Below, piece by piece: positions 1-38,019 of a stretch of DNA of 38,019 nucleotides (positions are counted from its first letter, which is position 1; each line of letters starts with the position of its first letter). Origin of the DNA: a virus; the IMG/VR virus record IMGVR_UViG_3300020020_000101, positions 1-38,019 of that record; one strand, given 5' to 3'. Under the pieces are notes generated by a model, which had not been told where the DNA came from, made no database searches, and saw only the letters and a list, made by a program, of their open reading frames with translations. Both the position numbers and the translations under genes were made by a program.

Positions 1-1
1 A

Positions 2-334
2 CCCCCTCCCCCCACGACAGCGAAGCCTCGACCTGTCCGCCCCACAACGACGACCCAACGTGCCTCCCGAAGTGCGGGAGCTGGTGGATCTGACCGCACT
101 TGGACCGCCCTTGCCGCCTGCGAAAGCGGGGGCAATCCGAACTCTGTTTCGGACAGTAACCCGACGTACTACGGGGCCTTCCAATTCTCCTTGGCTACAT
201 GGCATTCCGTCGGAGGCACTGGTAACCCAACCGACCACTCGTACGAGGTTCAGCTGGCTATGGCGAAGAAACTCCAAGCCAGAAGCGGGTGGTCCCAGTG
301 GCCCAAGTGCGCCAAGCGACTAGGACTCATCTGA
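2..334 (+). CDS. Rpf-like / transglycosylase-like domain protein, C-terminal part (5' end outside window)
   Basis: The frame is open from the left edge to TGA at 332-334, so the start lies outside the window. The visible part begins with a Pro/Thr-rich linker, followed by a domain with WTALAACESGGNPNS, then YYGAFQFSLATWHSVGG and a closing Trp/Cys segment. This matches the resuscitation-promoting factor or transglycosylase-like fold (WxxLAxCESGGNW, then YGGLQFSxxTW), including the catalytic Glu of CESGG and the paired Cys. Such domains cleave peptidoglycan glycan strands. Role here is inferred: wall degradation at entry or lysis, perhaps as a virion-associated or accessory lysin. It lies on the + strand, away from the amidase at 22565-23395, so it would be expressed separately from the late operon. 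Domain identity is fairly sure; biological role is not. Confidence 0.8.
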   Translation, partial: PPPPTTAKPRPVRPTTTTQRASRSAGAGGSDRTWTALAACESGGNPNSVSDSNPTYYGAFQFSLATWHSVGGTGNPTDHSYEVQLAMAKKLQARSGWSQWPKCAKRLGLI

Positions 335-352
335 GTCCCCAGAACAGGAAGG

Positions 353-381
353 TTTACTAAGAACGAACCCGGCGATAAAAT
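353..381 (+). promoter_or_regulatory. Putative sigma70-type promoter
   Basis: TTTACT (353-358), a 17-bp spacer and TAAAAT (376-381). It sits between the Rpf-like gene and the small gene at 423, with a predicted start near 388. The -10 match is good and the -35 is 4 of 6. Confidence 0.55.
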
Positions 382-422
382 ACCTGCATAGGCAATACGT
401 CAGATGAACAATTCGAGAAAGG

Positions 423-662
423 GTGGAAAAAATTGTGGAGGATGTCAAGACAGGTCTCAAGCAACACGACTGGAGACAGTGGACCATGATGCCAGTCGTG
501 AGCATGGGCATTCTGGACTCCGAGGGAGCACCTTCCGTCATGCAGCGGCCCGGCGCCGACCCAGTCACCAAGATCTTCTGCATGGTGTGCAACACAGGCC
601 TCAACCCCGAAACTGCCCAGACAGCATGCCCCGGCGAGGATGATGACGATGTGCCTACCTGA
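423..662 (+). CDS. Hypothetical protein, 79 aa
   Basis: Not recognised. GTG start at 423 is preceded directly by a GAGAAAGG purine tract; a second in-frame GTG at 435 is better spaced from it. The frame is closed upstream by TGA at 405-407. The protein has a CxxC pair (CMVCNTG, about residues 53-56) and ends in an acidic run (GEDDDDVPT). It is the first gene behind the promoter at 353 and overlaps the next gene by a few codons. A competing frame at 404-643 is Arg/His-rich and looks like a shadow of this one. Confidence 0.55.
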   Translation: MEKIVEDVKTGLKQHDWRQWTMMPVVSMGILDSEGAPSVMQRPGADPVTKIFCMVCNTGLNPETAQTACPGEDDDDVPT

Positions 663-876
663 GGACACGATCTGCCGGTTGGCAGAGCATCTGGAGAAGT
701 GCGGCACGGTGATTCTGATGCACAATCCCAGCGGCACTTTCTCAGTGGGCTCAGAATGGGGTGAAGAGGCCCCTGGCTCACCCATGGCAGGAGGTGCCGC
801 TTACGGCATCAACGAAGACCTCAACGAGGCACTTAAGCAGATGTTGGACCATCATGGTCCGAAGTCGTTGACTTAG
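649..876 (+). CDS. Hypothetical protein, about 75 aa
   Basis: Not recognised. Three in-frame ATGs occur at 640, 643 and 649. The last is chosen because the GCGAGG tract at 634-639 lies 9 bases before it. The protein starts MCLPEDTICRLAEHL and ends NEALKQMLDHHGPKSLT, with predicted helices at both ends and a Gly-rich middle. It overlaps the preceding gene and shares its transcript. The stop at 874-876 lies inside the next promoter (868-896), so a new transcription unit starts immediately after it. Confidence 0.55.
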   Translation: MCLPEDTICRLAEHLEKCGTVILMHNPSGTFSVGSEWGEEAPGSPMAGGAAYGINEDLNEALKQMLDHHGPKSLT

Positions 877-896
877 TCAACACCATCGCATATGAT
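868..896 (+). promoter_or_regulatory. Strong putative sigma70-type promoter
   Basis: TTGACT (868-873), a 17-bp spacer and TATGAT (891-896). The predicted start is near 902-903. Just downstream, at 901-918, lies GCATGCGATGCGATGC, which contains the 8-bp palindrome CGCATGCG and may be an operator in the initially transcribed region. It would drive the small-gene operon 944-3393. Confidence 0.75.
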
Positions 897-943
897 CTAC
901 GCATGCGATGCGATGCATCACCGATGCCCAGAGGGGAGAACTG

Positions 944-1126
944 ATGGGGCTTAACCCTGAGAGCCGAGAGGTCAAGGACAAGGCGATCAACAACGTTGGC
1001 TTGCCCAGTCGCAACAGGTACAACATCTTCGTCAGCAACGCTGTCGACGAGCTCAAGATCGGCGGTAACGTAGCCAAGGCGCAGGTCTGGGCGACGCTCG
1101 CCCAAGCAGAAGCGGAGGCAATGTGA
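944..1126 (+). CDS. Hypothetical protein, 60 aa
   Basis: Not recognised. ATG at 944 is chosen because AGGGGAGAA lies at the right distance; an in-frame ATG at 908 would be almost leaderless on the transcript from 868. A 13-codon reading frame starting at ATG 903 ends in TGA at 942-944, overlapping this start as TGATG, so it could act as a leader peptide. The protein is a compact basic-acidic mix (MGLNPESREVKDKAINNVGL) ending in an Ala/Glu-rich helix. It is the first main gene of a translationally coupled operon. Confidence 0.6.
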   Translation: MGLNPESREVKDKAINNVGLPSRNRYNIFVSNAVDELKIGGNVAKAQVWATLAQAEAEAM

Positions 1127-1461
1127 TGGAGATCGACTTCTCCACTCAGATCAACGATGTCATCCTGGCAATCCAGGACGGCAAGCTTGACGAGTTCTTG
1201 GGAGAGCTCAACGGGGAGATCTACTCCCGCATGACGGTTCTTCAGAGTCGCAAGGCTCGAGAGACCAGGCAACAGCTCGAAGTCGGGACGAAGGTGCGGC
1301 TTGGCAACCGCATGAAGCCCCAGTACCTCAGCAATCGGGCAGGTGAAGTGGTCGAGTTCAAGAACTCCCGCATCCTGGTCAAGCTCGACTGCGGGCCCAT
1401 CGGGAAGTTCCGTACGGGGCGGGTGCTCTGCCCCCTGACCGCTCTGGAGGTCATCCAGTGA
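1126..1461 (+). CDS. KOW/SH3-like small protein, 111 aa
   Basis: Start ATG at 1126 overlaps the previous stop (TGATGG), with GGAGG 7 bases upstream. The N-terminal half is helical (STQINDVILAIQDGKLDEFL). The C-terminal half is a predicted beta-barrel with VGTKVRLGNRMKPQYLSNRAGEVVEF and a closing VKLDCGPIGKFRTGRV strand pair, as in KOW-like nucleic-acid-binding barrels found in many small phage proteins. The exact function is unknown. It is followed by a GTGA-coupled gene. Domain type is a pattern judgement from strand and glycine spacing, without a database match. Confidence 0.6.
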   Translation: MEIDFSTQINDVILAIQDGKLDEFLGELNGEIYSRMTVLQSRKARETRQQLEVGTKVRLGNRMKPQYLSNRAGEVVEFKNSRILVKLDCGPIGKFRTGRVLCPLTALEVIQ

Positions 1462-1661
1462 AGTCCACCAAGGTCGGCAAGAAGTCGACCGTCGTGACCA
1501 ACACCAAGATCGAGAAGCAGCGCCTAGCACAAGGCCTCTGCCTCACCTGCGGTCTCGTGCTCGATCACCCCAGCGCCAAGGAGGTGCACGACGGCGTGAC
1601 CATCCTGCCCTTCGAGGGCAAGTGCGCCAAGCACCGCACCGACCTGAGACGAGCACCATGA
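1458..1661 (+). CDS. Small Cys/His (zinc-ribbon-like) protein, 67 aa
   Basis: GTG start overlaps the previous stop as GTGA. The basic N-terminus (MKSTKVGKKSTVV) is followed by CLTCG and later CAKHRTDLR, giving a CxxC...CxxH set that could bind one zinc. Function is not recognised. Similar tiny CxxC proteins recur in this region (2475, 4556, 8726, 14550), suggesting a phage repertoire of small host-takeover or nucleic-acid-binding factors; that is inference. Confidence 0.6.
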   Translation: MKSTKVGKKSTVVTNTKIEKQRLAQGLCLTCGLVLDHPSAKEVHDGVTILPFEGKCAKHRTDLRRAP

Positions 1662-2293
1662 TGGAGCTCCCTCCCATCCCTCCTCCCACACTGATCAAGT
1701 GCAGCAGGTGTGGGCTTACGGGAGAACCTCGCTTGTTCGAGATGCCCTTTCCCAACGAAGGGGGCTACACCTGCTCAGGTCGTTACGCCAGGGGCACCAT
1801 GAGCTGTCGCATGGACGAATCAGGGCTCGACATGTTCTGGGACGGTGATACCTTGCACCGATGGCGGCAAGAGGTTATTGACTTGGTCACTGCCCAGGCG
1901 CATGATGCGAGCATGAATGATTCAGCGACCGATGCCCAAGCGCTTAGGACGATCCCTGAGCGCATCCCCGTCAATGAGATTCGAGCTGCCCGAGCTGAGG
2001 TGAAGACGAGCCCCGACGCCATCGAGTTGGCTGAGGGCATCGCCGAGCAAGTCAAGGCACTCATCTTCCCCACACACAACGACGCGCTCGAGGACTGGAT
2101 GATGGAGGCCATCGTCGACGAGTTCCCCACGTTCAGGGAGCACCACATGAGCCCCGACGCGGATCCGAACGACGACGCCTTCGAGAAGCTCGAGGCCCAT
2201 GCCTACGACACGATGGCCAGCATCTTCCTCCAGGAGCTGCTGCGCCCCCTACTCACGCGCCTGCTCAATACAGGCGACTGGAAGGAGAACTGA
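1658..2293 (+). CDS. Hypothetical protein with N-terminal zinc ribbon, 211 aa
   Basis: ATG at 1658 overlaps the previous stop as ATGA. The N-terminus has a Pro-rich lead (MMELPPIPPPTLIK), then CSRCG, and further Cys at YTCSGRY and MSCRMDE, consistent with a four-Cys zinc site. The rest is strongly helical and acidic, with DALEDWMMEAIVDEFPTF and the C-terminal MASIFLQELLRPLLTRLL. No enzyme motif was recognised. It lies mid-operon and is coupled to the next gene by TGATG. Confidence 0.65.
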   Translation: MMELPPIPPPTLIKCSRCGLTGEPRLFEMPFPNEGGYTCSGRYARGTMSCRMDESGLDMFWDGDTLHRWRQEVIDLVTAQAHDASMNDSATDAQALRTIPERIPVNEIRAARAEVKTSPDAIELAEGIAEQVKALIFPTHNDALEDWMMEAIVDEFPTFREHHMSPDADPNDDAFEKLEAHAYDTMASIFLQELLRPLLTRLLNTGDWKEN

Positions 2294-2475
2294 TGCCCGA
2301 GACATCCCGACAGAAGATCAATCGGCTCACAGCTGAGATGGAGGAGATCCCCTCTGTCGACCATGAGCACGAGATCGACCGACTCATCCTCGAATGTGAG
2401 GGTGGGTCTCGCAAACTCATGCACAAAGAGCGCAAACGTCTCGCTGACGTGCTCACCGACCCAAGGAGGGGCTGA
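2293..2475 (+). CDS. Hypothetical protein, 60 aa
   Basis: Not recognised. ATG at 2293 overlaps the preceding TGA (TGATG), with AAGGAG upstream. The short charged helical protein starts MPETSRQKINRLTAEMEEI and has a basic C-terminal part (KLMHKERKRLADVL). Position, coupling on both sides and codon pattern support a real gene. Confidence 0.6.
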   Translation: MPETSRQKINRLTAEMEEIPSVDHEHEIDRLILECEGGSRKLMHKERKRLADVLTDPRRG

Positions 2476-2999
2476 TGCCCGCAAGACTCACCGCTCGGTG
2501 CGAGCAGTGTGATGTCAAGATCGAGTTCGACGATGACACCACCTCCTGGCTCCACCTCTTCCCCTCAGCCGGCTGCACCCATGCCTGGCCCCAGGGTGTG
2601 GAGCATCCCCTAGAGGACGAGTTCTTCGAGCGAGCGGATTTTGTTCGGATGATGCGGGGGGGTCGGGTATCAGCGACTCACCCCGCCCGCTCCAGCGAAG
2701 TTCGACGCACCCAGCACGACATCGCCCGACTGGAGCGACGGCTGGAGCTGCTCAAGACCTTCCCCGAAGATGACCCGTTCGACGACGGGGATGTCATCCA
2801 GTTCACCCGGCGCCTTGGGAACACCAACTACTCCTACGTAGGTCTCCGGCACAACAGCCGGTGGTACCTCACAGGCAAGCTCAACAAGACGCCCAAGAGC
2901 TGGGGCGATCTGGTCAAGATGCTCACCGACGGTAACCTCGTGAGCAAGGTCTGGTTCGTCTACCAGTGGGAAGAGATGGTCGTGGGGGAGAACGTCTGA
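2475..2999 (+). CDS. Hypothetical protein with N-terminal CxxC and C-terminal alpha/beta domain, 174 aa
   Basis: ATG at 2475 overlaps the previous stop (TGATG), preceded by AAGGAGGGG. The N-terminus has CEQCDVKIEF and later GCTHAW, a plausible zinc site. A helical stretch follows (RRTQHDIARLERRLELLKTF). The C-terminal part (DGDVIQFTRRLGNTNYSYVG through SWGDLVKMLTDG and KVWFVYQWEEM) resembles small domains widespread in actinophage early genes, where function is unknown. It is TGATG-coupled to the next gene. Confidence 0.65.
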   Translation: MPARLTARCEQCDVKIEFDDDTTSWLHLFPSAGCTHAWPQGVEHPLEDEFFERADFVRMMRGGRVSATHPARSSEVRRTQHDIARLERRLELLKTFPEDDPFDDGDVIQFTRRLGNTNYSYVGLRHNSRWYLTGKLNKTPKSWGDLVKMLTDGNLVSKVWFVYQWEEMVVGENV

Positions 3000-3199
3000 T
3001 GTGGAAGCTCACCTGGTACAGCTACCAGGTTAAGAAGACCAGCGAGTTCCCCACCAAGAACGCAGCGCTGTTCTTCGCTGCCAATGGAGAAGCCGACGGC
3101 CACATGTGGGCCGACGACCTCACTACTCCAGAAGGTCTACTCATCCAAGACGAAAAGTTCCGAAAGTTGCTTCGCCAATACCGAGGAGATGAAGAGTAA
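2999..3199 (+). CDS. Hypothetical protein, 66 aa
   Basis: Not recognised. ATG at 2999 overlaps the previous TGA. The protein begins MWKLTWYSYQVKKTSEFPTK and contains several aromatic residues, then GLLIQDEKFRKLLRQYRGD. It has no transmembrane segment or Cys pair. It overlaps the next start as TAATG. Confidence 0.55.
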   Translation: MWKLTWYSYQVKKTSEFPTKNAALFFAANGEADGHMWADDLTTPEGLLIQDEKFRKLLRQYRGDEE

Positions 3200-3393
3200 T
3201 GGAAGTCACTCTGCAGTTCGGCAACGCCGTGCTTACGATCAAGCCCAAGACCCAGGGCGACGGGCATGCCAAGCGCCTAACCTTCACTGTGACTGAGCTC
3301 CCGATGGGCAGTCAACCCAGCCAACGGATCGAGTTCGACGCAACCATGAAGGATGTGGAACAGATCACCAGAGCTCTCGACATCTTCACCTAG
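3199..3393 (+). CDS. Hypothetical protein, 64 aa
   Basis: Not recognised. ATG at 3199 overlaps the previous stop (TAATG). The sequence alternates hydrophobic residues in a beta-rich pattern (VTLQFGNAVLTIKPK, KRLTFTVTEL) and ends in a short helix (VEQITRALDIFT). It is the last gene of the operon from the promoter at 868 and is followed by two hairpins, the second being a good intrinsic terminator. Confidence 0.55.
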   Translation: MEVTLQFGNAVLTIKPKTQGDGHAKRLTFTVTELPMGSQPSQRIEFDATMKDVEQITRALDIFT

Positions 3394-3395
3394 AT

Positions 3396-3443
3396 CTCCG
3401 ACGGGCATCGGAGCGAGCAGGGTCCGCCTCGGCGGGCCTTGTT
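3396..3443 (+). terminator. Tandem hairpins with intrinsic terminator
   Basis: The first hairpin is CTCCGA/TCGGAG at 3396-3413. The second is GGTCCGCC/GGCGGGCC at 3421-3438 (one G-T pair) followed by TTGTT. They lie directly after the gene ending at 3393 and before the next promoter. Confidence 0.65.
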
Positions 3444-3451
3444 CGTGGATA

Positions 3452-3480
3452 TTGACAGAGATTGATCCCGGATATAAGAT
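3452..3480 (+). promoter_or_regulatory. Strong putative promoter giving a leaderless transcript
   Basis: TTGACA (3452-3457), a 17-bp spacer and TAAGAT (3475-3480). The predicted start, 6-7 bases downstream, coincides with ATG 3487 of the next gene, so the mRNA would have no 5' leader. Confidence 0.75.
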
Positions 3481-3486
3481 AACTGC

Positions 3487-3750
3487 ATGATGACGAGGAT
3501 AACGACGAGGTCGGGTGCGAGGTATGACATCGACACCGAGACTCTGGAGGTCGTGCGCCTGGCAGAGCATCCTGTCGTGGATGCCGTTGACGACGTTACG
3601 CCCGTGCCCGCACCCTGCAGCATGAAAGGCAAGCTCATCAACGACCTGGGTTGGATGCGGGTCGCTGAGCACGTGGTCTTCCGCTGCGCCTGCTGCGGCA
3701 TCACGGTCAAGTCGACTCGGATTGAGGAGGAGGTCACAGTTGACGGGTGA
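3487..3750 (+). CDS. Hypothetical protein, 87 aa, probably leaderless
   Basis: Not recognised. ATG at 3487 lies at the predicted transcription start of the promoter at 3452 and has no ribosome-binding site in front of it, as expected for a leaderless mRNA, which actinobacteria translate well. The protein contains ARYDIDTETLEVVRL near the N-terminus and a Cys cluster near the C-terminus (HVVFRCACCGITVKSTRIEE), which may bind metal. The stop overlaps the TTG start of the next gene. Confidence 0.6.
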   Translation: MMTRITTRSGARYDIDTETLEVVRLAEHPVVDAVDDVTPVPAPCSMKGKLINDLGWMRVAEHVVFRCACCGITVKSTRIEEEVTVDG

Positions 3751-3925
3751 CGAAGAAGAGAAGATCATGGAAGCGCTTGGTCATCTGCTGAACTTAGAGA
3801 CCAGGCTCAAGGATCTCTGGGACGACAAGGAGGTGGTGCAGGTTGTGGGCATGACCGACATCCAACACTGCACCCTCCACATCCACTTCATCCGATCTGC
3901 GCTTGAGAACGTGCTCGACCCATGA
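3740..3925 (+). CDS. Hypothetical helical protein, 61 aa
   Basis: Not recognised. TTG at 3740 is chosen because GAGGAGGAGG ends 6 bases upstream; no ATG or GTG is as well placed. The protein is helical and acidic (LTGDEEEKIMEALGHLLNL) and ends in HLHIHFIRSALENVLDP-like text with several His residues. It overlaps its upstream neighbour by 11 bases and the downstream one as ATGA. Confidence 0.55.
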   Translation: MTGDEEEKIMEALGHLLNLETRLKDLWDDKEVVQVVGMTDIQHCTLHIHFIRSALENVLDP

Positions 3926-4341
3926 CAGCCGTCAGCCCTGCTTGGTCAGAGGTCGAGGTTGGCCAGAGAGTTCGCTGGGTCACGCCGGTGTTCGTTAAGT
4001 ACGGCAAGATCGTGACCAAGCGCAAGCGATCGCTGCGGGTCCAGTTTGACGGCGAGTCCCGCACGACCGTGATCCCCGACGCCCTGTGGTATTACTGCCA
4101 GCACAAGGTAGGCGACAAGGAGAACGGCTTGGCTGTGTGGGAAGGCGAGGCGAAGCCCACTACCCCCACACCCAACGCGCACGATCGCTACATCACTGCC
4201 GCCCAGGCTGCAGCTTCCCACGGCGTTGAGGCCAAAGACCTCCGCCGCTGGCTGCGCTCAGGCAAGGTGCACGGCTACCAGCAGCAGGGCTTATGGATGG
4301 TCGACGAGCAGTCGCTAAGCCGATACATGGCTGACCGGTGA
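3922..4341 (+). CDS. Two-domain SH3-like plus excisionase-type helix-turn-helix protein, 139 aa
   Basis: ATG at 3922 overlaps the previous stop (ATGA). Residues about 10-55 form a beta-barrel-like segment (VGQRVRWVTPVFVKYGKIVT, then RSLRVQFDGESRTTVIP). Residues about 88-139 look like a MerR/excisionase-type winged helix: YITAAQAAASHGVEAKDLRR, then WLRSGKVHG and MVDEQSLSRYM. That domain binds DNA in phage Xis proteins and small regulators, so a regulatory role is plausible, but no target is known. No integrase is seen in the window, so the excisionase function itself is not claimed. Confidence 0.65.
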   Translation: MTAVSPAWSEVEVGQRVRWVTPVFVKYGKIVTKRKRSLRVQFDGESRTTVIPDALWYYCQHKVGDKENGLAVWEGEAKPTTPTPNAHDRYITAAQAAASHGVEAKDLRRWLRSGKVHGYQQQGLWMVDEQSLSRYMADR

Positions 4342-4559
4342 GTTACCCCCCTACTCCTCACTTTGGCAAGGCACCTGTCTCAACTAAGAGGTACTTCAAA
4401 ACCAAGCGTGAGATGGATGCTCGGCCACGTTACGAGATTGAGACATACCAGTATCACAATGGTCAACGGTGGATGACTTACTGGTCATGCCCCACAGCTC
4501 AACTCCACGAACTGTTGAGAGTGAAGGCTGTGCTCGAGTCTTTAGAGTGGAAGCTGTGA
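4338..4559 (+). CDS. Hypothetical protein, 73 aa
   Basis: Not recognised. GTG start overlaps the previous stop (GTGA). The protein is rich in aromatic residues (YEIETYQYHNGQRWMTYWSC) and ends in a helix (LLRVKAVLESLEWKL). Coupling on both sides supports it as a real gene. Confidence 0.55.
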   Translation: MSYPPTPHFGKAPVSTKRYFKTKREMDARPRYEIETYQYHNGQRWMTYWSCPTAQLHELLRVKAVLESLEWKL

Positions 4560-5302
4560 CCGAGGCTTACGAGATCCGGCCCAAGAAGTTCCGTCGGCGT
4601 AAGAAGGCGGAGGGCGATGACATCATGGATCTGCTCGCCCCCGAAAAGCCTACGCTTGCGCTCGGCAAGGACAAAGGCTTGCGTTGTCGTGAGTGTGGCA
4701 AGTGGAAGCAGTGGAAGATCCTCTGGACCGCGTACGAACGCAGGTCCGGCGACCTCATGCGCCTCTGGATATGCCCAGACTGCAGCGGCGTATTGCGCAC
4801 CGACAACATGACCGGGTACGAGGCCCATCTAGAGTGGCAGGAGAAGATGAACGGACCAAACGGCAAGCGTATTCTCATCTGTGGTGACCGGAACTGGACT
4901 GACGTTAAGGCCATCAGCAAGGTGCTTAAGGGCTTTGATCCCCACACCACCGTGCTGATCTGCGGCATGGCAAGGGGAGCAGACATCATTGCTTATCAGC
5001 TGGCAAAGCGGATGGGTATGCACGTCATGGAATTCCCTGCAGAGTGGAAGAAGCACGAACGCAGTGGCCCTTCATACGCTCGTTGCAGCTGCCCAGAAGG
5101 AGCTGACTATTGCCCAGTAGCGGGCCCTCGGCGTAATCGTCAGATGCTCAAGGAGGGTAGGCCTGAGCTTGTCATCGCTTTCCACGATGATCTCTATGGT
5201 AAGACTGAGCGGGGTCGAATTAGGGGCACCTACGACATGGTGAAGATTGCCAAGGCCAAGGGAGTAAAGGTGCGCTTGGCACGACACAAGGTCCAAAGGT
5301 AG
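4556..5302 (+). CDS. Zinc-ribbon plus SLOG (YspA/DUF2493-like) protein, 248 aa
   Basis: GTG at 4556 overlaps the previous stop (GTGA). The basic N-terminus (PKKFRRRKKAE) is followed by a zinc ribbon with CRECGKWK and, about 30 residues on, ICPDCSGVL. The C-terminal domain begins KRILICGDRNWTDVKAISKV and continues LICGMARGADIIAYQLAKR, then AGPRRNRQML and PELVIAFHDD. This is the classic DUF2493/SLOG Rossmann-like fold (G-x-R-x-W, G-x-ARGAD, G-x-x-RN), related to nucleotide or nucleotide-derivative sensors such as DprA, LOG and YspA. Ligand and role in phage are unknown; roles in nucleotide binding or in sensing host defence signals are possible. It ends its operon. Confidence 0.8.
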   Translation: MTEAYEIRPKKFRRRKKAEGDDIMDLLAPEKPTLALGKDKGLRCRECGKWKQWKILWTAYERRSGDLMRLWICPDCSGVLRTDNMTGYEAHLEWQEKMNGPNGKRILICGDRNWTDVKAISKVLKGFDPHTTVLICGMARGADIIAYQLAKRMGMHVMEFPAEWKKHERSGPSYARCSCPEGADYCPVAGPRRNRQMLKEGRPELVIAFHDDLYGKTERGRIRGTYDMVKIAKAKGVKVRLARHKVQR

Positions 5303-5311
5303 TAACCCCTA

Positions 5312-5340
5312 TTGACAGCATGAAAACCCTCAGATATGAT
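5312..5340 (+). promoter_or_regulatory. Strong putative sigma70-type promoter
   Basis: TTGACA (5312-5317), a 17-bp spacer and TATGAT (5335-5340). The predicted start is near 5346-5347, next to an in-frame ATG at 5345; the better ribosome site belongs to ATG 5393. The start region contains CATGCATTCGATC, similar to elements at other promoters here. Confidence 0.75.
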
Positions 5341-5392
5341 GCTCATGCATTCGATCAATCGACCGATGCACGACCGAGGAAAGGGAACGCCG

Positions 5393-5767
5393 ATGCCTGC
5401 AGCACAGCAGTTGAGCGCCAAGGAAGTTGCGCTCGAGCTCAAGACCGACGCCCGTACGCTGCGCAAGTTCCTCCGGGAGATCACCCCGAAGGACGACCAG
5501 CCCGGGCAGGGGGGTCGCTGGAGCTTCACCAAGGGCGACGTCAAGAAGCTCACCAAGCAGTTCGAGACCTGGGCCGAGAAGGGTGCCAAGGCCAAGGCCG
5601 AGGCAGTCGAGGGCGCCGTCACCAAGGCCAAGAGCAAGAAGGCCAAGAAGTCCGAAGAGCCCGAGGAGATCGACAGCTTCGTCAACGAGGACGAGCCCGA
5701 CACTGACGACGACGGCAACGTGGTTGAGCTCAGTGACGAGATCGAGTTCGAAGACGAGGTCGAGTGA
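5393..5767 (+). CDS. Small DNA-binding-like protein with Lys-rich and acidic tail, 124 aa
   Basis: ATG 5393 follows GAGGAAAGGGAA at good spacing. An in-frame ATG at 5345 at the predicted transcript start could give a leaderless longer form. Residues about 7-50 look like a helix-turn-helix (SAKEVALELKTDARTLRKFL, then GGRWSFTKGDVKKLTKQF). The tail is Lys/Ala-rich, then very acidic, ending DEIEFEDEVE. The gene at 20682-21161 has the same plan, including ARTLRKFL versus MRTLLRKM and a similar acidic end, so the two are probably distant paralogues. Both have strong + strand promoters. A role as nucleoid-like or regulatory protein is inference. Confidence 0.65.
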   Translation: MPAAQQLSAKEVALELKTDARTLRKFLREITPKDDQPGQGGRWSFTKGDVKKLTKQFETWAEKGAKAKAEAVEGAVTKAKSKKAKKSEEPEEIDSFVNEDEPDTDDDGNVVELSDEIEFEDEVE

Positions 5768-6066
5768 GCCGGTTCGCCCCGGCTGAGAACCTGGGCGACA
5801 CCATGACGGTGGGCCAGCTTGCTCGCCGCCTCGACGAGCTCAACCCTGATGACCTCGTGGTCATTCGCTTCTGCTCCCTCGTCTTCACTGATGGGGAGGC
5901 AGGACAGGGTGATGTCACGCTGCATGGTGAGGATGGCCAGGCGGTCACGCTCAAGCAGTCCGATCCCCTCGACTGCGCCATCGAGATCGAGGACATCGAG
6001 CCCAAGGACGGGGTAGTCTACCTGTGCACTGGGCACGAGACGATCGACGAGCTCCTCAACAGGTAG
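5764..6066 (+). CDS. Hypothetical acidic protein, 100 aa
   Basis: GTG at 5764 overlaps the previous stop (GTGA). The segment TVGQLARRLDELNPDDLVVI is typical of a small phage family whose members start with a helix and a NPDxxV turn; their function is unknown. The remainder is beta-rich and acidic (DCAIEIEDIEPKDGVVYL). It is the last + strand gene before the non-coding region 6067-6551. Confidence 0.65.
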   Translation: MSRFAPAENLGDTMTVGQLARRLDELNPDDLVVIRFCSLVFTDGEAGQGDVTLHGEDGQAVTLKQSDPLDCAIEIEDIEPKDGVVYLCTGHETIDELLNR

Positions 6067-6154
6067 CACAGCGTAGGGTGCGCTGCCCACCCTGGCCGCC
6101 ACGATCCCGGGACCGTCGCCGCCGAACCTGCGGGAGGCAGCACCATTCTCAGTA

Positions 6155-6170
6155 CAGAGACTAGTCTCTG
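6155..6170. repeat. 16-bp perfect palindrome
   Basis: CAGAGACTAGTCTCTG reads the same on both strands. It lies alone in the non-coding region, 85 bases upstream of the terminator, and has the size of an operator. No partner copy was found. Confidence 0.5.
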
Positions 6171-6237
6171 ACAAGATCTGGGTGGGGACCCCTTCCCCTA
6201 GCGCCCTGACTCCAGCAGGTGCTGCTGACCCAGAAGT

Positions 6238-6276
6238 AAGAGTGCCCCCGTTCCATTCCCTGGCGGGGGCATTCTT
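6238..6276. terminator. Bidirectional intrinsic terminator
   Basis: AAGAGTGCCCCCG (6238-6250) pairs with CGGGGGCATTCTT (6264-6276) over 13 positions with one G-T pair and a 13-base loop. A T-rich arm on either strand fits termination of + transcripts from 5764-6066 and of - transcripts ending at 6552. Confidence 0.75.
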
Positions 6277-6551
6277 CTGTGTGTGCTGGTGTGCGATCGA
6301 CGATGATGCGCACGACTAGATCACACCGTCGGCAACCTAGAGTCGACCCTGGGTCATGCGGGTTCACCCTGCGCATCGTGCATCATAGTCAACAGACCAG
6401 TTGCCCAGGGACTCGGGAACACATAGAAAAATCCCTAGGAATCGGGATCACCTCGATGATGCATCACGCATCGCAGGGGAAACCAATCGCCTAGGGATTA
6501 TCTCAGGTATGACTCAAATGAATCTCGTCAACTTGATCGCGTGATCGACGA
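6277..6551. other. Non-coding region with inverted repeat and GATGATGC-type motifs
   Basis: No convincing gene is seen. AATCCCTAGG (6430-6439) is repeated inverted as CCTAGGGATT (6490-6499) around a 50-base interval that contains GATGATGCATCACGCATCGC. Related short motifs occur at about 6300-6315 (CGATGATGCGCAC) and 6370-6388 (GCGCATCGTGCATCATAG). This could be a regulatory region, replication signal or attachment site; nothing in the sequence decides. Confidence 0.4.
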
Positions 6552-6869
6552 TCAGTGACCGTCCTTCGTAGTCATGAACTCGACCCACTCAGCCACTACC
6601 CTGAGCGCTTCGTCCACACCTCTGACAACCTGAGCATGGCCACCGGCGTCAAGGATCTGCTGAATCCTTAGGCGCTGGATGGGCTTAGCTTGGCCGCCCT
6701 CAGGAAGCTTGGTCTCTAGGCCGAGAAAGAAGCCCTGCGCACACACAATGATGTCTGGCAACCCCGACATCATCATCTCGCTGCCGTGAGCCTTGAAGCA
6801 GAAGTACCCCTCCACACGGAGAGCAGCCATGATCTTGCCGCTGAGCTTGCTCTCCCGTTGCTTCGACAT
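6552..6869 (-). CDS. VRR-NUC-type nuclease, 105 aa
   Basis: The sequence SGLPDIIVCAQGFFLGLETK followed by Q.KPIQRLRIQQILDAGG and HAQVVRGVDEAL fits the small stand-alone VRR-NUC family (G-x-PD...E-x-K...Q...GG), a PD-(D/E)XK nuclease fold with the Asp, Glu and Lys present. These act on branched DNA or as general endonucleases in phage replication and recombination. ATG at 6869 is preferred over GTG 6875 because AGGAG lies 9 bases upstream of it. It is the last gene of the - strand early block and has its own promoter at 6978-7007. Confidence 0.8.
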   Translation of the reverse strand: MSKQRESKLSGKIMAALRVEGYFCFKAHGSEMMMSGLPDIIVCAQGFFLGLETKLPEGGQAKPIQRLRIQQILDAGGHAQVVRGVDEALRVVAEWVEFMTTKDGH

Positions 6870-6915
6870 AGTCACCAGCTCCTAACTTAATTCTCTTGGT
6901 ATACACAGGGCGAGA

Positions 6916-6959
6916 GCCCGGCACCGCACGACCGAGGAAGGTGTGGGATGGTGCCGGGC
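6916..6959 (-). promoter_or_regulatory. Leader hairpin upstream of the VRR-NUC gene
   Basis: GCCCGGCACC (6916-6925) and GGTGCCGGGC (6950-6959) form a perfect 10-bp stem with a 24-base loop inside the roughly 100-base leader between the promoter at 6978-7007 and ATG 6869. No T-run follows on the - strand, so an attenuator or RNA-stability element is more likely than a simple terminator. Confidence 0.45.
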
Positions 6960-6977
6960 CCTCAAGCCCACCTGGAG

Positions 6978-7007
6978 ATCCTATCACGGGCAGGTGAAGG
7001 ACGTCAA
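6978..7007 (-). promoter_or_regulatory. Putative promoter for the VRR-NUC gene
   Basis: On the - strand: TTGACG (7007-7002), an 18-bp spacer and TAGGAT (6983-6978), between the SSB stop and the nuclease gene. Confidence 0.5.
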
Positions 7008-7022
7008 GGAATTTGCCGGGGC

Positions 7023-7616
7023 TTAGAGTGCCTCGACCTCGAGCTCCTGGAGCTCGTCGTCGCTGACCTCCTTCGCCTTCTTGCCGTGCTTCCCCTTCTT
7101 GGCCTTGCCGTTCTTCTTGGCGACCGGCTCGGGCTCGGGCTCAGGGGCCTTGTCCTTCTTCTTCTTCTTGGGCTTGGCTACTTCCTCGTCGCCATCTTCC
7201 GCGTCCGGGACGTCGGTCTCGTCGACCTCGCTGATGGGCATGACGTTGTCGATGACGGACTTCTCCTTGCCCTCGTACTCGTCGTCGACGAGGCTGATGC
7301 CCACCGGCCGCCCCACGACCTTGTTGGGGTCGAGCTTCTGCCTCTGCTTGGGGAGGTTGATCCCGGCAGCGACGAAGAGGTTGCGGACTTTCCAGAGCTG
7401 GTTCTCCTCGAGTCCGCAGTAATACGGGTACGACGCGCCCTTGCCTCGGCCGTCAGTGACGGTGATGGTGTACAGCCACTGGTCGTTCTTGGCCTTGGAC
7501 TTGTGGTCTTCGACCTTAGTGACCTTGGCCTTGTAGTCACCCTCCGGCAGGTGCTTGACGTTGAAACTCCGCTCCTTGACATTGCTCATGTCGACGGTGC
7601 GTGCTTTGGCTCCCAT
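7023..7616 (-). CDS. Single-stranded DNA-binding protein, DUF669-like, 197 aa
   Basis: Residues about 15-120 form an OB-like domain: LPEGDYKAKVTKVEDHKSKA, then QWLYTITVTDGRGKG, and NQLWKVRNLFVAAGI. This pattern matches phage DUF669-type SSBs that accompany Sak4-like recombinases, and a Sak4-like gene is next door. The C-terminal 60 residues are low complexity, Lys-rich and Glu-rich, ending in an acidic tail (DDELQELEVEAL), as in SSBs that recruit partners through acidic ends. ATG 7616 has GAAAGG upstream. It has its own promoter at 7662-7690, which fits the high dosage an SSB needs. Confidence 0.75.
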   Translation of the reverse strand: MGAKARTVDMSNVKERSFNVKHLPEGDYKAKVTKVEDHKSKAKNDQWLYTITVTDGRGKGASYPYYCGLEENQLWKVRNLFVAAGINLPKQRQKLDPNKVVGRPVGISLVDDEYEGKEKSVIDNVMPISEVDETDVPDAEDGDEEVAKPKKKKKDKAPEPEPEPVAKKNGKAKKGKHGKKAKEVSDDELQELEVEAL

Positions 7617-7661
7617 GTGTTACCTTTCTTCTTTGGTGGTTTCCTCGGTCAAATCGAATGA

Positions 7662-7690
7662 ATGCTAGACGATCCCACTCCGTAGGTCAA
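7662..7690 (-). promoter_or_regulatory. Putative promoter for the SSB gene
   Basis: On the - strand: TTGACC (7690-7685), a 17-bp spacer and TAGCAT (7667-7662), giving a leader of about 39 bases that carries AAGAAGAAAGG. A small hairpin, CGTTTC/GAAACG at 7706-7721, lies just upstream. Confidence 0.6.
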
Positions 7691-7723
7691 TCGTCTCGTT
7701 CCGGCCGTTTCGTGGGAAACGAC

Positions 7724-8542
7724 TCACTTCTTCTTGGGCTTAGTTGCTCCTTCCAGCAAGAGGCTCGTCAATGAGCTCACGGTCGGATTCTTGAGTACGT
7801 CCGGCAGATCGAACTCGGACCGGACCCCGGTGTCGTACATCGGATGATTCCCGATCCAGAGGCGGCGCTGATTCTTCTCGATCGGTTCTCCTCCATCGGG
7901 GTTGACAAACTGAGCCTTGGTCACGTAGAGCCTGCCGATGACATCCACGTTCGCGTTCAGGGCGGACCGGACACCGGGGGGTACATCAGGGACGTAGAAG
8001 ACAGAGCTTTCTGCCAGCTCGTCATCGTCGCTGCTGCCCTTGTCCACCTTCTCCTGAGCAGTGTAGATGACCCCCATGTCCAGGCCATCGAGCTTGTAGA
8101 TGAGTTCCTTGGTGAGCTCTCCAGCTTTTCCGTGGTCGCGTTGGTCAACGACGCCGGGCACTCGGTCGAGGTTGCGATCCTCACCCAGCTTCATGATGAA
8201 CCTGAGCGACAGGTTGTGGATCTTGGTGATCGTGTCGGGGCAGACCCAGGTGTAGTCGTGCTTGCCTGTGCGCAAGAACCCGAGGGCATCGTTGAGATCT
8301 TCGAACTTCTTGATGGGCCAGACGTCAGGGTCGAGCTTGCGGTACTTGTCCGTGCCTTTCTCCGCATCCAGCATGAGGATCTTGCCGTCCGGCACATCGT
8401 TGGCACTGAGGGCGAACCGCGTCTTGCCTTTCTTGTGCCGACTGTAGACCAAGAACCGCCACTTGGGTCTCATCTTGCTGGGCTTGGTGATCGACTTGGC
8501 GGCGATGGCCGCATAGTTCTTCTCCTTACCTCGTACTGCCAT
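7724..8542 (-). CDS. Sak4-like (RecA-fold) ATPase, 272 aa
   Basis: ATG 8542 follows AAGGAG. A P-loop-like segment at about residues 35-45 (YSRHKKGKTRFAL) keeps GKT but lacks the usual first Gly. GKILMLDAEKGTDK follows, then TWVCPDTITKIHN (Walker-B-like), and GLDMGVIYTAQEK. This layout is typical of the phage AAA_24/Sak4 family, single-strand annealing or RecA-like proteins that work with a DUF669-type SSB; such an SSB is the next gene. It most likely acts in phage recombination and replication. The C-terminus is Lys-rich. Family assignment is by motif order. Confidence 0.75.
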   Translation of the reverse strand: MAVRGKEKNYAAIAAKSITKPSKMRPKWRFLVYSRHKKGKTRFALSANDVPDGKILMLDAEKGTDKYRKLDPDVWPIKKFEDLNDALGFLRTGKHDYTWVCPDTITKIHNLSLRFIMKLGEDRNLDRVPGVVDQRDHGKAGELTKELIYKLDGLDMGVIYTAQEKVDKGSSDDDELAESSVFYVPDVPPGVRSALNANVDVIGRLYVTKAQFVNPDGGEPIEKNQRRLWIGNHPMYDTGVRSEFDLPDVLKNPTVSSLTSLLLEGATKPKKK

Positions 8543-8729
8543 CGGTCTCCTTCTTCTTGGGTCGAATCCATTGACTGGGTGACTTCGTGAGCAATCGGTG
8601 AGGAGCGTGAGGCCAAGCACCCTCCTTGTGACCTTGCACTGGGGTGTGGCCCTCGGCGAGCGTGCAGCTCACCACCCCACCCTCGGGGTGCGGCCGTTGA
8701 GCTGGGCAAGGAGGACGGTCCCAGCTCAC
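8526..8729 (-). CDS. Small Cys/His protein, 67 aa
   Basis: GTG 8729 is chosen because AGGAGG sits 5 bases upstream and it overlaps the preceding stop as GTGA. The protein contains CPAQRPHPEGGVVSC and GHTPVQGHKEGAWPHAPH, a Cys/His pattern common in small actinophage proteins of unknown function. The basic C-terminus (WIRPKKKETDGSTR) overlaps the Sak4-like start by 17 bases. Confidence 0.65.
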   Translation of the reverse strand: MSWDRPPCPAQRPHPEGGVVSCTLAEGHTPVQGHKEGAWPHAPHRLLTKSPSQWIRPKKKETDGSTR

Positions 8730-8893
8730 TTGAACCTCCTGCACAAGCACTGATCCTTGGCCTTGCTCATTGATGGTGTCTTTTCCTCGTACTGATGACG
8801 GCATTCAGTGTCATCGCCGTCATAGCCAGTATTCTTGCCTGTGTGAACCCCTCGGGTATGACCGCACTGGGCGCACTTGTCAGTCTCGGCCAC
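8726..8893 (-). CDS. Small zinc-finger-like protein, 55 aa
   Basis: GTG 8893 is preceded by AGGAGG 9 bases upstream and overlaps the nuclease stop by 14 bases. The N-terminus reads MAETDKCAQCGHTRGVHTGK, followed by a single Cys (TECRHQY) and a C-terminal CLCRRFK. This CxxCGH...H...C arrangement suggests one or two zinc sites. Function is unknown. The gene is short enough to be dropped by common length cutoffs, but its coupling on both sides supports it. Confidence 0.65.
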   Translation of the reverse strand: MAETDKCAQCGHTRGVHTGKNTGYDGDDTECRHQYEEKTPSMSKAKDQCLCRRFK

Positions 8894-9980
8894 CGTCAGT
8901 CACCTCCTGCTCATCGTAGTAGTAGCTCATCGGATCCTCGACCTTGTACTTTCTCTTGATGATGGGGTCGATGTTACCCCCCCATAGCTGAGCAGTGCAG
9001 ATGTCGACATAGCTGCATGAGAACTCGCAGCTTCGGTCAGGCACCCGTTCGATCATCTCGGGCCTATCCCAAGGGTACTCGTTCATGCGGGTGTGGGTAT
9101 GGTACATCTCCCGAGCCACCTGGTTAAGCATCGTCGGAGCCTTTTCCAGCACATCGCGTCGGAAGAAGGTGGAGTTCTGGATCTCGCCAAAGCGATACTG
9201 CAGACCCTTAAGATACTTGGCCTTGGCATTATACTCAGGCAATATCTTCAGCCCATGTTCCTTCTGGTACTGTTTCACAGCAGCGACGTAAGTCGGGTAG
9301 TCAGTGTCGCACTCAGCCTTGCTCAGTCGCTGGTTCGCCTTGCCCAGGTAGGCCATCTTCGGAACGCTGGGCTCCTTCCACCTGATGTAGTTCCAGATGT
9401 GACCCTGCACAGGGATCTTGTTCTTCAGCGCTGCCCACACATAGTCGGCAGACTGGGCATCGAGGATGCGGTAGTCTAGCTTGGGCAGTGTCTTGTGACT
9501 CTTGTGGTCGACAATCCAGAGCCCGAACTGGTCCTCAACAAGGAGGTCAACCTTAGCTCGGAAGATAGAACCGTCAGGCAGTTCGGCCTCCAGCACGAAC
9601 TCCACATCCAGCACCTTCCAGTCATGCTTGCTGTAGTGCCAGAGATAGGCAGTCATGACTCGGAAGATCTCTCGAGGAAGGTCGCCGTAGAAGTCCTTCT
9701 CCTCATCGAACAAAGCGTTGAACTCTTTGCTCAGTCGCTGGTGCGCTTCCCACATAGCAGCGACCGCGTCTTTGTGCTTGGCTCCATCCTTCAGTGCCCT
9801 CGAGAACACCTCCAGGAGAAGGTGAATCCACGTCCCCCGCTTCAGCGGCGAGCCCAGCTTCTTAGGCTTCAGTCGATGGATATACTTGAACTCAGCCTGC
9901 TTCGGACATCTCCGGAACGTCTTCAGCATAGAGTGGGTGCTGATGGTCCGCCCTGTGTCCGGATCTAAGTAGATTCCCAA
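8880..9980 (-). CDS. Cas4/RecB-like PD-(D/E)XK exonuclease, 366 aa
   Basis: N-terminal STHSMLKTFRRCPKQAEFKY is the typical entry helix with the first Cys of Cas4/AddB-type nucleases. The catalytic core has DGSIFRAKVDLLVED and LWIVDHKSHKTLP (D...D-x-K), followed by a conserved Gln/Tyr region. The C-terminal part has CEFSCSYVDICTAQ, giving the remaining Cys for a probable 4Fe-4S cluster. These enzymes resect or process DNA ends; with the Sak4-like ATPase and SSB it forms a recombination module. TTG 9980 is preferred (AGGAG 6-7 bases upstream, after the previous stop); GTG 10037 would add 19 residues and overlap the upstream gene. Confidence 0.8.
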   Translation of the reverse strand: MGIYLDPDTGRTISTHSMLKTFRRCPKQAEFKYIHRLKPKKLGSPLKRGTWIHLLLEVFSRALKDGAKHKDAVAAMWEAHQRLSKEFNALFDEEKDFYGDLPREIFRVMTAYLWHYSKHDWKVLDVEFVLEAELPDGSIFRAKVDLLVEDQFGLWIVDHKSHKTLPKLDYRILDAQSADYVWAALKNKIPVQGHIWNYIRWKEPSVPKMAYLGKANQRLSKAECDTDYPTYVAAVKQYQKEHGLKILPEYNAKAKYLKGLQYRFGEIQNSTFFRRDVLEKAPTMLNQVAREMYHTHTRMNEYPWDRPEMIERVPDRSCEFSCSYVDICTAQLWGGNIDPIIKRKYKVEDPMSYYYDEQEVTDGGRD

Positions 9981-10005
9981 CGTCTTCTCCTCGGTCAGCG
10001 ATCCA

Positions 10006-10173
10006 TCATATCGAACGCGAGACTCTCCAGTCAACACTCTTGTTCCAGAGCTTACGGCCTGCCACGCGACCGAGGCGATACGTCCACTTCAGAGTGATGA
10101 TGAGCATGGCCACAAGAAGAGAGCCCCCATAGAACAACAGCACTAGCAAGGCTATGGCAAGAACTAGTAGCAT
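10006..10173 (-). CDS. Small membrane protein, 55 aa
   Basis: ATG 10173 has AGGAGG 7 bases upstream. The N-terminal 30 residues form one or two hydrophobic helices (MLLVLAIALLVLLFYGGSLL, then VAMLIITLKWTY), followed by a basic cytoplasmic-type tail (RLGRVAGRKLWNKSVDWR). No homology is recognised. It sits between the polymerase and the nuclease in the early operon, so a holin role is less likely than membrane anchoring of replication or superinfection control; that is inference. Confidence 0.65.
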   Translation of the reverse strand: MLLVLAIALLVLLFYGGSLLVAMLIITLKWTYRLGRVAGRKLWNKSVDWRVSRSI

Positions 10174-10177
10174 CACA

Positions 10178-10315
10178 CTACCTCCTGATGCCAAAGGGGT
10201 GGCATCGTACCCAGTGAAACTTGTTACGCCAGCGACCGTGATGATGACTCTGGCACCAGAAGCAAAAGTCCCACTCAGGAAAGTGCCATTGGTACCAAGC
10301 TCGTAGGCGAGTCAC
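10178..10315 (-). CDS. Small Cys/His/Trp-rich protein, 45 aa
   Basis: GTG 10315 overlaps the polymerase stop as GTGA, and TAG 10178-10180 lies 4 bases before the next ATG. The protein reads MTRLRAWYQWHFPEWDFCFW, followed by CQSHHHGRWRNKFHW and VRCHPFGIRR, with CxxC, several His and a CH pair: a possible zinc-binding mini-protein. Function is unknown. Coupling and reading-frame fit support it despite its size. Confidence 0.6.
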   Translation of the reverse strand: MTRLRAWYQWHFPEWDFCFWCQSHHHGRWRNKFHWVRCHPFGIRR

Positions 10316-12873
10316 TCAGCCTCCTTGATGCGTCCTAGGTCAGTGGCCTTGAGCCACCGCCTCAACGCCTTTTCGTCGAACACTACGTCCCCAGGAATTT
10401 CCTGAGCATCGCCCCAGTGCGACCCCACCTTCAAGTCAGCCACGATCGGGACGTCCATCTCCACACCAAACTGCGAGGCGAGCTGATCCATCAGCGCCTC
10501 CTCCATACTCCACTTCATAATGGGGATGACGTGCTTCGCGTGGTCTTCCCTAGCCTCGACCAAGCCAGCATCGTGGATGGTGCCCAGCAGATGAGCGTCT
10601 AGGCTCCGCCTCTTGAACTCGGTGGTCATGATCTGGATAGCCATCAGCATCATGTCGGAGCCGAACGACTGCACGGGCGAGTTGATCGCCTGGCGCTCAG
10701 CCTCACGCATGACCCCTTCATTTTCGCTATGGATGTCGGGGAGGCGGCGTATCCGGCCGATAGGTGAGATGACCCTGCCATACTGATGCGCCAGTCGCTT
10801 CTGCTTAGCATGCCATGCCTGCAGCCTAGCGAACTGACGGAAGTATGCCTTGCGAACCTCGTATGCTTCGTCCAAGGTGAAGTGGACACCGTAGTTCTCC
10901 CAAGCATAGATGACGAACTTGGGAGCCCCCATGCTGTAGAGGAAGCCGAAGTTGACGGGCTTAGCTTTCTTCCGGTCATCTTTCGTGACCTTGGTCTGGG
11001 GAATGCCGAGGACGTTAGCAGCCGTAGCTGCGTGAATGTCCATCCCCATTTGGAACAAGCGCTTCATCGTAGGCTCGTCAGCAAGGAACGCAGCGATCCT
11101 CAGCTCGACCTGGGAGAAGTCAGCCTCGATAACCACATAGCCTGGAGCAGCACCGAACAACCCTCGAGCCATACTGTCTCTGGGAACTTGCTGCAGATTG
11201 ATGCTTCGTTGGTCAGTAGCTCGACCAGAGATCTTTTCCTCATCAACCTTGCCAGAGGAGGTGCGCCCAGTCACCGTACCTGCCAGCTTGAACGATGTAT
11301 GAATGCGGTCGAAGGGGTCGAGCACTGACTCATACGTGGTCATGAACTGACCAAGCTTAGAGTAGTTAGCCCGCTTCATGAGTAGGGGGATAGCAGGGTG
11401 CTCGTCCTTCAGAGTCATCATCACCCCCTCCCGCATGCTCGGGTCCCCCTCTGACCCGTCAGGCTTCTCCTTGCCCCGCTCGAGAACTGGCAGCTTCAGA
11501 TACTCGAACATCCACCATCGAGACCAGTTGCTGGGGTTGAAGTTGACCGGCACTGGGCGAGGGACCCTATGTTTGGTGTGGGGCCAGCCCATCTCGATCA
11601 GTTCTTCAGGCTCACCCTTCGGAACGTGCTCCATGATCTGACGCTCAAACTCTTTGACCATCTCAAGAGTCTGATGGCGTCGGTTGGTGAGCCTATCCCT
11701 GTCCATCCAGAACCCTCTGAGCTCAGCCCCGATGTAGAGCTCATTAGCCGGCATCGTGATGAGTCGGTAGATGCGGCATAACCTCTCCTGTTCGACTAAC
11801 TCCTGTCGAATCTCAAGGTAGATGTGGTAGGTGTACCAGGTATCGAGAGTGTTATACCAGAGTACATCACCAATGGGCTGAGACCAGAGATCCTTCGTAC
11901 TGATCGCCCAGGGGGGAACACCCAGCCTGCTCAGCGCCTGAGGCTTGAGACCCTTCTGACGATTCTCGTCCAGCAAGTGAGCGGCTAGCATAGTGTCGAA
12001 GGTTACCCTAACCCCCACACCAAACTTACGAAGCCAGCGGGCGTCGAACTTACCGTTGTGGGCGATCTGCTTCTTCGGCTTGGCTAGGTGTGGGCCTAGG
12101 TGTCGGAGCAAAGAGCGCCAGCTCTTAACCCATCTACTTTCCGGGTGAGCAAGAGGTATGGCGAAGCACTTGAGTTTCCCTCCAGGCATGACCAGTGTGC
12201 CAGCCAACGACACGATGACTCCGTCAGGGTCATGCTCGTCCCTGCCCTTGGTCTCGATGTCGTAGACCAGCACCTCGGCGCGGTCCAGCCACTTGATGAC
12301 CTTGGCGATCTTCTCTTTGTCGTCAGCGATCAGCACCTTCGGTAGAGGCACCTTGGCAGACTTCTCGAAGACCTGTGCCACGAAGAGGCGAAGCTCGGCG
12401 ACATATGCTTGACGCTGACCAGGATTGCGCAGGACAGATGCTGGGGAGACCGTAGGGAATACGGAATACCCCTCACGCGTGACTACTCGGCCTCGATACT
12501 TCATGATTCCTGAGTGACCTGTCGTGGCAAGCAGGGCCTCATTACCCATCGCCAGGATCCACTTAGGCTTGATGGCAGCGATCTCCGCGTCCAGGTACTT
12601 GCGACAGGCCTTGACGTCAGCGTTGCTGGCGTTCTGCTCGAAGTTGCGGCACTTGATCGCAGCCGAGTAGAAGATGTCCTCGGGCTCAAGTCCTACCTCG
12701 GCAAGGTCCTCCTCCAGCCGCCTCTGGAATGCGTCGCTGTTCGGCATGCGACCCACGACCATGATCTTAGCCCGCTCATCGCCAAAGCCCTCCTGACAAA
12801 CCTGGATGGCCTGCTGGTGAAGCTTGCAGCCCGTGCACCCATCGTCGTAGATCTTGGCTACTAGTGACTTCAC
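10312..12873 (-). CDS. Family A DNA polymerase with N-terminal uracil-glycosylase-like domain and 3'-5' exonuclease, 853 aa
   Basis: Residues about 1-175 resemble family 4/5 uracil-DNA glycosylases: CTGCKLHQQAIQV, AAIKCRNFEQNA and KPKWILAMGNEAL, with Cys positions as in Fe-S forms. The usual GEAPG motif reads VVGRMPNSDAF, so catalysis is doubtful. The exonuclease motifs are VYDIETKGRDEHD (about 204), AHNGKFDARWLRKFG (about 273) and YNTLDTWYTY (about 343), with the key Asp/Glu present. Polymerase motifs are A, IEADFSQVELRIAA (about 585); B, KKAKPVNFGFLYSMG (about 639); and C, LGTIHDAGL (about 766). It is the replicative polymerase. GTG start overlaps the upstream gene (GTGA). Confidence 0.93.
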   Translation of the reverse strand: MKSLVAKIYDDGCTGCKLHQQAIQVCQEGFGDERAKIMVVGRMPNSDAFQRRLEEDLAEVGLEPEDIFYSAAIKCRNFEQNASNADVKACRKYLDAEIAAIKPKWILAMGNEALLATTGHSGIMKYRGRVVTREGYSVFPTVSPASVLRNPGQRQAYVAELRLFVAQVFEKSAKVPLPKVLIADDKEKIAKVIKWLDRAEVLVYDIETKGRDEHDPDGVIVSLAGTLVMPGGKLKCFAIPLAHPESRWVKSWRSLLRHLGPHLAKPKKQIAHNGKFDARWLRKFGVGVRVTFDTMLAAHLLDENRQKGLKPQALSRLGVPPWAISTKDLWSQPIGDVLWYNTLDTWYTYHIYLEIRQELVEQERLCRIYRLITMPANELYIGAELRGFWMDRDRLTNRRHQTLEMVKEFERQIMEHVPKGEPEELIEMGWPHTKHRVPRPVPVNFNPSNWSRWWMFEYLKLPVLERGKEKPDGSEGDPSMREGVMMTLKDEHPAIPLLMKRANYSKLGQFMTTYESVLDPFDRIHTSFKLAGTVTGRTSSGKVDEEKISGRATDQRSINLQQVPRDSMARGLFGAAPGYVVIEADFSQVELRIAAFLADEPTMKRLFQMGMDIHAATAANVLGIPQTKVTKDDRKKAKPVNFGFLYSMGAPKFVIYAWENYGVHFTLDEAYEVRKAYFRQFARLQAWHAKQKRLAHQYGRVISPIGRIRRLPDIHSENEGVMREAERQAINSPVQSFGSDMMLMAIQIMTTEFKRRSLDAHLLGTIHDAGLVEAREDHAKHVIPIMKWSMEEALMDQLASQFGVEMDVPIVADLKVGSHWGDAQEIPGDVVFDEKALRRWLKATDLGRIKEAE

Positions 12874-13052
12874 CGTTGGATGGCTCTGAGCATCATGTCA
12901 AGATCGTCGAGACTGGCGTTCACTCGGTCCTGCAAGTCGTCATCCACGATTCCCTCGACCAAACTTTTGACCTGGTTGAGTGCTCGTTCCATGCTGATCG
13001 ACGACTCCCTTCCTCGACCTTGAAGCACGGCAGGTAGTTCGTTAGAGATCAT
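12870..13052 (-). CDS. Hypothetical helical protein, 60 aa
   Basis: Not recognised. ATG 13052 overlaps the previous stop as ATGA and its own stop overlaps the polymerase GTG, so it is coupled on both sides. It starts MISNELPAVLQGRGRESSIS and the rest is one or two amphipathic helices (LNQVKSLVEGIVDDDLQDRV, SLDDLDMMLRAIQR). A polymerase accessory role is possible from position only. Confidence 0.6.
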   Translation of the reverse strand: MISNELPAVLQGRGRESSISMERALNQVKSLVEGIVDDDLQDRVNASLDDLDMMLRAIQR

Positions 13053-13219
13053 GACTTCACCACGAGCATGGCATGTCGGCGTCGCAGCGGAGCCTTGGCG
13101 GGGTCGATGTCTGCAACAACTTCCCCAACCTTCTCCGTCCGATAGACGCAGCCTTCCTTCCACTGGGTAATTGCGTGGACCTCCCTAACCCGGAAGCTCC
13201 ATTTGTACGGTAAGGGCAT
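13049..13219 (-). CDS. Hypothetical basic protein, 56 aa
   Basis: Not recognised. The frame runs from ATG 13219 to TGA 13051-13049, overlapping the next ATG as ATGA. The protein starts MPLPYKWSFRVREVHAITQW and ends APLRRRHAMLVVKS. It is the first gene behind the promoter at 13255-13284, with a G-rich tract (GAGAGGGGG) as ribosome site. It is small but well supported by context. Confidence 0.6.
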   Translation of the reverse strand: MPLPYKWSFRVREVHAITQWKEGCVYRTEKVGEVVADIDPAKAPLRRRHAMLVVKS

Positions 13220-13228
13220 TAGCACCCC

Positions 13229-13260
13229 CTCTCGATCATCGCATTCATGCGATCATCGTA
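13229..13260 (-). promoter_or_regulatory. Near-palindromic operator-like element
   Basis: ATCGCAT-TC-ATGCGAT is centred at 13244-13245 and flanked by further GATCATC repeats. It lies in the initially transcribed region, directly downstream of the -10 box at 13255-13260. Confidence 0.5.
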
Positions 13261-13747
13261 TCACGGGGGAATTACTGCAGTCAACGACTTGGATGCCAGC
13301 AGAGACCAAGAGGTCCACGCCCTCCTTCACCCGGTACATCGCCGCTGAGTGCAATTTGGTGATCCCCACGTTCACGAGAAGCTGGGCGCAGGACACGCAG
13401 GGCGAGAAGGTGGCGAAGAGCTCGCTGCCCTCTAGTCCCACACCATGCTTGGCGGCGAAGGCGATGGCGTTGGCCTCAGCGTGCACGGCGATGGTGCAGG
13501 GTTCACTGGACTTGCACGTCAAGTCGTGGGTCCTCTTGATGCTCATCTGAGTAACACCGCAGCTGCAGTGGTGGTCGCAGTGAGGCATACCAGCGGGGGC
13601 ACCGTTGTAGCCGGTTACGAGAACTCTGCCATCACGGGCGAAGACGCAGCCAACGTGGGCTCGACTGCAGGTACTGCGCTCGGCTGCTACGTGAGCCATC
13701 TCCATGAGGTTCTCCTCACGGGTGGGTCGGCCTGCGTGGATACTCAT
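13253..13747 (-). CDS. Deoxycytidylate deaminase, 164 aa
   Basis: Zinc-dependent dCMP/cytidine deaminase motifs are intact: HAEANAI (His 89, Glu 91) and SPCVSCA (Cys 117, Cys 120). An additional N-terminal Cys/His-rich region (MPHCDHHCSCG) matches the second structural zinc found in T4-like dCMP deaminases. The enzyme converts dCMP to dUMP and is usually regulated by dCTP and dTTP. ATG 13747 overlaps the stop of the ThyA-like gene (ATGA), so the two are made together, which fits a shared nucleotide pathway. The length is in the usual range. Confidence 0.93.
   Translation of the reverse strand: MSIHAGRPTREENLMEMAHVAAERSTCSRAHVGCVFARDGRVLVTGYNGAPAGMPHCDHHCSCGVTQMSIKRTHDLTCKSSEPCTIAVHAEANAIAFAAKHGVGLEGSELFATFSPCVSCAQLLVNVGITKLHSAAMYRVKEGVDLLVSAGIQVVDCSNSPVIR
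13255..13284 (-). promoter_or_regulatory. Putative promoter of the polymerase operon
   Basis: On the - strand: TTGACT (13284-13279), an 18-bp spacer and TACGAT (13260-13255). It overlaps the 3' end of the deaminase gene and would drive 13219 leftward through the polymerase and recombination genes. Confidence 0.65.
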
Positions 13748-14553
13748 CGCCCTACCTCCTTCTGAAGTCGAGGAATGTCGCCCTTGAAGCAGTGGAAGCT
13801 GTTGATGTGCATGGTCAAGTTCCCTGTCTTGACGCCGGTGTCGAGCTGGTCAACCATCCACTGCATCAGCCTTGCCGCCATGTAGACATCATCAGGGAAG
13901 TGGCGGAGGAAGTCGCACGAACGGATGTAGTAAACCGCGTGAAGCCGATTGCCACGGATGTTAAAGAGGTAGCCAAGCGTGCAAGGAACTCGACCTCCAT
14001 GTACAGCCCCTGTGTCTTCGGGGAACCAGACGGGGAGAAACGCTTGGCGCGTATGCGGCGAATTCTTGAGCTGCGTGACGACATCAGCAAGGTCTCCATA
14101 CTCGTAGCGAATGCCATTGTTAGGCCAGGCAGCCTGACGGCCATTCGGTCGTGTCTCCTCACCAGCAAACTTGGGCCAGAACCTCTCAGGGTAGGTGTGG
14201 GAGAACTTCTCGCCTTCTTTGTGGGCAGCATTGCCCCGCTGGGCGAAGGGCCAGTACGACTCACTGGGCGGGGGGTTCAGTGGCTCACCGGATACCCGTT
14301 CGAGGAAGTGGTCCTCGGCCCAGGGCAAGTTTGGTTTTACGCGATCCTGGAGAGCTTCCAGACCACCAGGCACTGCCCACACCATGGTCGTGTCTCGGAG
14401 CTCAAGCATCGTGCCGAGGTTGGGGTCCTGGATCTTCTTGCTCTGCCATTCGCCGACGTTCACTTCCTCGGCTGAGTGCAGGAACTCCACATACATCTGT
14501 TGGATAAAGCGGTGGAAGGACCACCCTAACTCCAGTAATTCGTATGCTCTCAC
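13744..14553 (-). CDS. Thymidylate-synthase-fold enzyme, probable dCMP (hydroxy)methylase, 269 aa
   Basis: ThyA-fold landmarks in order: HTRQAFLPVWFPED (phosphate Arg 169), RVPCTLGYLFNIR (catalytic Cys 191), YYIRSCDFLRHFPDDVYMAA (211-226) and MHINSFH (about 248-254). Aligned to E. coli ThyA RSVDVFLGLPFNIASY, the Asn that selects dUMP falls on Asp 222. That change is the known hallmark of dCMP hydroxymethylases such as T4 gp42 and lets the enzyme use dCMP. The usual HIY Tyr is replaced by Asn. It most likely makes a 5-substituted dCMP using methylene-tetrahydrofolate. It is coupled to dCMP deaminase. Alternative: a divergent thymidylate synthase. GTG start overlaps the upstream stop. Confidence 0.8.
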   Translation of the reverse strand: MRAYELLELGWSFHRFIQQMYVEFLHSAEEVNVGEWQSKKIQDPNLGTMLELRDTTMVWAVPGGLEALQDRVKPNLPWAEDHFLERVSGEPLNPPPSESYWPFAQRGNAAHKEGEKFSHTYPERFWPKFAGEETRPNGRQAAWPNNGIRYEYGDLADVVTQLKNSPHTRQAFLPVWFPEDTGAVHGGRVPCTLGYLFNIRGNRLHAVYYIRSCDFLRHFPDDVYMAARLMQWMVDQLDTGVKTGNLTMHINSFHCFKGDIPRLQKEVGR

Positions 14554-14774
14554 TTCGGTCTCCCTGGGATCATGAACCGTTCACCGCAGTGCTGGCATAC
14601 GATTCGTTCGTTTGGGTGTTCCCCTCCTGGGCTCATCATGAGCCTGCCTGTCGTCTTGCAGTAAGGACAAGGTTTGGTCTTCAGCCACTCAATGTCCCCC
14701 TTCTTAACCAGCGACGAGAGGGGTCGGTACTTAGTCTTCTTCTTCTTCGATGTCTTCGTCATCATCACCCCCAT
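14550..14774 (-). CDS. Zinc-ribbon protein, about 74 aa
   Basis: A Lys-rich N-terminus (MTKTSKKKKTKYRPL) is followed by CPYCKTTGR and, about 20 residues on, CQHCGERFMIPG, a classic two-CxxC zinc ribbon. It likely binds nucleic acid or protein; function is unknown. ATG 14774 has GGGGAGG 6 bases upstream but overlaps the upstream gene by 44 bases. ATG 14765 or 14762 would be leaderless on the transcript from the promoter at 14773-14801, so two translation starts are possible. Confidence 0.65.
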   Translation of the reverse strand: MGVMMTKTSKKKKTKYRPLSSLVKKGDIEWLKTKPCPYCKTTGRLMMSPGGEHPNERIVCQHCGERFMIPGRPK

Positions 14775-15762
14775 CGTATACCTCCCCGAAGCTCCTGTCA
14801 AGGGGGAGGCGGATCGCGGAGAAATCGCAATCCCTGACGTCGACAGAGGCGAGGGGCAAATACGCTTTGAAGAACTCCTTCTGTTCTCCTCGCTGAGGCC
14901 CCTTGGTGTGGTATGACCACCCCTCGAAGCGCTGGGCAAACTCGTAGCCTCGGACTTCGGTGTGGTAGCGGCGACGGATGCGCCGATAGGTGTTGTAACT
15001 CATGTCGCCGTAGGTGTCACCCCGACGGTCCTCGTCGATGACCTTCTGAATCCACTGCCTGCTCATGGATAGGCCAGGGGTCGACATCACATACACGAGT
15101 TCATCGGCGCTAAGCTTGTCCTCGTGCTTCAGCATGAGATGCCGGAACCTCTTGCGCTTCTCCTCGTCCCGGTTGTTGAGCATCCAGGCCAGGGACTTGA
15201 AGTTGTGCCACTGAAGAGCCTCATTGTACCAGATGAATCGGAAGCTCTCTACTGGAACATCTAGGTCCTTCGCCAGATAGCGAGCCGCCATCCAAGCCAC
15301 AGATAGATCGAGAGCCCCGATGTATCCCAGGTACGATGTGCGGGAATGAAGGGTGATAGTCGGCGCCGGGACCGCCTTGTAAGAGAGACTGAGCATGCAA
15401 CTCCCCCATCGCCGAGTCTCCCTATTGCCAACGTGTGCCCCACCCCGAGGACGTACTTCCTTCGTACGAAGTACCGCAATGCCCCTCCCCTTCAGTCCGA
15501 TACCACTGACGCACTTCCTGAGCCAGGTGTCAACGGCTTCAGGCTCGAGGTACTGCCTGACCATCATGGACCACCGTTGCTTCGTGAGCCACATGGATTT
15601 GAGATCAAAGTCCCACTCCATGCTGTCAGCCTGGCTCATGGTGTCATGGATCTGGACATCCACGCTGGTCACCAGGTCGAGCTCGCCCATCTTGGCGTGC
15701 ACAAGTTTGTCGCAGAGACTCTCGTGGAGGTCCGTAAGCGTCGCAGCCTTGAACGCCCTCAT
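14731..15762 (-). CDS. Second thymidylate-synthase-fold protein, 343 aa
   Basis: The middle of the protein follows the ThyA plan: RRWGSCMLSLSYKAVPAPTI (Cys 122), TLHSRTSYLGYIGALDLSVAW (Arg 141, Asp 152) and SFRFIWYNEALQWHNF. The Arg-Ser/Thr motif and the following helix align with ThyA RSVD...PFNIASY, with Asp 152 at the Asn position, as in its neighbour. The N-terminal part lacks clear ThyA motifs and the C-terminal 140 residues, ending in a Glu/Asp tail, are unlike ThyA. It may be a second dCMP-modifying enzyme, a partner subunit or a non-catalytic paralogue. ATGA-coupled to the upstream AP2-like gene. Assignment rests on motif order. Confidence 0.6.
   Translation of the reverse strand: MRAFKAATLTDLHESLCDKLVHAKMGELDLVTSVDVQIHDTMSQADSMEWDFDLKSMWLTKQRWSMMVRQYLEPEAVDTWLRKCVSGIGLKGRGIAVLRTKEVRPRGGAHVGNRETRRWGSCMLSLSYKAVPAPTITLHSRTSYLGYIGALDLSVAWMAARYLAKDLDVPVESFRFIWYNEALQWHNFKSLAWMLNNRDEEKRKRFRHLMLKHEDKLSADELVYVMSTPGLSMSRQWIQKVIDEDRRGDTYGDMSYNTYRRIRRRYHTEVRGYEFAQRFEGWSYHTKGPQRGEQKEFFKAYLPLASVDVRDCDFSAIRLPLDRSFGEVYDGGDDDEDIEEEED
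14773..14801 (-). promoter_or_regulatory. Putative internal promoter
   Basis: On the - strand: TTGACA (14801-14796), a 17-bp spacer and TACGAT (14778-14773), inside the end of the upstream ThyA-like gene. It would drive the zinc-ribbon, ThyA-like and deaminase genes. The -10 matches that of the promoter at 13255. Confidence 0.55.
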
Positions 15763-15944
15763 GATGCCGCCTGAAGCTTCTCAGCTTCATCCTTAAGTCT
15801 CTGGATCTTGAACTCAATCTCTGCCAACCGGGCCTCTTCCCATGTGTTGAAGGTACCAAGGGTAAGCGTGATCTTCCGCCGCCCCTCTACCCAAGACACT
15901 TTGCCTTGGTATCTACCCCCTCGGTCTTTACGATACCCTGGCAT
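15759..15944 (-). CDS. Small AP2/integrase-arm-like DNA-binding protein, 61 aa
   Basis: The sequence GGRYQGKVSWVEGRRKITLT, then LGTFNTWEEARLAEIEFK, resembles the three-strand-plus-helix AP2-like or integrase arm-binding domain (LGxFxTxEEAxxA). Here it stands alone without an integrase catalytic domain. It probably binds DNA. Similar domains occur in phage homing endonucleases and regulators. It is coupled on both sides within the nucleotide-metabolism operon, which makes local regulation possible. Confidence 0.65.
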   Translation of the reverse strand: MPGYRKDRGGRYQGKVSWVEGRRKITLTLGTFNTWEEARLAEIEFKIQRLKDEAEKLQAAS

Positions 15945-16279
15945 CAGTCGGGAAGGTGGACAGCAGTCGGGTTCTCATCCATCCACTTGACGAATGAGTT
16001 TCGAGCATTGGCGATGCCCTCAGCCATGTCGAACGCCCCTGGGCGGTAAATCTCCAGAAGCCGGGCGTACTCGATCACCACCATCAAGCCAAGCATGTCC
16101 TTGGCTCGAACAACGAAGTACGGTTCACCCGTTGCCTCGCACTCCTCAACGATGCGCAGCCCCTTCGGCTTGTGGGTGTGAGATACAGGCAATTGCTCCA
16201 CACCCGGGTGAAGCTCGATGGGTGCTCGCTTGCCCCAGTGCTTGCCCCCGGGCTCGAAGTCTGGGTTATGGGTAGTCAA
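15944..16279 (-). CDS. Hypothetical protein, 111 aa
   Basis: Not recognised. TTG 16279 overlaps the previous stop (TTGA) and is preceded by AAGGAG 8 bases upstream, which decides this start over any internal ATG. The protein starts MTTHNPDFEPGGKHWGKRAP; a beta-rich part (GLRIVEECEATGEPYFVVRA) is followed by helices (MLGLMVVIEYARLLEIYRPG). It lies between the NTP pyrophosphatase and the AP2-like gene in the nucleotide cluster, so a link to that pathway is possible from context only. Confidence 0.6.
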   Translation of the reverse strand: MTTHNPDFEPGGKHWGKRAPIELHPGVEQLPVSHTHKPKGLRIVEECEATGEPYFVVRAKDMLGLMVVIEYARLLEIYRPGAFDMAEGIANARNSFVKWMDENPTAVHLPD

Positions 16280-16833
16280 TGCTTCTGCTCCTTGTACTTG
16301 TCGGCGTGGTCTTTGTTGCAGAACTTGAGAATGGCGTTGATCTCTTCCTCCTGAAAGATCTGGAGACGAGCAGGCCATGGAATCTCTGTCAAGTCTCGGC
16401 GGCAGTAGCCGCACTTGTCGGACTTACCGTCGTAGTTGTCGATCTGGCGTTGCAAGTTCTTGAGCTGCTTGGCCTTGTACGCGGCGGTGAGCTCCTCGCC
16501 AGTGGCCTGGCAGTGAGTGAGCAGATTGCCAAGGAAGTGCATGATGTCCACTGCCTCACGGATCGCTGCCTCCCGGTTGATCCACCCCCGAGGCGGGGCC
16601 CAAGGCTTCCACCCCATCTCGTCGCCCATCTCCACGATCTCAGAAGTGGCGGCGTAGAGGTTCATCATCATGGAGTCCGCCCGAGTCTCATCATCCATCT
16701 GATCGTAGAAGGCGTCGTAGGCCAACTCCTGCAACCGACGAGTAGTGGTGAGCCACATGTCGAAGTTGTAGTCCTCGGGCAGTCGATCCAGCACCTGCTT
16801 GAACTGCTCCAACCGTTCAGCGTCAGCGGGCAT
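16276..16833 (-). CDS. All-alpha NTP pyrophosphatase (dUTPase/dCTPase-like) with zinc ribbon, 185 aa
   Basis: The metal-binding pattern of the all-alpha NTP-PPase superfamily (dimeric dUTPase, MazG, T4 gp56 dCTPase) is present: SEIVEMGDEM (Glu 65, Glu 68, Glu 72) and REAAIREAVDIMHFLGNLL (Glu 93, Asp 96). These enzymes hydrolyse dUTP and/or dCTP to monophosphate plus pyrophosphate. The C-terminal 50 residues add a Cys/His site (CGYCRRD, FCNKDHADKY), which is unusual. ATG 16833 overlaps the end of the kinase gene. In this cluster it could remove unmodified dCTP as well as dUTP, as gp56 does in T4; the substrate cannot be told from sequence. Confidence 0.75.
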   Translation of the reverse strand: MPADAERLEQFKQVLDRLPEDYNFDMWLTTTRRLQELAYDAFYDQMDDETRADSMMMNLYAATSEIVEMGDEMGWKPWAPPRGWINREAAIREAVDIMHFLGNLLTHCQATGEELTAAYKAKQLKNLQRQIDNYDGKSDKCGYCRRDLTEIPWPARLQIFQEEEINAILKFCNKDHADKYKEQKH

Positions 16834-17389
16834 TGGCGTGGATCCCGTGACGGGCCAGAGAAGTAGCGATCTGGGCGACGAGCGACTCGAAGTACCCAGT
16901 GCCCTCGTCATGCTCGTAATCCCACACCCTAATAGTGCCCTGGCTGATGGCGAGGTCAACGGCGATGCGAGCCTCGTACAGCTTGTAGACCCGGCGCATC
17001 ACCTTCTCGTTCTGCACCACCTTGCTGGTCTCGTCCTTCTGGACGTTCTTCCAGACAATGTCCCAGGCGGGCATACAGTAGATGATGAACGGCTCAAGGC
17101 CGTAGAACCGGGCGAGCATGTTACTCAGCCACCCCCGATGTTGGTGGGGGGGCTTCCACTCATTGTCCATCGCTGGCGAGTACACCAGCTCAGAGATGAG
17201 TGAGAAGCGGTCGTACAGCCTCAACCCAAAACCCTGGCTGATGGCATGGTCGATCCACTCGCCCATGTCCACAGTTGCTTGGGCCTCGTTGTTCACAGCC
17301 TTGGGTTCGATCTGGACTCCAAGAGCCATAGATAGCCTCTCAGCCATCTTCGTTTTGCCAGCACCGTCTGGTCCCTCGACTACGATCAA
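16823..17389 (-). CDS. Deoxynucleoside monophosphate kinase (thymidylate-kinase-like), 188 aa
   Basis: The N-terminus carries a complete P-loop (MIVVEGPDGAGKTKMAERLS), followed by LRLYDRFSLISELVYSPAM, the DR(F/Y) signature of thymidylate-kinase-like enzymes. EPFIIYCMPAWDIV and a lid-like basic/acidic helix follow. Length fits the family. It would phosphorylate dTMP or another, possibly modified, dNMP. TTG at 17389 is preceded by GAGGAGGAG and by the promoter at 17423-17450, making it the first gene of the nucleotide operon 17389-13253. Confidence 0.85.
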   Translation of the reverse strand: MIVVEGPDGAGKTKMAERLSMALGVQIEPKAVNNEAQATVDMGEWIDHAISQGFGLRLYDRFSLISELVYSPAMDNEWKPPHQHRGWLSNMLARFYGLEPFIIYCMPAWDIVWKNVQKDETSKVVQNEKVMRRVYKLYEARIAVDLAISQGTIRVWDYEHDEGTGYFESLVAQIATSLARHGIHANAR

Positions 17390-17422
17390 GTCTCCTCCTC
17401 GGTCGGTTTAGGTTAGGACTAT

Positions 17423-17450
17423 ATTATCGCAAGGCATGCACCGCATGCAA
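17423..17450 (-). promoter_or_regulatory. Putative promoter of the nucleotide-metabolism operon
   Basis: On the - strand: TTGCAT (17450-17445), a 16-bp spacer and GATAAT (17428-17423). The spacer holds GCATGC twice in the form TGCATGCGGTGCATGCC, a likely regulator site. The -35 is weaker than at the other promoters. Confidence 0.5.
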
Positions 17451-17486
17451 GGAGCTGGCAACGAATTCGTTCCGCACCTATTCCCG

Positions 17487-19058
17487 TCAATGACGTCGGA
17501 AGTTACGTCGGAGACTATCCGGAGAACGTAGGACCTTCTTGATGAAGTCCTCATCCTCCTTCAACCCAGCGAGCATGTCCTCGTCAATGGTGTTGCGGGC
17601 GACAATGTATGTCTGCACAGCACCACGAGCTGCCAACGCAATCCGATCACGGGACTGAGTGAAGTCCACAAAGCTGTCAATGTAGCTGTACCAGATCATG
17701 CTGGCTGAGGTGCTGAGATCAATACCTAGCGAACCGGCGCCCGGCTGCATGATGAAGACACCAGGCCCATCGTGGGTACGGAACTCACGGATATTCTTGT
17801 CTCTCTCAACTCTGGTCACCCCGCCATGCAACTCCCAAGCCTTCACCCCAGAGAAGGTCTTCCTGGGCAGGTGCAGATTCATGATGGTTGCGATGTCGGC
17901 CCTGAATCGGGCAGCCACGACCACCTTCTCCTCGGCCTCATATAGATCGCTAAGGAGCGACTCCAGTACGACTAGCTTGTCACGACCGATGCGCACCAGC
18001 CTACTGGGCTTCTGGGGCGAGTCAATGGTCTTGACGAACCCGCTGGTGATCTGAGCAAGCCGGAGCCTGAGCACAAGCTTGATCTGTGCCTCAGTCATCT
18101 CGCCCGTCTTGATCTGAGCAACCATCTCCTCGACCATCTCATCGTAGACCTCAGCAGTGTGGCCTGTCAGGTCGACGTGGACAGTCTGCTCTCGCATGGG
18201 AGGTAGATCGTAGCACTCATCTCGGGCGATGGCAAAGCTGTCCTTGTGGATGCGGAGCCTCAGCTTAGGCATCGTACGTTCGTTGTTGCTGAGCCACTGC
18301 TCATAACTACCGCCAGTGTTTGTGGCCCGCTTACGGAACACGCCGAACTCAGCCTTGAACGAGTCGAGGGTGTACTTACGAATCCAGCCGTCAGGGTTCA
18401 GGAACTTCCACTGACTGTAAACATCGAACACCCGCCGCTTCTTCGTCACCATTGTGCCAGTGGCGATGACCCGGAACTCAGCTACAGGACCAATGGCATA
18501 CAACGATCTGGTCTTCTGAGCACTGGGCGACTTGAACCGGTGTGACTCATCCACGATGATGAGTTGGGGCTGCCACGCCTTGATCTTGTTACGCATGTCG
18601 TAGCGTCCGCCCCGCTGTTTGGACCTGACCCACTCACCCTTGCGGGGCCCTCTCGTGATCTGACGAAGCTCACCTGCCGTCGCCAGCGCGTCATGGTTCA
18701 AGATGACGAAGTCGATCAGATCCTTGCCATACTTCGGTAACTCCTGCTCCTTACGAGCATCCTTGTCCCAGACGAGTGTTCGGTGTGGGAATGGACAGAC
18801 AGCCTCGATCTCATCCTCCCACACCCCCATGACGCCGACCGGGCAGAGGATCAGAACGCGGTTGACCCTGCCCATCTGGTGCAGGATACTGGCGTAGTCG
18901 ATACCCACCTGAGTCTTGCCTGTCCGAGGATCCATGAGCAAGGCGCCACCCCAGCCATTGGCTAGCAACTTCTTCAGCGCTGCAACCTGATGGCGGTACG
19001 GAGTGCGCTTGTACCGGTACTTAGTTGTCTGTCGACGAGCTTTGGACTTCTTAGTCAT
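17487..19058 (-). CDS. SNF2-type superfamily 2 helicase/translocase, 523 aa
   Basis: RYKRTPYRHQVAALKKLLAN is a Q-motif-like entry. GALLMDPRTGKTQVGIDYA is motif I, then VLILCPVGVMGVWEDEI (Ia), QLIIVDESHRFKSP (DESH box, about residue 170), and VIATGTMVTKK (motif III). The C-terminal lobe has VVAARFRADI, ..PGAGSLGIDLSTSAS (motif V) and DSFVDFTQSRDRI (motif VI). It probably remodels protein-DNA or D-loop structures in replication. ATG 19058 overlaps the upstream stop by 8 bases; an upstream ATG would overlap further. Confidence 0.88.
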   Translation of the reverse strand: MTKKSKARRQTTKYRYKRTPYRHQVAALKKLLANGWGGALLMDPRTGKTQVGIDYASILHQMGRVNRVLILCPVGVMGVWEDEIEAVCPFPHRTLVWDKDARKEQELPKYGKDLIDFVILNHDALATAGELRQITRGPRKGEWVRSKQRGGRYDMRNKIKAWQPQLIIVDESHRFKSPSAQKTRSLYAIGPVAEFRVIATGTMVTKKRRVFDVYSQWKFLNPDGWIRKYTLDSFKAEFGVFRKRATNTGGSYEQWLSNNERTMPKLRLRIHKDSFAIARDECYDLPPMREQTVHVDLTGHTAEVYDEMVEEMVAQIKTGEMTEAQIKLVLRLRLAQITSGFVKTIDSPQKPSRLVRIGRDKLVVLESLLSDLYEAEEKVVVAARFRADIATIMNLHLPRKTFSGVKAWELHGGVTRVERDKNIREFRTHDGPGVFIMQPGAGSLGIDLSTSASMIWYSYIDSFVDFTQSRDRIALAARGAVQTYIVARNTIDEDMLAGLKEDEDFIKKVLRSPDSLRRNFRRH

Positions 19059-19266
19059 CAGATGCGGCAAGGGTCGTGATGATGGCTCGAACCCAAGCAA
19101 CTGGTCCTCCACCAAGCCTATCGACTGCGTTACGAACCTGAGTCCAGCCAGGTTCCATGTGCTGGTCTGGTAACCCTGATGATTCCCAGATAAGCCAAGC
19201 CTCCTCCCACTCAGCTTGACTAAATCGGGTTACCTGAGCCATTCGGTAGGTGTCGGGCTTATCCAT
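19051..19266 (-). CDS. Hypothetical protein, 71 aa
   Basis: Not recognised. ATG 19266 has AGGAGG 7 bases upstream. The protein has Trp-rich helices (FSQAEWEEAWLIWESSGLPD) and VRNAVDRLGGGPVAWVRAII. It overlaps its upstream and downstream neighbours by 8 bases each, so it is translationally coupled to the helicase. Confidence 0.6.
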   Translation of the reverse strand: MDKPDTYRMAQVTRFSQAEWEEAWLIWESSGLPDQHMEPGWTQVRNAVDRLGGGPVAWVRAIITTLAASDD

Positions 19267-19624
19267 GAGCTAACCTCCTGGCCGCTTTACCGGCACCTCG
19301 TTGAGCGATCTTCTTGCGCTCCTGAGGGTCAGCGTCAAGAAATCGCCTCATCCTCTTCTGGAGTTTCTGCAGTCGAGCCAAGTCTTCAGGTACATCAGGA
19401 TCACACAGACCCATCTCCCGAGCCATGACGTAAGAGAATGCTGCTTCCCAGGAACACCAGGGGCAACAGACTATACCCAGCTTGCGGGGAGGTCGGATCT
19501 CGTGGTCAGGATAGTTGTTGACGCAGATGCGGCGATGGCAGATTCGGCACCGACCAAACTTCATCCACGTCATATCGATCTCTCCAGCGAGCATGTTGAG
19601 CTTGGCTCTTGATCTCCCTGCCAC
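19259..19624 (-). CDS. Zinc-binding hypothetical protein, 121 aa
   Basis: GTG 19624 has GGGGAGG 8 bases upstream and shares its first base with the previous TAG (TAGTG). The N-terminal half has CRICHRRICVNNYPDHE and later GIVCCPWCSWEAAF, a probable treble-clef or ribbon-type zinc site with CxxC twice. The C-terminal part is a basic helix (LQKLQKRMRRFLDA, then ERKKIAQRGAGKAARRL). HNH nuclease residues are not convincing. It is probably nucleic-acid binding; the exact role is unknown. Confidence 0.6.
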   Translation of the reverse strand: MAGRSRAKLNMLAGEIDMTWMKFGRCRICHRRICVNNYPDHEIRPPRKLGIVCCPWCSWEAAFSYVMAREMGLCDPDVPEDLARLQKLQKRMRRFLDADPQERKKIAQRGAGKAARRLAHG

Positions 19625-19749
19625 TACCAGAACCTCCCCGCCCGAAAGATCTGCCAGATCATGTAGAGAACAAAGCCGATCAGGAACCCCACGATGACCC
19701 AGTCGATCAGCGTGTACTCCTTCGGGTTCTCATCGTCGAAGAGCCCCAC
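19624..19749 (-). CDS. Tiny single-pass membrane protein, 41 aa
   Basis: GTG 19749 overlaps the previous TAG (TAGTG) with AAGGGGGAA upstream, and its own TAG overlaps the next GTG. The sequence starts MGLFDDENPKEYTLIDWVIV and continues GFLIGFVLYMIWQIFRAGRF: an acidic head, one transmembrane helix of about 20 residues and a short basic end. Function is unknown. It is below usual length cutoffs, but coupling on both sides and the clean helix support it. Confidence 0.6.
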   Translation of the reverse strand: MGLFDDENPKEYTLIDWVIVGFLIGFVLYMIWQIFRAGRFW

Positions 19750-20009
19750 TACCACTTCCCCCTTATCAAGTCATGGTTGCTGGCGTTCTCAATCCGTTCT
19801 ATGAGAGCACTTCGATGTTGCACGGCAACTAGGTAAAGGATGTCCTCGAACGGCACCTGGCATTCCCACACCTCGCCATACCCGACGGCGTCGGGAGGAT
19901 TCTTGGTGTCGAGCCTTTCGGGTTGTTGATCCACGACGATGTTCACCCTGCCGGAGAAGTCACCGTTAGCATTTGCCCAGAGCCCGCTGGGCAGTCGATG
20001 GAAGTGCAC
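19749..20009 (-). CDS. Hypothetical protein, 86 aa
   Basis: Not recognised. GTG 20009 overlaps the previous TAG as TAGTG. The frame could be extended upstream to 20063, but that would overlap the previous gene. The protein starts MHFHRLPSGLWANANGDFSG and has beta-rich segments (GRVNIVVDQQPERL, EVWECQVPFEDILYLVAV) and a C-terminal helix (SALIERIENASNHDLI). It belongs to the head of the early operon. Confidence 0.55.
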   Translation of the reverse strand: MHFHRLPSGLWANANGDFSGRVNIVVDQQPERLDTKNPPDAVGYGEVWECQVPFEDILYLVAVQHRSALIERIENASNHDLIRGKW

Positions 20010-20260
20010 TACTCGACCACCAGCTTGGTGTGGGTCGCGTTCCACTTGATGGTGCCATACCACTTCCTGTTGAACTGGAAGTCGGGCCCAGCAAACACCA
20101 CCTGCTTGTCGAAGGGCAGGTGTGTGATGTATCCCCCGAACTCATCCCCGAACATTGAGGTAGCAATGGCAAACACCCGCTCGGGCTCATTCGCCACCGC
20201 TTCCTTCAGCGCTTTCTTCGACTTCGGGAACTCACTCCCGATCTTGATTCCCTGCGTCAT
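20009..20260 (-). CDS. Hypothetical protein, 83 aa
   Basis: Not recognised. ATG 20260 follows AAGGGGGAG. The N-terminal helix (SKKALKEAVANEPERVFAIA) is followed by a beta-rich half (YITHLPFDKQVVFAGPDFQF, then NRKWYGTIKWNATHTKLVVE). The stop is shared with the next start as TAGTG. Confidence 0.55.
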   Translation of the reverse strand: MTQGIKIGSEFPKSKKALKEAVANEPERVFAIATSMFGDEFGGYITHLPFDKQVVFAGPDFQFNRKWYGTIKWNATHTKLVVE

Positions 20261-20269
20261 TGCTCCCCC

Positions 20270-20485
20270 TTACTCGTAACGACGAACGCGAGCCATGCAG
20301 GCCTCGACGTTGTTCTCGTGGATGACGTTCAGGACCAGCTGCGACTCGGCGAGGATCTGCTTCTGCTCCTTGCTCAGTGTGCGCTCGTATCCGAACGCTG
20401 AGGCATAGGGTGCCCCCCGCTTGACCACCCGGTCCAGATCATGCTTGGCGACCTCCAGGCACGCCTTGCGAACTGTCTCAGTCAT
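20270..20485 (-). CDS. Hypothetical helical protein, 71 aa
   Basis: Not recognised. ATG 20485 has AAGGAG about 9 bases upstream, better than ATG 20503, which has none. The protein starts MTETVRKACLEVAKHDLDRV and contains LSKEQKQILAESQLVLNVIH, mostly helical. It is the first gene behind the - strand promoter at 20535-20564 and opens the early leftward operon. Confidence 0.6.
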   Translation of the reverse strand: MTETVRKACLEVAKHDLDRVVKRGAPYASAFGYERTLSKEQKQILAESQLVLNVIHENNVEACMARVRRYE

Positions 20486-20534
20486 TCCCTGTCTCCTTGT
20501 CATTTAGATTGTGCACCCGCGTGCGCATGCGATC

Positions 20535-20564
20535 ACTATATGCGAGGGAAGACATCCCCGTCAA
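20535..20564 (-). promoter_or_regulatory. Strong leftward early promoter
   Basis: On the - strand: TTGACG (20564-20559), an 18-bp spacer and TATAGT (20540-20535). Immediately downstream lies GATCGCATGCGCACGCG with the palindrome CGCATGCG, like that after the promoter at 868. It faces away from the + promoter at 20603. Confidence 0.7.
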
Positions 20565-20579
20565 ATACTCTGTTCCGAC

Positions 20580-20597
20580 AAGAACAAGATTGTTCTT
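20580..20597. promoter_or_regulatory. 18-bp palindromic operator between divergent promoters
   Basis: AAGAACAA-GA-TTGTTCTT is a perfect inverted repeat with 8-bp arms, 5 bases upstream of the + strand -35 box at 20603 and 15 bases upstream of the - strand -35 box. That position suits a regulator of both promoters. Confidence 0.6.
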
Positions 20598-20602
20598 TGT
20601 TA

Positions 20603-20632
20603 TTGACAGGTCGACTGCGGGGCGCTTATAGT
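20603..20632 (+). promoter_or_regulatory. Strong rightward promoter
   Basis: TTGACA (20603-20608), an 18-bp spacer and TATAGT (20627-20632). The predicted start is near 20639, giving a leader of about 43 bases before ATG 20682. Confidence 0.75.
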
Positions 20633-20681
20633 GCTAATTGCTGATGCGGGGGAGTACCCCGATGACGAAAGGTGCCATCAC

Positions 20682-21161
20682 ATGGCGAAGGGCAAGAAGG
20701 GCGCAACGGCCGAGGCAGAGCCCGAGGTCGAAGAGCTCACCGAGAGCGAAGCCGAGGAGACCCCGGCGAAGGCCAAGAAGGACGATGTGACCTTCGGGGT
20801 CGCCGACCTCTGCGAGCTCGTGAAGCAGGAGACGGGCAAGGAGTACACCACCCGGGACATGCGGACCCTCCTCCGCAAGATGGCTCGGGAGGACAAGCCC
20901 CGAGTTGACCGTGAGGTCATCCCGGGCAACCGAGCTCGCTACGACTGGCCGAAGGGCGCCAAGGACCCCGAGGTCAAGCGCGTCCTGGCGGCGGTCGGTG
21001 CCGGCGAGATCGAGGAGGGCAAGAAGGCCGCTCTCGCCAAGCTGAAGGAGTCCAAGGCCAAGAAGGACGCCGAGGGCGGCAAGAAGGGCAAGAAGGGCAA
21101 GAAGGGTGCCAAGGCCGAGAAGGCCGAGACGCTCGACGAGGTCGAGTTCGAAGAGGACTGA
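20682..21161 (+). CDS. DNA-binding-like protein with Lys-rich and acidic tail, 159 aa
   Basis: ATG 20682 has GAAAGG 9 bases upstream and lies downstream of the predicted transcript start. The acidic, Ala-rich N-terminus is followed by a folded core of about residues 38-85 (GVADLCELVKQETGKEYTTR, then DMRTLLRKMAREDKPRVDRE and NRARYDWPKG), resembling a winged helix. A Lys/Gly-rich low-complexity stretch and an acidic end (DEVEFEED) follow. The plan and termini resemble those of 5393-5767. It is the only + strand gene between two - strand blocks, with its own strong promoter and terminator, as expected for an abundant regulatory or chromatin-like protein (inference). Confidence 0.7.
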   Translation: MAKGKKGATAEAEPEVEELTESEAEETPAKAKKDDVTFGVADLCELVKQETGKEYTTRDMRTLLRKMAREDKPRVDREVIPGNRARYDWPKGAKDPEVKRVLAAVGAGEIEEGKKAALAKLKESKAKKDAEGGKKGKKGKKGAKAEKAETLDEVEFEED

Positions 21162-21200
21162 CCGTTTTCGCCGGCAACCGCGGCAACGCATCATCGGGAC

Positions 21201-21223
21201 AGGGGCCTACGGGCCCCTTTCTC
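21201..21223 (+). terminator. Intrinsic terminator
   Basis: AGGGGCC-TACG-GGCCCCT (21201-21218) followed by TTCTC. A 7-bp GC-rich stem lies 40 bases after the gene ending at 21161. Confidence 0.8.
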
Positions 21224-21474
21224 GTGTGTGTCAAGGTACGGTTCAATCCCGGGCATGAGCTTCCAGAGTGATGGCCCTGTGTTCGGAGCAAAGGCGCCCA
21301 GCTCTCATACCAGATTCCCAGATCGTCCCTGCGCGTCAAAGTTTTCCGCGATGCGTCGATCATCACATGCTCAATTCTTGTGCTCCCAACGCATCCCTAC
21401 ACGACTCTGACGGGCAACCGTCAACCATTACGATCGACGATCGCCCGTCAGGCAGTCGGCTGAAGTTGGGGTAC
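21224..21474. other. Non-coding gap between convergent units, with inverted repeat
   Basis: No convincing gene. CTGACGGGC (21407-21415) and GCCCGTCAG (21443-21451) form a perfect 9-bp inverted repeat around a 27-base interval that contains CGATCGACGATCG. It could terminate the late - strand transcripts, which end at 21475, although no T-run follows. Confidence 0.45.
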
Positions 21475-21849
21475 CTACTTGATGATGAGTTGCCACATGA
21501 CGAGCCAGACAACGACAGCGATCGCCACGATCACCACGATGCCAGGCACGTCGTAGTGCCCTTCCTCCGGCTTCGGAGGGAGAACTCCTCCCTCAGGAGT
21601 GGCACCGTAGAACTTCTTGCCGCGGTGCTTCTCCCAGAGGTTCTGGCCGAATGCCAGGATCATGCCGAACAGAGCCACGGCAAGACCGTACTGCCGTTCC
21701 GTGAAGTCGTAGATCTCGAATGCCTCGATGAACTCCACGATGAACGACCCGCTCAACCCCTGCACTCCTGTGCGGAGAGCAGTGGCGACAGGGACATTGC
21801 TGCCCAGTGAGATGTTGGGCGCCTGTTCGGGTGCCGGGATTACAGGCAT
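21475..21849 (-). CDS. Membrane protein, holin candidate, 124 aa
   Basis: ATG 21849 overlaps the previous stop (TGATG) and follows AAAGGAAG. Two hydrophobic segments are seen: one near residues 45-65 (YGLAVALFGMILAFGQNLW) and one at the C-terminus (DVPGIVVIVAIAVVVWLVMW). The loop between them is basic and then Pro-rich. It lies three genes after the amidase, the usual location for holins and related lysis proteins. Which of the membrane proteins here is the true holin cannot be told. Confidence 0.6.
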   Translation of the reverse strand: MPVIPAPEQAPNISLGSNVPVATALRTGVQGLSGSFIVEFIEAFEIYDFTERQYGLAVALFGMILAFGQNLWEKHRGKKFYGATPEGGVLPPKPEEGHYDVPGIVVIVAIAVVVWLVMWQLIIK

Positions 21850-22169
21850 CAGCACTTCCTTTCTACCACGCAAGCGTGGATTTCAGCGATCTGAGCAACG
21901 GCGTTATTGCTACCGTTGGACTGAGCACGGGAAGACTCGATCGCGGCTTGCAGAGATCTCTCAGCAGATTCTGCAGCTGCTTGAGCCTTGTTCGCCGAGA
22001 TCTTGACCTCTGTGATCTGCACCTTCAAAGTTTCGATGTCGTCGTCCCGTTGGAACAACTGGATCTGAAGAATCGCCACGGCGACCATCAAGACCACTAC
22101 CATGGGGACCAGAATCCTCACCCCAATGTGGATGGTGCGAGCATTCTTGGCAAGTTGCTGCTCGGGCAT
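21849..22169 (-). CDS. Single-pass membrane protein with coiled coil, 106 aa
   Basis: ATG 22169 lies next to the upstream stop. A transmembrane helix occupies about residues 18-37 (RILVPMVVVLMVAVAILQIQ), followed by a long heptad-rich helix (DDIETLKVQITEVKISANKA, then AQAAAESAERSLQAAIESSR). The short end has one Cys pair. The layout resembles spanin-like or Rz-like lysis accessories and antiholins in plan only. It belongs to the lysis-associated cluster by position. Confidence 0.6.
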   Translation of the reverse strand: MPEQQLAKNARTIHIGVRILVPMVVVLMVAVAILQIQLFQRDDDIETLKVQITEVKISANKAQAAAESAERSLQAAIESSRAQSNGSNNAVAQIAEIHACVVERKC

Positions 22170-22508
22170 CTACTCTCCGTTTCCGTTTCGGGACTTGACG
22201 ATGGCACTGCTGATGTACATGGACGATACGACCCCTGAGAAGATGATGTGGACGTACGCCGGGAAGTCCCAGCTCGGAGAGATGTTGGCCATGTCGACTC
22301 CCAGGCCGATGACCCACATCACTGCAACGGTGTAGCCGATGACTACTTTGAGGATTGCCTCAGGCGAGCGGCCGACGACGACGGGCCCGTGCTCGACACG
22401 GCGCTCCGAGGAAGGTGTGGGCGAGGGTGCGGAGGAGGAACTTGCGTCTCCAGCGTACTTCTTGGCCCGTCGCTTTGGCGTAGATGAGTGTTCCTGTGAC
22501 TCCGACAA
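22170..22508 (-). CDS. Two-helix membrane protein, holin candidate, 112 aa
   Basis: TTG 22508 follows GGGGGGAA. A hydrophilic Ser/Pro-rich N-terminal tail of about 48 residues precedes two hydrophobic helices (AILKVVIGYTVAVMWVIGLG and PAYVHIIFSGVVSSMYISSA), with a charged C-terminus (IVKSRNGNGE). Two-helix proteins next to endolysins are often holins. Its first half overlaps another reading frame (22360-22551), so the start or the gene structure here is uncertain. Confidence 0.6.
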   Translation of the reverse strand: MSESQEHSSTPKRRAKKYAGDASSSSAPSPTPSSERRVEHGPVVVGRSPEAILKVVIGYTVAVMWVIGLGVDMANISPSWDFPAYVHIIFSGVVSSMYISSAIVKSRNGNGE

Positions 22509-22551
22509 CTATTCCCCCCAACGCGCCGAGTGAGTCTGACAGTGTTTCCAT
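22360..22551 (-). CDS. Possible overlapping small membrane protein, 63 aa
   Basis: ATG 22551 lies 14 bases after the amidase stop, with GGGCGAGG upstream. The protein has one hydrophobic segment (LGGIVVGVTGTLIYAKATGQ) followed by an Arg-rich end (RRKFLLRTLAHTFLG). It overlaps the start of the next gene by about 150 bases in another frame, so either the two genes are nested, a frameshift links them, or one is false. Position, start signal and transmembrane helix favour a real gene, but the Arg-rich tail is typical of shadow frames. Confidence 0.4.
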   Translation of the reverse strand: METLSDSLGALGGIVVGVTGTLIYAKATGQEVRWRRKFLLRTLAHTFLGAPCRARARRRRPLA

Positions 22552-22564
22552 GATCCTCGCCCCC

Positions 22565-23395
22565 TTAGGCGGGAGGTAGCCCGCACAACCAGTTCCAGGT
22601 CTTGGGCCCGCAAACACCATCAGGGACAAGGGACCCCGTTGCCTTCTGCCACTCCTTCAGTGCATCTTCTGTGCCCTGACCGAAGAGCCCATCGATGAAC
22701 GAGGACAGGTTCGCGTGACCTCCTGCAATCCAGGCCACGATCTCCTCGGCATGAGCACAGAGCAAACCCTGCAGGATCCGCACATGCTGACCCTCGCTGC
22801 CCTTGGCGAGAACTGGGTTGTCCATGACCTTCTCCAATCCGATGCCGGGGATGGGTGTGGGAAGAGGCGTCGGGCCAGGCTCAGGCACCGGAACGTAGCC
22901 GACGTGGGGGAACTTGTGGTGGACTTCGCCGTAGAGGATGTCTCCAGGGCAGTTGGTCTGGCGATGGTCACGATGACCGTACAGATACAACCTCATGCCT
23001 CGCTTGTTGCTCAGCTCGTTCCAGAGGTTGTTGAGATCATCGTCGAGGTCATAGCCGAAGTACGCGGGGAGGGGCTCACGCCCATCACCCACGTACGCGA
23101 CGCCGAACGATGAAGTGTTGTGGTTCGGGCAGTGCTGGCCTCGTCGAAGGACACCAGCACCCTCGAAGAACCCATCATGGCAACGCAGGATGTTATATCC
23201 CACACTGAGCCCCCACTGGCCGTGATGCTGGGCCTCGATGGTTCGGATGACCCCAGCACACCTACCCGGGCCTGGGCATTTCATCACCGTGTGATGGACG
23301 TGCATCTCAGTCTTCTGAGCAAGCTTCAGGGTGATGTCGGGCTTGTACTTGGCTCCCCAAGAAGGTCGGAGGATGAGGTCGTCGAGTATTCCCAT
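22565..23395 (-). CDS. Endolysin: N-acetylmuramoyl-L-alanine amidase with peptidoglycan-binding domain, 276 aa
   Basis: The N-terminal PGRP/amidase-2 domain (about residues 1-160) shows TEMHVHHTVMKCPGPGRC with zinc-ligand His near 34, GLSVGYNILRCHDG and LYGHRDHRQTNCPGDIL with the second His (141/144) and Cys 149. A Pro-rich linker (VPVPEPGPTPLPTPIPG, about 167-183) leads to a PG_binding_1-like domain (LAKGSEGQHVRILQGLL, FGQGTEDALKEWQKATG, VCGPKTWNWL). It cleaves the amide bond between muramic acid and the peptide stem. The order of catalytic then binding domain is the usual one. It heads the lysis-associated cluster. Confidence 0.93.
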   Translation of the reverse strand: MGILDDLILRPSWGAKYKPDITLKLAQKTEMHVHHTVMKCPGPGRCAGVIRTIEAQHHGQWGLSVGYNILRCHDGFFEGAGVLRRGQHCPNHNTSSFGVAYVGDGREPLPAYFGYDLDDDLNNLWNELSNKRGMRLYLYGHRDHRQTNCPGDILYGEVHHKFPHVGYVPVPEPGPTPLPTPIPGIGLEKVMDNPVLAKGSEGQHVRILQGLLCAHAEEIVAWIAGGHANLSSFIDGLFGQGTEDALKEWQKATGSLVPDGVCGPKTWNWLCGLPPA

Positions 23396-23401
23396 GCCGG
23401 C

Positions 23402-23704
23402 CTACTTCTTGGCTTTCTTAGTGGCTGGCTTCTTGACGCGGGTGACCCCGTCGCCAGATGCAGCAGCTTCCTCCTCTGCATCAGCAGCGCGTTCGTCGGC
23501 GTCGGCCTGGGCAGCGGCAGCGAGCTCGGACAGGTCTTCCTTGTCGCCGATGGTCACTTCCTCGTCAACCCGGAAGGCCAGATCCTGACCGTTGGACAGG
23601 TGGAGGACCACCGAGACATCCCTGACGACTTCCGTCCGGTCGGTCCCTGGGACCTCCACGATGTCACCCTTGATGACCAGCCGGGGCGGCTTCGTCTTCG
23701 GCAT
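23402..23704 (-). CDS. Hypothetical small late protein, 100 aa
   Basis: ATG 23704 follows GGAAGAGA. The N-terminal half is beta-rich (RLVIKGDIVEVPGTDRTEVV, then SVVLHLSNGQDLAFRVDEEV); the C-terminal half is low complexity, Ala/Glu-rich and then Lys-rich (VKKPATKKAKK). No family is recognised. It lies between the fibre-linked gene and the endolysin, and overlaps the upstream gene by 41 bases. Confidence 0.6.
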   Translation of the reverse strand: MPKTKPPRLVIKGDIVEVPGTDRTEVVRDVSVVLHLSNGQDLAFRVDEEVTIGDKEDLSELAAAAQADADERAADAEEEAAASGDGVTRVKKPATKKAKK

Positions 23705-23999
23705 GCTCTCTTCCTTCCATGAGTCGATCGATGGTAGCCCGGGCTTGGGCCAGTTCTTCCTGCAGTTGCATGACCCCAGCCTCGAGAACGTCAGCGCGTT
23801 CCCTCTCCTGCTGAAGCTTGACCTTGAGCACCATGACCATGTTGGCAGCCTGGATCTCGTAGCCCCCACCCTCAGGGCCCTCTGAAGGAGGTAGAGATAT
23901 ACCGGGCTCAGCTACATCTTCAGCCATGGTATTGTTCTTCACCTCCCGAAGCTGAGCGCTGGCAGGTCGCTGCGGTCGCTTCTTTGCTTTGTTACTCAC
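23664..23999 (-). CDS. Hypothetical coiled-coil protein, 111 aa
   Basis: GTG 23999 has AGGAGG 4-5 bases upstream in a leader (GGAGGCCAAGTG) that recurs before the tail assembly chaperone gene. A basic N-terminus (SNKAKKRPQRPASAQLREVK) leads to a Gly/Pro-rich middle and a long coiled coil (MVMVLKVKLQQERERADVLE, then MQLQEELAQARATIDRLMEG). It directly follows the fibre gene, so a role in fibre assembly (chaperone-like) is possible but unproven. Confidence 0.55.
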   Translation of the reverse strand: MSNKAKKRPQRPASAQLREVKNNTMAEDVAEPGISLPPSEGPEGGGYEIQAANMVMVLKVKLQQERERADVLEAGVMQLQEELAQARATIDRLMEGREHAEDEAAPAGHQG

Positions 24000-24022
24000 T
24001 TGGCCTCCTAGGGCTCCTGTGT

Positions 24023-24037
24023 GCCAGAACTTCTGGC
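24023..24037 (-). repeat. Post-stop palindrome GCCAGAACTTCTGGC
   Basis: Perfect 7-bp arms around one base, overlapping the stop codon of the fibre gene. The left 13 bases recur at 37865-37877. A related palindrome, AGCCAGA-GAT-TCTGGCT, is at 36954-36970. On the mRNA it would form a short hairpin after the stop. Confidence 0.6.
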
Positions 24038-26541
24038 TACTTCGAGATGTAGCGGTAGGGCCCATCGCCCTTGACGTGGACTTCATCGACGAGAGGCTCA
24101 ACATCGAAGACAGTGTTCTTTCGAGTTGCCTTGACTTCCCAGAAGAACTCACAGTCGTTCGGAGAACCAGCGATAGCACCTACGATGAACCAGCCATCAA
24201 CCACGTCGGTGCAGGCGAGAGCAGGGGTACCGATAGGGCGATCAGCTACGTTGATCCTCTTGTGTTCCTTCGGGCCCATGATCGGCTCTACCCTCTCGAC
24301 TTCTTTCGTAGTGGGAAAAGAGTCTCGAGAGAGAATTGGCGTCACCATGACTGTGCGACCCTCGAGCTTCGTAAGAGCTTCGAAGTAGTTAGGGAGCTCG
24401 ACCCAGCATTGCCCGTCGACGAGCTTACCTCGACCTCGGTAAACCACATCCGCTGTTGGCCCTTCCATCGCAGCATGGACGAGGTACTTCTCCTTGGCCT
24501 TCGGGTGTGGGATGACAAAGGTTTTGACGTGGATGTCGTCCACATTGAAGTTGAGTGCGCTCCCCGTCCAGTGCGTAGAAAAAACGTTACCACTGGACAT
24601 GAGATCATGGGATGCTGAAGGGCCTGGAGCACAGAAATACGTAGTTGATTCGATTGGCGTACCTCGGACAACTCCCCCACACAAGAGCCACTTGCCAGCA
24701 TAAACTTCTACCCAAGTAGATCCGGTCATGCGCATACCGCCACCATATGTCTGGTTGTACCACCCAGTATCTCCATTGGTACGGAACCAGCCAGTGCCGA
24801 GGTTTAAGCCGTCAGTGTTCAATAGGCATGTTACCCCAGACACAGTCTGTAGCATTACTCCGGAATACCCTTGAACAACTGCTCCCTCAACGGCTCCTCC
24901 CGCATAGAAGACAGCGTGATTGGGATCTCCTGAACCCCTCAGGCGCAAGACCTGGTCGTTCATGGCTGCTAGGTTGTTGAAGTTCGTAACTCCCGAGACC
25001 GTTAAGGCCCCCGAGGCCGTTAGCGTTCCTCCGACCGTCAGGTTAGTGTTGGTCGTGACGGCGCCGTTGAAGACGACAGAGGCATAGAAGTAGCTAGTAC
25101 CAGCAACGTAGAAATTACCACTCGACGTTAGCTGATTACTAGCTTGGACTTCAGTGGCTCCCAGCACGATCAGCGAAGGAACAGTACCATCACCTCGCTC
25201 GCTCCTCATGTAGATGGTAGCCGGGTCTTGGCCATTCATCCAGGGGGTACCAAGACCAATAGTACCAGCAACACTGCCCCCACTGATGGCAGAGCTAACT
25301 GATAAGTACCCAGCACCAGTCTCAGCAGCATCACCCGAGAAAAACTGGATTACGTTACTGGGTGAGCTTGCCAGCTCAATGCGCTCAAGAGGAGGAGCAG
25401 CAGTACGGAAGACACCACCAGTAATGGTAGAACCGGAGATGATAGAACCACTGATGGTGCCCGTGAAAGTGCCGTTGCCTGTGAGAGCGTCGAGGAAGAC
25501 CGTACGGACAGCCGAGGAGTCGTAGAGGGACAGGCCCTGGGAATTGAGCACGATGCCCGGGCTCAGCGATGCGGACTTAATCTGGCCCCCTGCTAGCAAA
25601 ACAAAGTCCTTGGAGGCGATGTTACCTGCCGTAACCTTGTCCACAACCAACGACACGATCTTTGCATTGGTGATCTGGCCGTTGCCGATCTTGGCTTCAA
25701 GAATTGTCGCGTCGTAGATGATTGCAGCGTCGATGGTGTTTGGCGCCATGTCGTCCGTGATGACCGCCGCCGTAGTAGTGGATGCCCCTGCTGTGTAAGG
25801 CCCAGGGTTGCCAGTGGCATCGATCGACCGCACCTTGACCCAATACTGAGTTTGGGGTGACAGGTCGGTGAAGCCTCCGATGTTGCCTCCGAAGAACTTC
25901 GATCGAACACCAGTTGTGAAGCCCGCGTTGGTAGCGATCGTCAGTTCGTACTGGCCAGTACCGTGGCTGACGTCAACCTCAGTTGCCTCATTCCACACCG
26001 CAACGATCGACCGGACACCAGGCGTGACTACCAAACCTCCCAAGAGAGCAGGTGTCGTAGCGTCATGGGCAGTGGTGAAGTCTTGGAACCCGACCGCAGG
26101 GTAAGGTGTACTGACAATGCCGATAGCACTGACTGCGTAAACCCTCACGCCATAGGTGCTGTCCGGCCGTAGTCCTACGATGCGTACCTGGTTGCCTCCA
26201 GTCCGCAACAACTGAGACGCGACGTAGGCAGACCCATTCCACCACGCCAACTCAACCTGATACTCAACCGCAGTAGTACCTACCGCAGGAGTCCACGACA
26301 CGTCAGCGACAATGTCATCGAAGTGTGTTGACGGAGAGGCGACAATCGCAGACGGAGGTGTGGGAGGGTCATCGGTGACGGGCACTCCGCCAATGACAAT
26401 GCCCCCAGGGAACTCATCCGTCTGAGGCCCCGTCATGATGTCGGGGTCTGTCATCGTCTGTTCGAGCTCAGACACTCGGTTGGCCAAGTTCTGAACAGCG
26501 TCCCCGGTATCGAGGTCAAGCATCAGCTCGCTGTCGGCCAT
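24037..26541 (-). CDS. Tail fibre / minor tail protein with fibronectin type III domains, 834 aa
   Basis: A short coiled coil (AVQNLANRVSELEQTM) begins the protein. Residues about 60-270 hold two Fn3-like domains (YQVELAWWNGSAY, GLRPDSTYGVRVYAVSAIGI; then QYELTIATNAGF, LSPQTQYWVKVRSID). A long Ser/Thr/Gly-rich beta region follows (TGTISGSIISGSTITGGVFR, NLTVGGTLTASGALTVSG), typical of trimeric phage fibres. The C-terminal about 180 residues (KTFVIPHPKAKEKYLVHAAM, then EGPTADVVYRGRGKLVDG) resemble end domains of fibres that aid trimer formation; no S74 protease site is obvious. It probably binds the host surface. Overlaps the upstream stop as TAATG. Confidence 0.8.
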   Translation of the reverse strand: MADSELMLDLDTGDAVQNLANRVSELEQTMTDPDIMTGPQTDEFPGGIVIGGVPVTDDPPTPPSAIVASPSTHFDDIVADVSWTPAVGTTAVEYQVELAWWNGSAYVASQLLRTGGNQVRIVGLRPDSTYGVRVYAVSAIGIVSTPYPAVGFQDFTTAHDATTPALLGGLVVTPGVRSIVAVWNEATEVDVSHGTGQYELTIATNAGFTTGVRSKFFGGNIGGFTDLSPQTQYWVKVRSIDATGNPGPYTAGASTTTAAVITDDMAPNTIDAAIIYDATILEAKIGNGQITNAKIVSLVVDKVTAGNIASKDFVLLAGGQIKSASLSPGIVLNSQGLSLYDSSAVRTVFLDALTGNGTFTGTISGSIISGSTITGGVFRTAAPPLERIELASSPSNVIQFFSGDAAETGAGYLSVSSAISGGSVAGTIGLGTPWMNGQDPATIYMRSERGDGTVPSLIVLGATEVQASNQLTSSGNFYVAGTSYFYASVVFNGAVTTNTNLTVGGTLTASGALTVSGVTNFNNLAAMNDQVLRLRGSGDPNHAVFYAGGAVEGAVVQGYSGVMLQTVSGVTCLLNTDGLNLGTGWFRTNGDTGWYNQTYGGGMRMTGSTWVEVYAGKWLLCGGVVRGTPIESTTYFCAPGPSASHDLMSSGNVFSTHWTGSALNFNVDDIHVKTFVIPHPKAKEKYLVHAAMEGPTADVVYRGRGKLVDGQCWVELPNYFEALTKLEGRTVMVTPILSRDSFPTTKEVERVEPIMGPKEHKRINVADRPIGTPALACTDVVDGWFIVGAIAGSPNDCEFFWEVKATRKNTVFDVEPLVDEVHVKGDGPYRYISK

Positions 26542-27602
26542 TAGTCGATCACCGACGTGAAGTCGAACTTCAGCTCGTTGGTCGGGAACCAGGTCTTCGT
26601 CTTGATACGGTTGTAGCTTGCCACCTGGATCATCCCCTTGTCGATCTTCACGGGCACTTCATCGCCGGGTACTACTGACATCAGTTCAGGATAGCGACCT
26701 CCCTGGCGACAGGTTACCCCAGTTACCACAACAGGTACTCCTCGCATGGCCACTGCCCGCATAGCTCGGCGCTCAAGCCATTCCATGTCAGACTTCGCCC
26801 CTGAGGGCAGTACGGCGATGTGGACGCCATACTCAGCTGACCGAGCAGTGTCTTCGTAGATGAAGTTCTGCTTGGCTCGACCCTGGAACGGATCGAACGG
26901 ATCGATCTCAGCAGTTCCCCCAGTAGCATCGATCTTGGTCGCCATGGCGGTACCTGTCTTGCGCCAGGTGAAGTCGATGATGTTCCGACCCGTCTCCAGC
27001 CTCTTGTCAGGCTTCTGTGAACCCCTCTGCGGGAAGTGTGGGGTCCAGAGGCGCGTCCCGTTGCCGAACACTTCGATGCTTTGCTCGAAACCGTCCTCTA
27101 CAGTAGACAGGTCTCTGAGCGGCTCAACAATGCTACCCTTACGGTCGCTGGTGTAAGTCCTAGTCATCAGAATACCACTGTTGGAGTAACCGGCGATACC
27201 GATGTACAGGTTCGGGTTGGTACCTTGGATTGCTGACTGCCCGTACCCAATCAGGTAAGCACCTACGGCAATCTGCTCAACGTTGGTAAAGACCAGATCT
27301 TCTTCCAGCACGAAGCGATAGCTGAAGTAGGACATCAGCCCTTCACACTTGACCTTGATCCAACGCGAGTTGCCGTCGATCTCTCGGATGACCCCCCACC
27401 ACCTGAGAGTACCGTCAATCCACAACTGAACCTCGACCTTGTTGACATCCAAGTAGCTGGCGTTCGGTGCCGTAGGAGTCATGCCAAAATCCATGGCATC
27501 CTTGGAAGGATCGAGGTCCCACACCGCTGAGTCGACCTTGACTTCAGGTAGAGGGGCGATCATCTGGCCCAGTCGGTTGCAGAGACGAAGCTCGTGTGCC
27601 AT
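26541..27602 (-). CDS. Minor tail protein (baseplate/tail hub type), 353 aa
   Basis: ATG 27602 overlaps the previous stop (TGATG). The sequence NKVEVQLWIDGTLRWWGVIR is typical of siphovirus tail-tip or hub proteins. Further segments include GDEVPVKIDKGMIQVASYNR and IKTKTWFPTNELKFDFTSVI, as in the C-terminal parts of such proteins. It follows tape measure and distal tail protein in the standard order and precedes the fibre. Assignment relies on gene order plus these beta-rich segments; the exact subtype is not known. Confidence 0.7.
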   Translation of the reverse strand: MAHELRLCNRLGQMIAPLPEVKVDSAVWDLDPSKDAMDFGMTPTAPNASYLDVNKVEVQLWIDGTLRWWGVIREIDGNSRWIKVKCEGLMSYFSYRFVLEEDLVFTNVEQIAVGAYLIGYGQSAIQGTNPNLYIGIAGYSNSGILMTRTYTSDRKGSIVEPLRDLSTVEDGFEQSIEVFGNGTRLWTPHFPQRGSQKPDKRLETGRNIIDFTWRKTGTAMATKIDATGGTAEIDPFDPFQGRAKQNFIYEDTARSAEYGVHIAVLPSGAKSDMEWLERRAMRAVAMRGVPVVVTGVTCRQGGRYPELMSVVPGDEVPVKIDKGMIQVASYNRIKTKTWFPTNELKFDFTSVID

Positions 27603-28432
27603 CAGACCCACGCGTCCTGGAACTTCACCCGCCACGGCGAGTTGCCAGTGGTCCCGGTTCGTGAATAGGTGATGTTGTTGACGCCTGGCCAAAGCTTGGG
27701 CCACTGGTTGTCAGTGCGGACCCAGTCATACTCGTCAGCACCAGCAATCGTCACCGTACGGTAAAGGGTGTCGATGATGAGAGTAGACCCAGCGCTCAAG
27801 CTTCCATCTAGGCGAAGGGTGGCATTGCCGTCCTGAGAGAACGCGACTCGGGGGTTAACCGTCGGCCCATCGATCTCCACGATCGGATAGCTGCCCCCGT
27901 TGAACAGACCATCGTTCGTAGCCACGATGCCATTGTTCGTGGACCCAGCGTTGATCTGCCCTGCCACTACCTTCTGAGTCAGGCTATAGATGCGAGGGTC
28001 AGCAGCGAACAGCCGACCTGATACCTTGACAAACCCTCGACCAACCTCGTAGTCACTGGGGATATCCAGGTCACGAGGCCTGACATAGATGACCTTCTTC
28101 CCAGGTAGCCCAGCCTTCTGGAACACGAAGGGGATCTCAGCAGTCATCGGCTGCCATGCCTGAGACAGAGCCAAGATCTCTACGTTCGCCTGAGCTGCGT
28201 TGGCACAGTCGATGTCGAGGTGAACCTCGATGAGCTTAGATGAGACATAGTCGTCACCAAGGAAGGCGCCGTGGTCAGAGTCTCGCTCATGGTCATTGCT
28301 CTTGTTGCCTCGACCCCAGAGATTCAGCACACTTCTCGCGTACCGAGCAGGCTTCGACCAAGGCCCATTGTTGAACAGGATACCCTGGAACTCGTACTGA
28401 CCGTCTCGGTAGATTAGGTCGCCAACGGCCAT
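27602..28432 (-). CDS. Distal tail (Dit-like) minor tail protein, 276 aa
   Basis: ATG 28432 overlaps the tape measure stop (TAATG). The N-terminal domain has HGAFLGDDYVSSKLIEVHLD (change of ring orientation seen in siphovirus Dit proteins) and PFVFQKAGLPGKKVIYVRPR. The C-terminal galectin-like half has GGSYPIVEIDGPTVNPRVAF and GSTLIIDTLYRTVTIAGADE, the usual phage tail component pattern. The protein sits directly downstream of the tape measure, the standard Dit position. It forms the adaptor ring at the tail tip. Confidence 0.8.
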   Translation of the reverse strand: MAVGDLIYRDGQYEFQGILFNNGPWSKPARYARSVLNLWGRGNKSNDHERDSDHGAFLGDDYVSSKLIEVHLDIDCANAAQANVEILALSQAWQPMTAEIPFVFQKAGLPGKKVIYVRPRDLDIPSDYEVGRGFVKVSGRLFAADPRIYSLTQKVVAGQINAGSTNNGIVATNDGLFNGGSYPIVEIDGPTVNPRVAFSQDGNATLRLDGSLSAGSTLIIDTLYRTVTIAGADEYDWVRTDNQWPKLWPGVNNITYSRTGTTGNSPWRVKFQDAWV

Positions 28433-31086
28433 TAGGTGTACAACCTCACTCTCTTCTGGTACATGATGTCCTTGGAGATCTCCATGGAGGTCTTCTGGTC
28501 AGCTCCTGTGACCTTGATGTCGTCGTTGTAGTTGTTGTTGGTAACCCCTCCGCCAGCAGCACCCACCCCTGCTCCAGCGCCAGCCATGGCCATTGCTGGG
28601 ACGACGCTGGGGCCGAACTTGTCGAAGGTCATGGAGTGAAGCTTGGCCATCTCCGATCCCATGTCGTAGTTGAAGCCCTTGGTGTACGCGAGCAAGTCCA
28701 TCAGCGCGTACTCGATCTTGGTCTTCGGCGAACCAAACAGCCCCTTCTTGAACCCTTCCCAGGCAGACTCACCGATGGACTTGAGCTTGTTGAACAGCTC
28801 TGTCCTGAGGTTGGATAGCGCGTCGATGATCTGACGAGGGAGCCCCTTGATGAAGCTCAGTAGAGCATCGAACCCTGCCTTGATCCCATCGTAGGCTCGG
28901 TAGCCAATGCCATGCATGGTCTGCCACAGCAAATCCCAGAGGGAGTTCACTGCAGCGATCACGTTGCCCGGGAGATCCTTGAAGAACTGAAGTGTGTTGT
29001 TGAACCACTGCTTCACCACTTCGATGGCAAGGTCCTTGCCTCTCATGAAGTTGGCGTAGGTCTCGTCCCAGAGCTGGTTCACGAAGGTGATGACGCGGCC
29101 AGGGAGAAGCCGGAACCACTCAATGACACCTTCTACCAAGTCCTTGATGAACTCAAGAGCCATTGCCCTGAAGCGGAAGAACCTGTCCCAGCCTCCGTCC
29201 CAAAGCTCGTCCAGGAAGGTGATGACTCGACCAGGCAGCTTCTGGAAGAACCCCACGATCGACTCAATCGCTGAGTGACCTAGCTCAACAAAGGTCATGA
29301 ACGACTTGGCAATGGACTGAAGGATGAAGCCCAGCAAGAACGCTAGAGCACCTGCCACTCGCTCAGGCATCTGACTGATTTCGTGAACTGCCTTGCCCAG
29401 GAACTCGACCACCAGTTCCGGGATACGCGAGATGAAGGCTACAACTTGGCCGGGGATCGATGCCATGAAGGAGATGAAGCCGGCAATCGCTCTTCCCACA
29501 CCAACGAAGAAACTCGCCACAGCGCTGACTGCGCCACCCAACTTCTCACGAAGGTCCCTGGCGAAGTTGAGGATCAGATCCCACCCTACCTGGAAGTCCT
29601 GCCACGTCTGGTCGACGAGCTTCCGGAAAGGCTCCCACTTCTTGTAGAGAATGAACAGGCCTGCCCCGATGGCTACAATGGCAGCGATGACTAGGCCAAT
29701 CGGGTTAGCCAGCATCACGGCCCAGAGCGACTGTATGGCAGGGATCAGTGAACCTTGGATTGCGTAGCGAACGGCGAAGAGGGCGAACTTGAGCTTACCC
29801 AGGATCTGAGTAAAGCTCACAAAGCTGGAGATCCACTTCATGGCTCCAGCAATCTGCTTCGCTAAGGCAATCCACTTCAGCACCTGTCCGATGAAGATGG
29901 ACATAGCACCGAACGCCGTGAAGAACGCGGCAGCATATGCCAGCGTCTTCATGATGGTCTTCTGTTGCTCCTCAGGGAGGTCAGCGAAGGCCTGGACCAA
30001 CTTAGTGAGCGACTGAGTCCACTCACGCAGCTGCTCCTGGAACGGCGTACCCGCCGTGATGAGAAGCGTCTCGATGTTGGACTTCAACTTCTCAATGTCG
30101 CCAGCAAGGTTGTCAAGCTTTGCCTCAGCCACCTCAGTAGCAGACACCCGACCAATAGCGTCAGCATACTGGTCGAAGCCCTTGGCACCCGCTTCCGCCA
30201 TGAACAGGGCCGAGGCCATGGCTCGCCGTTGGAAGATGACGTTGAACGCCTGAACCCTCTGCTGCTCAGAGAGGTTCTTCGTGGCGTCCCCGAGGATCTG
30301 CATGACCTCCTTCATGCTCTTCATCTCGCCCTTGGCGTTGAAGAACTGATTGGTGCCATCCTCAGTGATGAGGCCCAGCTCCTTCATCATCGCTGCGGCC
30401 TTCTTAGAGGTAGGCGCTAGCGAGAGGAGCACACCGCGCAGCGATGTGCCTGCAGTTGATCCACGGATGCCTCGGTCACCGAGGATCGCCAGTACCGTGT
30501 TCATCTCGTCAATCGAGACGCCCATGGCCTTGGCAGTACCACCGGCATACCGCATCGACACAGCCAAGTCTTCAACCTCTAGGGTCGATGCATTAGCCGC
30601 ACCTGCGAGTGAGTCAGCCACGTGATCGAGCTGGTTTGCCTCGAGACCAAAGGTCTTCATGGCGTTCACGGCGATGGTTGCCGCGTCTTCCAGCTTCATG
30701 TCCCCAGCAGCAGCTGCCAGGGAAGCCACGCCCCTCGCTGCGCCACCAGTGATCTGCTCGATCGTCAGACCAGCCTTGGCAAGCTCCTCGATGCCCGCCG
30801 CAACTTCTTGAGCACCGAACTTGGTGTCTTGGCCGATCTGCAGTGCCAGCTTGCGAACTGGCTCCATCTGAGCGGCCGTCTTGCCAAGAACGGCGCCAGC
30901 TGCGTCGATGGTCTTCTCGAAGTCGGCGGCAGCCTTGACAGCCACACCAAACCCTGCGGCTGCCGCAGCGCCGATGCCCAGCAGACCCTTGCCTACGGAG
31001 GTAAATGCCGCCCCTGCCCGAGTGAGATCAGTGGTGTCAATCTCAATCGTGCCCTTAGCGTGGCCTAGGTTGTAGGTGGTAGGCAG
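28432..31086 (-). CDS. Tape measure protein, 884 aa, probable CTG start
   Basis: The tape measure sets tail length. The N-terminal segment encoded upstream of GTG 30945 reads YNLGHAKGTIEIDTTDLTRA then SVGKGLLGIGAAAAAGFG, typical of tape measure starts, so the gene must begin near 31086. The frame has no ATG, GTG or TTG there, but CTG 31086 has AGGAGGAG 4-5 bases upstream. The phage-tail family domain follows (MRYAGGTAKAMGVSIDEMNT, GIRGSTAGTSLRGVLLSLAP). Hydrophobic segments occur near 400-490 (NPIGLVIAAIVAIGAGLFIL). The C-terminal third has repeats of about 43 residues marked by LPGRVITFLDELWD and LPGRVITFVNQLWD. Starting at GTG 30945 would give 837 residues. Confidence 0.85.
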   Translation of the reverse strand: MPTTYNLGHAKGTIEIDTTDLTRAGAAFTSVGKGLLGIGAAAAAGFGVAVKAAADFEKTIDAAGAVLGKTAAQMEPVRKLALQIGQDTKFGAQEVAAGIEELAKAGLTIEQITGGAARGVASLAAAAGDMKLEDAATIAVNAMKTFGLEANQLDHVADSLAGAANASTLEVEDLAVSMRYAGGTAKAMGVSIDEMNTVLAILGDRGIRGSTAGTSLRGVLLSLAPTSKKAAAMMKELGLITEDGTNQFFNAKGEMKSMKEVMQILGDATKNLSEQQRVQAFNVIFQRRAMASALFMAEAGAKGFDQYADAIGRVSATEVAEAKLDNLAGDIEKLKSNIETLLITAGTPFQEQLREWTQSLTKLVQAFADLPEEQQKTIMKTLAYAAAFFTAFGAMSIFIGQVLKWIALAKQIAGAMKWISSFVSFTQILGKLKFALFAVRYAIQGSLIPAIQSLWAVMLANPIGLVIAAIVAIGAGLFILYKKWEPFRKLVDQTWQDFQVGWDLILNFARDLREKLGGAVSAVASFFVGVGRAIAGFISFMASIPGQVVAFISRIPELVVEFLGKAVHEISQMPERVAGALAFLLGFILQSIAKSFMTFVELGHSAIESIVGFFQKLPGRVITFLDELWDGGWDRFFRFRAMALEFIKDLVEGVIEWFRLLPGRVITFVNQLWDETYANFMRGKDLAIEVVKQWFNNTLQFFKDLPGNVIAAVNSLWDLLWQTMHGIGYRAYDGIKAGFDALLSFIKGLPRQIIDALSNLRTELFNKLKSIGESAWEGFKKGLFGSPKTKIEYALMDLLAYTKGFNYDMGSEMAKLHSMTFDKFGPSVVPAMAMAGAGAGVGAAGGGVTNNNYNDDIKVTGADQKTSMEISKDIMYQKRVRLYT

Positions 31087-31087
31087 C

Positions 31088-31901
31088 TTACTCCTCCTCT
31101 CTGTTCAGGAACTCATCCACTCGGGCGTCTTCCTCCTCGAACCTCTGCAAGGTTGCTGGATCACGGAACTTCGGTCCACCCGCCTCGCCAGCGAAGGTTT
31201 TGTGCAGCAGGCGCTTACGTCGACTCTCTACGTACTTCTTGACATCACCCTTGTAGCGCTTGGGGGGTTCAATCGCCTCCAGATCCGCTTTCAGGTTGTT
31301 GCCGAACCACGCAATAGCCTCGTCAAGGCTGTATGCGATGTAGCTACCTCTTGGCAGCCCGAGGAGCTCGCTTGGCCGGACGTTCCACGTTTTGGCCAGT
31401 AGATAGAGACTCCATGAGCTCACCTTGCTGCTCACGAAACCGGTCGAGGTCGCGGTCCCCCCCAACCGCCCAGTTGAAGATGAACATCTTGTCAGCCTCG
31501 TCCACCTCGTCAATGAAGATGAGTTCTTCGAGCTGGCGCTCCCGCTCGTCCTCCGACAGCCCTTCATCGGCCATGATCTCTTCTCGCCTGGAGACCGGGT
31601 AGACCTTCGGCTGGACAACGCAGTACAGCGTGATGGCATCCACCATCCCGAGCATGTCCTGCATCTTCTTCGGATCCTCCAGGATGTCACCCAAGCCCTT
31701 CTGGAGGTCCTTGTCGGCGAGCTTGCCGTCAGCTGCCTTGTTCATCATCCCCATGAGCGAGTTCGGGATGAGTCCTTGCTTGGCGAAGGACATGACGCCA
31801 GGTCGAATGACCAGGGCGGTATTGCCACTGGGAAGGTCGAGTGGGCCCGCCCCCCCAGCCTTCTTCCACTGCTTGGCGGTTGATACCTTGCTATCTGACA
31901 C
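31088..31901 (-). CDS. Tail assembly chaperone long form by +1 or -2 frameshift (about 270 aa)
   Basis: The long product starts at GTG 31901 in the frame of the short chaperone and changes frame at a run of seven G (31463-31457 on the - strand, within GTT GGG GGG GAC). The second frame then reads TSTGFVSSKVSSWSLYLLAK, TWNVRPSELLGLPRGSYIAY and SLDEAIAWFGNN, a clear match to the C-terminal half of siphovirus G-T chaperones (LAKTW.VRPSELLG). It ends at TAA 31088. The shift relative to frame 0 is +1 (equal to -2), not the commoner -1; the -1 frame meets a stop within about ten codons. It helps load the tail tube protein onto the tape measure. Confidence 0.8.
31344..31901 (-). CDS. Tail assembly chaperone short form (lambda G-like), 185 aa
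   Basis: GTG 31901 follows AAGGAGGCCAA. The protein contains SGNTALVIRPGVMSFAKQGL, LGDILEDPKKMQDMLGMVDA and ITLYCVVQPKVYPV, then an acidic stretch, typical of actinophage tail assembly chaperones placed between tail tube and tape measure. In frame it continues past the slippery run to end PAKRAPRAAKR. Together with the frameshifted long form it gives the usual G/GT pair. Its leader shares the block GGAGCCCTA(A)GGAGGCCAAGTG with the gene at 23999. Confidence 0.85.
   Translation of the reverse strand: MSDSKVSTAKQWKKAGGAGPLDLPSGNTALVIRPGVMSFAKQGLIPNSLMGMMNKAADGKLADKDLQKGLGDILEDPKKMQDMLGMVDAITLYCVVQPKVYPVSRREEIMADEGLSEDERERQLEELIFIDEVDEADKMFIFNWAVGGDRDLDRFREQQGELMESLSTGQNVERPAKRAPRAAKR
31457..31463 (-). 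other. Seven-G slippery run for programmed frameshift
   Basis: On the - strand GGGGGGG in GTTGGGGGGGACC. Read GTT GGG GGG GAC in frame 0; P-site Gly-tRNA can re-pair with GGG after a +1 or -2 slip. Confidence 0.75.
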
Positions 31902-31939
31902 TTGGCCTCCTTAGGGCTCCGTTGTGTCGATGGTGTGGG

Positions 31940-32476
31940 CTAGACGATCGCCGCAGCGGTCTCGTTGCGGACGATGTCGTACAGCTTGTTGGTGGCGTCG
32001 GGGATGGCGATGCCGGAGCACGAAGTGATCCAGAACGCGCCCTGCCCCATCTCGCCCTCGATGGCATCGTTGACGCGGGCCTTGTAGATGACGACGTGGA
32101 AGTCGCCTCCCGAGTCGCTGATGGCCTGACCCTCAATCTTGAAGTAGGGTCGAGCGTCGGTGCCAAGCTTGGCCATCGTGGTCTTGCGGTTGGGGGTAGT
32201 GCCAGTCGACGTCAGGATGCCTCCGCTGAAGACAGCCAGGGCTGCCAGCGAAATGCCACCTTCCTCGAGCTCCCACTCCACGGTCGGGCCCTGGCCACGA
32301 ACTGCGGCGAGAGCGTCGTCACCTCGGAGCTCCTCGAACTCCTCGGCTTCGCTGAAGGTCAGCGTCTGAGCGACAGGCAGGTCAACTGCCGTGCCCAAGA
32401 CCCCTGCCGCGTTGTACGGCGTAATCTTGACGTCACGCAGTCCGTACGGCAGTGTCGGGTCGGTCATTGCGGCCAT
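31940..32476 (-). CDS. Major tail (tube) protein, 178 aa
   Basis: ATG 32476 follows GAAAGGAAA; ATG 32467 is an alternative. The sequence PYGLRDVKITPYNAAGVLGT, then AVDLPVAQTLTFSEAEEFEE and RGQGPTVEWELEEGGISLAA is typical of siphovirus tail tube proteins (LG-x-x-v-d-l-p-x-x-x-x-l). Late motifs include FHVVIYKARVNDAIEGEMG. It lies upstream of the chaperones and tape measure, as expected. It polymerises around the tape measure into the tail tube. The gene is followed by a short leader with repeated ribosome-site sequence. Confidence 0.85.
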   Translation of the reverse strand: MAAMTDPTLPYGLRDVKITPYNAAGVLGTAVDLPVAQTLTFSEAEEFEELRGDDALAAVRGQGPTVEWELEEGGISLAALAVFSGGILTSTGTTPNRKTTMAKLGTDARPYFKIEGQAISDSGGDFHVVIYKARVNDAIEGEMGQGAFWITSCSGIAIPDATNKLYDIVRNETAAAIV

Positions 32477-32666
32477 GCGCAGGTTTCCTTTCGGGGTTTC
32501 GGTACTTGTGGGTTGACAGGAAAGCGCCTGTCTCGATGTTGAAGCGGTGTCGAACGACGATCCCTGATCCCGCCCCACACAGCCTGCTGCTGCAAGCGAC
32601 TTCCAGCGTTGTGGCGTCGAGCATCACGCCCTGCAGCTTGCCATCGCACCGGAGCTCGTGGGTCAT
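32433..32666 (-). CDS. Small Cys-containing conserved phage protein, 77 aa
   Basis: ATG 32666 gives CDGKLQGVMLDATTLEVACS, then SRLCGAGSGIVVRHRFNIET, a pattern seen in small proteins that many actinophages carry in the tail gene region: two Cys followed by G-x-V-V-x-H-R-F. It probably binds zinc. Function is unknown. It overlaps the tail tube start by 44 bases, so its C-terminus (NPERKPAHGRNDR) is read in a different frame from that gene's N-terminus. Confidence 0.65.
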   Translation of the reverse strand: MTHELRCDGKLQGVMLDATTLEVACSSRLCGAGSGIVVRHRFNIETGAFLSTHKYRNPERKPAHGRNDRPDTAVRTA

Positions 32667-32694
32667 CGTCCTATTCGATCCCTAAGCGAGCGGG

Positions 32695-33063
32695 TTACGA
32701 GCTCGCCGTCGATGATCGGCCTGCGCGTGCCCGGCCTCCTGAAGGCGTCTCGACAGCTCCAGGGGACGGTCCAGCATCGCCGTCATCGGCGTCGCCCGCT
32801 TCGACGAGCTTCTTGCCGCCGAACGCCCTGGGCTGCGTGTTGACGCGGGTCTCGTCGGCCTCGGTCTCATCGCTCTCTTCAGCCGCCCGGAAATCCGGCG
32901 CTTCGTTGGCGATGAGCCACTCACCCGCCGTGTCGCTGACCTCAGCGACCCAGTTGTTGTCCGCGTTGAAGTGGACTGCTCCCTGGTCGTCGATGCCATG
33001 GCGGGTGAAGTCTGCCTTGACGAACGACCGGTTGTGGGAGAGGCCTGTGTACTTGAGCTTCAT
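32695..33063 (-). CDS. Hypothetical head-tail region protein, 122 aa
   Basis: ATG 33063 lies just after GAGGAGG (GTG 33066 is an alternative). The N-terminal part is beta-rich (MKLKYTGLSHNRSFVKADF) and contains WVAEVSDTAGEWLIANEAPD, similar in pattern to small proteins next to connector genes. The C-terminal half is acidic then Gly/Ser/Arg-rich and probably disordered. Function is unknown; placed between tail terminator and tail tube. Confidence 0.6.
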   Translation of the reverse strand: MKLKYTGLSHNRSFVKADFTRHGIDDQGAVHFNADNNWVAEVSDTAGEWLIANEAPDFRAAEESDETEADETRVNTQPRAFGGKKLVEAGDADDGDAGPSPGAVETPSGGRARAGRSSTASS

Positions 33064-33071
33064 CACCCTCC

Positions 33072-33479
33072 TCAGGGTTTGTGAACGAGCCGGAATCTCA
33101 CGACTCGTAGGATGGTTCCCATCTCTGGGTCTCGGAGCTCCTCGCTGGTATCTTGCCAGTTTGCCTGGATGACCAGGGAATCCGGCGTAGACAGCTCAAG
33201 GATCTCTTGGATCTTGTTGGCGATGCCGTCGATGCGCAGGTAGTCGCCGGGGAGGTCGTGGATCCAGTACGAGGCCGGAGTGGTCATCGTCACGGTCCGA
33301 TTGTCGTCCCGAAGCTCAGGCACTGAGAGACCTAGGCGATGAACCACGAAAGGCTTGGCCTCAGGTACGGACTCGAAGCTACTTACCGAGACTACGCTCG
33401 CTGCTCCAGCGCCGAGCATCCCCACCAGCGTAGCGTCGCCGGCAAGCTTCGCCTGTTGCCAGCTACGAACGTCAGTCAC
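33072..33479 (-). CDS. Tail terminator-like protein, 135 aa
   Basis: GTG 33479 overlaps the previous stop (GTGA). The sequence LRDDNRTVTMTTPASYWIHD, then LPGDYLRIDGIANKIQEILE and QDTSEELRDPEMGTILRVVR, follows the alpha/beta pattern of siphovirus tail terminator or tail completion proteins (a helix IxxxL after the DY-x-xID strand, then a strand pair with DxE-x-x-x-x-x-R). It sits between HK97 gp10-like and the tail tube genes, the usual place. It caps the tail for joining to the head. Confidence 0.7.
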   Translation of the reverse strand: MTDVRSWQQAKLAGDATLVGMLGAGAASVVSVSSFESVPEAKPFVVHRLGLSVPELRDDNRTVTMTTPASYWIHDLPGDYLRIDGIANKIQEILELSTPDSLVIQANWQDTSEELRDPEMGTILRVVRFRLVHKP

Positions 33480-33871
33480 AGCATGCTCCTTCCTCGTCCT
33501 CGGGTAGCTTCACCAATCATGCCATCGAAGAACCCCCAGAGCACGTGGCTGTCGTAGTGCTCAAGCGCTGGCACGATGATGGCGTAGACCCCATTCCAGC
33601 GCACTTCCAGCCAGATGCCGTATTCCACACCATGCCCGAGGTGGATCAGCACCTTGAAGCCTTGATGCTGAACATCAGTCCACAGCTCGTTGCGGGCGTC
33701 GCCAGTGCGGTCTTCCCAGGGAGCATTGGTCTTCATCCACTGCAGGATATCTTCAGCAAGCACCTTAGCGTACCCAGCGACGGCTACGTTAGCAGTTACC
33801 GTGAACGCGGCTAGTGTGGGGGTCAGCGTGTCAAACTTCCAGTTAACTCCGGCCTTACCCCGGCGAGCCAT
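33476..33871 (-). CDS. HK97 gp10-like head-tail/tail completion protein, 131 aa
   Basis: ATG 33871 is chosen over the upstream in-frame start because it shortens overlap with the preceding gene to 17 bases. The segment AEDILQWMKTNAPWEDRTGD, then ARNELWTDV and IHLGHGVEYGIWLEVRWNGV and YAIIVPALEHYDSHV, is diagnostic of the HK97-gp10 family (APW-x-x-x-TG-x-A...YG-x-x-LE). These proteins take part in completing the head-tail junction. It is followed by the terminator-like gene, as in other siphoviruses. Confidence 0.85.
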   Translation of the reverse strand: MARRGKAGVNWKFDTLTPTLAAFTVTANVAVAGYAKVLAEDILQWMKTNAPWEDRTGDARNELWTDVQHQGFKVLIHLGHGVEYGIWLEVRWNGVYAIIVPALEHYDSHVLWGFFDGMIGEATRGRGRSML

Positions 33872-34235
33872 GCTCAACGCACCCTGCTGCGACCCTGTCA
33901 ATGGCGTCAGTGTCAACCGTGACTACTCGGTACCACTGAGCTCCAACCTGGAACTCGTCACCCTTGACTACGTTAGCCCCAACGGGCCCTACGAGGACAT
34001 GAGTAGCGGCTTCCACCAGTTCTTCGTTGGTCGTGGTCACTTGACCGTGACGACCCCCCGCAGGGACCAGGCGGAAGGTCTGAAAGACCCCGATACCGAC
34101 CAATGCCCCTCGAGCCTTGCCTCCTGCTGTCGTGTTGGAGACTGGGCGTCGTTTGAGCTCGATCGTTACTGGGTCGTCACGGATGAAGGCCCCGAACGCT
34201 CGCTTTGCAGCTAACGTCCGAGCCTTGCTCCTCAT
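33855..34235 (-). CDS. Head closure / stopper-like protein, 126 aa
   Basis: ATG 34235 overlaps the previous stop (ATGA). The sequence DDPVTIELKRRPVSNTTAGG, then GALVGIGVFQTFRLVPAG and VKGDEFQVGAQWYRVVTVDT, fits small beta-barrel head closure proteins (SPP1 gp16/HK97 gp7 class), which end in a G-D-x-F-x-v-x-g-x-x-Y-x-V pattern. It lies between the adaptor-like and gp10-like genes, which supports the call. Sequence similarity alone in this class is weak. Confidence 0.7.
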   Translation of the reverse strand: MRSKARTLAAKRAFGAFIRDDPVTIELKRRPVSNTTAGGKARGALVGIGVFQTFRLVPAGGRHGQVTTTNEELVEAATHVLVGPVGANVVKGDEFQVGAQWYRVVTVDTDAIDRVAAGCVEHGSPG

Positions 34236-34567
34236 CTCCGGACGATCGGCCGCTGGGTTACAGACCGATCGTTTACGTAGATGTCGATGCCCGCTGCCTC
34301 GCCGTACTTCTTCTCCTGCTTGAGCGAGGCGTCGTGTAGCTTGCTGAACTCCAGCCTCGTCTGACCCTCAGAAGTGGTCACGAGGTTGGCTAGGGCAGCC
34401 GACTTTGCCACCTGGCCGTAGTACGAAGCCAAAGCGATGTCGCCGGCTGCCCTGTCCAAGAAGTCCTGGATCTCGATGTTAGTGAAGAGGGTATCACCCT
34501 CGACCCCTCCGACAGGGATGCTCTCACCGAGCGCCTGCCGGAGCCTTTCAACGTCGGTGAGAGCCAT
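34232..34567 (-). CDS. Head-tail adaptor-like protein, 111 aa
   Basis: ATG 34567 follows AGGAGGACAGG. The protein starts MALTDVERLRQALGESIPVG, then FTNIEIQDFLDRAAGDIALA, a four-helix pattern of gp6/gp15-type connectors (short helix, F-x-D-x-E-I-x-x-x-L, then long helices). A long helix follows (YYGQVAKSAALANLVTTSEG). It attaches to the portal. Placement just downstream of capsid and the SAP-like gene fits a connector. Confidence 0.7.
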   Translation of the reverse strand: MALTDVERLRQALGESIPVGGVEGDTLFTNIEIQDFLDRAAGDIALASYYGQVAKSAALANLVTTSEGQTRLEFSKLHDASLKQEKKYGEAAGIDIYVNDRSVTQRPIVRR

Positions 34568-34576
34568 CCTGTCCTC

Positions 34577-35182
34577 CTACGCGGGCGGGGGTTCGGTGGA
34601 CGAGCCGCCCTCGAGCTTCTTGGCGACGTCGTCCTCCACGAGACGGGCGATGAGCGTGGGCTTGTCGCCGTCGATGCTGAGGCCCCGGCGGGAGAGCTCG
34701 GCCCGACGCTGATCGTTGTTCCAACCAGCCTCGTAGTCCTCCTCACCATCCTCGTCATCGTCGTCATCCTCGTCATCGACATCCTCCAGGTCCTCGCCCA
34801 AGGGGGCTCGGGTGGCGGTGCCCTCACGGGGAATGGCGGCTTCGGGATCACGCTGACCCTGGCGAGCGTTCTCGAACTGCTCCGGCGGGTTGAGACCGTC
34901 GTCGAGAACGTTGTTGCCCTCTTCGTCGACGAGCCGGATGCCCGCCGCCTTGAGCTGAGCCAGGGTCACGCCCCGGGTGTTGACATCGCCCGTGTTCGGG
35001 ACGTCGCTGAGGAGGGGCGGACGGCCGCCGAGGGCGTTCTGCAGCTCACGCTGCAGGTCCTCGTCGTGCGTCAGCTGCTCCCGCAGCTCGTCGGGGAGCT
35101 GGTCACGCTGGGCGAGGTACAGCATCTCGTCCTTCGTGATGTTGCCAGAGGCGATGCGATCCGCCTCAACGGTACGACTCAT
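34577..35182 (-). CDS. Acidic late protein with C-terminal SAP/HeH-like motif, 201 aa
   Basis: ATG 35182 follows GAAAGGAAG. The N-terminal part is helical (GNITKDEMLYLAQRDQLPDE). A second part, TRGVTLAQLKAAGIRLVDEE, is a possible LEM/SAP-like helix. An acidic run (EDLEDVDDEDDDDDEDGEED) precedes a SAP-like segment: NNDQRRAELSRRGLSIDGDK, then PTLIARLVEDDV. The SAP/HeH fold binds DNA or protein. It lies directly after the capsid gene, where many actinophages carry such an acidic protein with unknown role in head completion. Confidence 0.65.
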   Translation of the reverse strand: MSRTVEADRIASGNITKDEMLYLAQRDQLPDELREQLTHDEDLQRELQNALGGRPPLLSDVPNTGDVNTRGVTLAQLKAAGIRLVDEEGNNVLDDGLNPPEQFENARQGQRDPEAAIPREGTATRAPLGEDLEDVDDEDDDDDEDGEEDYEAGWNNDQRRAELSRRGLSIDGDKPTLIARLVEDDVAKKLEGGSSTEPPPA

Positions 35183-35203
35183 GTGCTTCCTTTCGGTCGG
35201 AGT

Positions 35204-35223
35204 TGTCTGTTAGATAACAGACA
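35204..35223. promoter_or_regulatory. 20-bp inverted repeat upstream of the SAP-like gene
   Basis: TGTCTGTTAGATAACAGACA has perfect 9-bp arms around GA, about 20 bases before ATG 35182. As RNA it would form a hairpin near the ribosome site; as DNA it is operator-like. Confidence 0.55.
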
Positions 35224-35234
35224 GGGCAGAGCCA

Positions 35235-35272
35235 GGGTCGGAGGCGAGCGCCTGCAAACTCACCCCCGACCC
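35235..35272 (-). terminator. Post-capsid hairpin, possible partial terminator
   Basis: GGGTCGG (35235-35241) pairs with CCGACCC (35266-35272); an inner AGGCG/CGCCT stem is at 35242-35253. It lies just after the capsid stop. No T-run follows on the - strand, so termination would be partial at best, or the hairpin protects the upstream mRNA. Confidence 0.4.
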
Positions 35273-35293
35273 AGGCGGTCAAGCCGCAGCTGA

Positions 35294-36550
35294 TTAGGCG
35301 TACGCGGCGGGGATGGTGTACGTGCCGGACACGGTGATCTGCATGACCACCCCGGCGCCCCGGTGACGGATGCCCGTGCCGAAGCCGTGGAGGTAGTACG
35401 AGTCGGTCAGGGGGTAGTCCCCGTCACGACCACGCACCAGGCGGAGACCCCGCAGGGCGGAGTTCTCGTGCTGGCGGAGGCCCACCAGGTTGCCGATCTG
35501 GCGCTCGCCACCCGACGCCGTAGCCACCACGTAGCCAGCGGGGATGTAGTCATCCTCGACGACGACGAAGGGACCGTAGGTGCCGATGGTGACGAGACCC
35601 GGGATGCCCGAGTCCTGCGGGCGAGCGACAACGCCCCCGTTGGCGGGGAGGTAGATGCCGCCTCCCACACCCTGCGAGGGAATGAAGTCGTACGTGGCCC
35701 CGGTGGCGACCCGGAAGGTCTTGATGACCGCCCCCTGCGCCGGGTTGACCAACAGAAGGAGCTTGTAGCCCGTGTTCTGCGAGTAACCGTGGTGCCGGAG
35801 GTGGACTTCCAGGTCGGTCATGTCGCCGGCGTCGATGGTCGCAGCACCCGACGTGATGTAGTGGGTGTGGGTGCTGAGGTGCGTCGTCGCCTTGTAGGCG
35901 GGAGGCACCGTGCCGTCAGCGTTGTACAGGGCGTAGACGTTGACCGCCTGCTCGTTGATGGTGGCCACTCGGTTGACGTTGTTGAAGATGGCCCGAAGGA
36001 TCTTCGTGAACATCAGCCGGTTGTCTGCCTCGAGAGCGGTGTTGTTCAGCGCCTGCAGCTGCTGCTGGGTCGACTCCGCCAGGAACATCCACGTGTAGCG
36101 GATGGCCAGGTCGTACCACTTGAAGTCGTAGCCCATGTTGAACGACACACCCAGACGAACGCCCTTCGGCTCTCCGTACTCCGACGCTTCCTCGAAGTCC
36201 TCCTGCGAGGGGTAGCGGACCCGTTCGACCGGGTTCGTGACGTCGAAGGTGAAGTAGTTGACCAGGACGTTGCGCTCCCGGTTCCAGATGTTGATGGTCC
36301 GCTGGAACTCGGTCCACATCTGGTTGAGGTCGGCCCCGTCGAGGGTCTCCCGGATGATGTCGGCGGTCTCGTTGTAGCCCCGCTCACCGGCGATGAGAGC
36401 CTCGTTGCCCTGGAGCTGGTCCAGGACCTGAGCCATGAGGGCTGCAGAGATGGCCCGGTGAGGGGTCATGCCCTTGAGCTTCAGGGTCTCGAGGATCACA
36501 CCGTCGTCGGGCGTGGCCAGCTTGCGCTCCATCAGAGCGAGCCCGGTCAC
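35294..36550 (-). CDS. Major capsid protein, 418 aa
   Basis: Large late protein between decoration protein and connectors. It has an N-terminal helical part (RERNVLVNYFTFDVTNPVER, YDFKWYDLAIRYTWMFLAES) and a long beta-rich body with DMTDLEVHLRHHGYSQNTGY, KLLLLVNPAQGAVIKTFRVA and GIPGLVTIGTYGPFVVVEDD, as in HK97-fold capsids of actinophages. ATG 36532 is an alternative start; GTG 36550 is chosen because it overlaps the previous stop (GTGA), the rule elsewhere here. It follows a scaffold gene, so no maturation-protease fusion is needed. Identity rests on size, order and pattern. Confidence 0.8.
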   Translation of the reverse strand: MTGLALMERKLATPDDGVILETLKLKGMTPHRAISAALMAQVLDQLQGNEALIAGERGYNETADIIRETLDGADLNQMWTEFQRTINIWNRERNVLVNYFTFDVTNPVERVRYPSQEDFEEASEYGEPKGVRLGVSFNMGYDFKWYDLAIRYTWMFLAESTQQQLQALNNTALEADNRLMFTKILRAIFNNVNRVATINEQAVNVYALYNADGTVPPAYKATTHLSTHTHYITSGAATIDAGDMTDLEVHLRHHGYSQNTGYKLLLLVNPAQGAVIKTFRVATGATYDFIPSQGVGGGIYLPANGGVVARPQDSGIPGLVTIGTYGPFVVVEDDYIPAGYVVATASGGERQIGNLVGLRQHENSALRGLRLVRGRDGDYPLTDSYYLHGFGTGIRHRGAGVVMQITVSGTYTIPAAYA

Positions 36551-36915
36551 GAGATCGCCGCCGAACAACGAAGAACCAGGCGCGTGGCTTCCACCGTCCA
36601 GCCGATGGGGACGTGGGTGGCGTCCACAGCAGCCGAGGAGATGGTGCCATCGGTGGTCAGGGCGGTGTACTTCGTCCCTGCCACACCAGCGAACTCCACG
36701 AGTTCGCCAGCCGTGATGATGTCGACGATGTCGCCAGCAGCCAAGCTGCGAGGCTGACAGACGACACCGATGACTCCGCTCTGACCCGCTCCGGGGACAG
36801 CTCGGCCGTTGACGTCGATCCCGAAACCCTTGGGGGTTGCGGAACCGGTCCATGCACCGGCGAGCTTGGCCCGGACCACGCCAATGGCGGATTCGGTCTT
36901 GTCGACCCTTGCCAT
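36547..36915 (-). CDS. Head decoration protein-like, 122 aa
   Basis: ATG 36915 follows GGAAAGGACAAAG. The small beta-rich protein contains QSGVIGVVCQPRSLAAGDIV, DIITAGELVEFAGVAGTKYT and HVPIGWTVEATRLVLRCSAA, the pattern of DUF2190/cement-type decoration proteins, which stabilise the capsid. It lies between scaffold and capsid, where lambda gpD-like or DUF2190 genes are often found. Its stop is coupled to the capsid start (GTGA). Confidence 0.7.
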   Translation of the reverse strand: MARVDKTESAIGVVRAKLAGAWTGSATPKGFGIDVNGRAVPGAGQSGVIGVVCQPRSLAAGDIVDIITAGELVEFAGVAGTKYTALTTDGTISSAAVDATHVPIGWTVEATRLVLRCSAAIS

Positions 36916-36953
36916 GAAGGCTTTGTCCTTTCCTGTTGATGGGTGTGGGGTTT

Positions 36954-36970
36954 AGCCAGAGATTCTGGCT
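36954..36970 (-). repeat. Palindrome AGCCAGA-GAT-TCTGGCT after the scaffold stop
   Basis: 7-bp arms, 5 bases downstream of the scaffold stop on the - strand, in the 59-base gap before the decoration gene. It is related to the elements at 24023-24037 and 37867-37877. Confidence 0.55.
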
Positions 36971-36974
36971 AGGA

Positions 36975-37796
36975 CTACCGACGAAGAGCGGGGTACTTCT
37001 CCCGCAGAGCTTCCTCGGACAACTGGTCCTTCCTGCGCTTGCCGCTCATCTTGGATCCGGTGGTTCGCCGAGCAGCTTCACGCCGCTGACGACCGGAGTC
37101 CTGGTCAGCCTCGTCCTCGTCATCCTCGTCCTTCTTGACCACCTTCTTCAGGTGGGGCTTGGACTTGAGGATGCGCTTCAGCTCGGCCTTGACCGTTGCC
37201 TCGTCGATGTCGATGTCCGTCGGGTCCTCATCGTCCTGGTCGACGTCGATGTTCTTGCGTCGGATCAATGCGATGGCATCCTCGGGATCCTGGAAGTCCT
37301 TGGCGTTGCGAAGGACCACGCTCTCGATCTCCTTGGCCAGCAACCGCTCAGCGAGCTTCACGCTCCTGTTCGCAGCTGCCTGAGCAGCCGCCTTGGCCTC
37401 CTCGTCCTCAGCGGACGAATCGTCCTTGGCGTCCTTCTTCGGAGCCGCCTTCTTGGCCGGGGTTGCCTTCTTCGCCGCCCGAGCTTCACGCTCAGCCTTA
37501 CGGCGGGCTACACGCTCCTTGCGGAGCGCCCCTTCCATCCTGGCCTTCTCCTCGGCCCAGATCTGCTTCTGCGACTTCTTGGCAGACTTCTTGGCCTTAC
37601 CAGCGGCCTCGTCATCCTCCTCGTCGTCGTCATCTTCGCCGTCACCGGCATCCTCATCTTCCGATTCGTCTTCCGAATCGTCCGTATCGTCGTCGGTGTC
37701 GTCGTCTGACTCGTCATCGTCCTCGTCCTTCTCAAAGAAGTTCAGGAGGGCCAGGGACTGCAACCAGTCAGGCAGAAGCTGTTCCGTCACACGCAT
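36975..37796 (-). CDS. Capsid scaffold-like protein, 273 aa
   Basis: ATG 37796 is preceded by AAAGCGAG; ATG 37820 would add 8 residues. The protein is highly charged: an Asp/Glu-rich stretch of about residues 22-65, a long Lys/Ala/Arg helix (IWAEEKARMEGALRKERVAR), and a helical C-terminal part ending in LSEEALREKYPALRR. This acidic/coiled-coil composition and the position before the decoration and capsid genes fit a scaffolding protein, which guides procapsid assembly and then leaves. No protease motif is seen. Confidence 0.75.
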   Translation of the reverse strand: MRVTEQLLPDWLQSLALLNFFEKDEDDDESDDDTDDDTDDSEDESEDEDAGDGEDDDDEEDDEAAGKAKKSAKKSQKQIWAEEKARMEGALRKERVARRKAEREARAAKKATPAKKAAPKKDAKDDSSAEDEEAKAAAQAAANRSVKLAERLLAKEIESVVLRNAKDFQDPEDAIALIRRKNIDVDQDDEDPTDIDIDEATVKAELKRILKSKPHLKKVVKKDEDDEDEADQDSGRQRREAARRTTGSKMSGKRRKDQLSEEALREKYPALRR

Positions 37797-37812
37797 CACG
37801 CGCTCGCTTTCT

Positions 37813-37877
37813 AGGTGCATCACGCACCTGGTTCATCCCAGCCTCACGCTGGGAGATCTGTCCAGCCAGAACTTCTG
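37813..37877 (-). promoter_or_regulatory. Cluster of three hairpins in the leader before the scaffold gene
   Basis: AGGTGC/GCACCT (37813-37829), TCCCAGC/GCTGGGA (37836-37854) and CAGAA/TTCTG (37867-37877) lie within the 85 bases between the upstream stop and ATG 37796. Several hairpins in so short a gap suggest control of scaffold mRNA translation or stability. Confidence 0.5.
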
Positions 37878-37881
37878 ACTG

Positions 37882-38019
37882 CTACTTGGCCTCGGTCCCC
37901 GCTGACTCGTTGGGGCGGGCCTTGTTGTTGGACTTGTTCTCGGGCTTGCCACCGGAAGATAGCTCCTCGCCAGCCTTGCCCTCAGGGGTGGCGGTAGCGA
38001 GCGCAGTCTTGCGCTGCAG
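37882..38019 (-). CDS. C-terminal end of upstream late gene, possibly portal protein (start outside window)
   Basis: The frame is open from the right edge to TAG 37884-37882. The visible 45 residues include LQRKTALATATPEGKAGEEL and end RPNESAGTEAK: hydrophilic and Lys/Glu/Ser/Pro-rich, like the disordered C-termini of portal proteins that precede scaffold genes. Identity is from position only. Confidence 0.45.
   Translation of the reverse strand: MQRKTALATATPEGKAGEELSSGGKPENKSNNKARPNESAGTEAK

Follow-up and report, generated by a model that had tools for sequence, protein, structure and literature searches.

Phage gene clusters that combine a dCMP deaminase, a thymidylate-kinase-like protein and proteins of the ThyA fold raise the question of whether they supply ordinary thymidylate or build a modified cytosine. 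We addressed it for a cassette on the minus strand of a virus record of 38 kb (38,019 bp; this whole stretch is hereafter the window). Taken as a whole, the cassette is best explained as a pre-replicative cytosine-modification pathway, a reading to which we assign a probability of about two in three. As judged from its proteins, the phage most likely produces dCMP with a substituent at C5 ahead of replication. The unusual part of the cassette is a 343-aa protein, for which we report a predicted fold and active site.

All five genes of the nucleotide cluster described in the initial annotation are present at 13253–17389, each matching its family, and are arranged head to tail with overlapping ends. 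In order of transcription they encode a thymidylate-kinase-like P-loop protein (16823–17389; 188 aa, TTG start), a dUTPase_2/all-alpha NTP pyrophosphatase (16276–16833; 185 aa, ATG at 16833), two ThyA-fold proteins of 343 aa (14731–15762) and 269 aa (13744–14553), and a dCMP deaminase (13253–13747; 164 aa). They are followed on the same strand by a replicative neighbor, DNA polymerase I with an N-terminal domain of the uracil-DNA-glycosylase superfamily (10312–12873; PF03167, 1.2e-17; PF01612; PF00476, 3.6e-67); relatives likewise have PolA at this place. The gene order kinase, pyrophosphatase, 343-aa protein, 269-aa protein, deaminase, PolA is shared by named phages that infect Curtobacterium, Microbacterium and Streptomyces, and variants of it occur in phages of Gordonia and Mycobacterium. 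Since this order recurs across several host genera, it is not a matter of chance.

Three further small minus-strand ORFs, missing from the initial list, lie inside the cluster. The first (15944–16279; TTG start assigned by position) had no Pfam, PHROG or PADLOC match and has counterparts at this place in a few loci, e.g., L007, L086, and L089. The second, found from the ORF list and the sequence (15759–15944), encodes a small basic protein of 61 aa and overlaps its neighbors at both ends. The third, located between the two ThyA-fold genes (14550–14774), encodes a 75-aa zinc-ribbon-like protein with a CxxC...CxxC pattern; its zinc-ribbon matches are weak, below the cut-off, and it has few relatives. 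A PADLOC scan of nine window proteins gave no match to defence genes. Neither terminase, portal nor primase was found among the scanned ORFs, and hence the window is probably a fragment, i.e., an incomplete virus record.

The 269-aa protein belongs to the ThyA family (PF00303, 43.6 bits at a cut-off of 24.3; phrog_160, 6.8e-32, the PHROG that also holds T4 gp42 and RB69 ORF048c). Its AlphaFold model (pLDDT 92.5) has MilA as the top Foldseek match, and its best profile and fold matches are the CMP hydroxymethylase MilA, the RB69-type dCMP hydroxylase, and the dCMP-accepting N229D variant of L. casei thymidylate synthase (TS). The catalytic Cys (C191; Cys148 in T4 gp42), the equivalent of Tyr96 of gp42 (Y121, assigned by motif rather than by superposition, in a Y-x4-W context like NYGWAIW of T4) and the equivalent of the pterin-binding Asp169 (D214) are each conserved in 62/62 aligned relatives. 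Asp169 touches the pterin in E. coli TS (EcTS) and has its counterpart in Asp171 of T4 dCMP hydroxymethylase (dCH; PMC6400193). Candidates for the catalytic Glu (Glu60 in T4 gp42, Glu58 in EcTS) are E80 (Glu in 38 relatives, Asp in 23, Asn in one) and E85 (61/62). A Ser after Arg166, present in 58/62, together with Arg169 forms the pattern of deoxynucleotide enzymes (PMC5175136). In the closely related locus L086, the 269-aa gene is replaced by one of about 30% identity in which the conserved residues of the family are all retained.

One account of such a gene set is an ordinary thymidylate supply, in which the deaminase and the dUTPase yield dUMP, the 269-aa protein is the thymidylate synthase, the kinase produces dTDP, and the DNA remains unmodified. 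All four activities do occur in a dTTP pathway; the homologous Gordonia cluster (CT) has been published as thymine synthesis (PMC10353413), and in named relatives the synthase, and mostly the kinase as well, are annotated accordingly. The residues that set substrate specificity argue otherwise. Position 177, where the change from Asn to Asp determines specificity for cytosine and marks ThyA proteins from cytosine-modified phage contigs (PMC8670742; PMC6400193), is Asp (D222; Asp179 in T4 gp42) in 62/62 relatives, and His147 is replaced by Thr or Ser (T192 in the window protein); these are the top two positions separating the ThyA proteins of cytosine-modified and unmodified phage contigs (PMC8670742). 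The C-terminal tail required for hydride transfer is absent, only 9–30 residues following the His207 equivalent compared with 57 in EcTS, as it is in T4 dCMP hydroxymethylase. No NCBIfam thymidylate synthase equivalog cut-off was reached, the best score being 45.9 of 174.55 bits. Moreover, Triscuit also encodes a canonical ThyA (CH/N177) and KimJongPhill a ThyX, and hence the Asp-type enzyme is not the sole route to dTMP in these phages. Thymidylate supply also leaves the 343-aa protein without an explanation, and we consider it improbable. Its sequence thus identifies the 269-aa protein as something other than a canonical thymidylate synthase, and action on dUMP only, the outcome that the initial annotation named as contradicting a modified cytosine, is made unlikely by the invariant Asp177.

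An enzyme acting on dCMP might also be a simple methylase, giving virions with 5-methylcytosine as in Xanthomonas phage XP12 and needing no decoration. Thymidylate synthases with the N229D/N177D substitution do turn into dCMP methylases (cited in PMC8670742), and four complete relatives have no recognized transferase. However, ThyA enzymes that methylate close the site with their C-terminal tail, and T4 dCH, tail-less like the 269-aa family, hydroxymethylates (PMC6400193), so that a methylase seems a rather poor candidate. We propose from the conserved residues that the 269-aa enzyme acts like gp42, yet we do not class it as a gp42 ortholog. In the ThyA tree its family forms a clade of its own (98/97), while T4 gp42 pairs with gp45 of Mercedes (99/96); the clade of the 269-aa family is supported, but its placement is unsafe because of the long branches.

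The 343-aa protein is a member of phrog_13667 (E 1e-104). It had no Pfam, NCBIfam or PDB sequence-profile match, and hhalign detected no relationship to the 269-aa family. A phmmer match to calmodulin (E 0.007) was spurious, and a ThyX lead (phmmer E 0.84) was dropped once the structural model had matched ThyA folds. In that AlphaFold model (mean pLDDT 92.2), Foldseek matched ThyA-fold enzymes from E 8e-8, with the dCMP hydroxylase structures 9iqu and 9iqc, and MilA, at the top. The best 50 of 95 PDB matches at E ≤ 0.001 were ThyA-fold proteins (TS, DHFR-TS, MilA, dCH, dCMP hydroxylase) and the designed protein 4f2v, which matches the 269-aa enzyme too. The ThyA fold is thus confidently predicted from the model; it had been guessed in the initial annotation, and sequence searches were insufficient to reveal it.

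Only five columns are invariant among 99 distinct relatives of the 343-aa protein (Y, G, C, R, and the D at position 177), and four of them correspond to the ThyA active site: Y71, C122, R141, and D152 are equivalent to Tyr94, Cys146, Arg166, and Asn177 of EcTS, the last being Asp here (99/99 each). Position 169 is never Asp (Tyr, Ser, Glu, His or Leu instead), position 147 is hydrophobic, and the 99 proteins contain neither an invariant Glu (Glu58) nor an invariant upstream Arg (the cross-dimer Arg126/127). The two ThyA-fold proteins, treated as an equivalent pair in the initial annotation, are therefore not equivalent. They are closely linked nonetheless: of 133 loci with the 343-aa type, 130 have the 269-aa type next to it and three are contig ends; many of these loci show 4-base gene overlaps. 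Three more distant partner proteins that were tested match phrog_34294. A search of 84,980 genomes for a cellular origin of the family gave only two matches; these come from metagenome bins and may be viral.

The lost Asp169, the absence of an invariant upstream Arg or Glu, and the constant presence of the 269-aa type wherever the contig extends far enough could mean that the 343-aa protein is catalytically inactive and serves the 269-aa enzyme as a scaffold or regulator. We regard this as very doubtful, given that the equivalents of Cys146, Tyr94, Arg166, and Asp177 make up four of the five invariant columns although the 99 proteins are very diverse, the opposite of decay. Alternatively, the cassette might include a flavin-dependent 5-hydroxy-dCMP synthase like RB69 ORF048c or AfhB of HY126, the 343-aa protein being the likelier of the two enzymes to fill this role. 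The 343-aa family shares with ORF048c the absence of Asp169 (Asn in RB69) and the presence of Asp177, in addition to the top Foldseek matches 9iqu and 9iqc, but at 0.37 on the query and 0.52–0.56 on the target the TM-scores are modest, and position 147 is Thr in RB69, so this assignment is unlikely. The 269-aa family lacks the ORF048c-like loss of Asp169, a marker drawn from one sequence. From its conserved residues, we predict that the 343-aa protein also acts on a cytosine nucleotide, as the second such enzyme of the cassette. New here are the predicted ThyA fold and active site for phrog_13667, which, like phrog_34294, had no function, fold or active site in the databases searched and whose homologs are annotated as hypothetical proteins in the phage records examined.

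The kinase has a P-loop (GPDGAGKT) and a DR motif and matches the phrog_761 thymidylate kinases (E 2e-13), a family that includes a kinase whose gene lies close to that of the 5-hydroxy-dCMP synthase in RB69; its match to Pfam Thymidylate_kin is weak (18 bits, under the cut-off). The pyrophosphatase (PF08761 dUTPase_2, 34 bits at a cut-off of 22.9) has the ExxE/ExxD pattern as EIVE and EAVD and matches phrog_18650 (2.5e-24) and phrog_173 (1e-8), as does T4 gp56; we propose it as a candidate dCTPase-dUTPase. The deaminase (PF00383, 4.4e-22; phrog_174, 2e-46) displays the zinc motifs HAE and PCxxC. The parallel with the T4 pathway drawn in the initial annotation is thus supported at the level of protein families, with PHROG and Pfam families common to T4 gp42, T4 gp56, and RB69 proteins.

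From these genes, folds, conserved residues and co-occurrences we infer the substrates, the product, the sequence of steps and the biological effect as follows. The dUTPase_2-type enzyme would convert dCTP (and dUTP) to dCMP (and dUMP), clearing normal dCTP. The 269-aa enzyme, reading cytosine through Asp222, would use methylene-tetrahydrofolate as donor of a one-carbon unit for C5 of dCMP, the product most likely being 5-hydroxymethyl-dCMP, as with T4 gp42. The 343-aa protein, which retains the C6-attacking Cys, the C5/N4 Tyr, the Arg for the phosphate and the Asp for cytosine and has lost the folate-contacting Asp, would work either on the product of the 269-aa enzyme or in complex with it. 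The proposed dNMP kinase would then phosphorylate the modified dCMP for incorporation by PolA, the deaminase would send leftover dCMP to dUMP for thymidylate made elsewhere, and the finished base would conceal the DNA from host restriction. Hydroxymethyl, methyl and hydroxy groups are all candidates for the substituent, and the reaction of the second enzyme is putative. More tentatively, two ThyA-fold enzymes, acting in series or as an obligate heterodimer, might build the C5 substituent wholly at the mononucleotide stage, the 343-aa family then being a new class of cytosine-nucleotide enzymes. To our knowledge, no phage base uses such two-step ThyA chemistry.

The initial annotation further suggested a downstream decoration of the base, for which we obtained no positive evidence. 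As it had noted for glycosyltransferases, no match to GT1 or GT2 models was seen in the window, nor to carbamoyltransferase models, and the same holds for Muddy, Azira, Shrew, and Triscuit, the complete relatives with the same cassette; this absence is a weak result, as the same models missed two annotated glycosyltransferases of Mercedes. Some GT1/GT2 matches were found in KimJongPhill. Pfam and PHROG scans of ten hypothetical proteins from Muddy and Azira revealed no convincing decoration gene.

Phages with members of the 343-aa family infect Mycobacterium (Muddy is one of these), Gordonia, Streptomyces, Microbacterium, and Curtobacterium. If our reading is correct, modified cytosine is present in dozens of actinophages already sequenced, Muddy and its relatives among them, despite an annotation of thymine synthesis. 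This would bear on restriction, CRISPR, type IV defence, sequencing and engineering of these phages, and a family now listed as unknown would gain a fold, an active site and a likely substrate class. The literature searched contained no chemical or genetic evidence of modified virion DNA in this phage, Muddy, GTE2 or other cassette-bearing actinophages; cultured phages with the cassette exist, so the prediction is directly testable.

Among known systems, the T4 hydroxymethylcytosine pathway (gp42, gp56, gp1, cd) shares with the cassette a dCMP-type ThyA with Cys, Tyr, Arg, Asp169, and Asp177 and no C-terminal tail, a dUTPase_2-family pyrophosphatase, a dNMP-type kinase and a dCMP deaminase. 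The window differs in that its 269-aa enzyme belongs to a ThyA clade of its own, apart from that of gp42, its genes form one short operon, and a second, near-obligate ThyA-fold protein is present while a glucosyltransferase was not recognized; the likeness of the kinase rests on the RB69 kinase (phrog_761) rather than on T4 gp1. The RB69 5-hydroxycytosine pathway (ORF048c, PDB 9iqc; kinase p045) has in common the phrog_761 kinase and a phrog_160 ThyA with the CT motif and Asp177, and the 343-aa protein has its best fold matches in ORF048c and the related HY126 enzyme. In contrast, ORF048c has Asn at the position that is Asp throughout the 269-aa family, and RB69 carries a sugar-synthesis cluster and arabinosyltransferases. 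Finally, MilA, the CMP hydroxymethylase of the mildiomycin pathway, ranks first for the 269-aa family in both profile and structure comparisons and has in common with it the CT motif and the Asp that reads cytosine; CMP is the preferred substrate of MilA, which has Ala176 and Lys133, whereas the 269-aa family has Arg169 and a Ser after Arg166 (PMC5175136).

The main advance of this analysis is a likely functional class for a previously unknown protein family, represented in the window by a 343-aa protein (14731–15762, - strand; phrog_13667), together with the near-obligate pairing of this family with a dCMP-type ThyA-family enzyme, here of 269 aa (13744–14553, - strand). Both genes belong to a - strand cluster at 13253–17389, whose genes run from right to left with overlapping neighbouring ends in the following order: TMK-like kinase, dUTPase_2-type pyrophosphatase, two small ORFs, the 343-aa protein, a 75-aa zinc-ribbon-like ORF, the 269-aa protein, and dCMP deaminase. 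The ORFs and translations of the window confirmed the coordinates and motifs reported in the initial annotation. Directly downstream, one fused protein (10312–12873) has a uracil-DNA-glycosylase-superfamily domain N-terminal to DNA polymerase I (UDG-PolA). The right end of the window contains scaffold and major head protein genes, then tail and lysis genes; toward the left lie helicase, the nucleotide cluster, UDG-PolA, exonuclease, and Sak4-like genes. A putative + strand ORF at 4469–5302 matches phrog_289 (GTP-binding domain; E 1.3e-22). No terminase, portal or primase was found among the window ORFs scanned, and the 38,019-base window is probably a fragment of a virus genome.

The gene order of the cluster is identical in Curtobacterium phage Shrew, Microbacterium phage Triscuit, and Streptomyces phage KimJongPhill, and varied in Mycobacterium phage Muddy and Gordonia phage Azira. 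The tblastn search with the 343-aa protein yielded matches in 85 phage records, all from actinobacterial hosts; in the records inspected, the homologs are annotated as "hypothetical protein". The Muddy homolog is gp47. Among these relatives, Muddy, Azira, and Triscuit are cultured phages, with M. smegmatis mc2 155, G. rubripertincta, and M. foliorum as respective hosts.

Four named genes of the Gordonia CT cluster have been interpreted in print as thymine synthesis genes (PMC10353413). Several observations bear on the substrate of the 269-aa enzyme. In an alignment of 62 relatives (43–56% identical to the window protein, with one at 30%), the invariant residues include Cys191, Tyr121, Arg211, Asp214, Asp222, and His254, corresponding to Cys146, Tyr94, Arg166, Asp169, Asn177, and His207 of E. 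coli thymidylate synthase (EcTS), while the His147 of thymidylate synthases is replaced by Thr or Ser (residue 192). With Asp at position 177, ThyA enzymes act on dCMP instead of dUMP; in phage contigs from environmental DNA, this position and position 147 best discriminate the ThyA proteins of cytosine-modified contigs from those of unmodified ones (PMC8670742). The same CT...Asp pattern occurs in T4 gp42 and RB69 ORF048c; the canonical ThyA of Triscuit (gp67) has CH...Asn. By profile and by fold, the family lies closest to MilA, the RB69-type dCMP hydroxylase, and the dCMP-bound N229D mutant of L. casei thymidylate synthase, and it falls short of every curated thymidylate synthase equivalog cut-off. 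Additional thymidylate genes are present outside the cassette in Triscuit (canonical ThyA) and KimJongPhill (ThyX). The 269-aa enzyme very probably prefers dCMP.

As to the chemistry, the pterin of folate is contacted directly by Asp169 in EcTS and via water by Asp171 in the T4 dCMP hydroxymethylase gp42 (PMC6400193). At position 169, RB69 ORF048c carries Asn; over the region aligned, its sequence is identical to PDB 9iqc, which is described as riboflavin-dependent. In the 269-aa family, 62/62 members retain Asp. Hence, the reaction appears more likely to depend on folate than on flavin, the position-169 marker being derived from few characterized enzymes. Like the T4 enzyme (PMC6400193), the family lacks the C-terminal tail with which EcTS is closed for hydride transfer, and this favors hydroxymethyl over methyl transfer. 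The residue following Arg166 is Ser in 58/62 relatives, and Arg169 is present, a combination that matches the pattern of deoxy rather than ribo substrates (PMC5175136). For the catalytic Glu60 of the T4 enzyme, there are two candidate equivalents, E80 (Glu in 38 relatives, Asp in 23, Asn in 1) and E85 (61/62). We consider the chances about even that 5hmdCMP is the first product.

The 343-aa protein has no match in Pfam or NCBIfam, its profile matches no PDB sequence, and hhalign detected no relation between the two families. Its AlphaFold model (pLDDT 92.2) nevertheless retrieves ThyA folds, with phage dCMP hydroxylases best, followed by MilA, thymidylate synthase, and the T4 enzyme; given the modest TM-scores, the model suggests a divergent member of the fold. 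When the loci surrounding the 269-aa gene were searched iteratively, highly divergent partners emerged, among them the type found in Brevundimonas phage Strzyga. Aligned separately, 99 distinct partners (median pairwise identity 24%) share exactly five invariant positions: Tyr71, Gly120, Cys122, Arg141, and Asp152. The spacings Cys–Arg, Arg–Asp, and Tyr–Cys are 19, 11, and 51 (20, 11, and 52 in EcTS), so that Tyr71, Cys122, Arg141, and Asp152 correspond by spacing to Tyr94, Cys146, Arg166, and Asn177. The specificity position again holds Asp, as in the 269-aa family; position 147 is hydrophobic, and Asp never occurs at 169. The natural reading of these residues is an active enzyme that would act on a cytosine nucleotide and whose use of folate, if any, would be unusual. 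The protein ends with an acidic tail, DDDEDIEEEED (14731–14790), present in closer relatives and missing from relatives of about 300 aa.

A 343-aa-type gene is present at 133 loci; at 130 of them a 269-aa-type gene lies nearby, often with a gap of -4 bases, and at the other three the contig ends within 358 bases of the 343-aa-type gene. These loci represent about 129 viral contigs, part of which overlap, together with three named phages. Because different queries retrieved some contigs twice, independent cases are fewer; their scale is indicated by the 99 distinct partners. The converse fails: 38/168 loci with the 269-aa type have no partner in the stretch examined, some stretches being incomplete. 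By eye, partnerless genes in L023, L037, L056, and similar loci lie in consistent order downstream of an IMP-dehydrogenase-like gene. Those in L071 and L073 (near position 7900) adjoin asparagine-synthetase/glutamine-amidotransferase-like genes, with DNA-methyltransferase-like genes also nearby in L073; these sets may form another cytosine-decoration cassette. In the viral contig locus L086 (8001–9029 / 9933–10643), the 343-aa protein is the nearest relative of the window's (74% identity), and the 269-aa slot is occupied by a D-type ThyA of about 30% identity with all key residues, a gene exchange that kept the pair. The 343-aa enzyme is therefore likely to rely on its 269-aa partner or on that partner's product. 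An upstream Arg is not conserved among the 99 partner proteins, and the two chains may form a heterodimer, with the 269-aa one supplying the phosphate Arg.

Other ThyA cassettes were also met. Microbacterium phage Mercedes, a 40 kb actinophage (MT498063, L101; 5141–10634), has a T4-gp42-like ThyA (CT, Asp169, Asp177) annotated as thymidylate synthase and joined by two glycosyltransferases, thymidylate kinase, and a MazG protein; together these resemble a full T4-style cassette for hydroxymethylation and glycosylation. T4 gp42 has matches in 194 Microbacterium phage records. In Maribacter phage Molly_4 (L100; 339–5098), a ThyA-family gene whose residues around position 177 follow another pattern adjoins beta-glucosyltransferase and sugar-nucleotide genes.

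No decoration gene was recognized in the window: GT1, GT2, and carbamoyltransferase models had no match in the window, nor in Muddy, Azira, Shrew, or Triscuit. The same models miss the annotated glycosyltransferases of Mercedes, and the absence of a recognized transferase is hence weak evidence against decoration. Glycosyltransferase matches were found in KimJongPhill, where nucleotide-sugar epimerase, methyltransferase, and glycosyltransferase genes adjoining the terminase gene (L182; 1199–3758) are candidate decoration genes. If the other phages do lack a transferase, the 343-aa enzyme would be the best candidate for a second step.

The T4-like modified-cytosine pathway proposed initially is supported in part, and gains from the invariant cytosine-type Asp and from families common with T4 and RB69, while the substituent, any decoration, and the modified base in virions remain proposals; we assign a probability of about 0.7 to modified cytosine in virions of the cassette phages. 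The window's pyrophosphatase has the same Pfam and PHROGs as T4 gp56, the 269-aa enzyme has a PHROG in common with T4 gp42 and RB69 ORF048c, and the window's kinase has one in common with the RB69 kinase encoded near ORF048c.

Follow-up and report, generated by a model that had tools for sequence, protein, structure and literature searches.

The window, by which we mean the whole stretch of 38,019 nt analysed here (IMG/VR record IMGVR_UViG_3300020020_000101), comes from an uncultured phage of the actinobacterial type and carries a tail gene order as expected around a tape measure protein (TMP), the protein that sets tail length: the major tail protein (MTP, phrog_4971), the G- and T-type tail assembly chaperones (phrog_4336 for G), the TMP and a Dit-type gene (phrog_5577/33). 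The TMP product is matched by 41 PHROG families, the best at 3e-98 over residues 21-484, and the majority of the 25 matches listed are tail tape measure families, including phrog_1533 at 3e-98. The T frame was assigned both by its position and by its motif; on the minus strand it overlaps the G frame in a +1/-2 relation. Many relatives have a T frame without a start of its own, as expected under programmed frameshifting, and the chaperone frameshift of phage Send513 is annotated as -2. Coordinates of these features are collected in Table 1.

Table 1. Features of the tape measure region in the window
Feature	Position	Strand	Remarks
TMP gene as read from CTG	28432..31086	-	884 codons, CTG read as Met; ORF call allowing CTG, and PHROG tape measure families
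Putative start codon CTG	31084..31086	-	aligned with ATG/GTG/TTG in some relatives and ATC/ATT in others
Shine-Dalgarno AGGAGG	31093..31098	-	6 nt 5' of CTG; duplex energy with the anti-Shine-Dalgarno -12.0 kcal/mol
In-frame TGA, upstream bound of the TMP frame	31105..31107	-	sequence reading
Codons of the conserved N-terminal motif YNLGHAKGTIEID	31036..31074	-	sequence, translation and relatives
GTG, first canonical candidate start	30943..30945	-	rejected; a start there would remove the conserved N-terminus
T-type tail assembly chaperone frame	31088..31690	-	TAA at 31090-31088, 1 nt before CTG; TMP in the +1 frame
G-type tail assembly chaperone, phrog_4336	31344..31901	-	T frame reached from G by a +1/-2 shift
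MTP ORF, phrog_4971	31940..32578	-	bait for relatives and control gene

The TMP frame on the minus strand reads TGA(31107-31105) ACA GAG AGG AGG AGT AAG CTG(31086-31084) CCT ACC ACC TAC AAC CTA GGC CAC, and the translation across this region is '...MSS*TERRSKLPTTYNLGHAKGTIEID...'. From the TGA to the motif YNLGHAKGTIEID none of ATG, GTG, TTG, ATA, ATC and ATT occurs, and CTG is the sole near-cognate codon. The stretch AGGAGGAG (31098-31091) ends 4 nt 5' of this CTG, and the T frame ends one base upstream of it. The first listed canonical start, GTG 30945, stands 47 codons inside the conserved part. The initial annotation had noted that the conserved N-terminus is encoded upstream of this GTG, that no canonical start lies between the in-frame stop and that N-terminus, and that CTG 31086 follows AGGAGGAG by 4-5 bases, and rereading of the sequence and its translation bore out all three statements. 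Its further proposal, that the gene apparently starts at CTG, gains support from the relatives described below, in which ATG, GTG or TTG sits at the same spot and the Shine-Dalgarno at the usual distance.

Start codons of the tape measure gene in related phages

Among 50,697 phage records we found no nucleotide relative of the window, and all protein relatives of its TMP there were below 60% identity. Relatives were gathered from viral contigs by means of the TMP, the MTP, the capsid protein and the coded N-terminal motif, and the comparison of start codons that the initial annotation had recommended was carried out on them. In nearly all, the motif (typically Y(N/D)LGTA.G.I.ID) is preceded at a distance of 2-4 codons by ATG, GTG or TTG. 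An N-terminal profile found 178 rows in 122 clusters, with a canonical codon within 12 codons in most (ATG 63, GTG 45, TTG 5, none 9). For 102 of the 122 clusters the distance from the nearest canonical codon to the motif was 2-4 codons (74 at three, 19 at two and 9 at four), and the CTG of the window, four codons before the motif, thus fits the place of the start. The nine clusters without a canonical codon include one that is not a TMP (L229) and one probable remnant (L227); of the 66 clusters reached through the MTP, one (L148) had none.

When N-termini were gathered by the motif alone, 62 of 67 distinct ones had a canonical codon no more than ten codons away; the other five, each behind a Shine-Dalgarno, carried ATC (L148, L149, L155, L156) or ATT (L192). 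Searching for ATH at the third codon before the motif returned 13 stretches. Twelve of them lack a canonical start: L148, L149, L156 and L192, and eight contigs of a single lineage with ATT. That lineage splits into two variants, which have 72-73 differences in 800 nt and have both kept the ATT. The noncanonical neighbours share their second codons with ATG relatives (ATC GCC GAC, ATT CCT GAT), and close pairs display the switch itself: ACG in L183, L157 and L298 against ATG in L302, and ATT in L192 against ATG in L245. It had been stated initially that an ATG in relatives would refute a CTG start; this does not hold here, because intact genes of other relatives have ATC or ATT at that place, in one case as an ATT lineage of eight contigs.

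Seven further clusters are ambiguous, having ACG (L183, L298, L157), ATC (L261, L250, L033) or TCG (L162) at the aligned codon and a GTG further up that overlaps the Shine-Dalgarno in six and overlaps or adjoins it in all seven. In L183, L298, L157, L261, L250 and L162 this GTG is the only one nearby and overlaps the Shine-Dalgarno sequence (GGAGGTGAGTCCG or GGTAGGTG). These seven TMPs were kept outside the strict count and inside the comparison of Shine-Dalgarno strength. On a tree of 107 MTP proteins, from which L192 is absent and whose bootstrap is unsettled and deep forks uncertain, the six strict noncanonical rows required six changes, and eleven changes were required when the ambiguous rows were added; the noncanonical TMP cases stand apart from one another on this tree. 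Another kind of change was seen in L154 (Predator) and L201 (Konstantine), where the TMP start has apparently shifted upstream to a GTG eight codons before the motif, and the usual place is occupied by TCG.

In cultured phages, all 19 TMP starts read (10 + 9), Firecracker apart, were ATG, GTG or TTG; Firecracker, which we examined because of the paper on mycobacteriophage Corndog, is the sole one of the cultured phages read that shows a noncanonical TMP start. A search of viral sequences for CTG at the third codon before the motif found 0 stretches, and a wider search for a Shine-Dalgarno followed by CTG gave 102 stretches with 40 in-frame matches, none of which passed the filter of a long downstream and a short upstream frame. 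We accordingly rejected the idea that CTG itself is a recurrent choice at the TMP start. The scan of genome contigs for prophages yielded three stretches (L227, L228, L229), the latter two unrelated. L227, from Cellulomonas sp. APG4 (2850-3000), is an isolated TMP-like N-terminus behind ATA; it was dropped as a prophage TMP and is probably a remnant, no tail genes having been seen around it and its continuation being unrelated. In a draw of 396 genomes from its phylum, L227 itself was recovered along with two weak matches. We found no report of recurrent noncanonical TMP starts in the open-licence literature.

Control genes and ribosome-binding sites

An equal test was applied to three genes by asking whether ATG, GTG or TTG occurs within 20 codons before the conserved N-terminal motif, counting distinct genes at 90% identity and leaving out 14 MTP ORFs without the motif and one TMP ORF. 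No canonical start was present in 8 of 116 TMP genes, 0 of 91 MTP genes and 1 of 22 genes for the small head protein (L207, ATA). The TMP count includes the window and two ATT-lineage rows found by the targeted scan; the contrast with MTP has a Fisher p of 0.0099, and after those three rows are dropped (5/113) it has a p of 0.067. Since this value is not significant once the discovery-biased rows are removed, the excess over MTP rests on few cases.

A broader control flagged 107 ORFs. Sorted by eye, these were 15 TMP rows, a large number of T frames (as expected, since T is reached by frameshifting), shadows that were antisense or out of frame, and a single real case, L207; because of this sorting by eye we preferred the narrower test. 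The broader control also has lower sensitivity where a second start comes early in the gene. When 5 of 115 TMP genes were compared with the other families, for which the flags as read leave one real case among roughly 500 distinct genes, p was 0.001, and when every flag of the other families was counted as real, p was 0.022. The absence of a canonical TMP start exceeds chance when set against the 0 of 91 of MTP, with the TMP-MTP contrast alone at the above-mentioned 0.067 after removal of the discovery-biased rows. The share of ATG among canonical starts was 61/108 for TMP and 76/91 for MTP (p 5e-5); a low share is not special to TMP, because the small head protein had 11/22. The small head protein of L207 (contig IMGVR_UViG_3300015371_000387), a homologue of window 36547-36915, reads ACC AAG ATA GCC AGA ATC GAC; it has no canonical start and carries ATA where its relatives have ATG, GTG or TTG.

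The Shine-Dalgarno was stronger before noncanonical TMP starts than before canonical ones (median -10.6 vs -7.8 kcal/mol; n=14 vs 106; p 0.042); the 14 are 7 strict and 7 ambiguous rows, and the p value is rough, the rows being related.

The probable CTG start and its rivals

We consider it highly probable that the TMP of the window is initiated at the near-cognate codon CTG 31086, a triplet from which ribosomes seldom initiate. What makes this the most likely reading is that canonical starts are lacking, together with the orthologous position of the codon, the Shine-Dalgarno and its spacing, the intact coding frame and the recurrence of near-cognate codons in relatives. The strong AGGAGG would place initiator fMet-tRNA on the CTG, which would then be decoded by the initiator tRNA, and ribosomes leaving the T stop may plausibly be delivered to it through termination coupling. 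The initial Met would be removed before Pro, the primary product being (M)PTTYNLGHAK. It may be conjectured that, with so weak a codon, TMP output is reduced or becomes IF3-sensitive; against a lowered output, the Corndog authors saw, in the available part of their article, no obvious fall in TMP expression (PMC4351075).

The strongest competitor, which we regard as improbable, is that the C recorded at 31086 reflects an error of sequencing or assembly, or else a minority variant, and stands in place of a genuine ATG, GTG or TTG. The window is a single metagenome record with no close relative among the records searched, a single base change would give a canonical start, and CTG stands at the aligned place in no other phage searched. 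However, all 884 codons form an intact frame, and errors do not explain the near-cognate codons of other intact TMP genes, one of which occurs in eight contigs. Consensus base errors are, moreover, rare.

Still less likely is that frameshifting or stop readthrough extends T into the TMP, so that a start codon is unneeded. In every group T usually stops near the TMP start. In four strict cases (L156, L220, L192, L155) T and TMP share one frame with a single stop between them, and readthrough may occur in these; the shared frame was found in 8/13 strict and ambiguous rows against 27/87 canonical ones (Fisher p 0.057), the T motif search having missed L149, L155, L033 and 19 canonical rows, of which L149 and L155 were read directly. 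The window, however, showed neither a shared frame nor a slippery site: readthrough alone gives no T-TMP fusion, because T ends in TAA and the TMP lies in the +1 frame, and no slippery re-pairing was seen at GAG GAG TAA. Nor do all of the relatives fit, T of L149 being out of frame and that of L148 being followed by two stops. Also against an extension, the Shine-Dalgarno is kept and is stronger than usual, and the peptides of Corndog start directly after its ACG, according to the part of that paper available (PMC4351075).

Translation from GTG 30945 with the upstream homology left untranslated is the least credible of the alternatives: a standard gene finder would pick this codon first, but the 47 codons upstream hold the conserved N-terminal segment of the family. 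TMPs of related contigs share this motif, so that a start at the GTG would delete a conserved segment; the relatives start before it, and the strong Shine-Dalgarno sits at the CTG.

Known noncanonical starts and the biology of the tail operon

The closest known system is that of the mycobacteriophages of Cluster O. As given in the accessible portion of the Corndog paper (PMC4351075), the Corndog TMP has no canonical start and carries ACG in place of ATG, its virion peptides begin right after this ACG, and in 2015 the authors left both ACG initiation and ribosome bypass open. In the Firecracker record (L329, 2865-3534), 223 codons from the stop contain no canonical start and codon 18 onward reads ACG GCA ATA CAT ATA GAC; this ACG, which fits the Corndog virion peptide, is preceded by a GGGGTG-type Shine-Dalgarno (-8.2 kcal/mol), and the GenBank TMP begins from a GTG 618 nt downstream. 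The window resembles Corndog, Firecracker and YungJamal in having a TMP without ATG, GTG or TTG from the upstream stop to the N-terminus and a noncanonical codon where relatives have ATG, and Firecracker also in having a Shine-Dalgarno-like sequence (GGGGTG). It differs in its codon, CTG as opposed to ACG, and in gene arrangement, since an HNH gene lies between the chaperone and the TMP in the Corndog type, whereas T abuts the TMP in the window. The Corndog start is moreover backed by virion peptides, and that of the window is known from sequence. Among relatives of the window ACG occurs in L183, L298 and L157, which are ambiguous owing to the GTG inside the Shine-Dalgarno. The non-tryptic peptide of Corndog begins at the Ala after ACG, as expected from removal of initiator Met before Ala, and we consider that this evidence favours initiation over bypass.

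Two other systems are comparable in part. Streptomyces sigR starts at GTC behind AGGAGGTG, its repression by IF3 having been shown with mutants, and infC starts at ATC in Streptomyces and at ATT in E. coli (PMC5472188). Like the window, sigR combines a noncanonical start, a very strong Shine-Dalgarno, an actinobacterial setting and a gene pair with translational coupling, which is putative in the window; unlike the window, sigR and infC are host regulatory genes. ORF10 of the Bacteroides phage phiB124-14 is likewise a phage ORF with an assigned CTG start; this phage is, however, unrelated, the start is assigned by annotation, and the excerpt of the article draws no link to a tape measure (PMC3338817).

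For a TMP gene that lacks a canonical start, Corndog is a published precedent. The window and its relatives bear on the question left from 2015, namely how translation of the Corndog TMP begins, and the sequences support near-cognate initiation behind a Shine-Dalgarno over ribosome bypass. PTTYNLGHAK is the predicted virion peptide of the window TMP. Standard gene finders assume ATG, GTG or TTG, and the conserved N-terminus is consequently lost from such proteins, as in the late-starting GenBank TMP of Firecracker. More speculatively, and with considerable doubt on our part, the TMP gene of this large group of phages might be a site of repeated start codon decay (from ATG, GTG or TTG to ATC, ATT, ACG or CTG) that is held by a strong Shine-Dalgarno and chaperone coupling. 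The tail operon would then have a recurrent weak-start design under selection, and Corndog would have been its first, unexplained, sighting. If this is true, the weak start could set the level of the TMP against that of the chaperones, or could sense the IF3 state of the host.
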